Origin: Sphingomonas quercus
Lineage (GTDB): Bacteria > Pseudomonadota > Alphaproteobacteria > Sphingomonadales > Sphingomonadaceae
Length of the DNA: 64,000 nucleotides
Assembly: GCF_018863195.1 (NCBI RefSeq)
Contig: NZ_JAHKRT010000005.1
Location: 1-64,000 of the forward strand
Direction: 5' to 3'
Shown here: positions 1-64,000 of the stretch, one piece after another
How positions within the stretch are numbered: position 1 is the stretch's first letter
Layout: each line of letters opens with the position of its first letter
The notes under the pieces: model-generated
Database searches by the model: none
Seen by the model: the letters and a program-made list of their open reading frames with translations, nothing else
What the model was told of the DNA's origin: nothing
Position numbers and translations under genes: made by a program

Positions 1-534
1 CTGCCAGAGCAGTTCCTCGGCACAGGTGACATAGCCCAATGCGCCGAGCGCGTTGGAGCCGCCGCCGGGGATGACATAGCCGCGCCGGCCTTCGGCGGCG
101 AGATCGGAAGCGACCGTCGCCATCGCCCCGGCAAGGTCGCTGCCTGACGAGACAACCGTCACTTGCTCGACGCCGAGCAGGTCGAACAGGAAATTATTGC
201 CGGTGCCGTCCGGACTGAACGAGCCGGGCACGCGCTCCTCCAGCACCAGCCGGCATTTCAGCCCCTCGCGCACCGCCGCGGCAGCGGTGAGGCGGCAATG
301 GTTGGACTGGACGGCGCCGACCGTGATCAGCGTGTCGGCGCCCTGCGCCAGCGCATCGGCGACGAGATATTCGAGCTTGCGCGTCTTGTTGCCGCCACCG
401 GTCAGCCCGGTCTGGTCGTCGCGCTTGATCCACAGCGTCGGCCCGCCGAGATGGGCAGAAAGGCGATCCATGCGTTCGATCGCGGTCGGCGCCAGCGTGT
501 AGCGGCGGCGGGGGAAACGGGACAGGCTGGTCAT
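1..534 (-). CDS. dcyD: D-cysteine desulfhydrase / ACC deaminase family PLP enzyme (3' end missing)
   Basis: Only the first 178 codons lie in the window; the rest is beyond the left edge. The product begins MTSLSRFPRRRYTLAPTAIE and carries the family motif GGGNKTRKLEYL at residues 47-58, in which Lys50 is the expected Schiff-base lysine for pyridoxal phosphate, followed by GAVQSNHCR. Enzymes of this family convert D-cysteine to pyruvate, sulfide and ammonia in the cytoplasm; some members instead deaminate aminocyclopropane carboxylate, and the missing C-terminal half prevents telling them apart. The start lies 7 bases after the stop of the upstream symporter gene, so it is probably the fourth gene of the operon that begins with the TonB receptor at 7787. 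Its presence there suggests that imported sulfur amino acids are broken down for carbon, nitrogen or sulfide. Confidence 0.85.
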   Translation of the reverse strand, partial: MTSLSRFPRRRYTLAPTAIERMDRLSAHLGGPTLWIKRDDQTGLTGGGNKTRKLEYLVADALAQGADTLITVGAVQSNHCRLTAAAAVREGLKCRLVLEERVPGSFSPDGTGNNFLFDLLGVEQVTVVSSGSDLAGAMATVASDLAAEGRRGYVIPGGGSNALGALGYVTCAEELLWQ

Positions 535-541
535 GTCGTTC

Positions 542-1837
542 TCACATCTGGCTGGGCGTGGATAAGCTGTTCCAGGGGATGGCCGCCGCTTCCAACGGCG
601 GCGTTTCCGCGCTCGCCTGCTCGGCGCGGCGCTCGGCACGGTCGACCACCACGGCGGCGATCGAATTGCCGACGACGTTTGTCGCGGTGCGGCCCATGTC
701 GACGAAATGGTCGATCCCGAGCAGCGCGAGCAATCCCGCCTCGGGAATGCCGAAGCGCGGCAGCGTCGCGGCCAGCACGACGATGGCGGCACGCGGCACG
801 CCGGCAATCCCCTTGGAGGTGACCATCAGCGTCAGCAGCATCGACAGCTGCTGCCAGAGACTGAGCGGCACGTCATAGGCCTGCGCGATGAAGATCGCCG
901 CGAAGGTGCAGTACATCATCGTGCCGTCGAGGTTGAAGGAATAGCCCAGCGGCAGCACGAACCCGGCCACCCGCGGCCGCACGCCGAACCGCTCCAGGGC
1001 GGCGAGCGTCGGCGCCAGCGCCGCTTCCGAGGAGGCAGTCGAGAAGGCCAGCATCAGCGGCGCGCGGAGCACGGCGGGCAGCCCCAGGATGCGGCGACCC
1101 GCCATTGCGGCGCCCGCCGCGAACAGCAGCAGCCACAACAGCGCAATGCCGAGATAGAAGCCGCCGAGAAACCGGCCGTAGACCAGCACGATCCCCGGCC
1201 CCTCCACCGCGATCGCCGCGGCGACGGCAGCAAACACCGCCAGCGGCGACAGCCACATCACATAACCGGTCAACCGCAGCATCAGGGTCGCGAGGGCATC
1301 GACGGCGTCAAGCAGGGGCAGCGCCGCCGAACCCATCGAGAGCAGCCCGACCCCGGCAAGCACCGAGAACAGCACGATCTGCAAGACCTCGTTCTGCGCC
1401 ATCGCCGCCACGATGGACGTCGGCACGAGATGATCGAGAAAGCCGTTCATCGAAAAAGCTTCGACCGGCGAAGGCCCCGCCGCCACCGCCACGACCAGAT
1501 TCGCCCCTCGTCCCGGCTGGAGTACCGTGACGAGTACCAGGCCGAGCGACAGCGAGACGAGGCTGGCGCCGATGAACCAGCCCATCGTGCGCAACCCGAT
1601 CCGGCCGAGGCTGGCGGCGTTATCCATCTTGGCGATGCCGCCGATGAGGGTCGCGAGCACAAGCGGCGCGATGATCATCTTGATGAGCCGCAGGAACAGA
1701 CCCGTGACCGTCGACAGGCCGGCCGCCAGGGCCGCCCGCCCGTCCGGCGCGAGCGCGGCATGGGCGGCAAAGCCGGCAGCGAGGCCCAGGACGAGCCCGG
1801 CGAGGATGAAGGGGGTCAGCGATCGTTTCATGGGCAT
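542..1837 (-). CDS. dicarboxylate/amino acid:cation symporter (DAACS family)
   Basis: A 431-residue very hydrophobic inner-membrane protein of the glutamate/dicarboxylate symporter fold (GltP/DctA/GltPh relatives, usually 400-450 residues). It has the serine-rich hairpin motif STASSEA (residues 266-272) and the sodium/substrate-site motif SFNLDGT (residues 300-306), both expected of a working transporter. It would import C4-dicarboxylates or acidic/neutral amino acids with protons or sodium. The start may be the ATG at 1837 or the one two codons later at 1831; neither has a good Shine-Dalgarno match. It follows the M14 peptidase gene by 54 bases and precedes the D-cysteine desulfhydrase gene by 7 bases, so uptake of the peptidase's products is a natural inferred role. 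The substrate cannot be read from the sequence. Confidence 0.9.
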   Translation of the reverse strand: MPMKRSLTPFILAGLVLGLAAGFAAHAALAPDGRAALAAGLSTVTGLFLRLIKMIIAPLVLATLIGGIAKMDNAASLGRIGLRTMGWFIGASLVSLSLGLVLVTVLQPGRGANLVVAVAAGPSPVEAFSMNGFLDHLVPTSIVAAMAQNEVLQIVLFSVLAGVGLLSMGSAALPLLDAVDALATLMLRLTGYVMWLSPLAVFAAVAAAIAVEGPGIVLVYGRFLGGFYLGIALLWLLLFAAGAAMAGRRILGLPAVLRAPLMLAFSTASSEAALAPTLAALERFGVRPRVAGFVLPLGYSFNLDGTMMYCTFAAIFIAQAYDVPLSLWQQLSMLLTLMVTSKGIAGVPRAAIVVLAATLPRFGIPEAGLLALLGIDHFVDMGRTATNVVGNSIAAVVVDRAERRAEQASAETPPLEAAAIPWNSLSTPSQM

Positions 1838-1891
1838 AGCGCAAGGGGGCAGGAGGGAGCGGCGCTGGGGAAACCGCCCCCTCCCCGACCT

Positions 1892-4717
1892 TCAGTCGGC
1901 GCGCCGGGTGGAGGCGGCGCTGTTCGACGAGGCCGTGACCTGTCCTTTCATGCTGGGGCCGTAGAAGATCCCGTTGAACAGGAACTTGAAGGTTGCGTAG
2001 GGCTGGCCGCGCTGCGTGACTTCCGGGCCGAGCAGGAAGACATGGCCACGGCCGAGTGTCGCATCGACGATCGCGGCATGGCCATTCAGCATCTTCTGCC
2101 CCCACGCCCAGCCGGAGACGAGCGGATCGTCATTGTAGAAAGCGCCCACCGTGCGCGCCGCAGGATTGCTGTCGCCCGCGCCGGCAAACACCGGGTTGTT
2201 GTTGTAAAACACATTGACCGTCTCGGGCATGCCATAGGCCAGCGGGTCGGCGGGGTTGACGCGGGTGGTGAGGATCGAGCCGGGCACGTAGAATTTGGTC
2301 GAGGAAACCGGCGCCGGCTTGCCGTCGGGGCCGGTGGGATTGAGGATGTTCGTCACCGGCACGCCGAGATCGGCACCCATCTCTGTAGCATTGCCGACAG
2401 CGATCACCGTGCCACCCGCCTTGGCGAAGGCGGCGATCTGCGGATAGGTCGTCTGCTTGGTGATGTTGCCGAGCCTGGCCCGATACTGCTCGGGAAGATC
2501 CTCGGCCCTGGGTTGCCGGCGGGCGCGGCCGATCAGGTCGCTCTGGAAGATCAGCACGTCATATTTCTTGTCCAGCCCGCCCCGGTCGAGTTCCTGTGGA
2601 AAGACGAGGGTGTAGGGAAATTCGAAATTCTCGAAGATCCACCGGGTCCAGCCCGACGCCATCGAGCCGCCATAGATGTCGACGAGGCCGATGCGCGCCG
2701 GCTTGACCGCCATCAGCTCGCCGGCTGGTTTCGCGCCGACGGCATGGGCGTCGATGCCGAGCGGCCCGACGCTCTCGGCGACGATCGCCTTCGCCCTGGC
2801 TGACGCAGGGATCCAGAGCGCGCCGGGCGCCAGCGTCTGCCCGCCCGTCGTGACCGGCGTCTTCAGCCAGTAGACCGGAAGCTTCGCCTTCAGAAGCCGG
2901 TTGGTGAGAATGAAGCTGTTGTCGGTGGCGTGGCTGACGAGATAACCGGCGGAGCCGGCGCCCGTCACTCGCCCTGGGGGCGGCGCCTCCATAACGTCGT
3001 CGATCATCTGGAAATGCTGCGGGGCTGCATCGAGCATGCGATCGAAAGCCACGTTCATCTGCAACGCGAGCGTGTAGCCGGTCACGTCATAGGGCTTGAT
3101 CGGCGGCCCGCCGGGATAGGCGAAGTCCTGCGGATGATCCTGCGGCTCGAACATGTCGAGGACGTGCGGGCGGAACGCCTGGTCGGTCCGCACGACGAAG
3201 CTGCCGGCGGGATAGGTCTTGCCGCCCGCGCTGAACGACGCCGGCGCGCGTTCCACCTCGATGCCGGCCTTGATGAGGGCGTTCAGGAACTTCACCGTCG
3301 TCGGCATGTCCGGCTGGCTGTCGGCGGGAATGATATAAGCCCGCGGGGCGCGTTGCGCCGGGTCCTGCAGGACGGATTTGTAGAGGCTGGACGGCACGAT
3401 GTCGCGGGTATTGTAGCCAGTCAGTCCGTCGAGCGGACTGCCCTCCCGCTTCTGGTCGATCTTGGCGGCCTCGGCCTTGACGGCGTCGACCCGCTTCGGC
3501 GTGATGACCCAGCTGTCCTCGCTGCCCTTCTGGATCTGGTTCCGGCCCATCACGTAGCGGTTGTAGAGCACGATTTCGCGGTAGCGCGACGCATAGTCCA
3601 GCACCGCGCGATCCATTTCCTTCACATAGTCGATCGACTGCTGGAAGTGCCAGGGCTGCGGTGCGATCGGCATCACCTCGTCTTCGCGGGCGAGCTGGTT
3701 GCTTGGCACGAGCGGGATTTCCATCGGCGTGGGATTGCCGATGATCTCGGTCAGAATGCCGATCTGGTTGTGGAAATAGCCGATGGTGCGGATGCCGCCA
3801 TTGAACCAGGTCGAATAAGGCGCGCCGGAACGCATCACCGACCCGCCCTTGCCCTGCGACACGAGCCGGGCATGCATCATTCCGCCGACCACGTCCGTCT
3901 GATTGATGACGAGCGGCTCATTGTTGAAGTTATAAGGATCGCGGAAAGGCGGGATGAACACGACTGTTCCGACCGGGCCGGTCTGATGTTCGTTGTAGAG
4001 AATTTGCGGGAACCACTCGCGATAGCCCGCCCGGTTCATGTTCGTCGTCTCGGGCTGAGTGGAGGCGAAGCTGTCGCGGTTGTCGTCGTGGCCGATATAC
4101 TTCTGGTAAAGCACCGGAATGCTTTCCGTGCTCCGTTTCTTCGGGTCGCTGGGACGCATGTACCAGTCGGCGACCAGCTCCAGCCCGTCGGGGTTGGCGA
4201 AGACGAACAGCATGATGTCGTCGTTCAGCAGGCGCAGCGTCTCGGGATCGTTCTTGGTCAGCATCTCATGGATGATCTGGATATGCGTCTGCGCGTTGAC
4301 CACCTCAGTTGCGTGCAGGCCGGCATCGATCCAGACCACCGCCTTGCCCTCGCGGGCCAGGGCATGGGCCTGATCGTCGTTCAATCCCTTGGCCAGCGCC
4401 AGCTTGCGCGAAATATCCCGATAATGTTCGAGATTGCGGATATTTTCAGGCGACGAGATGATCGCCATATATTGCTCGCGGCCCTCGGCGGTCTTGCCGA
4501 TCGAGACCAGTTTCATCCGATCGCTTTCGGTCGCGATCTTCTGGAGCCACTTTCCGATATTCGAGTAATTCGCCAGGAAATAGTCCGAGCCCGGCACTCC
4601 GCCCACCATATCCTTGGGATCGGTGATGCGCGCGCTGGTCGCCGGCGCGAGCTGTGCCTGCACGGGCGTGATCGCCAGCGCGGCCAGCATGGTGGTGGTC
4701 AGCAGCATTCCACGCAT
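1892..4717 (-). CDS. exported M14-family zinc metallopeptidase
   Basis: A 941-residue protein with a signal peptide (MRGMLLTTTM...PVQAQ, cleavage near residue 22). The M14 carboxypeptidase zinc motif HxxE is visible as GLHATE (His135, Glu138), in the context WIDAGLHATEVVNAQ. A second conserved patch LYNEHQTGPVG near residue 245 is typical of this long bacterial M14 subfamily. The long C-terminal half has no domain I recognise with certainty. It should act in the periplasm or at the cell surface, trimming peptides or cell-wall fragments. The start chosen at 4717 has AGAAGGA six bases upstream; an open frame continues further upstream but would overlap the receptor gene. It lies just downstream of a TonB receptor gene, suggesting a shared operon in which the receptor imports peptides that this enzyme cuts. 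Confidence 0.9.
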   Translation of the reverse strand: MRGMLLTTTMLAALAITPVQAQLAPATSARITDPKDMVGGVPGSDYFLANYSNIGKWLQKIATESDRMKLVSIGKTAEGREQYMAIISSPENIRNLEHYRDISRKLALAKGLNDDQAHALAREGKAVVWIDAGLHATEVVNAQTHIQIIHEMLTKNDPETLRLLNDDIMLFVFANPDGLELVADWYMRPSDPKKRSTESIPVLYQKYIGHDDNRDSFASTQPETTNMNRAGYREWFPQILYNEHQTGPVGTVVFIPPFRDPYNFNNEPLVINQTDVVGGMMHARLVSQGKGGSVMRSGAPYSTWFNGGIRTIGYFHNQIGILTEIIGNPTPMEIPLVPSNQLAREDEVMPIAPQPWHFQQSIDYVKEMDRAVLDYASRYREIVLYNRYVMGRNQIQKGSEDSWVITPKRVDAVKAEAAKIDQKREGSPLDGLTGYNTRDIVPSSLYKSVLQDPAQRAPRAYIIPADSQPDMPTTVKFLNALIKAGIEVERAPASFSAGGKTYPAGSFVVRTDQAFRPHVLDMFEPQDHPQDFAYPGGPPIKPYDVTGYTLALQMNVAFDRMLDAAPQHFQMIDDVMEAPPPGRVTGAGSAGYLVSHATDNSFILTNRLLKAKLPVYWLKTPVTTGGQTLAPGALWIPASARAKAIVAESVGPLGIDAHAVGAKPAGELMAVKPARIGLVDIYGGSMASGWTRWIFENFEFPYTLVFPQELDRGGLDKKYDVLIFQSDLIGRARRQPRAEDLPEQYRARLGNITKQTTYPQIAAFAKAGGTVIAVGNATEMGADLGVPVTNILNPTGPDGKPAPVSSTKFYVPGSILTTRVNPADPLAYGMPETVNVFYNNNPVFAGAGDSNPAARTVGAFYNDDPLVSGWAWGQKMLNGHAAIVDATLGRGHVFLLGPEVTQRGQPYATFKFLFNGIFYGPSMKGQVTASSNSAASTRRAD

Positions 4718-4761
4718 GTCATGTCCTTCTCGGATGGCCACCATCGCGGCCGTTATCCTGT

Positions 4762-4820
4762 GGGTGCCCCGCCCCCTGGCGAGGCACCCGGATGAGGTCC
4801 GGCTCCGCCTGGGGAGCCGG
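4762..4820 (-). other. two intercistronic stem-loops between TonB receptor and M14 peptidase genes
   Basis: Two perfect inverted repeats stand in the 112-base gap: CCGGCTCC/GGAGCCGG (4799-4806 with 4813-4820, 6-base loop) and GGGTGCC/GGCACCC (4762-4768 with 4783-4789, 14-base loop). No T-run follows either on the minus strand, so these look more like mRNA-stabilising or partially attenuating hairpins below a highly expressed receptor gene than a complete terminator. Confidence 0.5.
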
Positions 4821-4829
4821 CACGCGGGA

Positions 4830-7787
4830 TCAGCCGCCGAGGCTGAAGCGGAGGCCGATCCTGAAGGCACGGCCGAGATAATCGTACAGCCCGCGATTGG
4901 CGGAAGGCTCCGGGCTGGACGTATCGGACGGGCCAAAGGCGAAGGGGGCCGGATCACGGTTGAACAGATTGGTCGCCTGGAAATATACCTCGCCCTCGAC
5001 ACCGCCAAGCTTCAGCCTTCGTGCGAGATAGGCGTCCACGTAGAATGCGCCCGGCAAATGATTGTCCGAGATCGTGCGATGGAGCGCCGTCGATGCCGGG
5101 CAACCCGAGGTGCACTGGACATATGTATTGTCGTAGACACCGGCACTGAAGCCGCGGCCGGTAAGCTGCATCGTCCACTCGTCGAGAGTGTAGTTCGCAG
5201 TGACGCGATATTTCCACTTCGTCAGCGAACCCGAATTCTGGCCGACGATATCGGTCGGGGCCTGTGTGCCGTTGTTCGTCGTGTCCTCGATCGCCCGGGT
5301 GGCGAGCCCCCGCAGGGAAAGCGTGCCAGGCAGGCTTTCCGCAATGCGGTCGAGCGGCGTGAGATAACTGACTTCGAAGTCGATGCCGCGCGCGCGCTCC
5401 GAAACATAATTGTAGGGGATGGTATAAACCCAGAAATCCGCGAATCCCGGCACCGGGCCGGTCGTGCGATTCCAGTTATTGCCATAGCTGTAAGCGGGCG
5501 CCGCGAGGTTGGACGGCATCGAAAGCGCGATCTGCTTACAAAGATCTTCGTTGCCCTCGTAGCAACGGTCGACGATGTTCTGCGCGCTCAGCGACGCAAT
5601 CTCGCCATTGACTTTGATGTCGTAATAATCAATCGACAGGCCGAGGCCCGGCAGGAAGGACGGCCGGTAAACCAGGCCGAAATCCCATGTGTCGGCCTTT
5701 TCCGGCTTGAGGTTGAGATTGCCCTGCGGCACGCCGCGGAAGCGCGCGCTGGCGCCGCCCGCCCACGGATTGGCGAGCGCATTGGTGTTGCCGCCGCCGG
5801 TCACGAACATTTCCGAAAGGCTTGGCGCCCGGATGTCGCGGGACCGCACGACGCGCAGGCGCAGGTCGCTGATCGGATTCCAGGTGAAGCCGGTCTTCCA
5901 CGTCACGACGCGGCCGGACTGGCTGTAACTGGTCAGGCGCACGGCGCCGTTGAAATCGATGTTGAACGGCAGCGAGACGTCCGTTTCCACATAGCCTTCG
6001 GTGACGTTGTAATGCCCGAACGTGTCCGAGAAATTGCCGCTGTACCAACCCGTCTTCGCGAAGTCCGGAGTATATCCCGAGGTCGCCTCCCGGCGATGCT
6101 CGACACCGAAGGCAAGTCCGATCGGCTTCAGCCACGGATTGGCGATGTTGGTGCTGAAGTTGAGCGCCTCGACATCCTGCTGGAGCCTCTGGTTCGTCCA
6201 GGGATTGCCCATCGCATAGTCCACCGCCGCCGGCGAATTCACGCCGACGCCGAAGCTGTTCCACGGCACGCACCCCTTGGCCAGCGGATCGGCGCTGCCG
6301 TCGCGCGTCACGCGACAGACGATCTGGGTGTGGTCCGCGTTCCACACCGCATCGCGCGCATAGCCCAGCGTCACGCGGTTCGGCGAGATCAGCGACACGT
6401 GGTTCTTGGAGACGCCGTGCTGATAATAGGTGTCCCAATGCCAATCGGTGCTCAGCAGGTCGAAACTGCCCTCGGCGCCGACGACATAGCGCTGCACCTG
6501 GCGCAGATTGGCGCTCGACCGGGTGGGATAATCGAGATTGTAGGAGCCAAGCGTAAGGCCCGCGGTCGCTATGCCCGGATATTGGGCGAGCAACGCCGCC
6601 GGGATGAAGGCATTGTCGCCCTTGATCGCGATATTGCCGCGGTCGGTCTGGTACCCGCCCCAGCTCAGGCCGAGGCTTCGGTTGTAGGACGCCTCGGCAT
6701 AGACGTTGATGCCGTCCGTTATGTCGTAGCTCAGCCGCCCATAGGCGCCGCGCATGCGCTCCGCCGGCTGGAGCGAGGTGCCGTTGATGTGCTGATTGAC
6801 TTGCCAGTCGCCGCCGATCGTCCATTCGCTGTTGGCGGTATAGTTCTCGCCATAGTTGTAATGGTTGATCACGCCGCCCTGGCCGAAATAGGTGCCGCGC
6901 GCCGGGCCGTTGACGACGATCCCGCCCGCGGTCACGCTGTTCAGGCCGGCATGGGCAGAGGGCATATATTGCGGCTGGCCGTTACCCGGCGCGTAGGCCG
7001 GGTTCTGGGTCATGTAATAGCCGTTTCTCGCCCAATCGCGCGGCACACCATAAATGCCGTTGCGCTGAACGATGGTGCCGTTGAGCAGGATATGACCGCG
7101 CCCTCCTGCGAATTTGAAGCCCGCCGTCAGGGTCGCACGATAAGTATTATCGTCGCCATAGGTGGTCTGGCCATAGCTCAGATCGCCCTTGATGCCGGTA
7201 TAATCGCGGTCGAGAATATAGTTGATGACGCCGGCGACGGCGTCCGAACCATAAACCGCCGATGCGCCGCCAGTGACGATTTCGACGCTCTTGATCAGGC
7301 CCTGCGGGACAAGATTCGTGTCGACGGCGCCGGCGAGCGTGGAGGCGACGGTGCGGTGCCCGTCGATGAGCACCAGCGTGCGATTGCTGCCGAGGTTGCG
7401 CAGGTTGACGGTGTTGAGGCCGGCGGCCCCGCTCGTCAGGCCGCGAATGTTGGTAGCCGGCGTGCCGCTGCCGGAAACGGCCGGGAGCTGGTTGACATAG
7501 TCGGCGATATTGGCCGGCGCCGAGGCCTGCAGGTCCTTGGTGCTGATCACCGTCACCGGCGTCGGCATGTCATAGCCGTTGCGCACGATGCGCGATCCGG
7601 TGACGGTGATTTCTTCCGAGACGGCCTGGGCCGCGGCCGAGGGCTGGCCCGGCGGCGGCGCTTCCTGCGCATGAGCCGGCGCAACCGCGCCAAGCTGCAT
7701 CGCCATGGCAAGCGCGATACCGCTGGTGCCGAGGAGGGACAGGCGGGCGCATGGATGATCGGATCGACGAGGTTGAATGATTGACAT
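4830..7787 (-). CDS. TonB-dependent outer-membrane receptor
   Basis: A 985-residue receptor. It has a long signal peptide ending in APAHAQE, then a plug domain starting with EEITVTGSRI (TonB-box-like region), PVTVISTKDLQ, and the plug motifs LVLIDGHRT and VEIVTGGASAVYGSDAVAGVINY. The remainder is a beta-barrel with many aromatic-rich strands, ending with the expected aromatic-rich last strand (FRIGLRFSLGG). The start at 7787 (MSIIQPRR) has AAGGGGGAA five bases upstream and is preferred over the upstream alternative at 7817. Such receptors use TonB-ExbBD energy to import peptides, oligosaccharides, siderophores or other large ligands; no iron-specific sequence is seen. It heads a minus-strand gene run with an exported peptidase, a symporter and a D-cysteine desulfhydrase, which makes peptide import the leading guess. 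Confidence 0.92.
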   Translation of the reverse strand: MSIIQPRRSDHPCARLSLLGTSGIALAMAMQLGAVAPAHAQEAPPPGQPSAAAQAVSEEITVTGSRIVRNGYDMPTPVTVISTKDLQASAPANIADYVNQLPAVSGSGTPATNIRGLTSGAAGLNTVNLRNLGSNRTLVLIDGHRTVASTLAGAVDTNLVPQGLIKSVEIVTGGASAVYGSDAVAGVINYILDRDYTGIKGDLSYGQTTYGDDNTYRATLTAGFKFAGGRGHILLNGTIVQRNGIYGVPRDWARNGYYMTQNPAYAPGNGQPQYMPSAHAGLNSVTAGGIVVNGPARGTYFGQGGVINHYNYGENYTANSEWTIGGDWQVNQHINGTSLQPAERMRGAYGRLSYDITDGINVYAEASYNRSLGLSWGGYQTDRGNIAIKGDNAFIPAALLAQYPGIATAGLTLGSYNLDYPTRSSANLRQVQRYVVGAEGSFDLLSTDWHWDTYYQHGVSKNHVSLISPNRVTLGYARDAVWNADHTQIVCRVTRDGSADPLAKGCVPWNSFGVGVNSPAAVDYAMGNPWTNQRLQQDVEALNFSTNIANPWLKPIGLAFGVEHRREATSGYTPDFAKTGWYSGNFSDTFGHYNVTEGYVETDVSLPFNIDFNGAVRLTSYSQSGRVVTWKTGFTWNPISDLRLRVVRSRDIRAPSLSEMFVTGGGNTNALANPWAGGASARFRGVPQGNLNLKPEKADTWDFGLVYRPSFLPGLGLSIDYYDIKVNGEIASLSAQNIVDRCYEGNEDLCKQIALSMPSNLAAPAYSYGNNWNRTTGPVPGFADFWVYTIPYNYVSERARGIDFEVSYLTPLDRIAESLPGTLSLRGLATRAIEDTTNNGTQAPTDIVGQNSGSLTKWKYRVTANYTLDEWTMQLTGRGFSAGVYDNTYVQCTSGCPASTALHRTISDNHLPGAFYVDAYLARRLKLGGVEGEVYFQATNLFNRDPAPFAFGPSDTSSPEPSANRGLYDYLGRAFRIGLRFSLGG

Positions 7788-7943
7788 CGAGTTCCCCCTT
7801 TTTTTAAAAGGATGCACGGCAGGCGCCGCCTGGCCCCCTCTCCTCCATCGACTCTAACGGCCATCTTCGTCGGGGCTTGATCGGGCGGCTTTGCCGTTCC
7901 CCGTCCACCGAACCGTGTAGCCAGGCCAGCATATGGCCGCTTC

Positions 7944-7961
7944 CTGTCACGAAGCTGTCAC
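7944..7961 (+). promoter_or_regulatory. Pho-box-like 7-4-7 direct repeat (candidate OmpR/PhoB-family operator)
   Basis: CTGTCAC-GAAG-CTGTCAC: two identical 7-base half sites with 11-base periodicity, 157 bases upstream of the TonB receptor start. This matches the layout and much of the sequence of the known PhoB box (CTGTCAT-N4-CTGTCAY). A near-identical copy is at 16319-16336. The binding protein is unknown: PhoB itself, or the response regulator encoded next door, are both possible. Confidence 0.5.
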
Positions 7962-8064
7962 TATCCGGGATTTGCGGAGCTTATCCGGCGCAAAAACAAA
8001 TAGGCGGCCAGGAAAATTGCTCGTCCTGTCATAATCTCAAAAGAATCATTTGACTCCAAAAGCG

Positions 8065-8085
8065 TTATGCACTGACTTTATGCAC
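8065..8085 (+). repeat. direct repeat TTATGCAC-N5-TTATGCAC
   Basis: Two exact 8-base copies with 13-base periodicity, 127 bases upstream of the response-regulator start. The position is suitable for an operator of that transcription unit. No known regulator is recognised from the motif. Confidence 0.4.
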
Positions 8086-8211
8086 ACACCTCTGCTGCTT
8101 AGCTGAAACCCTATTTGCAATGGGGCGGTGGCAGGCACCCATTTGCTTTTGAGGCTCCTGATATAAAAGTTAGTAAGGAAAGGGTGCCGCAACATCTAGA
8201 GGGAGGGATAG

Positions 8212-8877
8212 TTGCGGGTCATGATCGTAGAAGACGACCCCCGTCTCGCGCATGGGATGGAGGCCTTGTTGAATGCCGCGGGGTTTTCCGTGGATATTCT
8301 GTCATCCGGAGAGGAGGCATTGCATATCGCCGAAAGCGTGCCTTATGCCGCGATCATACTCGACCTCGGCCTGCCTGATCTGGACGGTCTCGAAGTCCTC
8401 CAGCAGCTCAGGAGGCGAAGCGTGAGCACGCCTATCCTGATCTCCACCGCCCGGGATTCGCTGGCTGATCGTGTCGATGGCCTCGACAAGGGCGCCGATG
8501 ACTATCTCGCCAAGCCGTTTCACCTGCGAGAACTGGAATCGCGGGTGCGGGCACTTGCGCGGCGCGGCCAGGGAACGCCGGATCCGGTGCTGAAGGTCGG
8601 CTCGCTTACCCTCGACAGGTCGAGCCGCACGGTATGCCTCAACGAGATCACGCTGGAGCTGCGACGGCGCGAGCTTGCCGTCCTCGAGACGCTGATGGGC
8701 CGTCCGGGCAAGATCGTGACCAAGGAACGGCTGGCCGCGGAGGTGTTCAATTTCAACGACGCAGTCGCGCCCAACGCCCTCGAGGTCTATGTGGCGCGGC
8801 TCCGCCGCAAACTCATTCCCGATGGTCCCGTGATCCGCACCGTGCGGGGCCTGGGCTACATGATCGAGGTCAAGTGA
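8212..8877 (+). CDS. OmpR-family response regulator (TctD/QseB-like)
   Basis: A 221-residue two-domain regulator. The receiver domain (1-118) has the acidic pair EDD at residues 7-9, phospho-acceptor Asp51 (IILDLGLPDLDG), Thr79 and Lys101 (AKPF). The C-terminal winged-helix DNA-binding domain (about 125-221) ends with VYVARLRRKL...IRTVRGLGYMI, typical of the OmpR/PhoB class. The TTG at 8212 is taken as start because GAGGGAGGG lies just upstream; the ATG three codons later is the alternative. The histidine kinase gene follows after 16 bases, so the two form a pair. The kinase type and the adjacent symporter gene suggest control of organic-acid or amino-acid uptake; the direct repeats upstream are candidate targets. 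Confidence 0.95.
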   Translation: MRVMIVEDDPRLAHGMEALLNAAGFSVDILSSGEEALHIAESVPYAAIILDLGLPDLDGLEVLQQLRRRSVSTPILISTARDSLADRVDGLDKGADDYLAKPFHLRELESRVRALARRGQGTPDPVLKVGSLTLDRSSRTVCLNEITLELRRRELAVLETLMGRPGKIVTKERLAAEVFNFNDAVAPNALEVYVARLRRKLIPDGPVIRTVRGLGYMIEVK

Positions 8878-8893
8878 CCGTGATGGAGAGCAG

Positions 8894-10384
8894 GTGAGGA
8901 GGATGTTACGATCGCTCCGGGCACGTCTTACCGGCGCCGTCATGCTTCCTCTCGCCGCCCTCGTGGTGATCTTCGGCGGCATTGCCTGCTGGGTGATCTT
9001 CAAGACGGCCAGCATGTCATCTGACCGCATGCTGATCGGATCGGTGCGGACGCTGAGCGTCGCGCTCGATGCCGAGCCGGACATGCGCTCCCGCCTCGTT
9101 CCGCTGGCCGTCCAGCTGCAGCAGCGCTCGCAGCCGATCACCTTCTACAGCGTCCACCACGGTGGGGCGCTGGTGGCGGGATCGGCCGCGCTCACGCCGC
9201 CTCCGGATTATGATCCGTCCGGCCGGGTGATCGACCGCCATCCGCCGGCGACCTTCCCCGACACCTATCGCAAGACCCGCCTCTATCGCGGTTATGTCGA
9301 CCCCAAGGATGCCGACACCGTTCTCCAGGCGGCTTATCTCTGGGACGGCAAGCTCGCCGGCAAGTCGGCGCGCATCGCCACCGAGATCAGGCTGCTGAAG
9401 GGGGACCGCACGCCCACCATCGTGCAGGTTGCCGACTATGACGACGATCGCCGCGCCTATATCTTCAGCCAGTGCCTGCAGGTGATCGGCGGCGGCATAT
9501 TGATCCTGATGATCGCCGTCCTGCTGTTCTACGAAGCGATTACGTGGGGCCTCAAGCCGTTCTCCGCGCTCACCGAGCAGGTCGAAAAGGCGCGCCTGGA
9601 TCCTCCAGCCCATTTTCGGCTGGCGCAATCACCGGAAACGCCGCGGGAGGCCATGTCCTTCATCGTCGCCTTCAACGCACTGATGGCGCGGATGGAAAAT
9701 GCCACCGAATCCCTGCGCCAGTTCACCACCAATGCCTCCCACCAGATGCGCACGCCGCTGGCCATCGCGCGCATGCATCTCGGGCTGCTCGACCGCTTCG
9801 GCCCGGACTCGCCGCAAGGCAGGACGGCACTCCAAGACATTTCGCATGCCGTCCAGTCTCTCGAGCGGCTGCTCCAACAGCTCATCTCGCTGGCCCGGAC
9901 CAGTGAGCAGGCGATCGATCCGGCGATGTCGTTCGACCTGGTGGCGACGGCGACGAATGTGCTGGACGAACGGCTGGGCCACCTCTCCACCTTCGATATC
10001 GATCTCATCTATGAGCAGGACGAGGAAGGGGCGATCGCCGTCAAGGGCCATCCACTGCTCGCCGCCGAGTTGATCACCAATCTTCTCGACAACGCCGTCC
10101 GCTACAACCGGCCGGGGGGCTCGGTGGTCATTCGCCTCGGGCGCGGCGGCGGGCGCGGCCGGATCGAGATCGAGGATGACGGCCCCGGCATCCCCGAGGA
10201 GCATCGGGACAGGGTGTGGGAACGCTTCTATCGCGGCGCCGCCGAGAACGATCAGGTCGGCAGCGGCCTCGGCCTCTCTATCGTCCGATCATTGGCCGAG
10301 CGCATGGGGGCCAGCGTGTCGCTGAACAATGGGGCGAACGGCTGCGGCCTGTGCGCACGGGTCGAATTCCAGGAAGCAGCCTGA
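8894..10384 (+). CDS. sensor histidine kinase (TctE-like)
   Basis: A 496-residue membrane kinase. Transmembrane segments are at about residues 16-37 and 195-213, enclosing a periplasmic sensor of about 155 residues that resembles the N-terminal domain of TctE-type kinases. A HAMP-like linker follows, then the dimerisation/phosphotransfer helix with His283 in ASHQMRTPLA, and the ATPase domain with N box (LITNLLDNAVRYN), G1 (EDDGPGIP) and G2 (GSGLGLSIV). The GTG start at 8894 has GGAGAG just upstream; the ATG three codons on would sit directly on the purine-rich sequence with no spacing. TctE relatives respond to tricarboxylates, but the ligand here cannot be deduced. A DAACS symporter gene follows 62 bases downstream in the same direction and is a likely target or co-transcribed partner. 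Confidence 0.94.
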   Translation: MRRMLRSLRARLTGAVMLPLAALVVIFGGIACWVIFKTASMSSDRMLIGSVRTLSVALDAEPDMRSRLVPLAVQLQQRSQPITFYSVHHGGALVAGSAALTPPPDYDPSGRVIDRHPPATFPDTYRKTRLYRGYVDPKDADTVLQAAYLWDGKLAGKSARIATEIRLLKGDRTPTIVQVADYDDDRRAYIFSQCLQVIGGGILILMIAVLLFYEAITWGLKPFSALTEQVEKARLDPPAHFRLAQSPETPREAMSFIVAFNALMARMENATESLRQFTTNASHQMRTPLAIARMHLGLLDRFGPDSPQGRTALQDISHAVQSLERLLQQLISLARTSEQAIDPAMSFDLVATATNVLDERLGHLSTFDIDLIYEQDEEGAIAVKGHPLLAAELITNLLDNAVRYNRPGGSVVIRLGRGGGRGRIEIEDDGPGIPEEHRDRVWERFYRGAAENDQVGSGLGLSIVRSLAERMGASVSLNNGANGCGLCARVEFQEAA

Positions 10385-10446
10385 CCGCGTTTGAAACGAT
10401 GCGAGGCACTATGACGATCACCACCCCGGTCCCCCGGTAGGGCGCC

Positions 10447-11745
10447 GTGTCAGTCTCCAGAACAGGTCGCTGGTCAAGTCTGTCGCCGCATTTCTCGGTT
10501 CTGATCGGGCTGGCGGCTGGGCTTGGCGGGGGTCTGCTGGTGAATATCACCACCGGCCGCGCCGACTGGGTGAGCGATTTCACCGCCAACGTCACCCGCC
10601 CGATCGAAAATCTGTTCCTGCGGCTGTTGTTCGTCCTCGTCCTGCCACTGCTTTTCTCCGCGCTGGTGACGGGCATTGCGGGGCTGCGCGACCTCAAGGC
10701 GTTTCGCCGGCTTGGCGGCTGGATGCTGAGCTTCATGTTCGTGGCCTCGACGCTGGCGACGTTGATCGGGCTGGCAACCGTCAACCTGTTCCAGCCGGGC
10801 GAGGGCATTGATCCGGCGACGGCCGACATCCTGCTCAACTCGGCCGACAAGACCGGCGGCATCCTTGCCGGCAACACGCCGACGATGCTCGGCACCGTCG
10901 TCCAGCTCGTCCCGGCCAACATCATCTCGGCCGCGTCACAGGGCAATCTCCTGGGCGTCGTCTTTTTCGCGCTGTTGTTCGGCGTCGGGCTGATGCTGGT
11001 CCGGACAGAGGGGAGCAAGCAGCTGCTGCTGGTGATCGAGGGGCTGTTCGATGTCGGCGTGCGGCTGATCGGCATCGTCATCCGGCTGGCCCCGGTCGCC
11101 GTCGCCTGCTTCATGTTCGACCTGACGGTGATGTTCGGCTGGCCGCTGCTCGCCCATCTGAGCGCCTATGTCGGCGTCATGCTCGTTGCTTTCGCCTTGC
11201 ATGTCGGCGTCGTGTTCTCGTCGTTCGTGTGGATCGTCGGCGGCATAAGGCCGCTGATTTTCTTCAAGGCCGTGCAGGAGGCCGCCTTCATCGGCTTCAG
11301 CACCTCGTCGTCCAACGCCACCCTGCCGACGGCGCTCAAGGTGGCCGATGAGAATCTCGGCCTGCCCTCGCAGGTGACGCGGTTCGTGCTCGGTATCGGC
11401 GCGGTCGCCAACCAGAACGGCACCGCCATCTACGAGGCCGTGACCATCCTGTTCCTCGCCCAATTCTTCGGCATCCAGCTCGGCCTCACCGGCCAGCTCA
11501 CCGTCTTCGCGATCTGCGTGCTGAGCGGCATCGGCACCGTCGGCGTGCCGGCGGGCGCCTTGCCGGTGGTTTCAGCCACGCTCGGCATGATCGGCGTGCC
11601 GCCGGAAGGCATCGGGCTGGTGATCGGCGTCGACCGGCTGCTCGACATGTGCCGCACAAGCCTCAATGTCGTCGGCGACCTCACCATCGCCGTCGCCATC
11701 ACACGCTACACCGGCGCGCGCGAAGACGCGCCGGAAAACCCCTGA
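10447..11745 (+). CDS. dicarboxylate/amino acid:cation symporter (DAACS family), second copy
   Basis: A 432-residue inner-membrane protein of the same fold as the product of 542-1837, but clearly a different subgroup. It has the serine-rich hairpin (FSTSSSNATLP) and ends in a helical segment SLNVVGDLTIAVAITRY typical of the family. The usual NMDGT/NLDGT motif reads NQNGT, so the acidic residue that contributes to cation binding in characterised homologues is replaced by Asn. The start is a GTG at 10447. It follows the sensor kinase gene by 62 bases in the same orientation, so it is probably controlled by or transcribed with the two-component system. It converges with the M20 peptidase gene with only 7 bases between the stops. 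Substrate is unknown. Confidence 0.9.
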   Translation: MSVSRTGRWSSLSPHFSVLIGLAAGLGGGLLVNITTGRADWVSDFTANVTRPIENLFLRLLFVLVLPLLFSALVTGIAGLRDLKAFRRLGGWMLSFMFVASTLATLIGLATVNLFQPGEGIDPATADILLNSADKTGGILAGNTPTMLGTVVQLVPANIISAASQGNLLGVVFFALLFGVGLMLVRTEGSKQLLLVIEGLFDVGVRLIGIVIRLAPVAVACFMFDLTVMFGWPLLAHLSAYVGVMLVAFALHVGVVFSSFVWIVGGIRPLIFFKAVQEAAFIGFSTSSSNATLPTALKVADENLGLPSQVTRFVLGIGAVANQNGTAIYEAVTILFLAQFFGIQLGLTGQLTVFAICVLSGIGTVGVPAGALPVVSATLGMIGVPPEGIGLVIGVDRLLDMCRTSLNVVGDLTIAVAITRYTGAREDAPENP

Positions 11746-11752
11746 CCTGGGC

Positions 11753-13036
11753 CTATTTCATGCCGGCCATGGCCAGGATCATGGCGAGATCCATCTTTTG
11801 CAGGCGGACATTCGGCTCCTTCTCGGTGCCGATCCATTCGTCGAGCGAATGGCCCCGTCCGCTGTTCGCGACCCGGCCGATGGTGATGGCGGGGATACCG
11901 AGGCTGATCGCGATGTTGGAATCCGTCGAGCTGGAGCTGAAGCGCAGCGGAATCCCTTCGGCCGCATAAGCGGCGGATGCGAACTGGACGATATCGGACG
12001 ACCTGTCCGTCTGCCCGGCGGGGCGATCCCCGATCAGCTTGATGTCGACCGTGATCGGCCCCTCCTTGGTGGAGCGCGCCGCATTCTCGCCGGCCGCCGC
12101 CTGGGGCAGAATCTCGAGAAAGCGCTTTTCGACCTTCGCCAGCTCGGCCGCGCTTTCGGAACGCATGTCGAATTCCATCCACACCTCGCGCGGAATGGCG
12201 TTGACCGAGGTGCCCCCGCCGACCACGCTGGCGCTATAAGTGGTCTTGATGCCCTGCGGCACCGGGATCTTGTAGAAGTCCACCACTGCCTGCGACATCG
12301 CCACCATCGGGTTGACGAGCCCGAAGGCGCCGTAGCTGTGGCCGCCCGGCCCCTTGAAGGTGACGCGATAGCGCTTCGAGCCGGCGCCGCCGGTAGTGAT
12401 CGAATCCAGCCCGCCGCCGTCCAGCGAGTAGAAGGCCTTGATCCGGCCCTTGTACTTGCCCTTGGTGAACAGGTAGCGCACGCCGCGTAGATCGCCTGCG
12501 CCTTCCTCGCCGACCGTGCCCATGAACAGGATGTCGTCGCGGGTCTGGATGCCGCCGGCGTTCATCGCGTCGATCAGCTTGAGCAGTGTCGCGAGGCCCG
12601 TCGTGTCGTCCCCGACGCCCGGCGCGAACAGCTTGTCGCCCTCACGCCTGACCTTGACCGGCGTGCCTTCCGGAAACACCGTGTCCATATGGGCGGAGAC
12701 GACGATCAACCCGCCGCCGCCCGTGCCCCGGCGCAGGCCGAGGACGTTTCCTTCCTCGTCGGTTTCCGTATCGGCGAGCCCGCGCGCGCGAAACATCTCC
12801 AGATAGGTTCTGGCTCGTGCCGCTTCCTTGAACGGCGGCGAGGGGATTTCGGTGAGCCTGATGATGTCCTCCACCCATTGCGGGTGCCCGGCATCGAGCG
12901 CGGCGACTGCCTTGCGGAAGGCGGGCGTCGCCTCGATGCGCCGGATCTCGGCGACGGCCCGGGCTGCGGGCGCCTGTGCCTGGACGGACGTGCCCGCCAT
13001 CAAAAGGATGAGGACGCTCGGAACGTGACGGCGCAT
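11753..13036 (-). CDS. exported M20-family metallopeptidase
   Basis: A roughly 427-residue dinuclear-zinc peptidase with a signal peptide (MRRHVPSVLILLMAGTSVQAQ). The metal-binding signature is complete: SAHMDTV (His, Asp), GVGDDTTGLA (bridging Asp), GTVGEEGAGD (catalytic Glu and Glu ligand) and a C-terminal SGRGHSLDEW (His). The lid/dimerisation domain contains GPGGHSYGAFG. Relatives are peptidase T, carboxypeptidase G2 and aminoacylase-type enzymes; secreted members finish hydrolysis of di- and tripeptides or acylated amino acids. The ATG at 13036 is preferred because GCGGAG stands six bases away; an ATG two codons upstream (13042) has no proper spacing. It ends 7 bases from the symporter gene on the other strand. 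Together with the M14 enzyme it gives this locus two exported peptidases. Confidence 0.9.
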   Translation of the reverse strand: MRRHVPSVLILLMAGTSVQAQAPAARAVAEIRRIEATPAFRKAVAALDAGHPQWVEDIIRLTEIPSPPFKEAARARTYLEMFRARGLADTETDEEGNVLGLRRGTGGGGLIVVSAHMDTVFPEGTPVKVRREGDKLFAPGVGDDTTGLATLLKLIDAMNAGGIQTRDDILFMGTVGEEGAGDLRGVRYLFTKGKYKGRIKAFYSLDGGGLDSITTGGAGSKRYRVTFKGPGGHSYGAFGLVNPMVAMSQAVVDFYKIPVPQGIKTTYSASVVGGGTSVNAIPREVWMEFDMRSESAAELAKVEKRFLEILPQAAAGENAARSTKEGPITVDIKLIGDRPAGQTDRSSDIVQFASAAYAAEGIPLRFSSSSTDSNIAISLGIPAITIGRVANSGRGHSLDEWIGTEKEPNVRLQKMDLAMILAMAGMK

Positions 13037-13072
13037 TGTCATCTCCGCTGCATGGTGGAGGCCGGCAACTGA

Positions 13073-16000
13073 TCAGTTGTTTTCGTTCTCTTCCTCTTCG
13101 TCGTCGTCATCGGCGCGGACAACATAGTCGCCTTTCAGAAATTCGCGGAGCTCGGCCGTCTGCACCGGGCCCAGAATGCGGTTGAGCTCGGCGGTGATCG
13201 CGTCGATCTTCGGGCGAAGCTCCTGATAACGCTCGATCGCGTCGTGGCTGACCTTCTGGTCGGTCACGTTGGTGAGGCTATAAAGATAGGTGACATGGGT
13301 CTGCAGCCCCGGCTGGCTGTAGCGGATCGGCGGGGTCAGCAGCCGGTCCGCGATCGACCTGAGCGCCTTCTCGCGCGCCGGGTTCGGATGCTGCTTCAGC
13401 GCGGCAAGCGCCTGATTGAGGCGCGAGACATCGAGATTCGTGTCGTTCACCAGCTTGAGCACGCGCACATTATGCTCGAACTGGGCGACGAGGTCGGCAT
13501 CGGTGACGCCGCTTGCCAGCACGCGCGGATCCTCGACGATGGTCAGCGGCTGGCGCATGGCGGTGCCGCCGACCGACAGCTCGACAGTATAGCCGCCCGG
13601 TGCCGCCACCGGCCCCGCCGGAAAGCGCGAACGCCCGCCGCCAGCCGTCGCGGCCGCGGGCGCGGACACTTGCGGTTCGCCCGAATAGCGCAGGTCCCAG
13701 ATGAAGCGATGCATGCCGGGGGCCGTGTCTAGCTTGGTCGGATAGGTGGGACGATAGGTGCCAAGGCCGTCCTCGCCGCCGCCCTCCCCGGCCTCACCGC
13801 GCTCGGCCGGGCCATCGCCCGTGAAGCGGCGTACGACCGCGCCGGACTTGTCGAAAATGGTGAGCGTCAGCGGCCCGCTCTGGCCTGGTGCGACATAATA
13901 ATCGATCTGCGCGCCGGGCAGGATATATTCCGGGCCGGTACCCGGATTGGGTCCCTTGTCCGCGCCGGCATTGATGCGGATCGCGGTGGCCGGCGTGTAG
14001 AGCCGGCTCGCCCTGACCGCATCCGCCTCGCCGGGGAGCTGGCGCAGCACGCCGAGATTGTCGAGGACATAAAATCCCCGTCCCTGCGTCGAGAAGACGA
14101 GGTCGCCATGGGCGAGGCGGATGTCCGTCACCGGCACCGCCGGCAGGTTGAGCTGGAAGGTCTGCCAGTTCGCACCATTGTCGAAGGACAGATACATGCC
14201 GAACTCGGTGCCGGCATAGAGCAGCCCCGGCCGCTCCGGATCCTCGCGGATCACGCGGGTCGGCTCATCCGCGGCGATGCCCTTGGTGATCCTCGTCCAG
14301 CTCTTGCCGTAATCGTCGGTGCGATAGAGATAGGGTGCGAAATCGCCGAGCAGATAGCGATAGATGGCGACATAGGCGGTGCCCGGCGCGCGGACCCCCG
14401 CTTCGATATTCTGCACGCGGCCGCCCGGCGGCAGATCCTTGGGCGTGACATTCTGCCAGCTCTTGCCGTCATCCTGTGTCACCCAGACGAGGCCGTCGTT
14501 GGAGCCGGCCCAGATCACTCCCGGCTTCACCGCGCTCTCGCGGATGGCGTAGACGACTGAATAGACCTCCTCGCCGGTGGCGTCGCGGGTGATCGGCTCG
14601 CCCGAACCATATTGCTTGTCGGGCGGATTGGCGGTCAGGTCCGGGCTGATCTTTTCCCAGGAAACGCCACCGTCGCGCGACCGGTGCACATATTGCGATC
14701 CGTAATAGACGGTATTGGGCTTGGTGGGCGAAATCTCCATCGGTGCCACGCGCTGAAAGCGATAGCGCAGCACCTTGGGGTCGTTGCCGTAGAGCGATTC
14801 GGCGCCGATCCAGTAGCGCTCCTCATTGCCATTGGCGCGCATGTCCATGCGGCTGAACTGGCCCTTGCAGCCGCCCCAGACGACATTCGGATCGCCGAGC
14901 TTCGGGATGATCGGCCCGGTCTCGCAGCCGGGCCCGACCTTGAACTCCTGTCCGTCGCCGAGCGGGAGAGAGGGGATGATGACCGTCGTATTGTCCTGCT
15001 GCGCGCCATAGAGGCGATACGGAAACTGGTTGTCGACGGCGACCTGATAGATTTCGGCGGTCGGCTGGTTGGCCTGCGTGCTCCACGTCGTACCGCCGTC
15101 CAGCGACACGTTGGCGCCGCCGTCGTTGGACTGGATCAGATAGCTGGAATTGCGCGGGTTGATCCAGATGTCGTGATTGTCGCCATGGGGGGTGCGCTGG
15201 CTCTTGAAGCTCTTGCCGCCATCGGTCGACTTGAACCAGCCCTCGTCGCCGACGAACACCAGATCGGCATTGTTCGGATCGATCCCGAGCGTGGTGTAGT
15301 AGAAGGGGCGCGTGGTGAGCCGCGTCTCGCCGTTGACGAGCGTCCACGTCGCGCCGGCGTCCTCGGAGCGATAGAGGCCCTGGCCGGGCTTGGCCTCGAT
15401 CAGCGCGTAGACGCGGTTCGGCGAAGCGGCGCTCACGCCGATATTGGCGCGCCCGAAGAGCCCGGTGGGCAGGCCGCCGCCAAGTTTCGCCCAGTGATCG
15501 CCGCCGTCGGTCGACTTGTAGAGGCCGCCATCCTTGCTGCCCGAGATGATCGACCAGGGCCGGCGCAGCCCATGCCACATCGCCGCGTAAAGCACTTGCG
15601 GGTTGCCCGGCTGAAACTCGATATCGGCCGCGCCCAGTTCGTCGGTGAGGAACAGCACCTGCTGCCACGTCCGGCCGCCGTCGCGGGTGCGATAAACGCC
15701 GCGCTCCTTGTTGTTCTTGAACGGATTGCCGATCGAGGCGACGAACACTTCGTCCGGGTTGGTCGGATTGATGCGTATCGTGGCGATCTGGCCCACGTCG
15801 CGCAGGCCCATGAAGGTCCAGCTCCTGGCACCGTCGACGGATTTGTAGAGGCCGCGCCCGATCGACACATTGCTGCGGATCTTGGACGAGCCCGTGCCGG
15901 CATAGATGACGTCCGGATTGCTGTCCGCGACGGCCACGGCGCCCATCGAGCCGACCGAAATCTGCCCGTCCGTGGTATTCACCCAATTATGGCCGGCGTC

Positions 16001-16213
16001 CGTCGTCTTCCACACGCCGCCGCCCACCGTTCCCATGTAGAAGGTGAAGGGCTGCGTCGGCACGCCGGTGACGGTGGTGACGCGCCCGCCGCGCCACGGG
16101 CCGACCTGGCGATAATGGAGGCCGGACCATTGGCTCTTGTCGTAGGCGGCATGGATCGGGGCGGCGAGCATGGTGCCGGCGCCGAGCGCGACAAGCCAAC
16201 GGCCAAACTTCAT
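13073..16213 (-). CDS. secreted sortilin/VPS10-type BNR-repeat protein (glycosidase-like propeller)
   Basis: A 1046-residue protein with a signal peptide (MKFGRWLVALGAGTMLAAPIHA). About eleven Asp-box/BNR motifs of the form S-x-D-x-G-x-[ST]-W are readable (for example TTDAGHNW, STDGGDHW, SRDGGVSW, TDDYGKSW), spread over residues 60-700, indicating a double beta-propeller as in the VPS10/sortilin and xyloglucanase-like families. The last 250 residues are alpha-helical and end in a very acidic tail (DDDDEEEENENN). Proteins of this type are often annotated as glycosyl hydrolases, but no catalytic pair can be assigned here and a binding role is equally possible. The start at 16213 has AAGGGG six bases upstream. 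A Pho-box-like repeat lies 106 bases upstream. A paralogue is encoded at 22611-25796. Confidence 0.85.
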   Translation of the reverse strand: MKFGRWLVALGAGTMLAAPIHAAYDKSQWSGLHYRQVGPWRGGRVTTVTGVPTQPFTFYMGTVGGGVWKTTDAGHNWVNTTDGQISVGSMGAVAVADSNPDVIYAGTGSSKIRSNVSIGRGLYKSVDGARSWTFMGLRDVGQIATIRINPTNPDEVFVASIGNPFKNNKERGVYRTRDGGRTWQQVLFLTDELGAADIEFQPGNPQVLYAAMWHGLRRPWSIISGSKDGGLYKSTDGGDHWAKLGGGLPTGLFGRANIGVSAASPNRVYALIEAKPGQGLYRSEDAGATWTLVNGETRLTTRPFYYTTLGIDPNNADLVFVGDEGWFKSTDGGKSFKSQRTPHGDNHDIWINPRNSSYLIQSNDGGANVSLDGGTTWSTQANQPTAEIYQVAVDNQFPYRLYGAQQDNTTVIIPSLPLGDGQEFKVGPGCETGPIIPKLGDPNVVWGGCKGQFSRMDMRANGNEERYWIGAESLYGNDPKVLRYRFQRVAPMEISPTKPNTVYYGSQYVHRSRDGGVSWEKISPDLTANPPDKQYGSGEPITRDATGEEVYSVVYAIRESAVKPGVIWAGSNDGLVWVTQDDGKSWQNVTPKDLPPGGRVQNIEAGVRAPGTAYVAIYRYLLGDFAPYLYRTDDYGKSWTRITKGIAADEPTRVIREDPERPGLLYAGTEFGMYLSFDNGANWQTFQLNLPAVPVTDIRLAHGDLVFSTQGRGFYVLDNLGVLRQLPGEADAVRASRLYTPATAIRINAGADKGPNPGTGPEYILPGAQIDYYVAPGQSGPLTLTIFDKSGAVVRRFTGDGPAERGEAGEGGGEDGLGTYRPTYPTKLDTAPGMHRFIWDLRYSGEPQVSAPAAATAGGGRSRFPAGPVAAPGGYTVELSVGGTAMRQPLTIVEDPRVLASGVTDADLVAQFEHNVRVLKLVNDTNLDVSRLNQALAALKQHPNPAREKALRSIADRLLTPPIRYSQPGLQTHVTYLYSLTNVTDQKVSHDAIERYQELRPKIDAITAELNRILGPVQTAELREFLKGDYVVRADDDDEEEENENN

Positions 16214-16318
16214 GTCCATCCCCTTGCGAAAAGAAGCCACCCCGGTGCGACGCGGGTTGCCGGCGGACGCGGCCGCGCCGTGCCCGCGAACCATGGGGTT
16301 CGGTCATAGGTCGCCTAG

Positions 16319-16336
16319 CTGTCATGAAGCTGTCAC
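16319..16336 (+). promoter_or_regulatory. Pho-box-like 7-4-7 direct repeat, second copy
   Basis: CTGTCAT-GAAG-CTGTCAC, differing by one base from the copy at 7944-7961, including the same GAAG spacer. It lies 106 bases upstream of the sortilin-like gene start, in the 137-base gap after the YeiH-type gene, and in the same orientation relative to its putative target. Outside the 18 bases the two sites share no obvious sequence, which argues for a conserved operator rather than a larger repeat. Confidence 0.5.
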
Positions 16337-16350
16337 TCGCGGGCGAGCGA

Positions 16351-17421
16351 TCACGCCATCCCCAGCAGGCGAATCAACGCCAGACTGAGCAGCCCGAGGA
16401 CGATCAGCGACAGGACCACCGTCATCGTCACCCGCGCACCCGATCGCGCCAGCGCGCCGAGATCGACGCCAATTCCGAGAGCGGCCATGGAGACGATCGT
16501 CAGCACCGTCGCCGCCTCGCGGATGGGTCCGATCGCGGCTTGCGGCACGAGGCCCAGCGAGCGGCAGCCGAGGAGCGCCAGAAAGCCGATGATGAACCAT
16601 GGAAGAAGGTGGGCGAGATCGGCCCGCCTGCCCTCGCCCCTGGCGTCGCCGGCCGGGGCGAGATGCGGCGCGATCAACGACAGGATAAGGCATATCGGCC
16701 CGAGCATCAGCACGCGGACCAGCTTCACCAGCGTGCCTATCTGCACCGCCACCACCCCGAGCGGGGAGACTGCCGCGATCACCTGCGGCACGGCGTAGAC
16801 GGTAAGCCCGGCCAGCGTCCCGGCTGCGATGGCGTTCATGCCGAACGCCGCGCCAAGCAATGGCAGCAGCAGCACGACGATGATGCCGAGTACCGCCGTG
16901 AAGGCGATCGAAGCCGCGACATCGTCGCCGTCGGCGCCGATCACCGGGGCGACGGCGGCGATCGCCGAATTGCCGCAGATCGCGTTCCCGCATGCCACCA
17001 GCAAGGCCAGCCGGGTCGGCAAGCCGAACATGCGACCGATGCCGAAGGCCAGAGGAATTGCCGCGCCGACCACGCCGACGATGCCGAGCAGCAGTGCCGG
17101 GCGCACCGCCAGGATCGTCGCCGTGCTGACCGACGCCCCGAGCAGCACCACGGCCACCTCCAGCAGATATTTGCCGCTGAAGGCGATGCCCGGCTGCCAT
17201 CGCCTGCCCGGCGTCCACAGGCTGCGGACGGCCACGCCGATCAGGATGGCGAGGACGAGACCCTCCAGCCACGCCTTGCCGGTCAGGACTCGCTCGACCG
17301 CTTCGACGGCGACCGCCGCGGCGGCGATCGCGAGGCACAGGCCCACGCCCGGGACCAGAGACGTGCCGCACTGGAGGCCGCGGGCCGGCGATGCTCTCCG
17401 GTGACGGGCGAAGCTTGCCAC
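16351..17421 (-). CDS. YeiH-family putative sulfate exporter
   Basis: A 356-residue membrane protein with about ten hydrophobic segments, matching the YeiH/UPF0324 family (putative sulfate exporter, usually 330-360 residues). Readable landmarks are GLVLAILIGVAVRSLWTP, the KYLLEVAVVLLGASVS segment and VACGNAICGNSAIAAVAP, the glycine- and asparagine-rich signature of this family. The GTG start at 17421 has AAAGGAA five bases upstream. That ribosome-binding region forms the loop of a perfect 8-bp hairpin and the GTG itself lies in the stem (see 17418-17442). The transported ion has not been firmly shown for the family. Near a D-cysteine desulfhydrase and two peptidases, disposal of oxidised sulfur from amino-acid breakdown is a reasonable inference. 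Confidence 0.85.
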   Translation of the reverse strand: MASFARHRRASPARGLQCGTSLVPGVGLCLAIAAAAVAVEAVERVLTGKAWLEGLVLAILIGVAVRSLWTPGRRWQPGIAFSGKYLLEVAVVLLGASVSTATILAVRPALLLGIVGVVGAAIPLAFGIGRMFGLPTRLALLVACGNAICGNSAIAAVAPVIGADGDDVAASIAFTAVLGIIVVLLLPLLGAAFGMNAIAAGTLAGLTVYAVPQVIAAVSPLGVVAVQIGTLVKLVRVLMLGPICLILSLIAPHLAPAGDARGEGRRADLAHLLPWFIIGFLALLGCRSLGLVPQAAIGPIREAATVLTIVSMAALGIGVDLGALARSGARVTMTVVLSLIVLGLLSLALIRLLGMA

Positions 17422-17442
17422 GGCGCGTTCCTTTCGCCGTGG
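17418..17442 (-). promoter_or_regulatory. hairpin enclosing the Shine-Dalgarno and start codon of the YeiH-type gene
   Basis: On the minus strand CCACGGCG (17442-17435) pairs perfectly with CGCCGTGG (17425-17418). The 9-base loop AAAGGAACG contains the ribosome-binding site, and the GTG start (17421-17419) is inside the 3' arm. If it forms in the mRNA, initiation would be inhibited until the stem opens. Confidence 0.45.
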
Positions 17443-17543
17443 TGCTTACGAACCGCGGGGCCGTTGATCCAACGCGCCGTTCTTGTCGTTTCGATCACCC
17501 GTCATGATCGGAGGGAGGGTCCGTTGCGGACCCTCCCCCGCTG

Positions 17544-19745
17544 TCAGAACGCCTTGACGCCGAGGCTTACGAAGAATGTCCGTCCCAGCCCCGGAATGGC
17601 GCCGCTGCCGACGCCCGCGGCGTAGCTGTAATTGCGCTTGTCGCCGATATTGGAGACACCCGCGCGGAGCGTCCACGGCCCGCGCAGCCACGCCGCCGAC
17701 AGATCGACCATCGTGGCGCCGGGCAGGACGCGGGTTTCGCCGGTGTCGCCGAAATAAGCGCTGCGATAGCGCAGGCCGGCGGCCAGCTGGAGCGTCCCGG
17801 TCTCGTCCGGCAGGGCGAGATCGTAGCTCGTCCAGATATTGCCGATCCGCTTCGGCACGCTCGGCACGCGATTGCCGATCTGGCCGGGGTTCTGCGGATA
17901 ATCCATGAGCACGGGATCCTGCAGCGTGAAATTGGCGATGATATTCCACGCCGGCACCGGCCGCAGCGTCAGGTCCGTCTCCCAGCCCTTCACCCGGTAG
18001 GAGAAGACCTGCGACACATCGAGACCGGTCGTGGGATCAAGCAGGATGGTGTAGACGTTCCGCCGCGTCGTTCGGAACAGCGACGACGACAGCGACAGCC
18101 AATTGCCCTGCCGCACGCGCAGGCCGGCCTCGATCTGGGTGCCCTTTTCCGGCACCTGGCCGATGCTCTGCGGCTCTTCGGTGTTGAAGATCGGATAGGA
18201 GTTGCTGGAATAGCCGCCGAACAGCGCAAAGGCGTCGGCGAGCTGATAGACCGCGCCGACATCCCATTCGAACCGGTCGTCCTTGCGGATCACCGGCTGG
18301 CCGGGCACGAACGGGCAGGTCGTCGCCTGGGGCGGGCTGCACGGATGCTCCGAACCGGGGTTGGTCGGGATCACCGAGCGGCCCTCGGCGGAGGTCTTGA
18401 ACCAGTCCTCGCGGCCCGACAGGCGCAGCTTGAGGCGCTCGGTAACGTCGATCTGGGCAGTGCCATAAAGCCCATAGAAGCGGCCGTCGACGTCAGCGTC
18501 GTTGCAGCTATGGCTGCTGTTGCACAGGAAGGTGAGCCCCGACAGGCTCGTCTCCGGCGTCACCGGGTTATAGATGTCGGCGATGCTGGGCAGGTCGGCC
18601 GTCGCCCGCCGCGTGCGCGCGCTGATGTTGCGATATTCGAACCCGGCCAGCAGCGTCACCGGCATCGACCCTGCGGTGAATTTCCATGTCGGCTCGGCCT
18701 GTAGCACGAGGTCATGGACGCGGTCGGCCTGCTGGCGCAGCTGACGCCCCGTCAACGAGAATGTGCCAGCCGACGCCGTCAGCCGCCCGCCGGCATTGCG
18801 CGCGAGATCGACGTCGCGATCGGTATAGGCGCCGCGCAGGTTGAGTGTCAGCGCATCGCTAAGCGACCACGCATCGCTCAGGAAGGCGCGCTTGATGGTC
18901 TGATCGGCATAGGCGAACGGCGTGTAGTAACGGTTGTCGCGATCGACGTCGGCGGGAAGCCCGGTGCCGGTCGGCGGCGTGAACGGGAGGCCGATCGAGT
19001 CCGGCCGCACCTCGATGCGGTGATATTCCAGCCGCGCCAGGATATCGTGGCCCTCGGGGTGGAAGCCGAGCGAGCCATAGACCTCGCCGGTCTTGTTGCG
19101 GGCACCGCGCAGGCCGTCCGAATGCTGGAACTGGCCATCGACCCGCGCTGCGAGCCCGTCGCTGAGCGGGGCGTTGAGCGAAGCGCTGGCGGTGATCGTG
19201 TCGAACGAACCATATTGGATGCTGCCACCGGCCGAGAGCGTGTCGTCGGGGCGGTAATGGACGAGGTTGATCGTGCCGCCGGGGGCGGTCGTGCCGAACA
19301 GTGCCGAGCCGGGTCCCTTCAGCACCTCGACGCGCTCGACGCCGGTCAGGGCGTGGACATAACCGCCGAGATCGGACGTGGTATCGGGCAGCCCATCATT
19401 GAGGAAGGTGACGTTGAGCCCGCGCGACACGAACCGGTCGTAGAAGCCGAACGAGAATTGCCCGCCCTGCACGAGGCCGCTGACGTTGCGAAGCGTGTCG
19501 CGCAGCTGGGTCGCGCCCTGCTGGTCGAGCAGTTCGCGCGGCATCACCTGGATGCTGCGCGGATTGTCGAACAGGGTGGCGCCGGCCTTGTCGAGCGACG
19601 GCGCCTGATCGAACGGCGTCGTCGAAGGCGCGGTGACGGTGATGCTCGCCTCGCCGGGGGCCTCGGCGATCACCGGCGTGGCGCCGACAGCGACGGCGAG
19701 CAGGCCGGCCGCGGCAGTGCTAACCAGACGCGTTCTCATTCTCAT
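17544..19745 (-). CDS. TonB-dependent siderophore-type receptor
   Basis: A 733-residue outer-membrane receptor. It has a signal peptide (MRMRTRLVSTAAAGLLAVAVG...), a TonB-box region (EASITVTAP), and a plug with NPRSIQVMPRELLDQQGAT, LRNVSGLVQGG and VERVEVLKGPGSALFG, all characteristic of the TonB siderophore receptor family (FhuE/FoxA-like). The barrel ends with the C-terminal strand GRTFFVSLGVKAF. The start at 19745 has TAAGGGGAAA upstream. It lies upstream of the YeiH-type gene and 41 bases downstream of hmuV, in the same direction, so it is likely co-transcribed with the HmuTUV importer. Ligand could be heme or a ferric siderophore: the plug resembles siderophore receptors while the partner importer is heme-like. 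I found no clear Fur box. Confidence 0.92.
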   Translation of the reverse strand: MRMRTRLVSTAAAGLLAVAVGATPVIAEAPGEASITVTAPSTTPFDQAPSLDKAGATLFDNPRSIQVMPRELLDQQGATQLRDTLRNVSGLVQGGQFSFGFYDRFVSRGLNVTFLNDGLPDTTSDLGGYVHALTGVERVEVLKGPGSALFGTTAPGGTINLVHYRPDDTLSAGGSIQYGSFDTITASASLNAPLSDGLAARVDGQFQHSDGLRGARNKTGEVYGSLGFHPEGHDILARLEYHRIEVRPDSIGLPFTPPTGTGLPADVDRDNRYYTPFAYADQTIKRAFLSDAWSLSDALTLNLRGAYTDRDVDLARNAGGRLTASAGTFSLTGRQLRQQADRVHDLVLQAEPTWKFTAGSMPVTLLAGFEYRNISARTRRATADLPSIADIYNPVTPETSLSGLTFLCNSSHSCNDADVDGRFYGLYGTAQIDVTERLKLRLSGREDWFKTSAEGRSVIPTNPGSEHPCSPPQATTCPFVPGQPVIRKDDRFEWDVGAVYQLADAFALFGGYSSNSYPIFNTEEPQSIGQVPEKGTQIEAGLRVRQGNWLSLSSSLFRTTRRNVYTILLDPTTGLDVSQVFSYRVKGWETDLTLRPVPAWNIIANFTLQDPVLMDYPQNPGQIGNRVPSVPKRIGNIWTSYDLALPDETGTLQLAAGLRYRSAYFGDTGETRVLPGATMVDLSAAWLRGPWTLRAGVSNIGDKRNYSYAAGVGSGAIPGLGRTFFVSLGVKAF

Positions 19746-19786
19746 TGTCGTTTCCCCTTATATTGGTCGCTTGATCGGTCGTTGGC

Positions 19787-20566
19787 TTAAAGGTGGAAGC
19801 GCAGCACGCGCCCGTCGGCGTCGCCGAGGGCGGTCGCGCGAACGTCGAAGATGCGCTGGACAAGCGCAGGCGTGACTCCGCCCGGCTCCTCGATCGCCTG
19901 GAGCCTGCCGTCGCGCAGGAAGATCAGGCGGTCGCCATAGGCCAGAGCCAGGTTGAGGTCGTGCAGCGTAACGATGACGGTGCAGCCTTGCGCGGCCAGC
20001 GCGCGCACCGTCTCGAGGATGTGGAGCTGGTGATGGACGTCGAGGCTCGCGATCGGCTCGTCAAGAAACAGGATGCGGGCCGGCGGGTCGGCCTCGTCGC
20101 TCCATAGCTGGGCCAGCACGCGGGCGAGCTGCACGCGCTGCTGCTCCCCGCCGGACAGCGTCGGGTAAATGCGATGGCGCCGCTCCGCCATGCCGACCAG
20201 TTCGAGCGCGGCCGCGACGATGCGCCGATCCTCCCGCCCCGGCGCACGCGAAAAATGCGGGTAGCGCCCCATCAGCACCACCTCCTCGACGCTGATCGCG
20301 AAGTCGATCTCGACATGCTGGGAGAGGAAGGCGCGCGTCCGGGCGAGCGCCCGGCCGTCCAGCGTCAGCATGTCGCTCTCGCCCAGCAACACCCGCCCGC
20401 CTGTCGGGCGCAGCCGGCCGGCCGCCAGCTTCATCAGGGTCGATTTGCCGGCGCCGTTCGGGCCGAGGATGACGTTCACGCGGTTGGCGGCGAAGGCGAG
20501 GGTCATCGTCTCGATGATCGTCGTGCCGCCGGTCGCCCAGCGCACTGCCTCCAGGCGAATGGTCAT
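19787..20566 (-). CDS. hmuV: heme/iron ABC transporter ATP-binding protein HmuV
   Basis: A 259-residue ABC ATPase. It has Walker A GPNGAGKST (about residues 34-42), Q-loop FLSQ, signature [15 protein letters not shown], Walker B ILFLDEP and the switch histidine in VTLHDLNLAL. The MGRYPHF motif after the Q-loop is typical of iron-siderophore and heme importers. The start ATG at 20566 overlaps the stop of the permease gene in an ATGA, so translation is coupled. It would power uptake of heme (or another iron chelate) by the HmuT/HmuU components. A receptor gene follows 41 bases downstream. The assignment to heme rather than siderophore or cobalamin rests mainly on the binding protein. Confidence 0.92.
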   Translation of the reverse strand: MTIRLEAVRWATGGTTIIETMTLAFAANRVNVILGPNGAGKSTLMKLAAGRLRPTGGRVLLGESDMLTLDGRALARTRAFLSQHVEIDFAISVEEVVLMGRYPHFSRAPGREDRRIVAAALELVGMAERRHRIYPTLSGGEQQRVQLARVLAQLWSDEADPPARILFLDEPIASLDVHHQLHILETVRALAAQGCTVIVTLHDLNLALAYGDRLIFLRDGRLQAIEEPGGVTPALVQRIFDVRATALGDADGRVLRFHL

Positions 20567-21612
20567 GCGCTGGCGATCCGCCGCCGATGGGCGAGCAGGA
20601 TCCACAGGAAGATGGGCGCGCCGATCAGCGCGGTGATGATCCCCACCGGCAGTTCCGCCGGGCGGATGACGAGGCGGGCGACGACGTCGATCGCTTCCAT
20701 CAGCAACGCGCCGCCCAGCGCCGAGGCGGGCAGCAGGAAGCGGTAGTCGGACGAGCGCAACAGCCGCATCATGTGTGGCACGATCAGCCCGACAAAGGCG
20801 ATGACGCCGACCATCGCCGTCGCCACCGACACGATCAGCGTGTTGAGCACGAGCAGACGCCACACCAGCCGCTCCGGATCGAAGCCGAGATAGGCGGCGT
20901 CGTCCTCGCCCAGCATCAGCGCGTTGAGGTCTTTCCCGCGCCGCAGGATGAGGATCAGGCAGGGCAGGAAGATCGCGGTGACGAGCAGGCTGCCGCGCCA
21001 GTCGGCGGTCGTGAAGGTGCCCAGATTCCAGAAGGTGATGTTGCGCGCCTGCGGGTCGCGGGCGATGTAGGAGAGGAAGCCGGTGCCCGCATTGCACATC
21101 GCGTTGACGGCGATGCCCGCCAGCAGCAGCGCCAGCACGTCGGTGTGGCCAAACAGGGTCGCGATGCGGAAGACGACGAGCGTCGCCAGCATGCCGCCGG
21201 CGAATGCCATCACCGGCACCGCTGCCGTGCCGAGTGGGGCGGTGAAGCTGAGCGCGCTATTGCCGAGCACGAACACACTCGACGCGCCCAGCGCGGCGCC
21301 GGCCGAGGTGCCGGCCAGCCCGGGCTCGACGATCGGGTTGCGGAACAGGCCCTGCATCAGCGTGCCCGACAGGCCGAGCGTAGCGCCGGTCACCCCGCAG
21401 AGCAGCACGCGCGGCAGCCGCAGCGTGGTGAACACGTTAAGGTCGAGCGTTTCTTCGGGAGCGATCGCGCCGAGGCCGAGGCCGTGGGCGAGGAAGCGGG
21501 CAATCTGCGCCGGCGCGAAATAAAAAGAGCCCGCGGAGAGCGCGAGCAGCACGCATCCGGCGAGCAGGCAGGCCAGCAGCACATTGACCTGGATCCAGGA
21601 CAGCCGCCTCAT
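20563..21612 (-). CDS. hmuU: FecCD-family iron/heme ABC permease HmuU
   Basis: A 349-residue polytopic inner-membrane protein of the FecCD/BtuC family with about ten membrane helices. Landmarks include LRLPRVLLCGVTGATLGLSGTLMQGLFRNP near residues 65-95 (the conserved R-x-P-R and G-x-x-Q-x-x-x-x-N-P region) and FVGLIVPHMMRLL, which holds the coupling helix that contacts the ATPase. ATGA overlaps with both hmuT upstream and hmuV downstream mark a tightly coupled three-gene unit. It forms the channel for heme or iron-chelate import across the inner membrane. Confidence 0.92.
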   Translation of the reverse strand: MRRLSWIQVNVLLACLLAGCVLLALSAGSFYFAPAQIARFLAHGLGLGAIAPEETLDLNVFTTLRLPRVLLCGVTGATLGLSGTLMQGLFRNPIVEPGLAGTSAGAALGASSVFVLGNSALSFTAPLGTAAVPVMAFAGGMLATLVVFRIATLFGHTDVLALLLAGIAVNAMCNAGTGFLSYIARDPQARNITFWNLGTFTTADWRGSLLVTAIFLPCLILILRRGKDLNALMLGEDDAAYLGFDPERLVWRLLVLNTLIVSVATAMVGVIAFVGLIVPHMMRLLRSSDYRFLLPASALGGALLMEAIDVVARLVIRPAELPVGIITALIGAPIFLWILLAHRRRIASA

Positions 21613-22505
21613 GCGCCTCGACGTGCCGGCGGATGCAGCCAGGCGGCGACCTTGCGCAGCGAGGCTGCGGTGCGCGGCGTGAAGTACATGATCTCGCTTT
21701 CCAGCACGCGGTGAATGTTGAGCGTCCTGGCAGCGGGCGTCAGCGCGACACCGGGCAGGTCGCGGAACTTCGCTGCCGAGCCATAGCGGTCGAAGCCGAC
21801 ATCGGTGGCGATGATGATGTCCGGCGCGGCGCGCGCGATGGTCTCGGGCGTCAGCCGCGCCATGCCACCGACCTGGTCGAGCGCGTTGACCCCGCCCGCC
21901 CAGGCGATGATCTGGTCGGCAGCGCCGCCCCGCGACAATCCGAGATAGCTGTTCCCGATCTGGCCGAAATGGATCATCAGCACCTTCGGTCGCGGGCCGC
22001 GTGCATAGGGGGCCATCGCCGCCAGCGCCGCCTTGATATCCGCCTGCCAGCGGGACACCACTGCCCTCGCCTGCGCTTCTCGCCCGAAATAGGTGCCGAG
22101 CTTCAGCATCAGCGCCTGCGCATCGGCCATCGAGCTGCCGGGCGCCATCGTTTCCACCGGCACGCCGACGCTCTTCACCTGCGCCAGCACCGGGTCCGGG
22201 CCGACATTGCCATCGGTCAGCAGCACGCTGGGCCGCATCGAGATGATGCCCTCGGCGCTCAGCGCCCGGTGGTAGCCGACATTGGGCAGCCGCGTGATCT
22301 GCGGCGGCGAGATCGAGGTGAGATCGCGCGCGACGAGGTGGCCCTGCGCGCCGATGTCGTAGATGAACTCGTTGATCTGCTTGGAAACGCACACCACCCG
22401 GTTGCCCGGCCCCGCCGCCAGTGCCCGGCCCGGCAACGCCGCCGCACCCGCCGCCAGCAACAGGCCGCTGGCCTCGCGGCGGGAGAAGAGGCGTTTATCG
22501 ACCAT
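21609..22505 (-). CDS. hmuT: heme ABC transporter substrate-binding protein HmuT
   Basis: A 298-residue periplasmic binding protein. Its N-terminus (MVDKRLFSRREASGLLLAAG...ALA) has an RR pair before the hydrophobic stretch and could be a Tat-type signal. The mature part has the bilobed class III layout: VCVSKQINEFIYDIGAQGHLVARD, then LPNVGYHRALSAEGI, whose tyrosine corresponds to the heme-binding Tyr of HmuT-type proteins, and later PDIIIATDVGFDRYG. Start at 22505 has GGGAG eight bases upstream. It is first of the hmuTUV unit. In the periplasm it would carry heme from the outer-membrane receptor to the permease. A corrinoid or siderophore ligand is less likely but not excluded. Confidence 0.88.
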   Translation of the reverse strand: MVDKRLFSRREASGLLLAAGAAALPGRALAAGPGNRVVCVSKQINEFIYDIGAQGHLVARDLTSISPPQITRLPNVGYHRALSAEGIISMRPSVLLTDGNVGPDPVLAQVKSVGVPVETMAPGSSMADAQALMLKLGTYFGREAQARAVVSRWQADIKAALAAMAPYARGPRPKVLMIHFGQIGNSYLGLSRGGAADQIIAWAGGVNALDQVGGMARLTPETIARAAPDIIIATDVGFDRYGSAAKFRDLPGVALTPAARTLNIHRVLESEIMYFTPRTAASLRKVAAWLHPPARRGA

Positions 22506-22610
22506 GATGGGAGTCTCCCGAGGCGAAAGATCAGAGTTAACAGGCTTGCCTGACGCCAACCTGTCGGCAGCCGGCGAGGAGCGCAATGGCCGGCGCCCCT
22601 CGCCCCAACG

Positions 22611-25600
22611 TCAGATCGCGGTCTGTGGCGTGATCGACACGGGCTCCAGCCTCGCCTTGCCGATCTGGCTGTTGAAGCCGGCCAGTTCGCCGGTTTTCAG
22701 CTTGCTCCATTCGGCGAGATAGGCGGTGGCCTGCGCCTTGAGGATGTCGAACTCCGCATAAGCCTGCTTGGTCGGCTTGTTGTCGCCGGTGCCGACGGTC
22801 AACGCTAGGGAAGCGAGCTGGTTGTTCAGCCGGACCGGGAAGTTCAGCGGATCTTCATTGGCGATCGACAGCTTCTGGATCAGCTTGTCCTCAACGGCAT
22901 TGACCTTGGCCTCAAGCGTGTCGGCGGCCTTGATCACCGCCCGCTTTCCGCCTGCCGCCTTGCGGGTTTCGGCCAGCTTGGCGTGCAGCTCGCGGATCTC
23001 CAGCACCGCGTCCTGCACCATGCTCAGCTCGCGGTTGATCGCCAGAGCGAGATCGAACTGCTCCTTGAGTTCGGCCTGGGTCACCTTGACATTGGGGTTG
23101 GCGACAATCTCGATCGGCTGGGTCTGTACCTGGCCATTGACCGTCAGCCGCGCCTTGTACTGGCCGGGGATGGCGATCGGGCCGAGCGTCGATGCATGCC
23201 ACATCGCCGACTTCGGCACCTGCACCGGCCCCTGCACGCGCATATCCCAGGCAAAGCGGTTGAGCCCCGCCTTGGTGCCGAGCGAGGGCGCCGGGGCGCG
23301 GGGCGCCTCATCCTCGTCCTCGTCGCCGGAGGGCCGCGCCGCCGGCCGCGCCGAGGGCTTGAAGCTGCGGATGACGGTATCGGAGGCATCCAGAATTTCG
23401 AGCTTGATGGCGTCGGGCGCGACATCCTTGCCGAGATTATAATAAAGGATGGCGCCCGTCGGGGGATTCTCGCCGGTGAACTTGGTCATCGAATCGCCGC
23501 GGCCCGAATAGAGCATCCGCAAGGTCGGACGCGGCGTGAACAGATGAACCGGCTCCTGCGCGATGGCGTCCGACCATTGCCGCAGCGGCGTCAGATCATC
23601 CAGCACCCAGAAAGCGCGGCCATGCGTCGCCACCGCCAGATCGCCGGTCGGGTGAACGGCGAGATCATGCACCGGCACGCGCGGCATGTTGAGGCTGAGC
23701 GGCTTCCAGTGCGCGCCGTCGTCGAGCGAGACGAAGATGCCGTTCTCGGTGCCGGCATAGAGCAGGCCGTCGCGGGCCGGGTCGGCGCGCACGACATGGA
23801 CATAGGCATCCGCCGGCAGGCCATTGGTGATCGGCACCCAGCTCTTGCCGAAATCATCCGTGCGGAAGGCATAGGGCTTGAGGTCGCCGAGCTTGTGGCG
23901 CTCGACCGCGATATAAGCGGTGCCGGCCTTTTTGGGGTGCGGCTCGACCATGTCGACCGTGCCCCATTCCGGCATGTCCTTCGGGGTGACGTTGGCCCAT
24001 GCCTTGCCGCCATTGCTGGTGACCTGGATCAGCCCATCGTCGGTACCGGCCCAGATCAGATCCTTCTGCACCGGCGATTCCGCGAGCGAGAACACCACGC
24101 CGAATAGTTCGACGCTGGTATTGTCCTTGGTCAGCGGGCCGCCCGAGGATTGCTGCTTCGTCTTGTCGTTGCGGGTCAGGTCCGGTGAGATGATGTCCCA
24201 GGACTGGCCGTTATTGGTCGATTTGAACACCACTTCATTGGCGTTGTAGAGGGTGTTCGGATCGTGCGGCGAGAAGAGCAGCGGCTCGGTCCACTGGCCG
24301 CGATGCTGCACGTCTTTCGGCGCCCAGCCCATCGTCTCGTGCGGCCACGGCTTGATCGGGATCGCCTGGCCGGTGCGGTCGTCATAGCGGGACACCTCGC
24401 CCCAATAGCTGCCGGCGATGACGACGTGCGGATCCTTGGGATCGGGGACGACATAGCCGCTCTCGCCGCCGCCGACGGGCTGCCAGTCGCGCATGGTGAT
24501 GCCGCCGCTGACGCTGGCCGAGGCGATGCGCACCGTGGTGTTATCCTGCTGCGCGCCATAGATGTTGTACGGCACCTGATTGTCGACGGCGATATGATAG
24601 ATCTGGCCGGTCGGCTGATTATCGCCCTGGGTCCAGCTGTCGCCGCCATTGACGGAGACGTTCACGGCGCCGTCATTACTGTTCACCATGTAACGCGGAT
24701 CGGCCGGATTGATCCACAGCTGGTGATTGTCGCCGTGGAACGTCGGCATCGACTTGAACGACTTGCCGCCATCGGTGGAGCGATAGGCGCCGGTGTTCAT
24801 CACGAACACCTTGTTGGCATCCTTCGGATCGGCGAAGATGTTGGTGTAATACCAAGCGCGCTGCTTATAGGCGTTGTCGGCGTTGATCAGCTGCCACGAG
24901 GCGCCGCCGTCGTCGGTGCGATAGAGCCCACCCTTCTCCGCCTCGATGAGTGCATAGACGCGCTTGCCGTCGGCGGCCGGCGCCACGCCGATCTTGCCGA
25001 GGATGCCGGCGGGCAGGCCCTTGCCGGTCTGCTTCTGCCAGGTGGTGCCGCCGTCGGTCGACCGATAAAGGCCGCTGCCCGGGCCGCCGCTTTCCATGAT
25101 CCAGGGCTTGCGATGGACCTGCCACATCGCTGCCCAGACGATGTTGGGATTGGTGGGGTCGATCTGCACGTCGACGGCACCGGTCTTGTCGTCGACGAAG
25201 AGCACGCGCTGCCAGGTCTTGCCACCGTCGCGGGTGCGGTAGACGCCGCGCTCGCCGCCGTCGCGGAACAGCGAGCCGCCCGCCGCCACGAAGACGAGGT
25301 TGGGATCGGTGCTGCTGATCGCCATCCGACCGATGAATTCCGACGTGCGCAGGCCGGCATAGGCCCAGCTCTTGCCGCCGTCGGTCGATTTGAACACGCC
25401 GTTGCCGCCGACGACATTGCCGCGCGGGGCGCCGCCCTCACCGGTGCCGGCATAGATGACGTTCGGGTCGGACGGCGACACCACCACCGCGCCCACCGCC
25501 GGCGACGCTTCGGGGAATTTGTCCCATAGCGGCGCCCAGCTGCGCCCGGCATCCGTCGTCTTCCACAGCCCGCCCGAGGACATGCCGGCATAATAGACGG

Positions 25601-25796
25601 TCGGATCCCCCGGCACGCCGGCGACCCCGGTGGCGCGCCCGCCGCGGAACGGCCCGATCATGCGATACTTCATGCCCTCCATCGAGAGCGGCCCGGTATC
25701 GGTGATCGCGGCTGACGCCGCCGACAGGGTGATGGGCATCCCCGCGATCGCGGTGCCGATCAGCAACGCCACCAAAGTCATGCTACGCGCACGCAT
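22611..25796 (-). CDS. secreted sortilin/VPS10-type BNR-repeat protein, second paralogue
   Basis: A 1061-residue paralogue of the product of 13073-16213, with a signal peptide (MRARSMTLVALLIGTAIAGM). About eleven Asp-box motifs are readable (TTDAGRSW, STDGGKSW, TRDGGKTW, TDDGGASW, STNNGQSW, TDDFGKSW and others). It shares with the first copy the opening KYRMIGPFRGGR/RQVGPWRGGR segment, the GDNHQLWINP/GDNHDIWINP block and the YGAQQDNTTV block. The C-terminal 250 residues are helical with a low-complexity acidic insert (EDEDEAPRAPAP). The start at 25796 has AAAGGAC six bases upstream. It stands between a TonB receptor gene (upstream, 145 bases) and hmuTUV. Role is unknown: binding or hydrolysis of an extracellular ligand for the neighbouring receptor is an inference. 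Confidence 0.85.
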   Translation of the reverse strand: MRARSMTLVALLIGTAIAGMPITLSAASAAITDTGPLSMEGMKYRMIGPFRGGRATGVAGVPGDPTVYYAGMSSGGLWKTTDAGRSWAPLWDKFPEASPAVGAVVVSPSDPNVIYAGTGEGGAPRGNVVGGNGVFKSTDGGKSWAYAGLRTSEFIGRMAISSTDPNLVFVAAGGSLFRDGGERGVYRTRDGGKTWQRVLFVDDKTGAVDVQIDPTNPNIVWAAMWQVHRKPWIMESGGPGSGLYRSTDGGTTWQKQTGKGLPAGILGKIGVAPAADGKRVYALIEAEKGGLYRTDDGGASWQLINADNAYKQRAWYYTNIFADPKDANKVFVMNTGAYRSTDGGKSFKSMPTFHGDNHQLWINPADPRYMVNSNDGAVNVSVNGGDSWTQGDNQPTGQIYHIAVDNQVPYNIYGAQQDNTTVRIASASVSGGITMRDWQPVGGGESGYVVPDPKDPHVVIAGSYWGEVSRYDDRTGQAIPIKPWPHETMGWAPKDVQHRGQWTEPLLFSPHDPNTLYNANEVVFKSTNNGQSWDIISPDLTRNDKTKQQSSGGPLTKDNTSVELFGVVFSLAESPVQKDLIWAGTDDGLIQVTSNGGKAWANVTPKDMPEWGTVDMVEPHPKKAGTAYIAVERHKLGDLKPYAFRTDDFGKSWVPITNGLPADAYVHVVRADPARDGLLYAGTENGIFVSLDDGAHWKPLSLNMPRVPVHDLAVHPTGDLAVATHGRAFWVLDDLTPLRQWSDAIAQEPVHLFTPRPTLRMLYSGRGDSMTKFTGENPPTGAILYYNLGKDVAPDAIKLEILDASDTVIRSFKPSARPAARPSGDEDEDEAPRAPAPSLGTKAGLNRFAWDMRVQGPVQVPKSAMWHASTLGPIAIPGQYKARLTVNGQVQTQPIEIVANPNVKVTQAELKEQFDLALAINRELSMVQDAVLEIRELHAKLAETRKAAGGKRAVIKAADTLEAKVNAVEDKLIQKLSIANEDPLNFPVRLNNQLASLALTVGTGDNKPTKQAYAEFDILKAQATAYLAEWSKLKTGELAGFNSQIGKARLEPVSITPQTAI

Positions 25797-25854
25797 CGTT
25801 CGTCCTTTCAAAGCTTGGCATCACGGCAGATTCGGGCAGGCCGGGAAGATCAGC

Positions 25855-25885
25855 GGCCCGGCGCGAACGACAGTCGCGCCGGGCC
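25855..25885 (-). other. perfect 12-bp stem-loop between TonB receptor and sortilin-like genes
   Basis: GGCCCGGCGCGA (25855-25866) is exactly complementary in inverted order to 25874-25885, with a 7-base loop. No T-run follows on either strand, so it is not a textbook intrinsic terminator. In the 145-base gap of a co-directional pair it may stabilise the receptor transcript or partly stop transcription. Confidence 0.6.
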
Positions 25886-25941
25886 AAATCGGGTTCAAGG
25901 AAAATATTTGTCACTATTGTTCATAAACGAAAATTCCTGCC

Positions 25942-28419
25942 CTAGAACTTCGTCCTGAAGCTGAGACCGATCGTCCTCGGCATGACGGTGGTGATGTTCT
26001 GGGTGGCATAGGATTGGCCGTTGATGACAGTCTGCGCGATCGTCGAGCTGGTCGCGCTCGACGATTTGCCGAGAATGGCCAGCTTGTTGAACATATTGTT
26101 GACGAAAGCATAGACACCCCACTGCCCGTCCTGCTTTTCGAACCCGATGCGGGCATTGACCTGAGCATAGCCGGCAAGATGATCGTTTTCCGGGATTACA
26201 TTGGCAGCGTTCGGATCATAGATCGACCAATAGCCGCTGCGGTAATTGGCATCGGCGTGATAGAGGATCTGGAAGTCGTCGCCGAGCGGCTGGATATAGT
26301 CGGCGGAGCCTTGCAGCGTCCACTTGGGCGTGTTCGGCAAGGTGTTGCCGGCGACGCCAAGACCGCGGAACACCGTGCAATTGACATAGGGCGGCGAGGT
26401 GTTGGTGCAGATATTGATGCCGTCGGGCAGCTTGATGTCGTCCTGCAGCTTCGCCGAGGTGTAGCTGCCGGACGCGCGCAGCGTCAGGCCCTGCAGCGGC
26501 ATGATCGTGCTTTCCACCTCGACGCCGCGGATGCGCGCGCCACCGGGGCTGTTGGTGATGAAGCCGAACGCGCCCTGATAGGACGCCGAAACCATCATGC
26601 TGCTCCAGTCCATCTGGAACAGGCTGACGTTCATGACGAGCTTGCGATCGAACCAGGTGCTCTTCAAGCCCAGCTCATAATCCCACAATTTGTCCGACTT
26701 GTAGGTCGCCGCGTAGCTGGGCAGGCCGAGCGTCTGGTTGACGCCGCCCGGGCGATAGCCTTGCGAGGCGGAGGCGAACAGCATCACGTCGGGCGTCAGT
26801 TTGTAGCTGGCGCTGAACTTGAGCAGGGTGCCGTTCTCCGACCCTTTCAGCTCGGAAAAGGGCGTGATCGTGTTGCCGGCGACATAGTTGGGGATGATCA
26901 CCTCGGAGCCGGTGACCTTCTTGTAGTCGAAATAGCGGAAGCCCCCGGTCAGGCTGAGCTTGCGGGTGATGTCCCAGGTCAGCTCGCCGAATCCAGCCGT
27001 CTGCTCCAGCGTGTCGTCGATGACGCGATTGAGGTTCGTCTTGGCGCCATAGGCATAGGGGAAGGTATAGCCGTTCGGATAATCCTGCAGGCCGGTCACC
27101 GGATCGACGGTGTTGAGGAGGCTCTGGGTCGTGTTCTTGCGGAAGCTGTGATAGAGCCCCACCGTCCACTTCAGCGCGTGGTCCGCATTGGCCAGCCGCA
27201 CTTCCTCGGTCGAAGCCTTGGTCGATTGCGGCTGGTAGGCGGTCATGCTGCCCCAGGCGCTGACGAAGTTCTGATAGTCTGGCCCGCTACATCCGGTCAC
27301 GCCGCCGATGATGCCGGCGCGGCAGTCCGAGGCGAAGGCCGCATAGCCCGGAATCCGCGCAGGATCGCCCTTGTACGTGCCGTTGTAATAGCGTGCGAAA
27401 TAGGGCGTATAATCGAAATTATATTTGACGTCGCGCTTGGCATAGGAACCGACCGCGGTCAGCGTCGCGAAGCCGAAGTCCCAGTTCGCCGTGCCGCTGT
27501 ACAGCTCCATCGCGTCCTTTTGTGGCTGCTGGATGGTCAGCGTTTGGTCGAACTTGCGGCCGGTGAGGCGGTTCTCGGTATTGTTCCAGGCCGAGCCATA
27601 GCTGCTGCGGTTCTGATAAACCGCCATGCCGTCGATGGTCAGGTCCTCGATCGGGCGGAAACGCACCAGCAGGCGACCGCCATAGCCCTGTCCATCATTG
27701 ATATCCTTCAGCCCGAGCACCGAATTGTCGATGTAGCCGGGCGTATAATCATAATAGCCGACGACACGCACCGCCAGCTTGTCGGTGACGACCGGGACAT
27801 TGACCATCGCATCAAAGATCTGGCCGGTCTTGCCCGCCTTGTAGACGGTGGTCACCTGCCCGTTCACCGCCCCTTCGACATCGACGAGGTTGGGCTTGTT
27901 GAAGATGATGCGCATCGTGCCGGCCATCGAGCTGGCGCCGTAGAGCGTGCCCTGCGGCCCGCGCAGCACCTCGGCGCGCTCGACGTCGAACAGGCGCACG
28001 GCCGGCGAATTGGCGCCGGCATCGTTGCTGACGCCGCCCGTCCCGGTCAGCGGGACTTCATCGTAATAAAGGCCGACAAGCGATTCGCCCGTCGCGCGGA
28101 GGTTGCGGATGGTGATGCGGCTGCCGGCATTGCCCTCCTCGATGCGCAGGTTCGGGGTAACCCGCGTCAGCTGCGTCGAATCGGTGATGTTCTGATTGGT
28201 CAGCGTGCCGGCGCCCACCGCCGAAATCGCCAGCGGCGTTTCCTGGATGCTCGTCGCGCGCTTCAGCGCGGTGACGACGATCTCCGTATCATCGGCTGGC
28301 GCGGCGGGCGCGGCCGCCTGCTGTGCATGAGCCGGCGCCATGAAACCCAATGCGGAAGAGCAAGCCAGGGCGATACGAAAAGATAACACTTGGCGAGTTT
28401 TATTGGCAGCAAGCTTCAT
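25942..28419 (-). CDS. TonB-dependent outer-membrane receptor
   Basis: An 825-residue receptor. It has a signal peptide ending near PAHAQQ, a TonB-box-like DTEIVVTALKR, and plug motifs SIQETPLAISAVG, PNLRIEEG, ITIRNLRATGE and VERAEVLRGPQGTLYGASSMAGT. The barrel ends with RTIGLSFRTKF (terminal aromatic). The plug variant (SIQETPLAIS...QGTLYG) is the one common in sphingomonad receptors for plant, sugar or aromatic ligands rather than classical siderophore receptors, but the ligand cannot be deduced. The start at 28419 has AAGGGGG upstream. It precedes the sortilin-like gene in the same direction and probably shares its transcript; a long 469-base AT-richer region lies upstream. Confidence 0.92.
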   Translation of the reverse strand: MKLAANKTRQVLSFRIALACSSALGFMAPAHAQQAAAPAAPADDTEIVVTALKRATSIQETPLAISAVGAGTLTNQNITDSTQLTRVTPNLRIEEGNAGSRITIRNLRATGESLVGLYYDEVPLTGTGGVSNDAGANSPAVRLFDVERAEVLRGPQGTLYGASSMAGTMRIIFNKPNLVDVEGAVNGQVTTVYKAGKTGQIFDAMVNVPVVTDKLAVRVVGYYDYTPGYIDNSVLGLKDINDGQGYGGRLLVRFRPIEDLTIDGMAVYQNRSSYGSAWNNTENRLTGRKFDQTLTIQQPQKDAMELYSGTANWDFGFATLTAVGSYAKRDVKYNFDYTPYFARYYNGTYKGDPARIPGYAAFASDCRAGIIGGVTGCSGPDYQNFVSAWGSMTAYQPQSTKASTEEVRLANADHALKWTVGLYHSFRKNTTQSLLNTVDPVTGLQDYPNGYTFPYAYGAKTNLNRVIDDTLEQTAGFGELTWDITRKLSLTGGFRYFDYKKVTGSEVIIPNYVAGNTITPFSELKGSENGTLLKFSASYKLTPDVMLFASASQGYRPGGVNQTLGLPSYAATYKSDKLWDYELGLKSTWFDRKLVMNVSLFQMDWSSMMVSASYQGAFGFITNSPGGARIRGVEVESTIMPLQGLTLRASGSYTSAKLQDDIKLPDGINICTNTSPPYVNCTVFRGLGVAGNTLPNTPKWTLQGSADYIQPLGDDFQILYHADANYRSGYWSIYDPNAANVIPENDHLAGYAQVNARIGFEKQDGQWGVYAFVNNMFNKLAILGKSSSATSSTIAQTVINGQSYATQNITTVMPRTIGLSFRTKF

Positions 28420-28888
28420 CAGAACCCCCTTTTCGTGTGCAACTTTTTTGGAGCGGACTCTCCCGATTTAGAAATATTGCAATTCGCAAGATCATCGTCA
28501 CCGTGCCGCGCGCGCAATCCTGCCGTCTTCGGACAGTTATTTTCCTCGCGAACGCTTCTAGCGAATGCTTCTTATTATCAGCCACACTTCGCCGGCTTTG
28601 CGATTGAAAGCGGCAACGATCTCCCCGACTCGTGACATTTTTAATATGCATCATCGCGGTAGAGATGTAATTCCAAAATGGGGCGAAAAAACGCGGCATT
28701 TTGGCTCATATGAACTACGATACTGGTTGATTCTCGCAGCAACGGGCTAGGTTTATCCGAATTTACATGATCGCATAGCCGCAAAACGCCTGAAGCCAAA
28801 GCGTCCGCCGCCCGGCTCGGCGGCGCCAATGCCGCATCGCGCCGGGGTCGGCCTTTGGATCAGGCGGCAAGAGGCCGATCGCGCCCCA
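28420..28888. promoter_or_regulatory. 469-base intergenic region upstream of TonB receptor gene
   Basis: No convincing gene is seen; short open frames here lack ribosome-binding sites and coding character. The region is more AT-rich than its surroundings, in keeping with a promoter for the receptor gene at 28419. It holds the 13-base tandem repeat at 28548-28573. Near the radical SAM gene's 3' end an inverted repeat CCGCCG/CGGCGG (28805-28810 with 28818-28823) may form a terminator-like hairpin. Confidence 0.5.
28548..28573. repeat. tandem 13-base direct repeat upstream of TonB receptor gene
   Basis: Two adjacent copies, GCGAACGCTTCTA and GCGAATGCTTCTT, differ at two positions and lie about 130-155 bases upstream of the receptor start. 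A head-to-tail pair of this length in a promoter region is a candidate operator; the binding protein is unknown. Confidence 0.4.
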
Positions 28889-29974
28889 TCAGAACAATTC
28901 CCCCTGCGCCCCCGCCGGCGGCCGAAACAGGTCGCAGCGCATATCCAGCTTCCGCCGCTCCTGCGGGAAACCGTGACGCGCCTTGGCGATCTGGAACCGG
29001 GTGCGCATCAGCTCGGCCCATGGCCCCTGGCCGCGCATCCGCGAAAAGAAACCCGGATCATTGTCCCGGCCGCCGCGCAGCGACTGGATGATCGCCATCA
29101 CCTTGCCGGCACGCTCGGGAAAATGCGCGTCCAGCCAGGCGCGGAACAACGGCGCCACCTCCCAGGGAAGACGCACCGGAATATAGGATATATTGGTTGC
29201 GCCCGCTTCCGCCGCGCGGGCGATGATCGCCTCCACCTCGCTGTCGGTGATCGCCGGGATGATCGGCGCGATATTGACGAATGCCGGCACGCCGGCGTCA
29301 GCCAGCGCCCTGACCGCCGCCAGCCTTTTCTCCGGATGCGGGGCGCGCGGCTCCAGCGTCATCGCGACGCGCGGCGTCAGAGAGGTGACGGATATGGCCA
29401 CCGCAACCAGTCCCTTGGCGGCCATCGGCGCAAGCAGATCGAGATCGCGTAGCACACGGTCGGATTTGGTGGTGATCACCAGCGGATGATCATGCTCCGC
29501 CAGCACCTCGATCACCCCGCGCGTGATCCGCCACCGGCTCTCGGCCGGCTGATAGGGATCGGTGTTGGTACCCATGGCGATCGGGCTAACCCGATAGCCG
29601 GGTTTGGCCAGCTCGGCCCGCAGCAACGCCGGCAGATCAGGCTTCACGAACAGCTTCGTCTCGAAATCCAGGCCCGGAGAAAGGTCATGATAGGCATGGG
29701 TCGGCCGTGCAAAGCAGTAGATGCAGCCATGCTCGCAGCCCTGGATCGTATTGATGCTGCGGTCGAAGGCGATGTCGGGTGACTTGTTATAGGTTATCGC
29801 CGTCTTCGGATGGACGACCTGGATGTCCGTCCTCGCTGGCGCGACCGCGCCGTCGACGACATCCCGGGCATCGAGCCAGTCCCCATCAGCCTCGTGAGTC
29901 GGCAGATTGAACCGCCCGCTCAATGCGTTGTCGGTGGCGCCGCGCGTCGGCCGTGTCTTGCCAGCTTGTGACAT
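28889..29974 (-). CDS. PA0069-family radical SAM protein (SplB-like)
   Basis: A 361-residue enzyme with the radical SAM cluster motif Cx3Cx2C seen as CEHGCIYCFARP (about residues 80-91), after SINTIQG. This is the arrangement of the PA0069 family, related to spore photoproduct lyase. Three cysteines bind a 4Fe-4S cluster that splits S-adenosylmethionine to start radical chemistry. The later segments MGTNTDPYQPAE and ITTKSDRVLRDLDLL are typical of the family. The substrate is not established; a DNA-repair type role has been suggested by similarity only. The gene stands alone 80 bases after dnaE in the same direction. Confidence 0.88.
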   Translation of the reverse strand: MSQAGKTRPTRGATDNALSGRFNLPTHEADGDWLDARDVVDGAVAPARTDIQVVHPKTAITYNKSPDIAFDRSINTIQGCEHGCIYCFARPTHAYHDLSPGLDFETKLFVKPDLPALLRAELAKPGYRVSPIAMGTNTDPYQPAESRWRITRGVIEVLAEHDHPLVITTKSDRVLRDLDLLAPMAAKGLVAVAISVTSLTPRVAMTLEPRAPHPEKRLAAVRALADAGVPAFVNIAPIIPAITDSEVEAIIARAAEAGATNISYIPVRLPWEVAPLFRAWLDAHFPERAGKVMAIIQSLRGGRDNDPGFFSRMRGQGPWAELMRTRFQIAKARHGFPQERRKLDMRCDLFRPPAGAQGELF

Positions 29975-30053
29975 TCCCCCGCATTAGCATGCCGAGAACA
30001 AATCAGGAACAGAAATCCTGGCGGCGCCGGTCGCCTGCGTCTTCCGGCCTGAT

Positions 30054-33000
30054 CTACCCGACCAGCGCCAGCATCGGCCCGATCGTGTCGAGCGTCACCG
30101 CGATCACGCCCGGTACCTGCTCGATCCGCGCTGCCAGCTCTGCGTCGGCGGCGAGATCGCGCATCAGCCGCATCGGCAGCACCCGTCCATCGGAAAGCCG
30201 CGCGAGCAGCTCCAGCTCGCCGCGCCCGCCACCGGCGGCGCCCGCCACCGCGGCGATGCGGCGCACCGCCTCCGCGCTACCCGTTTCCACTGACAGGCGC
30301 AGGCGGATCGTGCCGGACATTTCCTCGAATGGCTGGATGCGGCGCACGGTGATGCGTGGCGTCTCCTCGCCCGGGCGGCGATCCAGCTCCACCGTCATCA
30401 GTCCGCACGCCCCCGATTTGGCCGCCGCCTCGACGGTCTCGGCGATATCATCGTCGAAGCATGAGGCCATGAACTGGCCGGAACTGTCCGAGCAGGTGGC
30501 GAGAAGGTAGCGTCGCCCGCGCGCCGACACCCGCCAGCGCGCATCCTCGACCAGCACCGCCATCGCCGATTTGGGCGCGGCGACCCGCTGGCCGTCGACG
30601 AAGCGCGGCTCGGGATCGGCCGACACCGGCATCGCCGCCAGCTGGGCGAAGGTGCGCGCGCGATTGGCGGCGGCGAGATGGCGATAGCGATCGGTCGGGT
30701 GCGCCGAGAAATAGAAGCCGAACGCCTCCTTCTCCTGGCCCATGCGGTGCGCCAGCGTCCACGGCTCGGCACGCGGCAGGTGGAGCGGGGCGACGCTGCC
30801 CGCCGTTTCCCCGAACAGGCCGCCCTGTCCGCTTTCGCGTGCATCGGCGGCGCTGGCGGCATGGGCGAGCACCGTCTCCACCGCGGCGAAGGCGGTGGCG
30901 CGGTCCGGCTCGAGGGCGTCGAGCGCGCCGGCAGCGGCGAGGCTCTCAAGCTGGCGGCGGTTGAGCAGGCGAGGGTCGATGCGATCGGAAAAATCGGCCA
31001 GCGATTTGAACGCGCCACCGGCATCACGTTCGGCGCAGAGCGTTTCCATCGCCTTCTCGCCGACGCCCTTGAGCGCGCCGAGGGCATAGCGCACCGCGCC
31101 ATCCTCCACGCCGAACTCGGCGCCGCTCCGGTTGATGCAGGGCGGCAGGCACGCCACGCCCAGCCTGCGCATATCCTCGATGAAGATGGCCAGCTTGTCG
31201 GTCTGGCTCATGTCGTAGCACATCGAGGCGGCGAAGAATTCGGCCTTGTGATGCGCCTTCAGCCACGCCGTCTGATAGGCGACCAGCGCATAGGCCGCGG
31301 CATGGCTCTTGTTGAAGCCATAACCGGCAAACTTGTCGATCAGGTCGAACAGCTCATTGGCCTTGGCGGAGGGGATCTGGTTGGTCTTCTCGCAACCCTC
31401 GACGAAGATCGCGCGCTGCGCATCCATCTCGGCCTTGATCTTCTTGCCCATCGCGCGGCGCAGCAGGTCGGCGCCGCCGAGCGTGTAGCCGGCCAGCACC
31501 TGCGCGGCCTGCATCACCTGTTCCTGATAGACGAAGATGCCGTAGGTTTCCTTGAGGATGCCTTCCAGCAACGGATGGGGATAGTCGATCTCCTCCCGTC
31601 CGTTCTTGCGCGCGCCGAAGCTCGGGATGTTGTCCATCGGCCCCGGCCGATAGAGCGAGACGAGCGCGATGATGTCCTCGAAACAGGTCGGCTTCACCGC
31701 GGCCAGCGTCCGGCGCATGCCTTCCGATTCGAGCTGGAACACGCCCACCGTCTGGCCGGACTGCAACAGCGCGTAGACCGCCGGATCGTCCCAGGCGAGG
31801 CGATCGAAATCGACCGTCACGCCGCTTTGAGCGAGCAGCGACTGCGCCTTCTTCAGCACCGACAATGTCTTCAGGCCGAGAAAGTCGAACTTCACCAGCC
31901 CCGCGTCCTCGACATGCTTCATGTCGAACTGGGTGACGGGGAAATCCGAGCGTGGATCGCGATAAAGCGGCACCAGCTTGTCGAGCGGCCGATCCCCGAT
32001 CACCACGCCGGCAGCGTGGGTTGAGCTGTGGCGCGGCAGGCCCTCCAACTCCTTGGCGAGATCGAACAGGCGCTTCACGTCCGGATCGCGCTTATACTCG
32101 GTCGCAAGCTCGGACACGCCGTTTAGCGCGCGCTCCAGCGTCCACGGATCGGTCGGGTGATTGGGCACCAGCTTGGCGAGGCGATCGACCTGGCCATAGC
32201 TCATCTGCAGCACGCGGCCGGTATCCTTGAGGACGGCGCGGGCCTTCAGCTTTCCGAAGGTGATGATCTGGGCGACGTGATCGCGACCATATTTCTCCTG
32301 CACATAGCGGATCACCTCGCTCCGCCGCGTTTCGCAGAAATCGACGTCGAAGTCCGGCATCGACACGCGCTCGGGGTTCAGGAAGCGCTCGAACAGCAGG
32401 CCCAGCTTGAGCGGATCGAGATCGGTGATGGTCAGCGCCCAGGCCACCACCGATCCCGCGCCCGATCCACGGCCCGGCCCGACCGGGATGTCATGCGCCT
32501 TGGCCCATTTGATGAAGTCCGCGACGATCAGGAAATAGCCCGGAAAACCCATCTGGATGATGACGTCGATCTCGAATTCGAGCCGGCTGAAATAGGCGTC
32601 GCGATCGACGCCGTCATTGTAGAGAGCAAGGCGCGCCTCCAGGCCAGCACGGGCGTCCTCGCGCAGCATCTCCGCCTCCGCCTCGCGATCGCCGGCGAGG
32701 CTGGGCAGGATCGGCTTGCGCTTGGGCGCGGCGAAGGCGGTGCGCTGGGCCACGACGGCGCTATTGGCGATCGCCTCCGGCAGATCGGCGAACAGGCGCG
32801 CCATCTCCGCCGCCGGCTTCAGCCACGTCTCCGGCGACGAGCGGCGGCGGTCGTCCGTCTCCACATAGGTGGATTGGGCGATGCACAGCATGGTGTCGTG
32901 GGCGGCGTGGAACTCGGGTACCGCGAAGCAGGCCGGGTTGGTCGCGACCAGCGGCAGGTCGCGCGCATAGGCCAAGTCGACCAGCGCCGGCTCGGCCTTC

Positions 33001-33560
33001 GTCTCGTCCGCGTCGCCGCGCCGCGCCAGCTCGATATAGAGCCGGTCAGGGAACAGCGTCTCCAGCCGGCGGACATAGGCCTCCGCGTCCGCCTGCTGTT
33101 CGGCGGCGATCAGCCGGGTGAGCGCGCCCTCGCCGACGGCGGTGAGCGCGATCAGCCCGTCGGTGCGGCCGGCCAGCGCCTCCATGGGGACGTGCGGATC
33201 ATCATGCGCCGGGCGGTCGAGATGGGCGGCCGAGACGAGCGCGCAAAGATTGTCATAGCCGGCCGCATCCTGCGCATAGAGGGCCAGCCAGTCGATCACC
33301 GGCGGCTTGCCGGCCTCCGCCCCGCCAATGCCGTCAGGCCGCGCCACCGCGAGCATCGTCCCGACGATCGGCTGCACCCCTTCCGCCTTGCACGCCGCGG
33401 AGAAGGCCATCGCTCCGTAAAGGCCGTTGCGGTCCGTGATCGCGGCCGCCGGAAAGCCGAGCGCGCGAGCGTGCCTGGCGATCAGCTTGGGATCGATCGC
33501 CCCCTCCAGCATGGTGTAGCTGGAGAAGACACGCAGCGGCACGAAGATCGGGGACGTCAT
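30054..33560 (-). CDS. dnaE: DNA polymerase III subunit alpha
   Basis: A 1168-residue replicative polymerase of the C-family, normal length for DnaE1. The N-terminal PHP domain begins FVPLRVFSSYTMLEGAID. The palm contains the two-aspartate motif MPDFDVDFCETRR (about residues 405-417) and an upstream GPGRGSGAGSVV loop, and the tau/beta-binding and OB-fold regions follow to the C-terminus. It copies the chromosome as part of the holoenzyme. Start at 33560 has GGAG directly before the ATG, so spacing is poor. It follows lolD in broad order with two non-replicative genes in between (a cupin and an SdiA-regulated-type protein), which appear inserted into a neighbourhood usually containing proS, lolC, lolD and dnaE. 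Confidence 0.98.
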   Translation of the reverse strand: MTSPIFVPLRVFSSYTMLEGAIDPKLIARHARALGFPAAAITDRNGLYGAMAFSAACKAEGVQPIVGTMLAVARPDGIGGAEAGKPPVIDWLALYAQDAAGYDNLCALVSAAHLDRPAHDDPHVPMEALAGRTDGLIALTAVGEGALTRLIAAEQQADAEAYVRRLETLFPDRLYIELARRGDADETKAEPALVDLAYARDLPLVATNPACFAVPEFHAAHDTMLCIAQSTYVETDDRRRSSPETWLKPAAEMARLFADLPEAIANSAVVAQRTAFAAPKRKPILPSLAGDREAEAEMLREDARAGLEARLALYNDGVDRDAYFSRLEFEIDVIIQMGFPGYFLIVADFIKWAKAHDIPVGPGRGSGAGSVVAWALTITDLDPLKLGLLFERFLNPERVSMPDFDVDFCETRRSEVIRYVQEKYGRDHVAQIITFGKLKARAVLKDTGRVLQMSYGQVDRLAKLVPNHPTDPWTLERALNGVSELATEYKRDPDVKRLFDLAKELEGLPRHSSTHAAGVVIGDRPLDKLVPLYRDPRSDFPVTQFDMKHVEDAGLVKFDFLGLKTLSVLKKAQSLLAQSGVTVDFDRLAWDDPAVYALLQSGQTVGVFQLESEGMRRTLAAVKPTCFEDIIALVSLYRPGPMDNIPSFGARKNGREEIDYPHPLLEGILKETYGIFVYQEQVMQAAQVLAGYTLGGADLLRRAMGKKIKAEMDAQRAIFVEGCEKTNQIPSAKANELFDLIDKFAGYGFNKSHAAAYALVAYQTAWLKAHHKAEFFAASMCYDMSQTDKLAIFIEDMRRLGVACLPPCINRSGAEFGVEDGAVRYALGALKGVGEKAMETLCAERDAGGAFKSLADFSDRIDPRLLNRRQLESLAAAGALDALEPDRATAFAAVETVLAHAASAADARESGQGGLFGETAGSVAPLHLPRAEPWTLAHRMGQEKEAFGFYFSAHPTDRYRHLAAANRARTFAQLAAMPVSADPEPRFVDGQRVAAPKSAMAVLVEDARWRVSARGRRYLLATCSDSSGQFMASCFDDDIAETVEAAAKSGACGLMTVELDRRPGEETPRITVRRIQPFEEMSGTIRLRLSVETGSAEAVRRIAAVAGAAGGGRGELELLARLSDGRVLPMRLMRDLAADAELAARIEQVPGVIAVTLDTIGPMLALVG

Positions 33561-33618
33561 CTCCGGACTATGGGAGCGCGGGCCGATTCTGGAAAGGGGT
33601 GCTATCCCCCCCCCCCGC

Positions 33619-34125
33619 TCACCCGCCGCGTGGCACGTACATCGAGATCAGCACCAGCGGGCTGGTGATGGTCCCGAACCAGTGCGGCGTCTTTTCCGGC
33701 ACGATGAACATGTCACCCTTGCCGACCGCCCGGGTCTGGCCGCCGGCGATCGCCTTGCCCATGGTGGTCCCGCCGCCGTTCGGCGCGCCCGCCTCGGTCA
33801 GCGTGCCGCCGGTGGTCACCGTGCCGGCGCCGTCGATCACGTAGAAGAATTCGGCCTGCGCCGCATGGATCGCCGCCGGGCCGACGAGCGGGCGATATTC
33901 GAGATGCGCCGTATAGGGCTCGGCCGAGATGAGGTTCTGCGAAAAGGTCGGCTGACCGGGCTTGATCGTCGCCTTGGCCTTCGCCGCGACCGCGGCGATC
34001 TCCGCCGCCGAAATGGCCAACGGCAGCGGCGTTGCTGCTGCGGGCGCCTGGGCGAACGCGGCGCCCGCCATCGCCGTCCCGATCAGCGCCGCCCCGAGCG
34101 TCGCGAGAATGCGCCTGGTTTCCAT
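33619..34125 (-). CDS. exported cupin-domain protein
   Basis: A 168-residue protein with a signal peptide (METRRILATLGAALIGTAMAGAAFA) followed by a single cupin fold. Cupin motif 1 is degenerate (AIHAAQAEFFYVIDGAGTV) and motif 2 is GKGDMFIVPEKTPHWFG, so some metal-ligand residues are present (His, Glu, His). No catalytic function can be assigned. The start at 34125 has AGGGAGAGGGA just upstream, and an open frame running further upstream lacks such a signal. Its stop is followed by a run of eleven C/G (33606-33616), outside the coding region. Confidence 0.75.
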   Translation of the reverse strand: METRRILATLGAALIGTAMAGAAFAQAPAAATPLPLAISAAEIAAVAAKAKATIKPGQPTFSQNLISAEPYTAHLEYRPLVGPAAIHAAQAEFFYVIDGAGTVTTGGTLTEAGAPNGGGTTMGKAIAGGQTRAVGKGDMFIVPEKTPHWFGTITSPLVLISMYVPRGG

Positions 34126-34191
34126 GATCCCTCTCCCTGTCTGTTCTGTGCGGGCAGGATGCATGGTCCGCCTCCCGTCATCAAGCGCCGG

Positions 34192-34228
34192 AAACGAAGA
34201 TGCCGCCCGCCACGCGGCGAGCGGCATC
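34192..34228 (-). terminator. probable intrinsic terminator of the SdiA-regulated-type gene
   Basis: GATGCCGC (34199-34206) and GCGGCATC (34221-34228) form a perfect 8-bp stem 22 bases after the stop at 34250. On the minus strand it is followed by TTCGTTTC, a weak T-rich tail. Confidence 0.55.
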
Positions 34229-34249
34229 CCATTCTTCCGCCTCCGGCGA

Positions 34250-35248
34250 TCAGGCGACGACGACGCGGCGCCTGCGGCGGGCGGCGACGCCGACCAGGCT
34301 GAAGCCGCCGACCATCATCGCCCAGCTGGCCGGCTCCGGCACGGCGGCGAGAGCGTTGTACTGGAGCTTCACCAAATAGGACTGGTTACGTCCGTCGCCG
34401 TCGTCGCTGACGAGATAGATATTGCCGTCCTCGTCCAGCGTCATGCCCTCGAACTTGCCGCCCTCGTCCAGCGGGTTGATCAGGGCGTCGAAACCCGACA
34501 GGTCGAACTGGCTGATCAGCTGGCCGGTCTGGCTAAGCTCGTAGATGACCTGCGAACGGCCGCTGAGGATCAGCAGATTGTCGCCGAAAGCCGTGCCGGC
34601 GAACAGGCCATTGGAAAGCACCGCGATGTCCGACAGCCGGTCGAGGCCGAGGCTGCCGATATCGAAGAGCGCGCTGATGGTCGCGGTCTCATTGCCGAAA
34701 TCGGCGTTGGTGATCTTCCAGATCGTCTGGGGGCCGGTCTCCTTCACGGCGTAGAAGTCGCCGGAGGTGCGGTCGTAGGCGACACCCTCGAGGCCGGTAT
34801 TGCCGGCGTTCGGGCCGACGCTGATCGTCGGCGCGGCAGAGAGATCGGTGTAGGTGCGCGTGGTGCCGTTGACGGCTGTCTGGCTGATGCGCGCGATATC
34901 CTGATAGCGCTCCTCGCCAACGACATATTGGCCGTTGCCGACATAGGTGAGGCCCTCGGGGTCGCACTGGCTGCTGCCGAGCGACAGGCAGCCCGGCAGG
35001 TTGATGTCGGCAACCTTGGCGCCGTTCATGTCATACTCGCCGAAGCGGGCGAAATTGCCATCCTCTTCGTCATTGGTGACCATCAGCCGGTGGGTATCCC
35101 AGTTATAGGCGACGGCGCTGGCCTCCGGCGTCGCGATCGCCACCGACCAGGCGGTGGTATAATGGTCGAGCAGCCCCGCGGCACTGGCGGAGACGGCGGT
35201 GGTGAGGACGAGCGCGGCGACGCCGGCGCGCAAAAGAGCGGTCTTCAT
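34250..35248 (-). CDS. SdiA-regulated-like beta-propeller protein with PEPxxWA-CTERM anchor
   Basis: A 332-residue exported protein. It has a signal peptide (MKTALLRAGVAALVLTTAVSASA), then a propeller-like region with repeated motifs such as DPEGLTYVGNGQYVV, NTGLEGVAYD and GGKFEGMTLDEDGNIYLV, characteristic of SdiA-regulated/YjiK-type proteins. The C-terminus carries VPEPASWAMMVGGFSLVG and a basic RRRRR tail: a PEPxxWA-CTERM sorting signal, handled by exosortase-type systems. Start at 35248 has GGGGGAA five bases upstream. Such proteins are probably surface-associated, and the EGLxY/EGMTL blades resemble phytase-like or calcium-binding propellers; no enzymatic function is proven from sequence. 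Confidence 0.85.
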   Translation of the reverse strand: MKTALLRAGVAALVLTTAVSASAAGLLDHYTTAWSVAIATPEASAVAYNWDTHRLMVTNDEEDGNFARFGEYDMNGAKVADINLPGCLSLGSSQCDPEGLTYVGNGQYVVGEERYQDIARISQTAVNGTTRTYTDLSAAPTISVGPNAGNTGLEGVAYDRTSGDFYAVKETGPQTIWKITNADFGNETATISALFDIGSLGLDRLSDIAVLSNGLFAGTAFGDNLLILSGRSQVIYELSQTGQLISQFDLSGFDALINPLDEGGKFEGMTLDEDGNIYLVSDDGDGRNQSYLVKLQYNALAAVPEPASWAMMVGGFSLVGVAARRRRRVVVA

Positions 35249-35366
35249 GGCATTCCCCCTTGGTTCACGAATGCAGACGGCCGTCATCCCGTCGGGAAGA
35301 GGGCTCGGGGAAGACCATGAAGGCGAGCGATGACGAGATGGTTACCGGACGGTTAAAGCCTGCCGA

Positions 35367-36041
35367 TCAGGCGAGCACGCCCTCGTGCAGGCGGACGAGG
35401 CGATCCATCTTCGCCGCCAGGCGCTCATTATGGGTGGCGACCAGCGCCGCCGCCCCCTGGCCGCGCACCAGCCGCAGGAACTCGGCCAGCACGACATCGG
35501 CGGTGGCCTCGTCGAGATTGCCGGTCGGCTCGTCGGCCAGCACCAGCGCCGGTCGGTTGGCAAGGGCGCGGGCCACGGCGACCCGCTGCTGCTCGCCGCC
35601 GGACAGCTGGGACGGACGATGCGTCAGTCGGTTGCCCAGGCCGAGGGTGGTGAGCAGGTCCGCCGCCCGGGCGTTGGCTGCCGGCCGGTCCGCCCCGTGA
35701 ATGAGCTGGGGCAGCACGACATTCTCCACCGCCGAGAAATCCGGAAGCAGATGGTGGAACTGATAGACAAAGCCGAGCGCGTCGCGGCGCAGACGGGTGC
35801 GCCCGCCATCGTCGAGCCGGGAGGCCTCGGTGCCGGCGATGCGGATCACGCCCTCGAAACCGCCCTCCAGAAGGCCGACCGCCTGCAGCAGCGTCGACTT
35901 GCCCGAGCCCGAGGGTCCGAGCAGCGCCACGATCTCGCCCGGCGCCACCGCCAGCGAGACGCCACGCAGCACGTCGATACGCACGCCGCCCTGCTCGAAG
36001 CTGCGGCGCAGGTCGCGCACGTCGAGGACCGGCTCACTCAT
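35367..36041 (-). CDS. lolD: lipoprotein-releasing ABC transporter ATPase LolD
   Basis: A 224-residue ABC ATPase of the MacB/LolD class. It has Walker [25 protein letters not shown] signature, Walker [13 protein letters not shown] (the TGNLD extension is typical of LolD/FtsE/MacB) and the H-loop in VATHNERLA. The start overlaps the stop of lolC by 8 bases. With LolC it extracts outer-membrane lipoproteins from the inner membrane and passes them to LolA. Confidence 0.93.
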
Positions 36042-37284
36042 AGCGCAGCACCTGCACCGGGTCCGTGCTGGCCGCCTTCCACGCCGGATAGAGCGTGGCG
36101 AGGAAGGACAGGCCGAGCGCCATCACCGTCACCGCCACGACCTCGACCGGATTGGTCTTGGCTGGCAATTCGGTGAGGAAGCGGATCGACGGATCCCACA
36201 GATTCTGCCCGGTCACGAACTGCACGAACCCGACCACCGACTGGCGGAAATAAAGGAAGATCTGCGCCAGGATCAGCCCTGACACCGTACCCAGCGTGCC
36301 GATCGTCAGGCCGACGGTGATGAACACCTTCATCAGGCCGCGCCGCGTGGCGCCCATGGTGCGCAGAATGGCGATGTCGCGGGTCTTGGCGCGGACCAGC
36401 ATGATCAGTGACGACAGGATGTTGAACACCGCCACCAGGATGATCAGCGACAGCACGACGAACATCGCCACGCGCTCCACCGCCAGCGCTTCGAACAGCG
36501 CCGAGTTCATCTGTCGCCAGTCGGAGATCACGCCCTTGCGCCTCACCTTGTCGGCGAGCGGGGCAAGGATCTCGGCCACCCGGTCGGCATCGGCGGTCTG
36601 CACCTCGATCATGCCGACGGCATCGTCGAGCATCAGCAGCGTCTGCGCGTCCTCCATCGGCATGATCACGAACGCCTTGTCATAATCATAGACGCCGACC
36701 TCGAAGATCGCCGCCACCCGATAGGAGACGATGCGCGGCACCGTGCCGAACGGCGTCGTCTGTCCCTGCGGGCTGATCAGGCTGACCTCGCCGCCGACGC
36801 TCGCGCCAAGTTCCTCGGCGAGGCGCGCGCCGATCGCGACATTGCCCGAGCCCGGGGTCAGCGCCTTGAGGCTGCCCGCCGTCACCTTGCCGTTCAGCAC
36901 GGCATTGTCGCGGATATCCTCCACCCGCATGCCGCGCGTCACCACCCCTTCGACACGGCCCTCATAGCTCGCCATCAGCGGCTGCTCGATCAGCGGCACG
37001 GCGCTGGTCACGCCGGGGGTCGCCTTGGCCTGCGCCACGATGTCGCGCCAGTTGTCGAGGCGGTTGCCATAGCCCTGCACCACGGCGTGGCCGTTGAGGC
37101 CGATCACCTTGTCGAAGAGCTCGACACGGAAGCCGTTCATCACCGACATGACGATGACCAGCGCCGCCACGCCCAGCGTGACCGCGAACAGGCTGATGCC
37201 CGCCACCAGGAAGATGAACGCCTCGCCCTTGCCCGGCAGCAGATAACGCCGGGCGATCATCCGCTCATAGCGGTTGAGAATCAC
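36034..37284 (-). CDS. lolC: lipoprotein-releasing ABC transporter permease LolC/LolE
   Basis: A 416-residue inner-membrane protein with the MacB/FtsX layout: one membrane helix near residues 25-48, a periplasmic domain of about 220 residues, then three helices (about 275-300, 320-345, 375-398). The N-terminus [20 protein letters not shown] and the [17 protein letters not shown] segment are diagnostic of LolC/E. A single LolC/E-type gene suggests the homodimeric (LolF-like) arrangement usual in alphaproteobacteria. The GTG start at 37284 shares a GTGA with the proS stop, so translation is coupled. Confidence 0.92.
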
Positions 37285-38600
37285 TTCGCCGCGAGCCTCG
37301 CCACGGCCTCGTCCGGAGCAAGCTCGATCGTCTCGCCGGTGGCGCGGCGCTTGAGCTCGACGACGCCGCGCTCCAGCCCCTTCGGGCCGATGACGATCTG
37401 CCAGGGCAGGCCGATCACGTCCATCGTCGCCAGCTTCTGGCCGCCCGACAGCGAACGATCGTCGTAGAGCGTCTCGACGCCGGCGGCGTTCAGTTTCGCG
37501 TAGAGCGCGTCCGCCGCCGCCGTGCAGGCCGGGTCATTGTCGCGCATATTGACGATGCCGACCGCATAGGGCGCCACCGCGTCGGGCCAGATGATGCCCT
37601 TGTCGTCGTGGCTCGCCTCGATGATCGCGCCCATCAGGCGCGACACGCCAACGCCATAGCTGCCCATGTGCGGCACCACCTCGGCGCCGTCCGGGCCCTG
37701 CAGCTTGAGGCCCATCGCGCCCGAATATTTGGTGCCGAAATAGAAGATATGACCGACCTCGATGCCGCGCGATTGACGCAACGCCTCGCCGGCCTCCGCC
37801 TCGCGGGCCGGATCGCGCTTCTCGTCGGTGGCGGCATAGTCGGCGGTGTGGCCCGAGACGATCGCCTGGAGGGCGGCGGCATCATCGAAGTCGACCGAGC
37901 TCAGATCCGCCGGCCGCTCCCAGTTGGCATGATAGAACACATCGCTTTCGCCCGACGGCGCGAGGATGATGAACTCGTGGCTGAGGTCGCCGCCGATCGG
38001 GCCGGTATCGGCCTGCATCGGGATGGCGCGCAGGCCCATCCGCGCGAAGGTGTTGAGATAGGCGACGAACATGCGGTTGTAGCTGGCCCGCGCGCCGGCC
38101 TCGTCCATGTCGAAGGAATAGGCGTCCTTCATCAGGAATTCGCGGCCGCGCATCACGCCGAAGCGGGGGCGCACCTCATCGCGGAACTTCCACTGGATGT
38201 GGTAGAGCGAGCGCGGCAGGTCGCGATAGCTGCGGGCATTGTCGCGGAAGATGGCGGTGATCATCTCCTCATTCGTCGGCCCGTACAGCATCTCACGATC
38301 ATGCCGGTCGGTGATGCGCAGCATCTCCGGGCCATAGGCATCGTAGCGCCCGGATTCGCGCCACAAGTCGGCGGATTGCAGCGTCGGCATCAGCAGCTCG
38401 ATCGCGCCGGATCGATCCTGTTCTTCCCGCACGATCTGCTCGATCTTGCGCAGCACGCGATAGCCGAGCGGCAGCCAGGCATAGATGCCCGCGGCGGTCT
38501 GCCGGACGAGGCCGGCGCGAAGCATCAGCTTGTGGCTGATGATCTGCGCATCGGCAGGCGTTTCCTTGGTGACGGGCAGGAAATAACGGGTGAGGCGCAT
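37281..38600 (-). CDS. proS: prolyl-tRNA synthetase (short alphaproteobacterial type)
   Basis: A 439-residue class II synthetase. It begins [20 protein letters not shown] and contains motif 2 ([27 protein letters not shown] region, about residues 135-160) and motif 3 ([17 protein letters not shown], about 340-356), followed by the anticodon-binding domain. It lacks the large editing insertion of the E. coli enzyme, which is the usual form in alphaproteobacteria. It charges tRNA-Pro in the cytoplasm. The start at 38600 is taken over an upstream in-frame alternative because the N-terminus then matches the family; the ribosome-binding site (AAGAGA) is weak. It is first in a proS-lolC-lolD unit. 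Confidence 0.96.
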
Positions 38601-39027
38601 CGGTCTCTTTATCGGCCGGAGGAATGATCGGCTTGAGGCTGTAGGGCGCGCGCCGGCAATCGACAAGCATCAGCCTGCCCGCGCGATCTGTGGCGCAAAC
38701 GCCACAAGCAGGGCATTATCTCAACATACCCTAGGTTTGGCTCATGACAGAACTGCGAATCCAGCGTAGCCAAGCTCTCACGAAACGCAGGTCGATGGCC
38801 GTGGTTCGGGGAGGCAAGGGCTCCGCCAGGATCGTCGAAAGGGGGCGATCCAACAAGCGCGTCGAGCCCAAGCCCCAAAGGGGGCTGGCGAGCATTCGTC
38901 ACGCGGGCGCCCGGGTCGAGAAATCGGCCCGGGCGTTTGTGTATCTGGGCCTCATCGTGGATCGATATCGGCCGTTGAGCCTTTCCTGCGCCTGAACGTT
39001 CCGGTCGGGCGAGACAGGAGAATGCGC
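38601..39027. other. structured intergenic region with hairpin cluster (possible small RNA or leader)
   Basis: No protein gene is convincing in these 427 bases. Several perfect inverted repeats are present: TGTGGCG/CGCCACA (38689-38706), GGATCG/CGATCC (38829-38834 with 38846-38851), AGCCCC/GGGGCT with a 4-base loop (38871-38876 with 38881-38886), and CGCCCGGG/CCCGGGCG (38908-38915 with 38928-38935) followed by TTTGT on the plus strand. The last three, packed in about 110 bases and ending in a GC-rich stem plus a short T-run, look like a structured RNA or a leader for the small gene at 39028. No known RNA family was recognised. Confidence 0.4.
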
Positions 39028-39153
39028 ATGGCCAGCCAGCCCCCCGGCGACCCGATCCCGACCCCGGTCGATCCGATGCCGACGACCCCCACCGATCCGA
39101 TCCCGCCCACGCCCAGTGATCCGGTGCCGACCCAGCCCACGCCGCCGGATTGA
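39028..39153 (+). CDS. small proline-rich repeat protein
   Basis: A 41-residue open frame beginning MASQPPGDPIPTPVD. It consists almost entirely of DP-x-P units of 7-8 residues (DPIPTPV, DPMPTTPT, DPIPPTPS, DPVPTQPT, PPD). AGGAG stands seven bases before the ATG at 39028; an in-frame ATG at 39022 is closer to it. It has no signal peptide or membrane segment and is acidic and certainly unfolded. Function is unknown. The strong ribosome-binding site and the regular repeat argue for a real gene, but its size leaves doubt. Confidence 0.5.
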   Translation: MASQPPGDPIPTPVDPMPTTPTDPIPPTPSDPVPTQPTPPD

Positions 39154-39205
39154 GGATCGCACAAGGCCAGGCGCCGCCATCGTTCCACCCGTCAGGCGCG
39201 CCGGC

Positions 39206-40840
39206 TCACACCAGCCGGCTGTGCCTCACGGCGGCGGCGATGAAGCTGGCGAACAGCGGGTGCGGATCGAACGGCTTGGATTTCAGCTCGGGGTGGAACT
39301 GCACGCCGACGAACCAGGGATGATCCGGCCGCTCGACGATTTCGGGCAACGTTCCATCGGGCGACATGCCGGAGAAGACCAGCCCGCCTTTCTCCAGCGC
39401 GTCGCGATAATGGACGTTCACTTCGTAGCGGTGGCGATGCCGCTCGGAAATCTCCGCCGATCCGTAGATCGTCGAGACGTGCGAGTTGCCGGCGAGCATC
39501 GCCGGATAGGCGCCGAGCCGCATCGTGCCGCCGAGGTCGCCACCCTCCTCGCGCTTCTGCAGACCGTCGGCGGTCATCCATTCGGTGATCAGGCCGACCA
39601 CCGGCTCTTCGGTCGGGCCGAACTCGGTGGTCGAGGCACCGGCGATGCCGGCGGTATTCCGCGCGCCTTCGATACACGCCATCTGCATGCCGAGGCAGAT
39701 GCCGAAGAACGGCACGTTCTTCTCGCGGGCGAAGCGCACGGACGCGATCTTGCCCTCTGACCCGCGCTCGCCGAAGCCGCCCGGGACGAGGATGCCGTGC
39801 ATCGGCTCCAGCTGCGCGGCGACGTCCGAGCCTTCCTGCTCGAACAGCTCGGCATCCAGCCAGCGCAGATTGACCTTGACGCGATTGGCGATGCCGCCGT
39901 GCACCAAGGCCTCGGACAGCGACTTGTAGGCGTCCGGCAGGCCGACATATTTGCCGACGACGCCGATCGTCACCTCGCCTTCCGGATTGGTGAGGCGATC
40001 CATGATCGTCTCCCAGCGGGAGAGATTGGGCGCGGTGCCCGGCTCGATGCGGAAGGCGCGCAGCACCTCCGTGTCCAGCCCCTCACCATGATAGTTGAGC
40101 GGCACGCCATAGATGCTGGCCGCGTCGAGCGCGGGCACCACCGCCTCGGGCCGCACATTGCAGAACAGGGCGATCTTCGCCCGCTCGGACGCCGGCAGCG
40201 GCCGCTCGCAGCGGCAGACGAGGATGTCCGGCTGGATGCCGAGCGCGGTAAGGTCGCGCACGCTGTGCTGGGTGGGCTTGGTCTTCAGCTCGCCGGCTGC
40301 GGCGATATAGGGAACCAGCGTGACGTGGATGAACAGCGTCATGTCCCGCCCGAGGTCGTTCCGCATCTGGCGGATCGCCTCCATGAACGGCAGGCTCTCG
40401 ATGTCGCCGACGGTGCCGCCGATCTCGCACAGCACGAAATCGAGATCCTCGACATCGGTGCGCGCGAACGCCTTGATCGCGTCGGTGACGTGGGGAATCA
40501 CCTGCACGGTGGCGCCGAGATAGTCGCCGCGCCGCTCCTTGGCGATGATCGTCTGATAGATGCGGCCCGAGGTGACATTGTCCGACTGGCGCGAGGGCAC
40601 GCCGGTGAACCGCTCATAATGGCCGAGATCGAGGTCCGTCTCCGCGCCGTCGTCGGTGACGTAAACCTCGCCATGCTGATACGGGCTCATCGTGCCCGGA
40701 TCGACATTCAGATAGGGGTCGAACTTGCGGATGCGGACCCGATAGCCACGCGCCTGAAGGAGCGCCGCGAGGGAGGCCGCCATGAGGCCCTTGCCGAGCG
40801 AGGAGACCACGCCGCCGGTGATGAAAATGAACCGCGCCAT
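39206..40840 (-). CDS. pyrG: CTP synthase
   Basis: A 544-residue enzyme that makes CTP from UTP, ATP and glutamine. The synthetase domain begins [19 protein letters not shown] (P-loop) and contains [24 protein letters not shown]. The C-terminal class I glutaminase domain has the nucleophile in [14 protein letters not shown] and the His-Glu pair in [12 protein letters not shown]. Length is normal. The start at 40840 matches the conserved N-terminus; a GTG three codons upstream is also in frame. The ribosome-binding site is weak. Confidence 0.98.
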
Positions 40841-40966
40841 GGGAATCACCGCTTAGCGAAGGGGGTGCAGAAAGGGCAAGGCAGCGAATCACATTAAGCG
40901 ACCGGATGGGATCATCCGGCGCCTTTCAAGCCCCCGAATGTTCCCGGGGGGGGGCCGCCTTGTGAC

Positions 40967-40992
40967 GAAAAAACCGGGCCCGCCGCGGGCGC
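40967..40992 (-). terminator. Rho-independent terminator after secG
   Basis: Directly after the secG stop, the minus strand reads GCCCGCGGCGGGCCCGG followed by six T (40973-40968). The GCCCG/CGGGC stem plus T6 is a good intrinsic terminator separating secG from pyrG. A run of nine G (40946-40954) lies just beyond. Confidence 0.75.
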
Positions 40993-41427
40993 TCAGCGTT
41001 CCATCGGAACGGCGGCGTTGCCCTGGGCCGGGGCCGGGGCGGGCGCGGGTGCCGGCGCCGCGGCGGCGGGCGCCTGAGCATTGGCGGTGGGTGCCGCGCC
41101 CACGGCGGCCGCGATCGGATCCGTCGGCGCAGGTGCGGGCGCGCCCGCGTCCGGCACCACCGGCGCCTGCCGCGCGAGCGACGTGTCGATGCTGGCCGGC
41201 CGGTTGTGAACGCTGGCCAGCGCCGCCAGCCCGATCGACATCAGCACGAACAGGGCGGCGAGAATCGTCGTCGCGCGGGTGAGGAAGTCGGCGGCGCCGC
41301 GCGCCGTCATCAGGCCGGCCGGCCCCTGCCCCATGCCGAGCCCGCCGCCTTCCGACCGCTGCATCAGGATCACGCCGACCAGCGCGGCGGCGATGAGGGC
41401 ATGGACTATCAGCAGGAAGGTGAACAT
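40993..41427 (-). CDS. secG: preprotein translocase subunit SecG
   Basis: A 144-residue protein. Two membrane helices (about residues 1-20 and 52-75) flank the conserved loop LMQRSEGGGLGMGQG. The motif ARGAADFLTRATTILAALF in front of helix 2 is typical of SecG. It has a long alanine/proline-rich tail ([11 protein letters not shown]), common in alphaproteobacterial SecG. It assists SecYEG protein export. The start at 41427 is the first Met that gives a normal SecG N-terminus. It is usually next to tpiA in this group; here about 4.5 kb of other genes separate them. Confidence 0.93.
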   Translation of the reverse strand: MFTFLLIVHALIAAALVGVILMQRSEGGGLGMGQGPAGLMTARGAADFLTRATTILAALFVLMSIGLAALASVHNRPASIDTSLARQAPVVPDAGAPAPAPTDPIAAAVGAAPTANAQAPAAAAPAPAPAPAPAQGNAAVPMER

Positions 41428-41509
41428 GGCGGCTTTCGTGGGGATACGGACAAGGGGCGCGACATAGTGGATGCGGGCCGATCCGGCAAGGCGGAGCGGC
41501 ACGCCCCCC

Positions 41510-42541
41510 TCATTCCTGCGCTGCCGGGCGCGGCCAGCCGATCGGCGCGAACACCGGTCGCGGCAGCGGCCGGCCATTGAGCAGGAAGGCGGCGAGCGGC
41601 CGGCGCGCCACCATGCCGAAATGAACGATCAGGCAGATGGCCAGCGTCGCGCCGCAGATCAGCGCGAACCCCGCCCAGCCGCGATAGCCCGGCGCCAGCA
41701 TCATCACCGCGTTCTGGAGGCCCACCGTCACCGGATAATGGACCAGATAGATGGTGTAGGAGGCGCGCGACAATTCCGGCACCGGCCAGCTGATCCGGCG
41801 CACGCCGAGCGCCTGCTGGAAGATGCCGAGCATCACCAGCAGCGCCACGGTGGTGCGGACGAGCTGGACGACGATCGAGGCGGCCGGATCGTCGAGCACC
41901 CCCGGCGCCACGATCAGCAGCGCGATCCAGGCGGCGAAGGCGGCGATCGCCAGCCACATGTGAACGCGGCCGAGCCTGATCGTGCCGGCGGCGATGGCCT
42001 GCCCGGCCAGATAGAAGACGGCATAATAGGGCGCGGTGATCAGGCCGGTGATCCACAGCGGGTAGATCGCCGCCTTCCACACCGGCACATGGATCAGCAT
42101 GAAAGGCGAGAGCAGGATCGCGGCGACGCCGATCTGCCACAGCGGCAGCGCGCGGCGCGGCAGGAAGGCGCAGAGCATCAGCACCGGCAGGAACCACAGA
42201 TGATCGGTCTCCGCCCACCAGCGCGCCGGCTCGCTGAACATCGTCCTCACCCCGATTACCGCGAGCGCGGTGAAGGCGAAGGGCACCAGCAGCAGCGCCG
42301 CCCGCTTCTTCACCCATCCCGGCCGATCATTGGCGAGGAAGGCCAGGAAGCCGGCGATGGCGAAGAACGTCTCCATCCGGAAGACGTGGATGCCTTCCTT
42401 GATCAGCGTCCAGCCCATGCCCGAACCGAGCGCGTCCACGGAATGAAAGGCGATGCCCAGCATGGCGAGGACGAGGCCCCGCCACGCATCGATCCCATGG
42501 ATACGCTGGCTGCCTGCAGCGGCGGCAGAAGAGCTGTTCAC
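41510..42541 (-). CDS. acyltransferase family 3 membrane protein
   Basis: A 343-residue polytopic membrane protein with about ten helices. It opens with RIHGIDAWRGLVLAMLGIAFHS, the characteristic N-terminal R-x-x-x-x-D-x-x-R-G block of the acyltransferase-3 family (OpgC/OafA-like), and contains METFFAIAGFLAF. Such proteins move acyl groups (acetyl, succinyl) onto surface glycans. It lies in the interval between secG and tpiA. The acceptor is not known. Confidence 0.85.
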   Translation of the reverse strand: MNSSSAAAAGSQRIHGIDAWRGLVLAMLGIAFHSVDALGSGMGWTLIKEGIHVFRMETFFAIAGFLAFLANDRPGWVKKRAALLLVPFAFTALAVIGVRTMFSEPARWWAETDHLWFLPVLMLCAFLPRRALPLWQIGVAAILLSPFMLIHVPVWKAAIYPLWITGLITAPYYAVFYLAGQAIAAGTIRLGRVHMWLAIAAFAAWIALLIVAPGVLDDPAASIVVQLVRTTVALLVMLGIFQQALGVRRISWPVPELSRASYTIYLVHYPVTVGLQNAVMMLAPGYRGWAGFALICGATLAICLIVHFGMVARRPLAAFLLNGRPLPRPVFAPIGWPRPAAQE

Positions 42542-42632
42542 GCGATGGCTTCCGGATTTTTCCTTGTCTGCGGGGCCTTTGGACGCAATGAGGTTAACAA
42601 GTCCAGCCTGAGCAACGCCTTCATGCGCTGAG

Positions 42633-42696
42633 CCCGTTCGCCCCGAGCCGAGGCTGAGCCCGTCTAGGGGCCCGATGCCTCCTCAGGACAAACGGG
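42633..42696. repeat. possible dispersed intergenic repeat fragment
   Basis: The 173-base gap after the globin-coupled sensor gene contains CCCGTT (42633-42638) and AACGGG (42691-42696) as an inverted pair, with GAGCCCGTTCGCCC and CCTCAGGACAAACGGG context. I recall similar short intergenic palindromic elements in sphingomonad genomes, but only one copy is in this window, so this is tentative. Confidence 0.25.
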
Positions 42697-42714
42697 TGGC
42701 AAAGAGATGCGCGG

Positions 42715-44238
42715 TTAGAAGCTCGACCAGTCGTCCGTCTCCTGCGTCACCACCGCCCGTCCGCCGCCGGATGCGGCGAGCTTCACCGGGCGACCGGCCC
42801 GCCCCGGTGCCGACACGGCCGCCACGGCGCCCCCCTTGCGCAGCCGAAAGCCGCCGACCAGCTCCGCCAGCCGGTTCGCCTCGGTGGCGAGGCTGCTCGA
42901 GGCGGCGGAGGATTGCTCGACCATCGCCGCATTCTGCTGGGTGACCGCGTCCATTCCGACGATCGCGGCGCTGACCTCGCCCAGGCCGGAAGCCTGCGCC
43001 TCCACCGAGACCGAGATGCGCTCGATCAGCGTCGACACCTCGCGCACCCCGGCGACGATCCGCTCCAGCGCCTCGCCGGTACGGCCGACCAGCTCGGCGC
43101 CCGTCGCCACTTCCCGCGAACTCTCTTCGATGAGGCGCTTCACGTCGTGCGCGGCGTCCGCGGATCGCTGGGCCAGCGCGCGCACTTCTGAGGCGACCAC
43201 CGCGAAGCCCTTGCCGGCATCGCCTGCCCGCGCTGCCTCGACGCCGGCATTGAGCGCGAGCAAATTGGTCTGGAAGGCGATGCCGTCGATCACCGAGATG
43301 ATCTGGTTGATCTGCTCCGAGGAATGCTCGATCCGCTTCATCGCCGCGACCGCCTCGCCGGCGACCCGGCCGCCCTCGGCGGCGTCGGTGCGGGCGCCGA
43401 CCACCGCCCGCGCGACATTGGCGGCATCGCGCGCGGTGGCGGTCACGCCCTCGGTGACGTCGCGCATCGCCGCGTTGGTCTCCTCGAGGCTGGCGGCCTG
43501 CTGCTCGGTCCGCCGCGAGAGGTCGAGCGCCGCGGCGTTGATCTCGCTGGAGCCGGTGCGGATGCTGTCCGACGCCGACGCCACCTGGGACAGCGTGTCG
43601 ACCATTCGCGCGCGCATCGACGAGAAGTCGGTGACGAGGCGCTCATAGCCTTCCGGCAGCGAAAGCTCGGCGAGGAAATCGCCGTCGGCCAGACGTGCGA
43701 AGGTGCTGCCGACCTCGTCGACGACGAGATCGCGGCGATCGGTGACGACGTCGAAATAGACGCTCATCGCCATGTCCATGTCGAACAGGGCGGCCTTGAT
43801 GAATGTAGTGATGGTCCGCGGCGAGGCGCCGAGGCCGAGCGTGCGCTGGATGCGATTACCCAGCATCGCCGGGATCATGTCACCCATCACCCGCGCATAG
43901 GCTGCGATGTAGAGGCTGTAGGGCAGGCCGATATCGGCGTGGATCTTGCCGATTCGCGCGGCGCTGGCCCGATATTCCCTGTCGAGATTATGCGCGAACA
44001 GCCCCCGCCAATGATCGAGCTGCTTGCCGGCCGCGACGTCCATCACCGCATCCGAGCGGAAGAAGCGGCTGGTGGCCGGTGTCGCGCGGATGAACGCATA
44101 GAGGTTTTTCAGTGCGCGCGGCGCGAAGCGATCGACGGCACGCTTGACAGCGGGGAAGGCGCGAAAGCCTCCCTCGCCGTCGAAGCCGTACATCGCCAGG
44201 CGCTCCGCGAACGCCCGATCATCGCTCTCTTGGCTCAT
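42715..44238 (-). CDS. globin-coupled methyl-accepting chemotaxis protein (HemAT-like), copy A
   Basis: A 507-residue soluble receptor without membrane segments. The N-terminal protoglobin domain (about 1-170) carries the proximal heme histidine as His100 in RIGKIHADIGL, the globin-coupled sensor signature. The signalling domain (about 225-470) contains the hairpin tip [19 protein letters not shown] and [16 protein letters not shown]. The C-terminus ends DWSSF, a W-x-x-F pentapeptide like the CheR/CheB tether of enteric chemoreceptors. Members sense oxygen, CO or NO and steer the flagellar motor through CheW/CheA. Start at 44238 (MSQESDD) has GGAAGGA nine bases upstream; an in-frame ATG at 44256 is an alternative. 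A paralogue is encoded immediately upstream (44338-45873). Confidence 0.92.
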   Translation of the reverse strand: MSQESDDRAFAERLAMYGFDGEGGFRAFPAVKRAVDRFAPRALKNLYAFIRATPATSRFFRSDAVMDVAAGKQLDHWRGLFAHNLDREYRASAARIGKIHADIGLPYSLYIAAYARVMGDMIPAMLGNRIQRTLGLGASPRTITTFIKAALFDMDMAMSVYFDVVTDRRDLVVDEVGSTFARLADGDFLAELSLPEGYERLVTDFSSMRARMVDTLSQVASASDSIRTGSSEINAAALDLSRRTEQQAASLEETNAAMRDVTEGVTATARDAANVARAVVGARTDAAEGGRVAGEAVAAMKRIEHSSEQINQIISVIDGIAFQTNLLALNAGVEAARAGDAGKGFAVVASEVRALAQRSADAAHDVKRLIEESSREVATGAELVGRTGEALERIVAGVREVSTLIERISVSVEAQASGLGEVSAAIVGMDAVTQQNAAMVEQSSAASSSLATEANRLAELVGGFRLRKGGAVAAVSAPGRAGRPVKLAASGGGRAVVTQETDDWSSF

Positions 44239-44337
44239 CTCGCACGGTCCTTCCATTGTTGCGGATCCGTTATGGTCAAGCGAAGTTAACGATGCCTCTC
44301 CGGAATCGCACGATTTCAGGTGCTTGGCCGGGCGGCC

Positions 44338-45873
44338 TCAGAAGCTGGACCAATCCTCGCCGGCATCAGCGACAGCGATCCGGCCGCCGCTCGCCGCCAG
44401 ACGCGGCGGGCGCGGGGCGCGCGGCGCCGGCGCCGGCGCGGGCGCGGCGCGCACCGGTCCCGCCTGCCCGCTATCGGCCGAGAAGCGGAAGCCGCCGACC
44501 AGCGTCGCCAGCCGGTTCGCCTCGCCGGCAAGGCTGGCCGAGGAGGCGGTCGATTGCTCGACCATCGCCGCATTCTGCTGGGTCATGCCGTCCATCTCGG
44601 CGACGGCGGTGTTGACCTGATGGAGGCTGCTCGCCTGCGCGTCGGCGGAGGACGAGATGCGCTCGACCAGCGTCGACACCTCCCCGACGCCGGCGACGAT
44701 CCGCTCCAGCGCCTTGCCCGTCTCGCCGACCAGCATCGCCCCGGCCTCGACCTGACGCGAACTGTCCTCGATGAGCTGCTTGACGTCGCGCGCCGCGTCG
44801 GCGGAGCGCTGGGCAAGCGCACGCACCTCGGATGCGCCCACCGCGAAGCCCTTGCCGGCATCCCCTGCCCGCGCCGCCTCGACGCCGGCATTAAGGGCGA
44901 GGAGGTTGGTCTGGAAGGCGATGCCGTCGATCACGGAGATGATCTGGTTGATCTGGTGGGACGCCTGCTCGATGCCGGCCATCGCCGTCACTGCCTCGGC
45001 GGCGACGCGGCCGCCCTCGGCGGCGTCGGCGCGCGCGGTGTGCACCGTCCGGGCGACGTTGGCGGCATCGCGCGCCGTGGCGCTGACGCCGTCCGTCACC
45101 TCCTTCATCGCCGCCGCCGTTTCTTCCAGGCTGGCCGCCTGCTGCTCGGTGCGGTGGGAAAGATCGGTTGCCGCCGCGTTGATCTCCGCCGAACCGGTGT
45201 TGATGCTGGCGGCGGTGGCGGAGACCTCGGCGAGCGTGTCGGCGATGCGCTGGCGGGCGGATTCGAAATCCGCGACGAGCCGCTCATAGCCGGGCGGCAG
45301 ATCATCCAGCACCGCTGTGAAATCGCCATTGGCCAGCCGATCCAGTGCCGCGCCGATCTTCTCGAGCACGGCCTGGCGGCCGGCCTGCTCCGCCTCGAAA
45401 TAGTTGGACAGCGCGATCTCCATGTCGAGCAACGCGGTCTTGATGAAGGTGCCGATCACACGCGGCGACGGGCGACCGACGCCGAGACGCGCCAGCGGCG
45501 CGCCGAGCATGCGCGTCACCATGCCCTCCATCAGCCGGGCGTAACTGCTGATATAGAGGGTGGGTGACAGGCCGATGCGGGCATGGATATGGCCGATCTT
45601 CTCGGCGCGCTTGTAATAATCCTGGTCGAGCGGACGCGCGAACATCTCGCTCCAATGCTGCTGCTGCAATCCCTGGGCGCGATCCATGCCCGCGTCCGAG
45701 GAGAATTTCCCCCGTGCCTCGGGCGTGGCGCGGATATGCACGTAAAGATCGCTCAACGCCGCCCCGGCAAAGCGCTCAACGAAGCGCTTGAGAGCCGGGA
45801 AGACGTCGAAATTCCTGCTGCCGAAACCAAATACCGCGAGGCGATTCGCGAAGCTTCCGCTACCGTGGGTCAT
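44338..45873 (-). CDS. globin-coupled methyl-accepting chemotaxis protein (HemAT-like), copy B
   Basis: A 511-residue soluble paralogue of the neighbouring receptor, in tandem and 99 bases upstream of it. The protoglobin domain has the proximal histidine His97 in [11 protein letters not shown]. The signalling domain contains [19 protein letters not shown], but the next block reads [16 protein letters not shown], with glycine where nearly all such receptors (and the neighbour) have valine. The protein also ends DWSSF. The ATG at 45873 has GGAG a few bases upstream. An 18-base perfect palindrome lies 70-87 bases upstream. The pair may respond to different ligands or oxygen ranges; whether flagella genes exist is unknown from this window. 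Confidence 0.92.
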
Positions 45874-45942
45874 GCCAACTCCAAACGCTACTGATGGCGT
45901 CGGCTATTGACCTGCTCGGTTAACATCGTCCTTACATTTGGG

Positions 45943-45960
45943 GAAATCCGATCGGATTTC
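45943..45960. promoter_or_regulatory. 18-base perfect palindrome upstream of tandem chemoreceptor genes
   Basis: GAAATCCGATCGGATTTC is perfectly symmetric and is followed at 45964-45969 by another GAAATC half. It lies 9 bases after the tpiA stop and 70 bases before the start of copy B. It is a candidate operator or an attenuating hairpin between tpiA and the receptor genes; no T-run follows it on the minus strand. Confidence 0.45.
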
Positions 45961-45968
45961 TGTGGAAA

Positions 45969-46709
45969 TCAGATACAGGCCGCTATGATCGGCGCGAATT
46001 GTGCTGCGGTAAGGCTCGCGCCGCCGACCAGCGCGCCATCCACATCGGGCAGGTTGAGGATCTCTGCGGCATTGTCCGGCTTGACCGAGCCGCCATAGAG
46101 AATGCGTACCCCGTCCGCCTCGCCGCCGATCAACGTCCGGAGCCGCGCGCGGAGCGCCGCATGGACGCAGGCGATGTCGTCGCAGGACGGGGTGCGGCCG
46201 GTGCCGATCGCCCATACCGGCTCGTAAGCGACGACGAGGGTCGCCGCGTCGGCGCCGGCCGGCAGCGATTCGGCAAGCTGGCGCTCGACCACTGCCAGCG
46301 CCTGCCCGGCGTCGCGCTCCGCCTCGGTTTCGCCGACGCAGACGATGGCGACGAGGCCGCCGGCGATCGCCGCCCCGGCCTTGCCCCGCACCTCTTCGCT
46401 GGTCTCGTGCTGGTCGGCACGCCGCTCGCTATGGCCGACGATGACGAGGGCGGCGCCGGCCTCCCTGAGAAGCTCGACGGAGGTGCAGCCGGTGTGCGCG
46501 CCACAGCGCGCGGCGTGGCAATCCTGGCCGCCGATCGGCAGGCCGGGCGCGCGCGCCACCGCCGGCGCGATGAGCGTGAACGGCGGGCAGATCGCCACGT
46601 CGACCCCCGGATTGGCGCGCGCCGCCGCGTCGATTCCGTCCAGCTCCGCGAGCGCCGCGAGGCTGCCATTCATTTTCCAGTTGCCCGCAACCAGCTTGCG
46701 CCGTGCCAT
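45969..46709 (-). CDS. tpiA: triosephosphate isomerase
   Basis: A 246-residue glycolytic TIM-barrel enzyme that interconverts dihydroxyacetone phosphate and glyceraldehyde 3-phosphate. All catalytic residues are visible: Asn/Lys in GNWKMNG (residues 9-15), His in IVGHSERR, and Glu in AYEPVWAIGTG. The phosphate loop GSVKPDNA and C-terminal VGGASL are present. AGGGGG precedes the ATG. It is divergent from ppiD, with about 130 bases for both promoters. Confidence 0.97.
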   Translation of the reverse strand: MARRKLVAGNWKMNGSLAALAELDGIDAAARANPGVDVAICPPFTLIAPAVARAPGLPIGGQDCHAARCGAHTGCTSVELLREAGAALVIVGHSERRADQHETSEEVRGKAGAAIAGGLVAIVCVGETEAERDAGQALAVVERQLAESLPAGADAATLVVAYEPVWAIGTGRTPSCDDIACVHAALRARLRTLIGGEADGVRILYGGSVKPDNAAEILNLPDVDGALVGGASLTAAQFAPIIAACI

Positions 46710-46838
46710 GTCATGCCCCCTAAAGTTGCTTTGCTGCTTTGCGGCATCCCGTAACAGCCGACGCCGCGCGCTTGAAGCCCCCCGGCGCGGCCTCTATGGC
46801 GACAGATCAACGCCATTCCTCGCGACGGACGCTTTTTG

Positions 46839-48779
46839 ATGATCTCATTCTTTCGTAAGGCCCTGTCGTCCTGGCTGGTGCTCGGCCTGCTCGGCCTGAT
46901 CATGATCGCCTTCATCATCACGGGCGTGAGCAATCGCGGGCTGGGCGAAGGCGAGGTCCGCGCCGGCGGCACGACCATCGCCACCATCGGCCGGCAGAAG
47001 GTCGGCAGCCTTGAGCTGCAACAGCGCGTCCAGGCGGCCTTCCGCCGCGCCCAGCAGGACCAGAACGGCCTCACCATGGCGCAGTTCATCAATGGCGGCG
47101 GCTTTGAGCAGGTGGTGGAGACGATGCTTGCCGGCACCGCCGTCGAGCAGTTCGGCCGCAAGCAGGGCCTCACCGCCAGCCGGCGCATGGTCGACGGCGA
47201 GATCGCCAGCATCCCCGGCTTCCGCGGCCTGACCGGCCAGTTCGACGAGAATGCGATGCGCGCCGTCCTGCGCGAGCAGGGCATTACCGAGCAGCAGCTG
47301 CGCCAGGATGTCGCCTCCGACGGGGTCCGCCGCCAGTTGCTGGTGCCGATCAACGCCGCCTCGCACGTCCCGGGCAGCCTCGTCCTCCCCTATGCCTCGC
47401 TGCTGCTCGAAGAGCGGCAGGGCTGGGTCGGCATCGTTCCTGCCGCCGCCATGGCCGGAGGCGATGCCCCGAGCCAGCAGGAGATCGACGCCTGGTATCG
47501 CGCTCACCAGGCCGCCTACACCGTGCCCGAGCGGCGGGTGATGCGTTACGCGGTGGTCGGCACCGAACAGGTTGCCGAGCAGGCCAGGCCGACCGAGGCC
47601 GAGCTTGCCGCCGCCTACAAGGCGGCCGCGGCCAGCTATGCCCCCGCCGAGAAGCGCGACATCACGCAGATCGTCGCCGACAGCGAGGCCAAGGCCCAGG
47701 CGTTCGCCGCCGCCATCAAGGCCGGCACCCCGTTCGAGAAGGCGGCCGCCGCCGCGAGGCTGACGCCCTCCCGGGTCGCCGCCAAGACCAAGGCGGAGCT
47801 GACGGACCTCGCCTCCCCCGATGTCGCCAACGCCGTGTTCGGCGCGGCCAAGGGCGGCGTCACCGCGCCGGCCCGTTCGGCCTTTGGCTGGCATGTGGCG
47901 CGCGTCGACGCCATCGCCCAGATCGCCGGCCGCACCCTCGATCAGGTGCGCGGCGAGCTGACCGCCAAGCTCGCCGCCGAAAAGACCCGCACGCTGATCA
48001 CCGAGGCCGCGCAGAAGATCGACGACGGCATCGAGAAGGGCGCCAATTTCGACGAGCTTCTCCGCGCGCAGAAGCTGGTCGCCGTCACCACCCCTGCCCT
48101 GACCGCCAATGGGGATGCCCCGGATCAGCCGGACTATCAGGTGCCCGCCGATGTGCGGCCCTTGCTCCCCCGCGCCTTCGACATGACTGCGGACGATGAT
48201 CCGGTCGTCGCGACGATCGTGCCGTCGGAGCGCTTCGCGGTGCTCGCGGTGACCAGCGTGGTGCCCGCCGCCGCCCGGCCGCTCGCCCAGGTGCGCGACA
48301 AGGTGGTTGCCGACATCATCGCCGATCGCGGCCAGAAGCGCGCCCGCGCCGTCGCCGAGGCGATCGCCGCCAAGGCCGGCGGCGGCCAGACGCTGGCGGC
48401 CGCCTTCGCCGCCGCGCCCGTGAAGCTGGGCGTGCCGCTGCGCGCCGGCGGGCGCCGCGCCGACCTCACCCAGCAGGGCAAGCCGGTGCCGCCGCCGCTA
48501 CAGCTGCTCTTCTCGCTCGCGCCGGGGCAGGCGCGGGTACTCGCCGCGCCCGGCAATCAGGGCTGGTTCGTCGTCAAGCTGGACTCGATCAAGCCGGGCG
48601 ACGCGCGGAGCATGCCGAGCCTCGTCGAGGCGACGCGCGGCCAGTTCTCCCGCGTTGTCGGCGACGAATATGTCAGCCAGTTCGCCAATGCCGCGCGCGC
48701 CGCGCTGGGCATGAAGGTCGACACCGCTGCCATCGCCCGGCTGAAGGGTGAACTGGCCGGGGGCGCGGCCCAGCCGTGA
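46839..48779 (+). CDS. ppiD: PpiD-like membrane-anchored periplasmic peptidyl-prolyl isomerase
   Basis: A 646-residue protein. A single N-terminal membrane helix (about residues 11-33, after MISFFRKALSSW) anchors it in the inner membrane with the rest in the periplasm. A SurA/PpiD N-terminal chaperone domain follows (RAGGTTIATIGRQKV...), then a parvulin-like PPIC segment at about 240-360 and a further C-terminal repeat of similar character. It would help newly exported outer-membrane proteins fold at the Sec translocon. The parvulin core is weakly conserved, so chaperone rather than isomerase activity is likely. The GTGA at 48776-48779 couples it to trpE. Confidence 0.88.
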   Translation: MISFFRKALSSWLVLGLLGLIMIAFIITGVSNRGLGEGEVRAGGTTIATIGRQKVGSLELQQRVQAAFRRAQQDQNGLTMAQFINGGGFEQVVETMLAGTAVEQFGRKQGLTASRRMVDGEIASIPGFRGLTGQFDENAMRAVLREQGITEQQLRQDVASDGVRRQLLVPINAASHVPGSLVLPYASLLLEERQGWVGIVPAAAMAGGDAPSQQEIDAWYRAHQAAYTVPERRVMRYAVVGTEQVAEQARPTEAELAAAYKAAAASYAPAEKRDITQIVADSEAKAQAFAAAIKAGTPFEKAAAAARLTPSRVAAKTKAELTDLASPDVANAVFGAAKGGVTAPARSAFGWHVARVDAIAQIAGRTLDQVRGELTAKLAAEKTRTLITEAAQKIDDGIEKGANFDELLRAQKLVAVTTPALTANGDAPDQPDYQVPADVRPLLPRAFDMTADDDPVVATIVPSERFAVLAVTSVVPAAARPLAQVRDKVVADIIADRGQKRARAVAEAIAAKAGGGQTLAAAFAAAPVKLGVPLRAGGRRADLTQQGKPVPPPLQLLFSLAPGQARVLAAPGNQGWFVVKLDSIKPGDARSMPSLVEATRGQFSRVVGDEYVSQFANAARAALGMKVDTAAIARLKGELAGGAAQP

Positions 48780-50275
48780 CACCGGAACAGGACGCGATCG
48801 CCGCCGCCGCGCTCGCCGCCGGCCGGCCGGCTCTGGTCTGGCGCCGGCAGATCGCCGACGTCGACACGCCGGTCGCCGCCGCCCTCAAGCTGATCGAGCC
48901 GGGCCGCGGCGACTTCCTGCTCGAATCCGTCGAGGGCGGGGCGACGCGCGGGCGGCACAGCCTGCTCGGCCTCGCCCCCGACCTCGTGTTTCGCGCGGAC
49001 GAACGCGGCGCCGCGATCAACCGGCGCTGGCTGGAGGATCGCGCGGCGTTCGAGCCGCTCGACACCGGGCCGCTGACGGCGTTGCGCGATCTCGTCGCGC
49101 GCTGCCGCGCAGACGTGCCCGCCGGCCTGCCGCGCGCGCTCGCCTGTCTGGTGGGCTATTTCGCCTATGAAACGGTCGGGCTGGTCGAAACATTGCCGCG
49201 GCCGGCGCCCAACCCGCTGGCGCTGCCGGACATGCTGTTCGTGCGCCCGACCCTGCTCCTCGTCTTCGACAGGCTGACCGACGAACTGCACCTCGTCGCG
49301 CCGCTCTGGCCGGAACGCGGCGAGACGGTGGCCGACGCGCTGGAACGGATCGAGACGGCGCAGGCCCGGCTGGCCGCGCCGCTCCCCGCCCCGGCCCGCG
49401 ACGCCGCGCCGCTGCCGGAGGTGGCGCCGACGTCCGTGCTGGCCCCGGGCCGCTATGGCGAGATGGTGCGTGCCGCCAGGGAGTATATCGCTGCCGGCGA
49501 CATCTTCCAGGTGGTGCTGGCACAGCGCTTCACCACGCCTTTCCCGCTGCCGCCTTTCGATCTCTACCGGGCGCTGCGGCGGATCAATCCGTCGCCCTTC
49601 CTCTATCATCTCGACCTGCCCGGCTTCGCGCTGACCGGATCGAGCCCCGAGATCCTCGTCCGCGTCCGCGACGGACAGGTCACGATTCGCCCGATTGCCG
49701 GCACCCGGCCCCGCGGCAAGACCGCCGCCGAGGACGAAGCCAATCGCCAGAGCCTGCTCGCCGACCCAAAGGAGCGCGCCGAGCATCTCATGCTGCTCGA
49801 TCTCGGCCGGAACGATGTCGGCCACGTCGCCGAGGCCGGCACGGTGAAGGTGACGGACAGCTACATGGTCGAATTCTACAGCCATGTCATGCACATCGTC
49901 TCCAACGTCACCGGCCGGCTCGACGCGCGGCATGACGCGATCGACGCGCTGTTCGCGGGCTTTCCGGCGGGCACCGTCTCGGGCGCGCCCAAGGTCCGCG
50001 CCTGTGAGATCATCGCCGAGCTGGAGCCCGAAACGCGCGGCGCCTATGCCGGCGGCGTCGGCTATTTCGCGCCGGATGGGTCGATGGACAGCTGCATCGT
50101 GCTACGCACCGCCGTGGTGAAGGACGGCATGATGCATGTGCAGGCCGGCGCCGGCATCGTCGCGGACAGCGATCCCGCCTATGAGCAGCGCGAATGCGAG
50201 GCCAAGGCCGGCGCCCTCATCGCCGCCGCGCGCGAGGCCGTCAGGATCGCCGGAGAAAGCGGCTTCGGCCAGTGA
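48776..50275 (+). CDS. trpE: anthranilate synthase component I
   Basis: A 499-residue chorismate-using enzyme, the first step of tryptophan synthesis. The C-terminal half holds the chorismate-binding signature: IRPIAGTRPRGKT, ERAEHLMLLDLGRNDVG, VEFYSHVMHIVSNV and FPAGTVSGAPKVRA. The GTG start at 48776 overlaps the ppiD stop, implying translational coupling. Its partner glutaminase TrpG is not adjacent: about 2.5 kb with three unrelated genes intervene before trpG-trpD-trpC. Confidence 0.97.
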   Translation: MTPEQDAIAAAALAAGRPALVWRRQIADVDTPVAAALKLIEPGRGDFLLESVEGGATRGRHSLLGLAPDLVFRADERGAAINRRWLEDRAAFEPLDTGPLTALRDLVARCRADVPAGLPRALACLVGYFAYETVGLVETLPRPAPNPLALPDMLFVRPTLLLVFDRLTDELHLVAPLWPERGETVADALERIETAQARLAAPLPAPARDAAPLPEVAPTSVLAPGRYGEMVRAAREYIAAGDIFQVVLAQRFTTPFPLPPFDLYRALRRINPSPFLYHLDLPGFALTGSSPEILVRVRDGQVTIRPIAGTRPRGKTAAEDEANRQSLLADPKERAEHLMLLDLGRNDVGHVAEAGTVKVTDSYMVEFYSHVMHIVSNVTGRLDARHDAIDALFAGFPAGTVSGAPKVRACEIIAELEPETRGAYAGGVGYFAPDGSMDSCIVLRTAVVKDGMMHVQAGAGIVADSDPAYEQRECEAKAGALIAAAREAVRIAGESGFGQ

Positions 50276-50547
50276 TCAGCAGGCAGTGATCAGCGTGCGG
50301 CGCGCCATTTGCGGATCAGGGCGAGGGCGCTGATCGCCACCGCGGCGAGGGCCGGCCCCGATCCGAACATCGGCACGGTCGCATCGCGGAGCGACACGCT
50401 CAGCCCGGCCGCCACGCCGATCGCCAACGATGATCTGAGAATAGGGCGTTCCGGCGAGTCGCGCCCATGTCATTGGCCATACGTAACAAACCGCCGTTGC
50501 CACGCGAGGGGGTGGACGCTGGCCTGCGTTGCCCGGCCCGCCAGCCC

Positions 50548-51390
50548 CTACTCCGCCGCCACCCGGTCCGCGGCATCCGCCGCCTCGCCCGAGCGCGCGC
50601 GACAGGTCAGCGGAAACAGAAGCTGGTCCAGCCAGCGGCGCGGCACCGGCGTGGTGGTGCCATAGCGTTCCGGCCATTCCGCCGGCAGCACGAAGCTTCC
50701 GAACAGCCGGTCATAAAGCGCGAACAGGGCGGCGAAATTCTTGTGGCCGTTGGCGCCGTCACTGTGATGCCAATGGTGGAAGCCCGGCGTCGCGATCAGC
50801 CAGCTCATCGCCCCCCACCGCCATTTGACGTTGGCGTGGACGAAGAAGGTCCAGAACGTCGCCACGAAGATCACGAACAGCACCGGCATGTTCGCCCCCG
50901 CGCTGCCCGCCGAGGCGAGACCGACCGCATAGAGCGGCACCAGCCCGCAAAATCGCGTGAACAGCATGTCGAACGGGTGCGAGCGCGAGGCGACGAGGAA
51001 GGTCATGTCCTGGGCGCTGTGATGCACCGCGTGGAACCGCCAGAGCAGATTGCTGCGGTGACACCAGCGATGCCCCCAATAGGTGCCGAAATCGCTGACC
51101 AGCAGCGCCGCGACCAGCTTCGCACCGATCGGCAGGCCCGCCGCCGCGCCGGTCAGCCCGGCGGGCAGCAGCGCGTGGACGAGCGCCGCGATCAGCCCGC
51201 TCATCGGCGCGAACAGCGCCAGCGTGCACATATTGTTGAACCCGAACCACGCGAGGTTGGTCAGCCCCTCGCGCGTGAAGCGGGCGCGCGGCCGAATCGC
51301 GAACCAATATTCCAGCGGGGTGATGATCGCGAACAGCAGGAACAGCCAGGCCGCCTGATACGCCGCGCTTTCAAATATTATCCTTAACAT
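50548..51390 (-). CDS. sterol desaturase / fatty acid hydroxylase family membrane protein
   Basis: A 280-residue integral membrane protein with the three histidine boxes of the non-heme di-iron family: HRWCH, HAVHHS and FHHWHHSDG, placed between about five membrane helices. Such enzymes hydroxylate or desaturate lipid chains (fatty acids, carotenoids, hopanoids or ornithine lipids) with O2. It is encoded on the minus strand between trpE and trpG. The exact lipid substrate is unknown. Confidence 0.9.
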   Translation of the reverse strand: MLRIIFESAAYQAAWLFLLFAIITPLEYWFAIRPRARFTREGLTNLAWFGFNNMCTLALFAPMSGLIAALVHALLPAGLTGAAAGLPIGAKLVAALLVSDFGTYWGHRWCHRSNLLWRFHAVHHSAQDMTFLVASRSHPFDMLFTRFCGLVPLYAVGLASAGSAGANMPVLFVIFVATFWTFFVHANVKWRWGAMSWLIATPGFHHWHHSDGANGHKNFAALFALYDRLFGSFVLPAEWPERYGTTTPVPRRWLDQLLFPLTCRARSGEAADAADRVAAE

Positions 51391-51615
51391 CGCAGAGCAT
51401 CCATCGCTGGCTCAGGCTCGACGCGCGACCCGATGGCCCAGTCAAGACGGCACCCCATCGCCAGTATGATACAGAAACCTCGGCTTGTTCATTCGATGAT
51501 CCAAAATAGCACATTGGATTCTTGTATGGCCCGCATTCATTGACAAGCCGTAACCAATCGCGAAACGATCGGCAATAGCGTGGAAGAATCCGCCTCATCC
51601 GAAGAATCGAAGAAC

Positions 51616-51646
51616 TTGGTTAATGCCTTTGCTTATGTTTAACCAA
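51616..51646 (+). promoter_or_regulatory. inverted repeat TTGGTTAA/TTAACCAA upstream of PEP-CTERM gene
   Basis: A perfect 8-base inverted repeat (51616-51623 with 51639-51646) separated by 15 bases, ending 19 bases before the ATG at 51666. It could be a protein-binding dyad or an mRNA hairpin. A TTGACA (51540-51545) lies upstream and may be a -35 element, but no good -10 follows. Confidence 0.45.
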
Positions 51647-51665
51647 TAAACGGGGACGGACGAGA

Positions 51666-52454
51666 ATGCGCAAAATCACCTTCCTGACCTTATGCGCGGC
51701 CGCCGCCTGCGCGGCCCAGCCCGCCGGCGCCCAGAATGTCGTGAAGAACGGCGATTTCGAGAGGGTCAACATGCCTCGCCTCGAACTCGAGAACGTCGAA
51801 GTTCCCAACTCCGGCACCCGGGCCGATTCCGACATGCTTCCGGGATGGAAGACCGCCCATGTCGCGGACGCATCGCCGAGGGGCATCGCCTTCCTGTTCA
51901 CCAAGCCGGGCGGCAATGTGACCTATGGCGGCACCAATGATGAATCCTGCCCGGACTGCAAGAACAGCAACATGAACAGCGCCGCCACCTTTGCCGATCA
52001 CGGCAATTTCGTCGCGCTGGAGAAAAGCTCCGGCATCTCGCAATTCCTGACCGATCTGACCGAGGGCATCTATTCGCTGTCGTTCGATTATGGCGGCGCG
52101 CAAATGAACACCGTCAACAGCGGGGCGGGCTTCAGCTACACGCTCAGCGCCTTTTGGGGCGACGATCTCGTCGGCACCGTCTCCGGCCGCAATGATGACG
52201 GCAGCTTCACCGGCTGGTCCAGCTTCAGCACGGACGTGACGTGCGACGCCGCCTGCGCCGCCAATGGCATCCTGCTGCGGTTCGTCGCGTCGCTCGCCGG
52301 CGGGCCGCCAGTGGTGCTGCTTGACAATGTCGCCGTGACCGGTGGCGCCGTGCCCGAGCCGGCGACCTGGGCGACGATGCTGCTCGGCTTCGGCGTGGCG
52401 GGCGGCGTGATGCGGAGCGGGCGCCGCCGCGCCGCCATCGCCGCCGCCGCCTGA
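51666..52454 (+). CDS. exported PEPxxWA-CTERM protein
   Basis: A 262-residue secreted protein with a signal peptide (MRKITFLTLCAAAACAAQPAGA). The body begins NVVKNGDFERVN and contains FVALEKSSGISQFL and an LSFDYGG strand, a jelly-roll pattern seen in DUF642-like or choice-of-anchor proteins. A CPDCKNSN segment and a CDAAC pair could form disulfides. The C-terminal sorting signal is VPEPATWATMLLGFGVAG followed by RSGRRRAA. GGACG precedes the ATG. It is likely sent to the surface or an extracellular matrix by an exosortase-type system; the ligand is unknown. Confidence 0.85.
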   Translation: MRKITFLTLCAAAACAAQPAGAQNVVKNGDFERVNMPRLELENVEVPNSGTRADSDMLPGWKTAHVADASPRGIAFLFTKPGGNVTYGGTNDESCPDCKNSNMNSAATFADHGNFVALEKSSGISQFLTDLTEGIYSLSFDYGGAQMNTVNSGAGFSYTLSAFWGDDLVGTVSGRNDDGSFTGWSSFSTDVTCDAACAANGILLRFVASLAGGPPVVLLDNVAVTGGAVPEPATWATMLLGFGVAGGVMRSGRRRAAIAAAA

Positions 52455-52482
52455 CGCGCGCCGCACGACGGGAAGAGTGAAT

Positions 52483-52509
52483 GGCGCGGCCGCCCGATCC
52501 GGCCGCGCC
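52483..52509 (+). terminator. stem-loop terminator after PEP-CTERM gene
   Basis: GGCGCGGCCG (52483-52492) and CGGCCGCGCC (52500-52509) form a perfect 10-bp stem with a 7-base loop, 29 bases after the stop, followed by GTTTCGTC. An outer CACGACG/CGTCGTG pair may extend it. The T-run is short. Confidence 0.6.
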
Positions 52510-52605
52510 GTTTCGTCGTGGCGACGGCAGTGCCCGTCGCTTCGCCATTTCCCTGATGGCCGCCGCCGTCCCATGGGGTCGGCCGGTAATCAGGGAGCGT
52601 ATCTC

Positions 52606-52767
52606 ATGCGGCTAACGTTGCTCGCTATTTCCCTGTCGGCCGGCCTCGCGGCGATCGACCCAGGCTGGACGTGGGAAATCCTGCCGTGGACCGTCCTGAT
52701 GACGGCATTCGGCTTCATCGGTTCGGCGGCGCGCGCCCGATCCGGGCCGGGGCCTGTCTCCGACTAA
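52606..52767 (+). CDS. small hydrophobic protein
   Basis: A 53-residue open frame with two hydrophobic stretches (MRLTLLAISLSAGLAAI and LPWTVLMTAFGFIGSAA) and a short polar tail. AGGGAG stands nine bases before the ATG at 52606. It is 48 bases upstream of trpG and may be co-transcribed with it. I do not recognise a family, and the small size lowers confidence. Confidence 0.45.
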   Translation: MRLTLLAISLSAGLAAIDPGWTWEILPWTVLMTAFGFIGSAARARSGPGPVSD

Positions 52768-52815
52768 GGCTTTTGCGCTTGCGGAAGGGCGGGCAACGGC
52801 TAAATCCGCAGCATC

Positions 52816-53409
52816 ATGATCCTCGTCATCGACAATTACGACAGCTTCACCTGGAACCTCGTCCAGTATCTTCAGGAGCTGGGCGTGGCCGTCGAGGTGG
52901 TGCGCAACGACGCGATGAGCGCCGGGCAGGCGCTTTCCTCAGGGGCCGAGGCGTTCCTGCTGTCGCCCGGGCCGTGCACGCCGAACGAGGCGGGGGTCAG
53001 CCTCGACATGGTCGCCGCCTGCGCGGAGGCCGGGCGACCGCTGCTCGGCGTATGCCTCGGCCATCAGGCGATCGGCCAGTCGTTCGGCGGCCGGGTGGTG
53101 CGCGCGCCCGAGCTGATGCACGGCAAGACCAGCCTCATCGATCATGACGGCACCGGCCTGTTCGCGGGCCTGCCTTCGCCCTTCACGGCGACGCGCTATC
53201 ATTCGCTGATCGTCGCGGCAGAAGATCTGCCGGCAGGGCTGGTCGTCAACGCCCGCACCGGGGACGGCATCATCATGGGCTTCCGTCACGAAAGCCTGCC
53301 GATCCACGGCGTACAGTTCCACCCCGAGAGCATCGCCACCGAGCACGGCCATCAGATGCTCGCCAACTTCCTTGATCTGGCGGGGATCGCCCACAAGGTG
53401 CCGGCGTGA
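52816..53409 (+). CDS. trpG: anthranilate synthase component II (glutamine amidotransferase)
   Basis: A 197-residue class I glutamine amidotransferase that supplies ammonia to TrpE. The nucleophile is in [13 protein letters not shown] (about residue 80), and the His-Glu pair in [14 protein letters not shown] near the C-terminus. [19 protein letters not shown] is the typical opening. The stop overlaps the GTG of trpD. The p-aminobenzoate synthase subunit PabA is nearly identical, so the protein may serve both pathways. Confidence 0.96.
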
Positions 53410-54404
53410 CCGAACTCGCCCTGCTGCCCGATCCGGCGAGCCCGCTGGAGTTCGTCACCGCGCGCACCGCGTTCGAGGACATGCTCGACGGGCGCGTACC
53501 CGACGCCGCCGTCGCCGCCTTCCTGACAGCGATGGCGGAGCGCGACGAGACCGCGATCGAGATCGCCGCCGCCGCCCAGGCGATGCGCGAGCGGATGGTC
53601 GAGATCAGCGCGCCGGCCGGCGCCATCGACGTGTGCGGCACCGGCGGCGACGGCGCGCACAGCCTCAATATCTCCACCGCCGTCGCGATCGTCGTCGCGG
53701 CGTGCGGGGTGCCGGTGGCCAAGCACGGCAATCGCGCCGCCTCGTCCAGGGCGGGTGCCGCCGACACGCTCGAGGCGCTCGGCCTCGACCTTGATCGCGC
53801 CGCCGCCAATGCCGAGGACAGCCTGAACGCGATCGGCCTCTGCTTCCTGTTCGCGCAGACCCATCACCCGGCGCTTGGCCGGCTCGCGGCGGTGCGGCGC
53901 GCGATCGGACGGCGGACGATCTTCAACCTGATCGGGCCGCTCGCCAACCCGGCGCGGGTGACGCGGCAGCTGATGGGCATCGCCCGCGTCAACTATCTCG
54001 AGACGGTGGCGGGCGCGCTCGAGCTGCTCGGCACCGAGGCAGCGATGCTCGTCTCGGGCGAGGAGAGCCTTGATGAACTCTCCATCGCCGGGCCGAGCCG
54101 CGTGGTGCGCCTCGGCGCCTGCGGTTCCGGCGAGACGCGGGTAACGCCGGAGGATGCCGGGCTCGATCGCCACGGGCTCGACGCGATCCGGGGCGGGGAT
54201 GCGGGCTATAATGCGGCCGCGCTGACGGCGCTGCTGGCGGGCGAGAAGAGCCCCTATCGCGACGCCGTGCTGCTGAACGCGGCTGCCGCGCTCAACGTTG
54301 CCGGGCGGGCGGACGACTGGCCGGAGGGCGTCGCGCTTGCCGCAGACGCGATCGACGGCGGCGCCGCCCGCGACCTGCTCGCCCGCTGGATCGCGTTCCG
54401 ATGA
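53406..54404 (+). CDS. trpD: anthranilate phosphoribosyltransferase
   Basis: A 332-residue enzyme that joins anthranilate and phosphoribosyl pyrophosphate. The glycine-rich PRPP loop is in [31 protein letters not shown] follows, and [10 protein letters not shown] is the other family signature. GTG start at 53406 within GTGA shared with trpG; its own stop overlaps trpC by ATGA. Confidence 0.97.
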
Positions 54405-55195
54405 GCGACAAGCTGGCCGAGATCAACGCCGCCAAGCGCGCCCATGTCGCCGCGCGCAAGGCGGCCATTTCCTTCACGGACCTGTCCGCGGCGGCGGCGG
54501 CCGCCTCGCCGCCGCGTGGCTTCCGCGCCGCCCTTGACGCCAGGGTCGCCGCCGGCGGCCATGGCCTGATCGCCGAGATCAAGAAGGCCTCGCCGTCCAA
54601 AGGGCTGATCCGCGCCGATTTCGATCCCCCCGCCCATGCCCGCGCCTATGAAGCGGGCGGCGCCGCCTGCCTGTCGGTGCTGACCGACGCGCCTTACTTC
54701 CAGGGGGCGGACGACTATCTCGTCGCGGCGCGCGCGGCGGTATCGTTGCCGGCGCTGCGCAAGGACTTCATGGTCGACCCGTGGCAGGTGACCGAGGCGC
54801 GAGCGCTCGGAGCGGATGCGATCCTGATCATCGTCGCCGCCCTTGATGACGGCGCCATGGCCGAGATCGAGGCCGCCTCGATCGAACATGGCATGGACGT
54901 GCTCGTCGAGGTGCATGACGCCGCCGAGATGGAGCGCGCCCATCACCTCCGATCCCGCCTGATCGGCGTCAACAACCGCAACCTGCGCGATTTCTCCGTC
55001 GATCTCGCCCGCAGCGAGGAACTGGCGAGGCTGGCCCCTGCCGGCGCCACCCTCGTCGCCGAGAGCGGGATCGCCGGCCCCACCGATGTCGCGCGGCTGG
55101 CGAAGGCCGGCGTGCGTTGCTTCCTGGTCGGGGAATCGCTGATGCGACAGGACGACGTGACGGCGGCGACGCGGACCTTGCTCGGCACGCGCTGA
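54401..55195 (+). CDS. trpC: indole-3-glycerol phosphate synthase
   Basis: A 264-residue TIM-barrel enzyme. Landmarks are [19 protein letters not shown] (catalytic Lys), [28 protein letters not shown] and [11 protein letters not shown]. It makes indole-3-glycerol phosphate. The trpC product is a separate protein, not fused to TrpF. It starts within an ATGA overlap with trpD and is the last gene of the trpGDC unit. Confidence 0.97.
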
Positions 55196-55225
55196 AAAAC
55201 GACTCGCGACAATTCCGACGCTTGC

Positions 55226-55252
55226 TTGACATGCGAACGGAACCGGAATAAT
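55226..55252 (+). promoter_or_regulatory. probable lexA promoter
   Basis: A perfect -35 element TTGACA (55226-55231) is followed after 15 bases by AATAAT (55247-55252), a 5/6 match to the -10 consensus. The short spacing leaves the exact -10 uncertain. The SOS box starts 2 bases further on. Confidence 0.55.
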
Positions 55253-55253
55253 T

Positions 55254-55268
55254 GTTCCCCGTTCGTTC
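55254..55268 (+). promoter_or_regulatory. alphaproteobacterial SOS box (LexA operator)
   Basis: GTTC-CCCGTTC-GTTC matches the alphaproteobacterial LexA operator GTTC-N7-GTTC exactly, 18 bases before the lexA ATG. A degenerate opposite copy GAAC-N7-GAAT is at about 55235-55249. LexA should repress its own gene here. Confidence 0.8.
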
Positions 55269-55285
55269 CCGGATGGGGTGTGACG

Positions 55286-55954
55286 ATGCTGACCGCCAAG
55301 CAACATGACCTGCTCTGCTTCATTGATGCGCGGTTGCGCGCCACCGGCATCTCGCCGTCGTTCGAGGAGATGAAGGAGGCGCTGGACCTCAAATCCAAGT
55401 CTGGCGTCCATCGCCTGATCAGCGCGCTGGAGGAGCGGAATTTCATCCGCCGCCTGCCCAACCGGGCCCGCGCGCTGGAAGTGATGCGCATGCCCGACCG
55501 GGACGGCGCCACGGCGGCGGCTCCCAGGCCGGCGCCGGCGATCGTCGCGCCGCCGCGACCCGCCAACGAGAATGTGATCGAGGTGCCGCTGCATGGCCGC
55601 ATCGCCGCCGGCGCCCCGATCGAGGCGCTGGAGGGCCAGTCGGCGCTGCCCGTGCCCGCCGCCCTGCTCGGCCCCGGCGAACATTATGCGCTTGAAGTGT
55701 CAGGCGATTCGATGGTCGAGGCCGGAATCCTCGACGGCGATTATGCGCTGATCCGCCGCACCGAATCGGCCCGCGAGGGCGAGATCGTCGTCGCGCTCAT
55801 CGACGACAGCGAGGCGACGCTCAAATATTTCCGGCGCGAAGGGCAGATGGTCCGCCTCGACCCGGCGAACCGCTCCTATGATCCGCAGCGTTATCGCCCG
55901 GATCAGGTGCGCGTGCAGGGCAAGCTCGCCGGCCTGTTGCGTCGCTATCATTGA
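55286..55954 (+). CDS. lexA: SOS transcriptional repressor LexA
   Basis: A 222-residue repressor-protease. The N-terminal winged helix starts [17 protein letters not shown] and includes [20 protein letters not shown]. The C-terminal peptidase domain has the self-cleavage site AAG in [12 protein letters not shown], the catalytic Ser in [17 protein letters not shown] and Lys in [10 protein letters not shown]. It is inactivated by RecA-stimulated self-cleavage during DNA damage. The start at 55286 gives the usual N-terminus with GGGGTG upstream; an open frame further 5' runs over the promoter and operator and is discarded. Its stop overlaps the end of comEC by 7 bases. Confidence 0.97.
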
Positions 55955-58161
55955 TGCGCTGATGGCCGCGCGGGAAGCCGGGCGGCCGTCATTTCATTTT
56001 CCGGATTGGTCGCTGTCCAGGGGTGTTCGCCGGCCCGCTCGGCGACGGTGCGAACTAGGCCCCGATCCAGATCGATGGCGAGGCCGCCGGTGCGGGCAAG
56101 GAACGGCCGGTCGGCCTTCAGCCAGCGCGGCGTGCAGGTGCGCGGCAGGCGGCGATCGGACACGACGATGTCGGCCTCCCGACAGGCCCTGACCAGCGCG
56201 CCGATCGCCACCGGATAGGCGCTGCGTGTGGCAAGGAGACGCCAGTTTCGCCCGCCCCGCCTGATCGTCGCCGCGCAGAGATCGGCGTTGCATAGCGCGC
56301 CGGGCAGCGTCTCAAAAGCGAGCGCCGTCTCGTCGGTGCCGGCGAGCTCACCGAACATGTCCTGCACATAATCACCGACCCGCGCGCGCAGCAGCGCGAC
56401 GCGGCCGTCCGCCGTGCGCATCGCCATATGCCGGCCGTCGCCGGTGACGAGCAGGGCCGGCACCGGCGCCACCGCCGCCCACGCCATGCCGAGGATGAGC
56501 GGCGCCAGTCCCCAACGCCTGAGCCGCGTCCGCCACAGCGCCAGCCACAGGCCGCCGCCCACGACCAGCGCGAAGGCGCCGCCAGGCATCGCCGGCAGCA
56601 TCGCCGACGCACCCGGCATCGCCGCCACCAGATGGGCGAGGCCGAGCAGCAACCGCAGCCCCTGCCCCGCCAGCCACCACAGCGGGCCGCCCAGCCCGAT
56701 CGCATCGAGCAACAGCGCACCCGCCTCCAATGGCATCACCACGAAGGTGGTGAGCGGGATGGCGACGATGTTGGCAAGTGCTCCGTACAGCCCGGCGCGG
56801 TGGAAATGATAAAGCGCGATAGGCGCCAGCGCGGCCTCCACCACGAGCCCGGTGAGCAGCAGGCCGGCAAGCGCGCGGGCGATCCTGCGGCCGCGCCCTT
56901 CCCCCTCGCGCGCGGCAAGCCGGGCGCGGACCAGCGGCTGATCGCCGAGCGCGACGATGGCGATGATCGCTGCAAAACTGAGCTGGAAGCTCGGCCCGAT
57001 CACCGCCTCCGGCCAGAGCAGCATGACGACCAGCGCGCCCGCCGCGACCAGCCGCAGCGTCATCGCGTCGCGCCCGAGGGCGATGCCGAGCAGGACGAGC
57101 AAGGCCGCCACGCAGGAGCGCACCGTCGGCACCTCGGCGCCGGTCATCAGCGTATAGGCGATGCCGGCGAGCGCGCCCGCCGCCGCCGCGATCAGCACCA
57201 GCGGCGCGCGCAGCGCCAGCCCCGGCCATAATGCCAGCAGCCTGAGCGCCATCACCATCGTCGCGCCGACCACCGCCGTCAGGTGCAGCCCGCTCACCGA
57301 GAGGAGGTGCGCGAGGCCGGCGCGGCGCATCGCCTCGTTATCGTCTTCCGGGATGGCGCCGGTGTCGCCGGTGGCGAGCGCGGCGGCGATGCCCCCTTCG
57401 GCATCCGGCAAGGCCGCCTGAATGTGGCGCGACAGGCCGATGCGCCAGCTGGCCAGCCGCGTCCGCCAGTCGGCGACGGCGGGCGCCTCGAGCACGACCG
57501 GATCGAGCGCCCTGCCCGTCGCGCCGATGCGCTGGAACCATGCGACCGGCGCGAAATCATAGGCGCCCGGCACGGCGGCGGTCGGCGGCGGAACCAGCCG
57601 GGCCCGCACCCTGATGCGCGCGCCCGGCGCGACGCCGTCGGCCATGTTCTCCTCGTCTACCGACAAGCGGAACCGGGGCGGGAGCCCGCCCTCCCCCCGT
57701 TCCGGAGCCAGCACCAGCCGCACGGCGCCGCGCGCCGGCAGCCGATCGAGATCCACCACCCGCGCCGTAAACGTCGCCACCATTGGCCGGCCCAGCACCG
57801 GTGCGGCGACACGCTCCGCCCGCGCCCAGATAAGCGCCGCGCCGAGGGCAACGCAGCCCGCGGCGATTGCGGCCGCCCGCGCCGCGCGCCCGCCGCGGCC
57901 CATCGCCAGCGCCGCCAGGGAAATCCCCGCCGAGGCGAGAATCAGCGCCGCCCACTCCACCGCCCGCGGCAGCGCGAACCACGCGGCGATCCCCGCGCCC
58001 AGCGCCGCCGGAATCCACAGCGGCAGCTGTTCGCGTTCGGCCTCCAGCAACGATTCGACATCGCCTGCAACTCGGCCCAGCGCGGCCCGGGCACGGCCCG
58101 CCGCCCCGGTTTGTCCGGGAGATAACTCCATGCTAGGGGCGGGCGCCGTTTCCTGGGGCAT
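55948..58161 (-). CDS. comEC: ComEC/Rec2-family DNA uptake membrane protein
   Basis: A 737-residue inner-membrane protein. An N-terminal pair of helices and a DUF4131-like soluble region are followed by the competence domain with about eight helices, containing [18 protein letters not shown] and [21 protein letters not shown], the conserved ComEC core. The C-terminal region (about 580-737) aligns in position with the beta-lactamase-like domain of longer ComEC proteins, but no HxHxDH metal motif is visible. It would import single-stranded DNA in natural transformation. ATG at 58161 has AAGGA upstream; it diverges from gltX with only 26 bases between start codons. Confidence 0.9.
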
Positions 58162-58187
58162 TCGCCCGATCCTTGGAGAAAGAGCGC

Positions 58188-59636
58188 GTGGGCGCAAGTT
58201 TCGACGACAAAATTGCTTCTTCTGAAGTTGTTACGCGCTTCGCCCCCTCGCCCACCGGATTCCTGCATATCGGCGGCGCCCGCACCGCCTTGTTCAACTG
58301 GCTTTACGCCCGCCGCCATGGCGGCCGTTACCTGTTGCGCATCGAGGATACCGACCGGGCGCGCTCCACCCAGCCGGCGATCGAAGCGATCCTCGACGGG
58401 CTGCGCTGGCTCGGGCTCGACTGGGACGGCGAGGCCGTGTTCCAGTTCGAGCGCGCCGCCCGCCACGCCGAGGTCGCGCACCAGATGCTCGCCTCGGGCC
58501 ATGCCTATAAGTGCTTCGCCACCGCCGACGAACTTGAGGCGATGCGCGCCGAACAACGCGCGAACAAGCTGCCGCTGCGCTACGACGGCCGCTGGCGGGA
58601 TCGCGATCCCTCGGACGCGCCGGCAGGCGCCCCGTTCGTGATCCGCCTGCGCGCCGAGCAGGACGGCGAGACCACGATCCACGATCAGGTGCAGGGCGCG
58701 GTGACGGTGCGCAATGCCGAGCTGGATGACATGGTGCTGCTCCGCTCGGACGGCACGCCCACCTATATGCTGGCGGTGGTGGTCGACGATCACGACATGG
58801 GCGTCACCCACGTCATCCGCGGCGACGATCACCTCAACAACGCCTTCCGGCAGCTCGGTATCGTGCGGGCGATGGGCTGGCCCGAGCCGGTCTACGCCCA
58901 TATCCCGCTGATCCACGGCGCCGACGGAGCCAAGCTTTCCAAGCGGCATGGCGCGCTGGGCGTCGACGCCTATCGCGACGAGCTCGGCATCCTGCCCGAG
59001 GCGCTGGACAATTACCTTCTCCGCCTCGGCTGGGGCCATGGCGACGAGGAGTTCATCCCGCGCGAGCGCGCCGTCGAGCTGTTCGATCTTTCGGGTGTCG
59101 GCCGCTCGCCGTCGCGCTTCGACATGAAGAAACTGGAGAACCTGAACGGCCATTATCTGCGCGAGGCCGACGATGCGCGCCTCGCCGGCCTGGTCGCGCC
59201 GCGCGTCGCGGCTCTGATCGGCCGTGCGCTGGGCGAAGACGAGACTGATCTCCTGCGCCGCAGCATGGCCTCGCTAAAGCCGCGAGCCCGCAATTTGAAT
59301 GAGCTGGCCGAAGGAGCGCTCTTCCTTTTTCGCACCCGCCCGCTAGATTTGGACGATCGCGCCGCCGCGCTGCTCGACGAGCCTGGCCTGGCGCTGCTGG
59401 CGCAGGCACGGGCGGCGCTCGGCGCGGTCGAGACGTGGGACGCCCCGGCGCTCGAAACGGCGCTGGCCGGCGTCGCCGAGGCGGCGGGGGTTGGCCTCGG
59501 CAAGGTGGCGCAGCCCCTGCGCGCGGCGTTAACCGGACGGGCGGTATCGCCCGGCATATATGACGTGCTTCTGCTGCTCGGCCGCGCCGAGGGGCTGGGG
59601 CGCCTAGACGATGGGCTGGCGCACGCGTCGGCTTGA
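58188..59636 (+). CDS. gltX: glutamyl-tRNA synthetase
   Basis: A 482-residue class I synthetase. The HIGH motif is seen in [20 protein letters not shown] and the KMSKS motif as KLSKRHG. The C-terminal anticodon-binding domain is complete. The GTG at 58188 is chosen since GGAGAAAGAG stands right before it; a TTG further upstream would overlap that signal. It charges tRNA-Glu (and may mischarge tRNA-Gln for the GatCAB route). It sits between comEC (divergent) and gltA. Confidence 0.97.
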
Positions 59637-59690
59637 ACAGGACCAGGATAATGCCGTCAGGCTAAGGCGGCAAAGGCGAAAGGAAGACCG

Positions 59691-60977
59691 ATGGCGGATC
59701 AGACGGCCAAATTGACGCTGGGCGACAGGAACTTTGATTACAAGGTGTTGTCCGGCTCGGTCGGCCCCGACGTGATCGACATCCGCAAGCTGTATGGCGA
59801 CAGCGGTGCCTTCACCTACGACCCTGGCTTCACCTCGACGGCGAGCTGCGAATCCAAGATCACCTATATCGACGGCGATCAGGGCATCCTGCTCCACCGC
59901 GGCTATCCGATCGACCAGCTGGCCGAGCAGTCCAGCTTCATGGAGGTGGCCTACCTCCTTCTGAACGGCGAGCTGCCCAGCCAGAGCGAGCTGGACAAGT
60001 TCGTCACCACCATCACCCGCCACACCATGGTGCATGAGCAGCTCAGCACCTTCTTCCGCGGTTTCCGCCGCGATGCCCATCCGATGGCGATCCTGTGCGG
60101 CGTGGTCGGCGCGCTGTCCGCCTTCTACCATGATTCGACCGACATCGAGGATCCGCAGCAGCGCGTCATCGCCAGCTACCGGCTGATCGCCAAGATGCCG
60201 ACGATCGCGGCGATGGCCTATAAATATTCGCTGGGCCAGCCGTTCGTTTATCCGAAGAACGACCTCAGCTACACCGCCAACTTCCTGCGCATGACCTTCT
60301 CGGTCCCGGCCGAGGAGTATGAGCCCGATCCGGTGATCGTGGACGCGATGGACAAGATCTTCATCCTCCACGCCGATCACGAGCAGAACGCCTCCACCTC
60401 CACGGTGCGCCTGGCCGGATCCTCGGGCGCCAATCCGTTCGCGTGCATCGCTGCGGGCATCGCCTGCCTGTGGGGCCCGGCCCATGGTGGCGCCAACGAA
60501 GCCGCGCTCAACATGCTGCGCGAGATCGGCACGCCCGATCGCATTCCGGAATATATCGCTCGCGCCAAGAACAAGGACGATCCGTTCCGGCTGATGGGCT
60601 TCGGCCACCGCGTCTACAAGAATTTTGATCCGCGCGCGAAGGTGTTGTCCAAGGCGGCAACCGACGTGCTCGACAAGCTCGGCATCGACGACCCGGTCCT
60701 CAACACCGCCCGCGAGCTGGAGCAGGTCGCGCTCAACGACCCCTATTTCATCGAGAAGAAGCTCTACCCCAACGTCGATTTCTACTCGGGCGTGATCCTG
60801 TCGGCGATCGGCTTCCCGACGACGATGTTCACGGTGCTGTTCGCGCTGGCCCGTACGGTCGGCTGGGTGGCGCAGTGGAACGAGATGATCTCCGATCCGG
60901 CCCAGAAGATCGGCCGCCCGCGTCAGCTCTATTCGGGTGCGACGCAGCGCGATTACGTCTCGGTCGACAAGCGCTAG
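59691..60977 (+). CDS. gltA: citrate synthase
   Basis: A 428-residue type II (hexameric, Gram-negative) citrate synthase. It contains the signature [17 protein letters not shown] and ANLF-type active-site histidines in [12 protein letters not shown] and [13 protein letters not shown]. The start has AAAGGAAG upstream. It feeds acetyl-CoA into the citric acid cycle. It ends in a terminator hairpin shared with the convergent gene. Confidence 0.98.
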
Positions 60978-60985
60978 GTGGTCCG

Positions 60986-61005
60986 GGGGGAGCCGCGGCT
61001 CCCCC
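60986..61005. terminator. bidirectional terminator between gltA and the convergent membrane protein gene
   Basis: GGGGGAGC (60986-60993) and GCTCCCCC (60998-61005) form a perfect 8-bp stem with CGCG loop between the stops of two convergent genes. T-rich flanks are weak (TAGCCTTT on the plus side). Confidence 0.6.
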
Positions 61006-62204
61006 TAGCCTTTCAACGCCCGCCACTGCAGGCGGAAGAAGCTGCCCGCCGCCCATAGCGCCAGCCCGGCCAGCGCCCAGCGGCCATAGCCCGCCAGCAC
61101 GACCGGCGCCGCCGCCCACAGCATGGGCTCCGGCGCGGCCGACCAGCGTTCCGGCCGCAACCGGGCGATCCGCCCCTCGTTGCGCGCGGCGAGCAGGAAG
61201 GCGAGCGTGACGCCGCCGAGCATCAGCGGCTCCCAGCCCGGCTGGCCGGAATGGCGCCAGCCATAGAGCATCAGCCCCGCCGCCATCGCGCCCAGCCTCA
61301 CCTGTCGCCAGCGCGGGCCGATCCGCGTCGCCTCCAGCCGGATCGTCGCCAGCCGCCGGCCCAGCCGATCCATCGGCGCGGACGCAATCAGCGCGGCCAG
61401 CCCCGCCCCGACCGGCCCGAACCCCAGCGTCAGCGCGCCTGCCACCGCCACCGCCACCGCCCCGATGCGGAGCCATCGCGCCTCGATCGGGCGATCCATC
61501 GTCCAGGCGATAACCGCCCGCTCCACGGCCGAGCCCTCGTTCTGGAGCAGCACATCGGCGAGCCCCGCCGCCGCGCCCGCGTCGGCGATGCGCTGCACAT
61601 CCCCGGGCTCGGCCGGAATGCGCGCCGCCACGCCGACACGCGCGCGCAGCAAGGTCAGCTCCAGATCCCAGTCGCCCAGCATCGCCGCGGTTTCGGCCAG
61701 CGCCCCGGCATCCATCAGCGCCACGCCGGCCCAGCGCGTCACCGCGTCGATCCGCTCCCAATCCTCGCGACCCGGCGCATCGGCGAAGACGAGCATCGCC
61801 GGCGCCGCTGCCCCGGCCACCTCCTCAAGGGCCTCGAGCGAGGGCAGCACGCCGTCCGCGATCAGGAGCGGCGTCGCGCCATCCGGCAATTTTCCGGAGG
61901 CGTCCGCGGCGCCCAGCGCGACCCGGGCGGTGATCCCGTCGGCACGCAGCCGATCCAGCACTGCGGCCAGTTCCGGCGGCAGGCGATCGACGACGACAAG
62001 AAGATCCTGCGCCCCGACCCGCGCCGCGCGCCGCGCCTGATGCTCGATCAGCGGCCGGCCGGCGACGGGCAGGAGCGCGCGCAGGCCGCCGGGACGGGCG
62101 GCATCCTCGCGAACGGCGGCAATGAGCGCGGTGAGCGGCAAGCGGTCGTCCCGATCGTTACGCGACAGGGATAGGCCCGAACGGGGCCGGCCGCCAAGGG
62201 GCAA
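61005..62204 (-). CDS. membrane protein with nucleotidyltransferase-like N-terminal domain
   Basis: A protein of about 399 residues. The N-terminal part (about 20-230) looks like a sugar-nucleotide or MobA-type nucleotidyltransferase fold, with LRALLPVAGRPLIEHQ (in place of the usual L-x-G-G-x-x-x-R-x-G loop) and LLVVVDRLPPELA. The second half has several hydrophobic segments (about 238-280, 310-330, 365-395), suggesting attachment to the membrane. The exact start is unclear: TTG at 62204 has GAGGG nearby and lies 6 bases after the HPt gene stop; a TTG at 62141 is an alternative. No function is assigned. It is likely co-transcribed with the HPt-like gene upstream. Confidence 0.65.
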   Translation of the reverse strand: MPLGGRPRSGLSLSRNDRDDRLPLTALIAAVREDAARPGGLRALLPVAGRPLIEHQARRAARVGAQDLLVVVDRLPPELAAVLDRLRADGITARVALGAADASGKLPDGATPLLIADGVLPSLEALEEVAGAAAPAMLVFADAPGREDWERIDAVTRWAGVALMDAGALAETAAMLGDWDLELTLLRARVGVAARIPAEPGDVQRIADAGAAAGLADVLLQNEGSAVERAVIAWTMDRPIEARWLRIGAVAVAVAGALTLGFGPVGAGLAALIASAPMDRLGRRLATIRLEATRIGPRWRQVRLGAMAAGLMLYGWRHSGQPGWEPLMLGGVTLAFLLAARNEGRIARLRPERWSAAPEPMLWAAAPVVLAGYGRWALAGLALWAAGSFFRLQWRALKG

Positions 62205-62210
62205 CGGCCC

Positions 62211-62510
62211 TCAGGCGGCGAGTGCCTCCGTCGCGCGGCCGACGGCTGCCAGCGCATCGGCATCGCCGACGCGGGAACAGGCGGCGCTGTCTGCGGCGGC
62301 CATCAGATCAGTGGCGCCGAAGCTCGCCGCGCAGCCCTTCAGCCGCCATGCGGCGTTGCGCCACTCGGTGACCGTCGCGGCGCTGGCCAGCGCCAGCCCG
62401 TGACGGCCGAGGCTTTCCAGGAAAGCGGCGCGCAATTCCGCCCGCAAATCAGCATCGTCACCACCAGCGGCGGCGAGCGCTTCCTCGAGCGAAAGGGCGT
62501 CATGCTTCAT
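62211..62510 (-). CDS. HPt-like protein lacking the phospho-accepting histidine
   Basis: A 99-residue helical protein (MKHDALSLEEALAAAGGDDADL...) that fits the histidine phosphotransfer four-helix fold: LRAELRAAFLESLGRHG and the helix AAWRLKGCAASFGATDLMAAAD. In real HPt proteins this motif is A-H-x-L-K-G; here tryptophan stands at the histidine position, so the protein probably cannot carry phosphate and may act as a binding partner only. ATG at 62510 has AGGA eight bases upstream. It reads towards the membrane protein gene, and its start is 86 bases from the divergent coiled-coil gene. Confidence 0.7.
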   Translation of the reverse strand: MKHDALSLEEALAAAGGDDADLRAELRAAFLESLGRHGLALASAATVTEWRNAAWRLKGCAASFGATDLMAAADSAACSRVGDADALAAVGRATEALAA

Positions 62511-62595
62511 GGTGCGGGATCCTGGCAGGAAAAGGTTGAGCAGAGGTTGCTGCGAAGACCCTTTCCCGCGGGCCGAAAGATGATACCAGAACGGC

Positions 62596-64000
62596 ATGAA
62601 CACCGGGGCTCAAAAAACGGGAAGCTGGGACAACGCGTCCGTGCCTGAAACGATCCACGCGGAGGCGCCAGAAGATTCGCCCGTCCCAGCCGCCCCGAAC
62701 TGGGACGCGGCGGTGGCCGAATCCACCTCGGCGAGCCCGCTGCGCACCGTTGCCGGGGTCGTGATCGCGCTGGCGGCGCTGGCCTGGCTGGCCGCCCTCG
62801 CCTGGATCATGCTCGGTAGCGGCGCCGCGTTCGCCCCCTATGCACGCGATGCCGCGCTCGCCTGCGTGCCGCTCACCCTGCTCGCCGCGCTGTTCGTGGT
62901 GCTGCGCGGCGGCAATGCGCTGCGCTTCGGCGGCAATGCCGCGGCGATCGAGGCGCAGGCGCGCGCGCTGGACGGGCAGCTCGAGTCGCTGGGGCGCCGC
63001 CTCGCCGCCGACCGCGCGGCGCTCGCCGATCATGCCCGCGCCATCGCCGCCGCTGGCAGCGAGGCGAGCGGCAGGCTCGCCGAGACGAGCGCCACCATGC
63101 AGGCCGACGCCGCCTTGCTGTCGCGCGAGGGGCGGACGCTGGAATATGCCGCCGCCGCCGCCCGCACCGACCTCGCCGTGCTCATGGAATCCATGCCCCG
63201 CGTCGAGCAGGAGGCGCGCGCCGTGGCCGCGGCGCTGCGCGATTCCGGGGCACAGGCGACGGACAAGCTGCAGGCGCTGGGCGCCGCGCTCGCCACCCTC
63301 GTCGAGCAGGGGCGCGCCGTGGACGCGACGGCCGGCGGCGCCGCCGAACGGCTGACGACGCAGATCGGCCGCCTCGACAGCGCCGGGGAGCTTGCCGCGC
63401 AGCGCATGGATGACGCCGCTCGCCGCCTCGCCACCGTCGTCGACGAGGCGCTGGTCAACGCCGCGGAGGCGCTGGAGCGCAGCCGCGCCGGGATTGACGA
63501 GCAGGCCGCGGCGATGCGCGCCCTGCTCGAACAGGCGCGCTCCGCGCTCGCCCAGGCCGGAACCGAGGCGCATGACAGTGCCGCCGGCCGGCTCTCCGCC
63601 CTCCTCGCCCAGGTCGACATGATCGGTGACAGGCTCGGGGCGCATGACGCCGTGCTCGGCGGGCTCGGCGGCAATATCGACGCGCTTGAGGATCGGTTCG
63701 CGCGGCTCGGCGAGAGCGGCTTTGCCGAAAGCCAGCGGCTCGCCGCCGCCGTCCAGTCCGTGGTTTCCTATGCCGAGCAGGTGCGCGACGGGCTGGTGGT
63801 GGGCGGCGATGTCGCCGATGCGCTGATCACCCGCGCCACCCTGCTTTCCGAACGGCTGGAGGCGCCCGCGCGCCAGCTTCACGAGGTGATGCCCGAGGCC
63901 ATGCAGCGCCTCGAGCAGCAGGCGCGGCGCGGTCTCTCCACGGTCGTCGAGATGGCGCCGCAGCTTGCCCGGCTCGACGAGGCGATGGCCGGCATCGGCG
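62596..64000 (+). CDS. large membrane protein with long coiled-coil region (3' end missing)
   Basis: An open frame starting at 62596 and running off the right edge (468 codons seen). After a polar N-terminus (about 45 residues), two or three hydrophobic segments (about 52-75 and 85-110, ending in VVLRGGNALR) are followed by a very long Ala/Glu/Arg-rich region that would form coiled coil, with heptad-like LEQ/LAE spacing throughout. Sphingomonad genomes have similar large proteins often labelled ATPase or kinesin-like; I cannot confirm that here. A structural role in the envelope or chromosome organisation is only an inference. Confidence 0.7.
   Translation, partial: MNTGAQKTGSWDNASVPETIHAEAPEDSPVPAAPNWDAAVAESTSASPLRTVAGVVIALAALAWLAALAWIMLGSGAAFAPYARDAALACVPLTLLAALFVVLRGGNALRFGGNAAAIEAQARALDGQLESLGRRLAADRAALADHARAIAAAGSEASGRLAETSATMQADAALLSREGRTLEYAAAAARTDLAVLMESMPRVEQEARAVAAALRDSGAQATDKLQALGAALATLVEQGRAVDATAGGAAERLTTQIGRLDSAGELAAQRMDDAARRLATVVDEALVNAAEALERSRAGIDEQAAAMRALLEQARSALAQAGTEAHDSAAGRLSALLAQVDMIGDRLGAHDAVLGGLGGNIDALEDRFARLGESGFAESQRLAAAVQSVVSYAEQVRDGLVVGGDVADALITRATLLSERLEAPARQLHEVMPEAMQRLEQQARRGLSTVVEMAPQLARLDEAMAGIG

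Follow-up and report, generated by a model that had tools for sequence, protein, structure and literature searches.

A candidate structured small RNA of the sphingomonads with a conserved promoter and upstream DNA element

The window analysed here is a stretch of 64,000 nucleotides from Sphingomonas quercus (contig NZ_JAHKRT010000005.1). Between two of its housekeeping genes, proS and pyrG, lies what is, on comparative sequence evidence, almost certainly an independent structured small RNA gene of about 160 nt (38780–38940, plus strand), the 5′ end being placed from the promoter and the 3′ end from the terminator. A proline-rich open reading frame follows downstream (39022–39153, plus strand; 43 aa from 39022 or 41 aa from 39028). 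The initial annotation described four perfect stems in this region as a single hairpin cluster. All four are present and three are perfect, namely TGTGGCG/CGCCACA (38689–38706), GGATCG/CGATCC (38829–38851) and AGCCCC/GGGGCT (38871–38886), whereas the fourth (CGCCCGGGTCGA/TCGGCCCGGGCG, 38908–38935) is 92% complementary over 12 and is followed, as described, by TTTGT. The last three span 107 bases, in line with the figure of about 110 given for them, and belong to the RNA; the stem at 38689–38706 is a DNA element upstream of the promoter, and the idea of one cluster holds only without it. A mechanical call yields a plus-strand ORF of 83 aa (38744–38995), yet length differences among the ten genus homologues are not multiples of three.

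The plus strand at 38744–38945 folds to −104.5 kcal/mol, compared with −79.0 ± 4.5 for 200 dinucleotide shuffles (z = −5.66; 0/200 shuffles as good). The minus strand at 38670–38945 also beats its shuffles, to a lesser degree (z = −3.27). Comparison with relatives provides the locus with its own promoter, a covarying fold and its own terminator, and together with the conservation of the locus these features back the proposal that the small RNA is independent and ends at an intrinsic terminator. Base-pair covariation in relatives, on which the initial annotation had let its proposal stand or fall, was found, and six helices show heavy compensatory change. Among 64 sequences, 94.2% of cells pair, and double-change cells number 319, compared with 87 ± 10 after shuffling and at most 59 when the structure is slid. 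Matches at 79 named loci, 10 rows of which are identical to training rows of the model, give similar values (94.1% of cells paired; 388 double-change cells against 104 ± 11 shuffled and at most 73 slid). Removal of these 10 rows, and of rows shorter than 115 nt or lacking the GGUUC motif, leaves 60 independent rows, with 93.8% of cells paired and 300 double-change cells against 78 ± 10 shuffled. The alignments of 64, 79 and 60 rows were all fitted to the covariance model.

From the 5′ side, helix P1 is formed by GGCC (38797–38800) and GGCT (38883–38886), with 96.9% and 97.7% of cells paired. It is followed by the near-invariant segment GGTTCGGGGA (38803–38812), which tends to be unpaired when sequences are folded singly (mean unpaired probability 0.58 in 63 sequences and 0.59 in 70). 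A variable arm then occupies 38813–38874 and comprises P2 (GGC/GCC), P3 (GGGCTC/GAGCCC), P4–P5 (CGC..GGATCG/CGATCC..GCG) and a G-rich loop; by a crude criterion, the loop is G-rich and unpaired in 52 of 126 members. The joining segment AAAGGGGG (38877–38884) is conserved according to the conservation line of the alignment, and its mean unpaired probability is 0.62 in 48 sequences and 0.54 in 49, where the motif pattern was found. The 3′ domain consists of the P6 hairpin, GGCGA-GCAT-TCGTC, with the conserved ACGC after it (38887–38900; 98.4% and 99.7% of cells paired), and of the intrinsic terminator stem-loop with its TTT (38908–38938; 10 model pairs, 100% and 99.7% of cells paired). P6 and the ACGC are also near-invariant in the 64-sequence conservation line, and 7 of the 10 terminator pairs carry double changes in each of two alignments (64 sequences; 79 rows). 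A simple terminator scanner did not report the 38908 terminator, whose T-run is three bases. Outside the helices, the most conserved parts are GGUUCRGGGA and AAGGGGG.

Support for the helices differs with the type of alignment. Every P2–P4 pair of the covariance model shows double changes in the 64-sequence and 79-row alignments, counts that rest on alignments fitted to that model. When 72 of the 79 rows were aligned by MAFFT, blind to structure, RNAalifold again gave the terminator and P6 (consensus energy −78.7 against −32.7 ± 3.5 for shuffled columns); the P2–P4 arm was not recovered from this alignment, and the alternative offered in its place pairs GCCCC with GGGGG, a helix without any double-changed pair. 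Folding of the arm without any alignment was applied to 114 distinct sequences (131 minus 17 that lacked anchors or were too short) and gave a mean z of −2.92, with 88 sequences below −2 and none above 0. On this evidence the variable arm is judged to be real, with the GCCCC–GGGGG pairing as a possible alternative.

Upstream of the RNA, a −35 hexamer ATGACA (38744–38749) and a −10 hexamer TAGCCA (38767–38772), both on the plus strand and separated by a 17 bp spacer, would place the start of transcription near 38780. A −35 resembling ATGACA and a −10 resembling TAGCNN, spaced by 17 or 18 bp, occur at 59 of the 64 loci; the arrangement [ACG]TGAC...TA of these 59 is also present at 48 of the 60 independent named loci. 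Farther upstream lies the element CTGTGGCGCAAACGCCACA (38688–38706, plus strand), a perfect dyad here and a probable activator site, whose family pattern TGTKRC-N8-CACA is present at 62 of the 64 loci and 54 of the 60 independent ones; in mononucleotide-shuffled upstream sequences it occurred 3 times in 3200. Measured start to start, element and −35 are 54 bp (9 loci) or 55 bp (48) apart in the 57 of 64 loci that have both. In the 46 independent loci with both, the distance is 54 (1), 55 (43) or 56 (2) bp. Since its distance to the small RNA promoter is fixed, the element is assigned to that promoter and not to proS. By comparison with class I activation, the geometry suggests an activator at the dyad, centred near −82; such a regulator would bind there and switch on the sigma-70-type promoter.

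The distribution of the RNA was followed with sequence searches and three covariance models, R1 built from seven genus sequences, R2 from 64 sequences and R3 from 19 RNAs of a hisI–comF location alone. A 605-base query matched all ten genomes of the genus, own included; in four of the other nine, the matched part began at 38761 or 38776, close to the predicted start, and reached the terminator at 38938, and in the remaining five it mainly covered the 3′ third. R1 detected the RNA in 122 of 298 Sphingomonadaceae genomes (48 of 96 genera) and in 102 of 296 genomes of an order sample, and R2 in 208 of the 298 (77 of 96 genera), mostly once per genome. R3, run inside Sphingomonadaceae only, gave matches, some of which may be false positives, in 225 of 298 genomes and 80 of 96 genera; among the matches listed, three genomes had two and the others one. 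At least 82 of the 96 genera have a match by R2 or R3 (g55 and g76 have R2 matches and are absent among the R3 matches listed). A class-wide search with R2 gave 12 matching genomes in 289; five of them belong to the family, and the seven that do not score 27–33 bits. The outside-family matches are taken for chance, because none of the five flanking genes tested was present at the five of these seven loci that were examined. Weak matches near 30 bits within the family are likewise not all safe. An exact-pattern scan of named genomes returned at least 118 stretches, 80 of which were searched with R2. In 73 of these, R2 scored at least 43 bits; each of the records concerned bears the name of Sphingomonas or a relative or is an unassigned proteobacterial MAG. 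The other seven included one Sphingomonas MAG (37.7 bits), one contig-end stretch (25.5 bits) and an actinomycete locus where R2 reached 27.7 bits away from the pattern; there was no R2 match at the Streptomyces, Solibacteraceae, Microbacterium and gammaproteobacterial loci among the 80. The sequence searches thus indicate an RNA restricted to the sphingomonad group, with about one copy per genome in most sampled genomes.

The RNA appears in two genomic homes. At least one of lolC, proS and pyrG lies in the fetched stretch at 62 of the 64 first-set loci and 59 of the 60 independent named loci. Another 45 matches, most of them weak, divide into 22 between hisI and comF, 14 near lolC, proS or pyrG and 9 near none of these five genes, the five outside-family loci being among the 9. 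The hisI–comF loci (L099–L103, L105, L108, L110, L111, L115, L251, L253, L256, L257 and L259–L266) belong to other genera. Their RNAs have a longer and different arm and a similar upstream element, close to TTGTTGCACGATAACCACA in 20 of 21 tested with up to three mismatches allowed. They carry, with variation, GGTTCAGGG-like, GAGGG and GGGG segments, TCGTCACG and the terminator. In the window, R2 matches 38795–38940 (102.2 bits, E 6.3e-24, the window's own sequence being among the 64 of the model), and R3, which contains only hisI–comF RNAs, matches 38796–38939 (38.7 bits, E 7.6e-8). The R3 matches listed from the family search include many at the lolC/proS locus, for example in G001, G004 and G099, although the S. 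quercus place does not appear among them. Because models from either home find the RNA at the other, the two are read as one RNA that moved, not as two.

Explanations that dispense with an independent RNA fit these observations poorly. The initial annotation also offered a structured leader for the gene at 39028. That the RNA serves the small proline-rich gene (39022/39028) as a leader, attenuator or riboswitch would agree with a proline-rich ORF lying behind it at 8 of the 9 genus loci inspected, that of S. quercus among them. However, a strong terminator stem with heavy double change stands between RNA and ORF, and elsewhere the RNA persists beside lolC, proS or pyrG or between hisI and comF. 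With two unrelated neighbourhoods, no constant downstream gene and a terminator before the next gene, a cis-acting leader or riboswitch was rejected, and we regard this reading as very improbable. It is at least as hard to credit a reading in which nothing but DNA-level features is present, a proS operator and a transcription terminator, and no RNA has a function. The element does lie between proS and the divergent small RNA promoter, and a terminator is present; yet the spacing of the element is fixed relative to the small RNA promoter, the internal helices covary and the segments between them are near-invariant.

Known families offer no match. At the gathering score, Rfam 15 gave 0 matches in the window, and 20 homologue loci gave one tRNA only; with E up to 10, region 38590–39060 returned three chance-level matches. 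6S RNA (RF00013), which resembles this RNA in length, in a copy number of about one per genome and in family-wide presence, was considered and rejected, with no match at E ≤ 10 in 38590–39060 and a 6S-like locus elsewhere in the genome. That locus, the sole RF00013 match in the S. quercus genome (G000:C14:117510-117665, L015), scores 38.7 bits against a cut-off of 46.4 and is a divergent 6S-like RNA. Such 6S-like RNAs were found in 18 of 21 genomes, own included, and 7 of these 18, again including our genome, fall below the Rfam cut-off. The part of the open literature consulted gave no description of the RNA under study. Since it is structured, occurs in most of the genera sampled, has a fixed regulatory site and lacks an Rfam entry, it clearly qualifies as a candidate new RNA family.

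Few regulatory RNAs are reported for sphingomonads in the open literature searched. SuhB, a trans-acting small RNA of Sphingopyxis granuli TFA, is likewise from a sphingomonad and is 61 nt long (PMC6563040); it probably differs from our RNA, which, like its counterparts at the 20 homologue loci, matches no Rfam family at gathering score. In Zymomonas mobilis, ten Zms RNAs with coordinates and 679 predicted candidate regions have been published (PMC6970203; see also PMC7064620). A Zymomonas-like genome carries an ortholog of our RNA with the same neighbours, element and promoter; this ortholog (L088) is without the GGTTC motif and keeps the AAGGGGG segments, a P6-like hairpin, the element and the promoter. 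It was matched to none of the ten Zms RNAs of Table 2 (PMC6970203). A hopene-cyclase landmark and gene numbers place it on the Zms coordinates in a rough region only, and Zms6, whose coordinates give it 304 nt, maps to a plausible region and could conceivably be the same RNA (PMC6970203). The ortholog may have been detected before as an unnamed published candidate or under another name. The nearest precedent for the proposed function is CrfA, a carbon-starvation RNA sponge of Caulobacter crescentus with a G/A-rich loop, whose partners SisA–D, of the alphaR8 family, carry 5′-UUUCCUCCCU-3′ (PMC12559287). Like CrfA, our RNA is an alphaproteobacterial small RNA, and its G-rich segments can pair with the SisA–D core UUUCCUCCCU. 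It departs from CrfA in the number of its G-rich segments, of which there is more than one, and in its P6–terminator 3′ domain. This comparison is one of described features.

Because its G-rich segments are conserved and CrfA/SisA provide a precedent in Caulobacter, a trans-acting role by base pairing is proposed for the RNA, and we give it roughly even chances on the sequence features. In such a role, the G-rich segments (GGUUCRGGGA, the arm loop and AAGGGGG) would pair with pyrimidine-rich RNAs, GGUUCGGGGA and AAAGGGGG being the sites through which pairing would work, and the partners would be C-rich anti-Shine–Dalgarno small RNAs, held as by a sponge, or mRNAs. Several observations count against pairing: the G-rich segments are only moderately unpaired in single-sequence folds (0.54–0.62), the arm loop is G-rich and unpaired in no more than the 52 of 126 members given above, no partner or target RNA emerged from the analysis, and the terminator has a short U-tract, which we take not to be a typical Hfq tail. 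Pairing runs of at least six, G–U allowed, with the alphaR8 core UUUCCUCCCU were found in 64/64, 59/70 and 19/19 RNAs; the set of 70 named rows, used also for unpaired probabilities and promoter geometry, includes rows identical to training rows. The core ranked 16, 33 and 30 among 252 permutations in the three RNA sets, and 10, 23 and 10 of 150 random permutations paired as well. For a 7-nt part of the core, 26, 33 and 63 of 150 were as good, which is no better than chance, and the exact core is absent from the window. These comparisons do not mark out the alphaR8 core as the partner, and the sponge idea is a lead, not a result. A sponge of alphaR8-type RNAs specifically, as CrfA is, seems unlikely. 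The fuller picture is equally doubtful; it would be of a family-wide, activator-controlled RNA whose two or three G-rich docking segments sequester alphaR8-type RNAs, an independently built counterpart of CrfA with its function kept across both homes.

Pairing of the G-rich segments directly with C-rich sites in mRNAs, not with other small RNAs, can be entertained only tentatively. Their conservation is seed-like, and the best-pairing 10-mers of five U and five C held C-runs, for example UCCCCCUUUU, rather than the alphaR8 core; against this, nothing specific favours any mRNA. Mimicry of a Shine–Dalgarno site on the ribosome was rejected, as 56, 49 and 33 of 150 permutations matched the pairing of the 16S tail. 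It is also possible, if rather doubtful, that the RNA works through a protein, bound or titrated by its G-rich segments and P6-ACGC-terminator end in the manner of CsrB-type or 6S-type RNAs. Such a role would suit a molecule with several G-rich motifs that resemble one another, a nearly constant 3′ domain and family-wide conservation at about one copy. A CsrB/RsmZ-type sponge of CsrA was rejected, however, with PF02599 in 0 of 21 genomes, own included (controls: match in 3/14). The 6S-like RNA sits elsewhere in the genome, and no other candidate protein was identified.

Sphingomonads are used for pollutant breakdown and ethanol production, and an RNA kept across most of their sampled genera is likely to be a core regulator. 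The upstream dyad gives a handle on the putative regulator. The pattern CTGTKGC-N8-CACA occurs at 8 sites in the S. quercus genome, compared with 3 for the reversed pattern. By eye, a second such RNA was not seen in the 420 bases after each of the seven other sites. Some of the sites (L240–L247) appear, also by eye, just upstream of genes, and the other sites may mark further targets of the same regulator.
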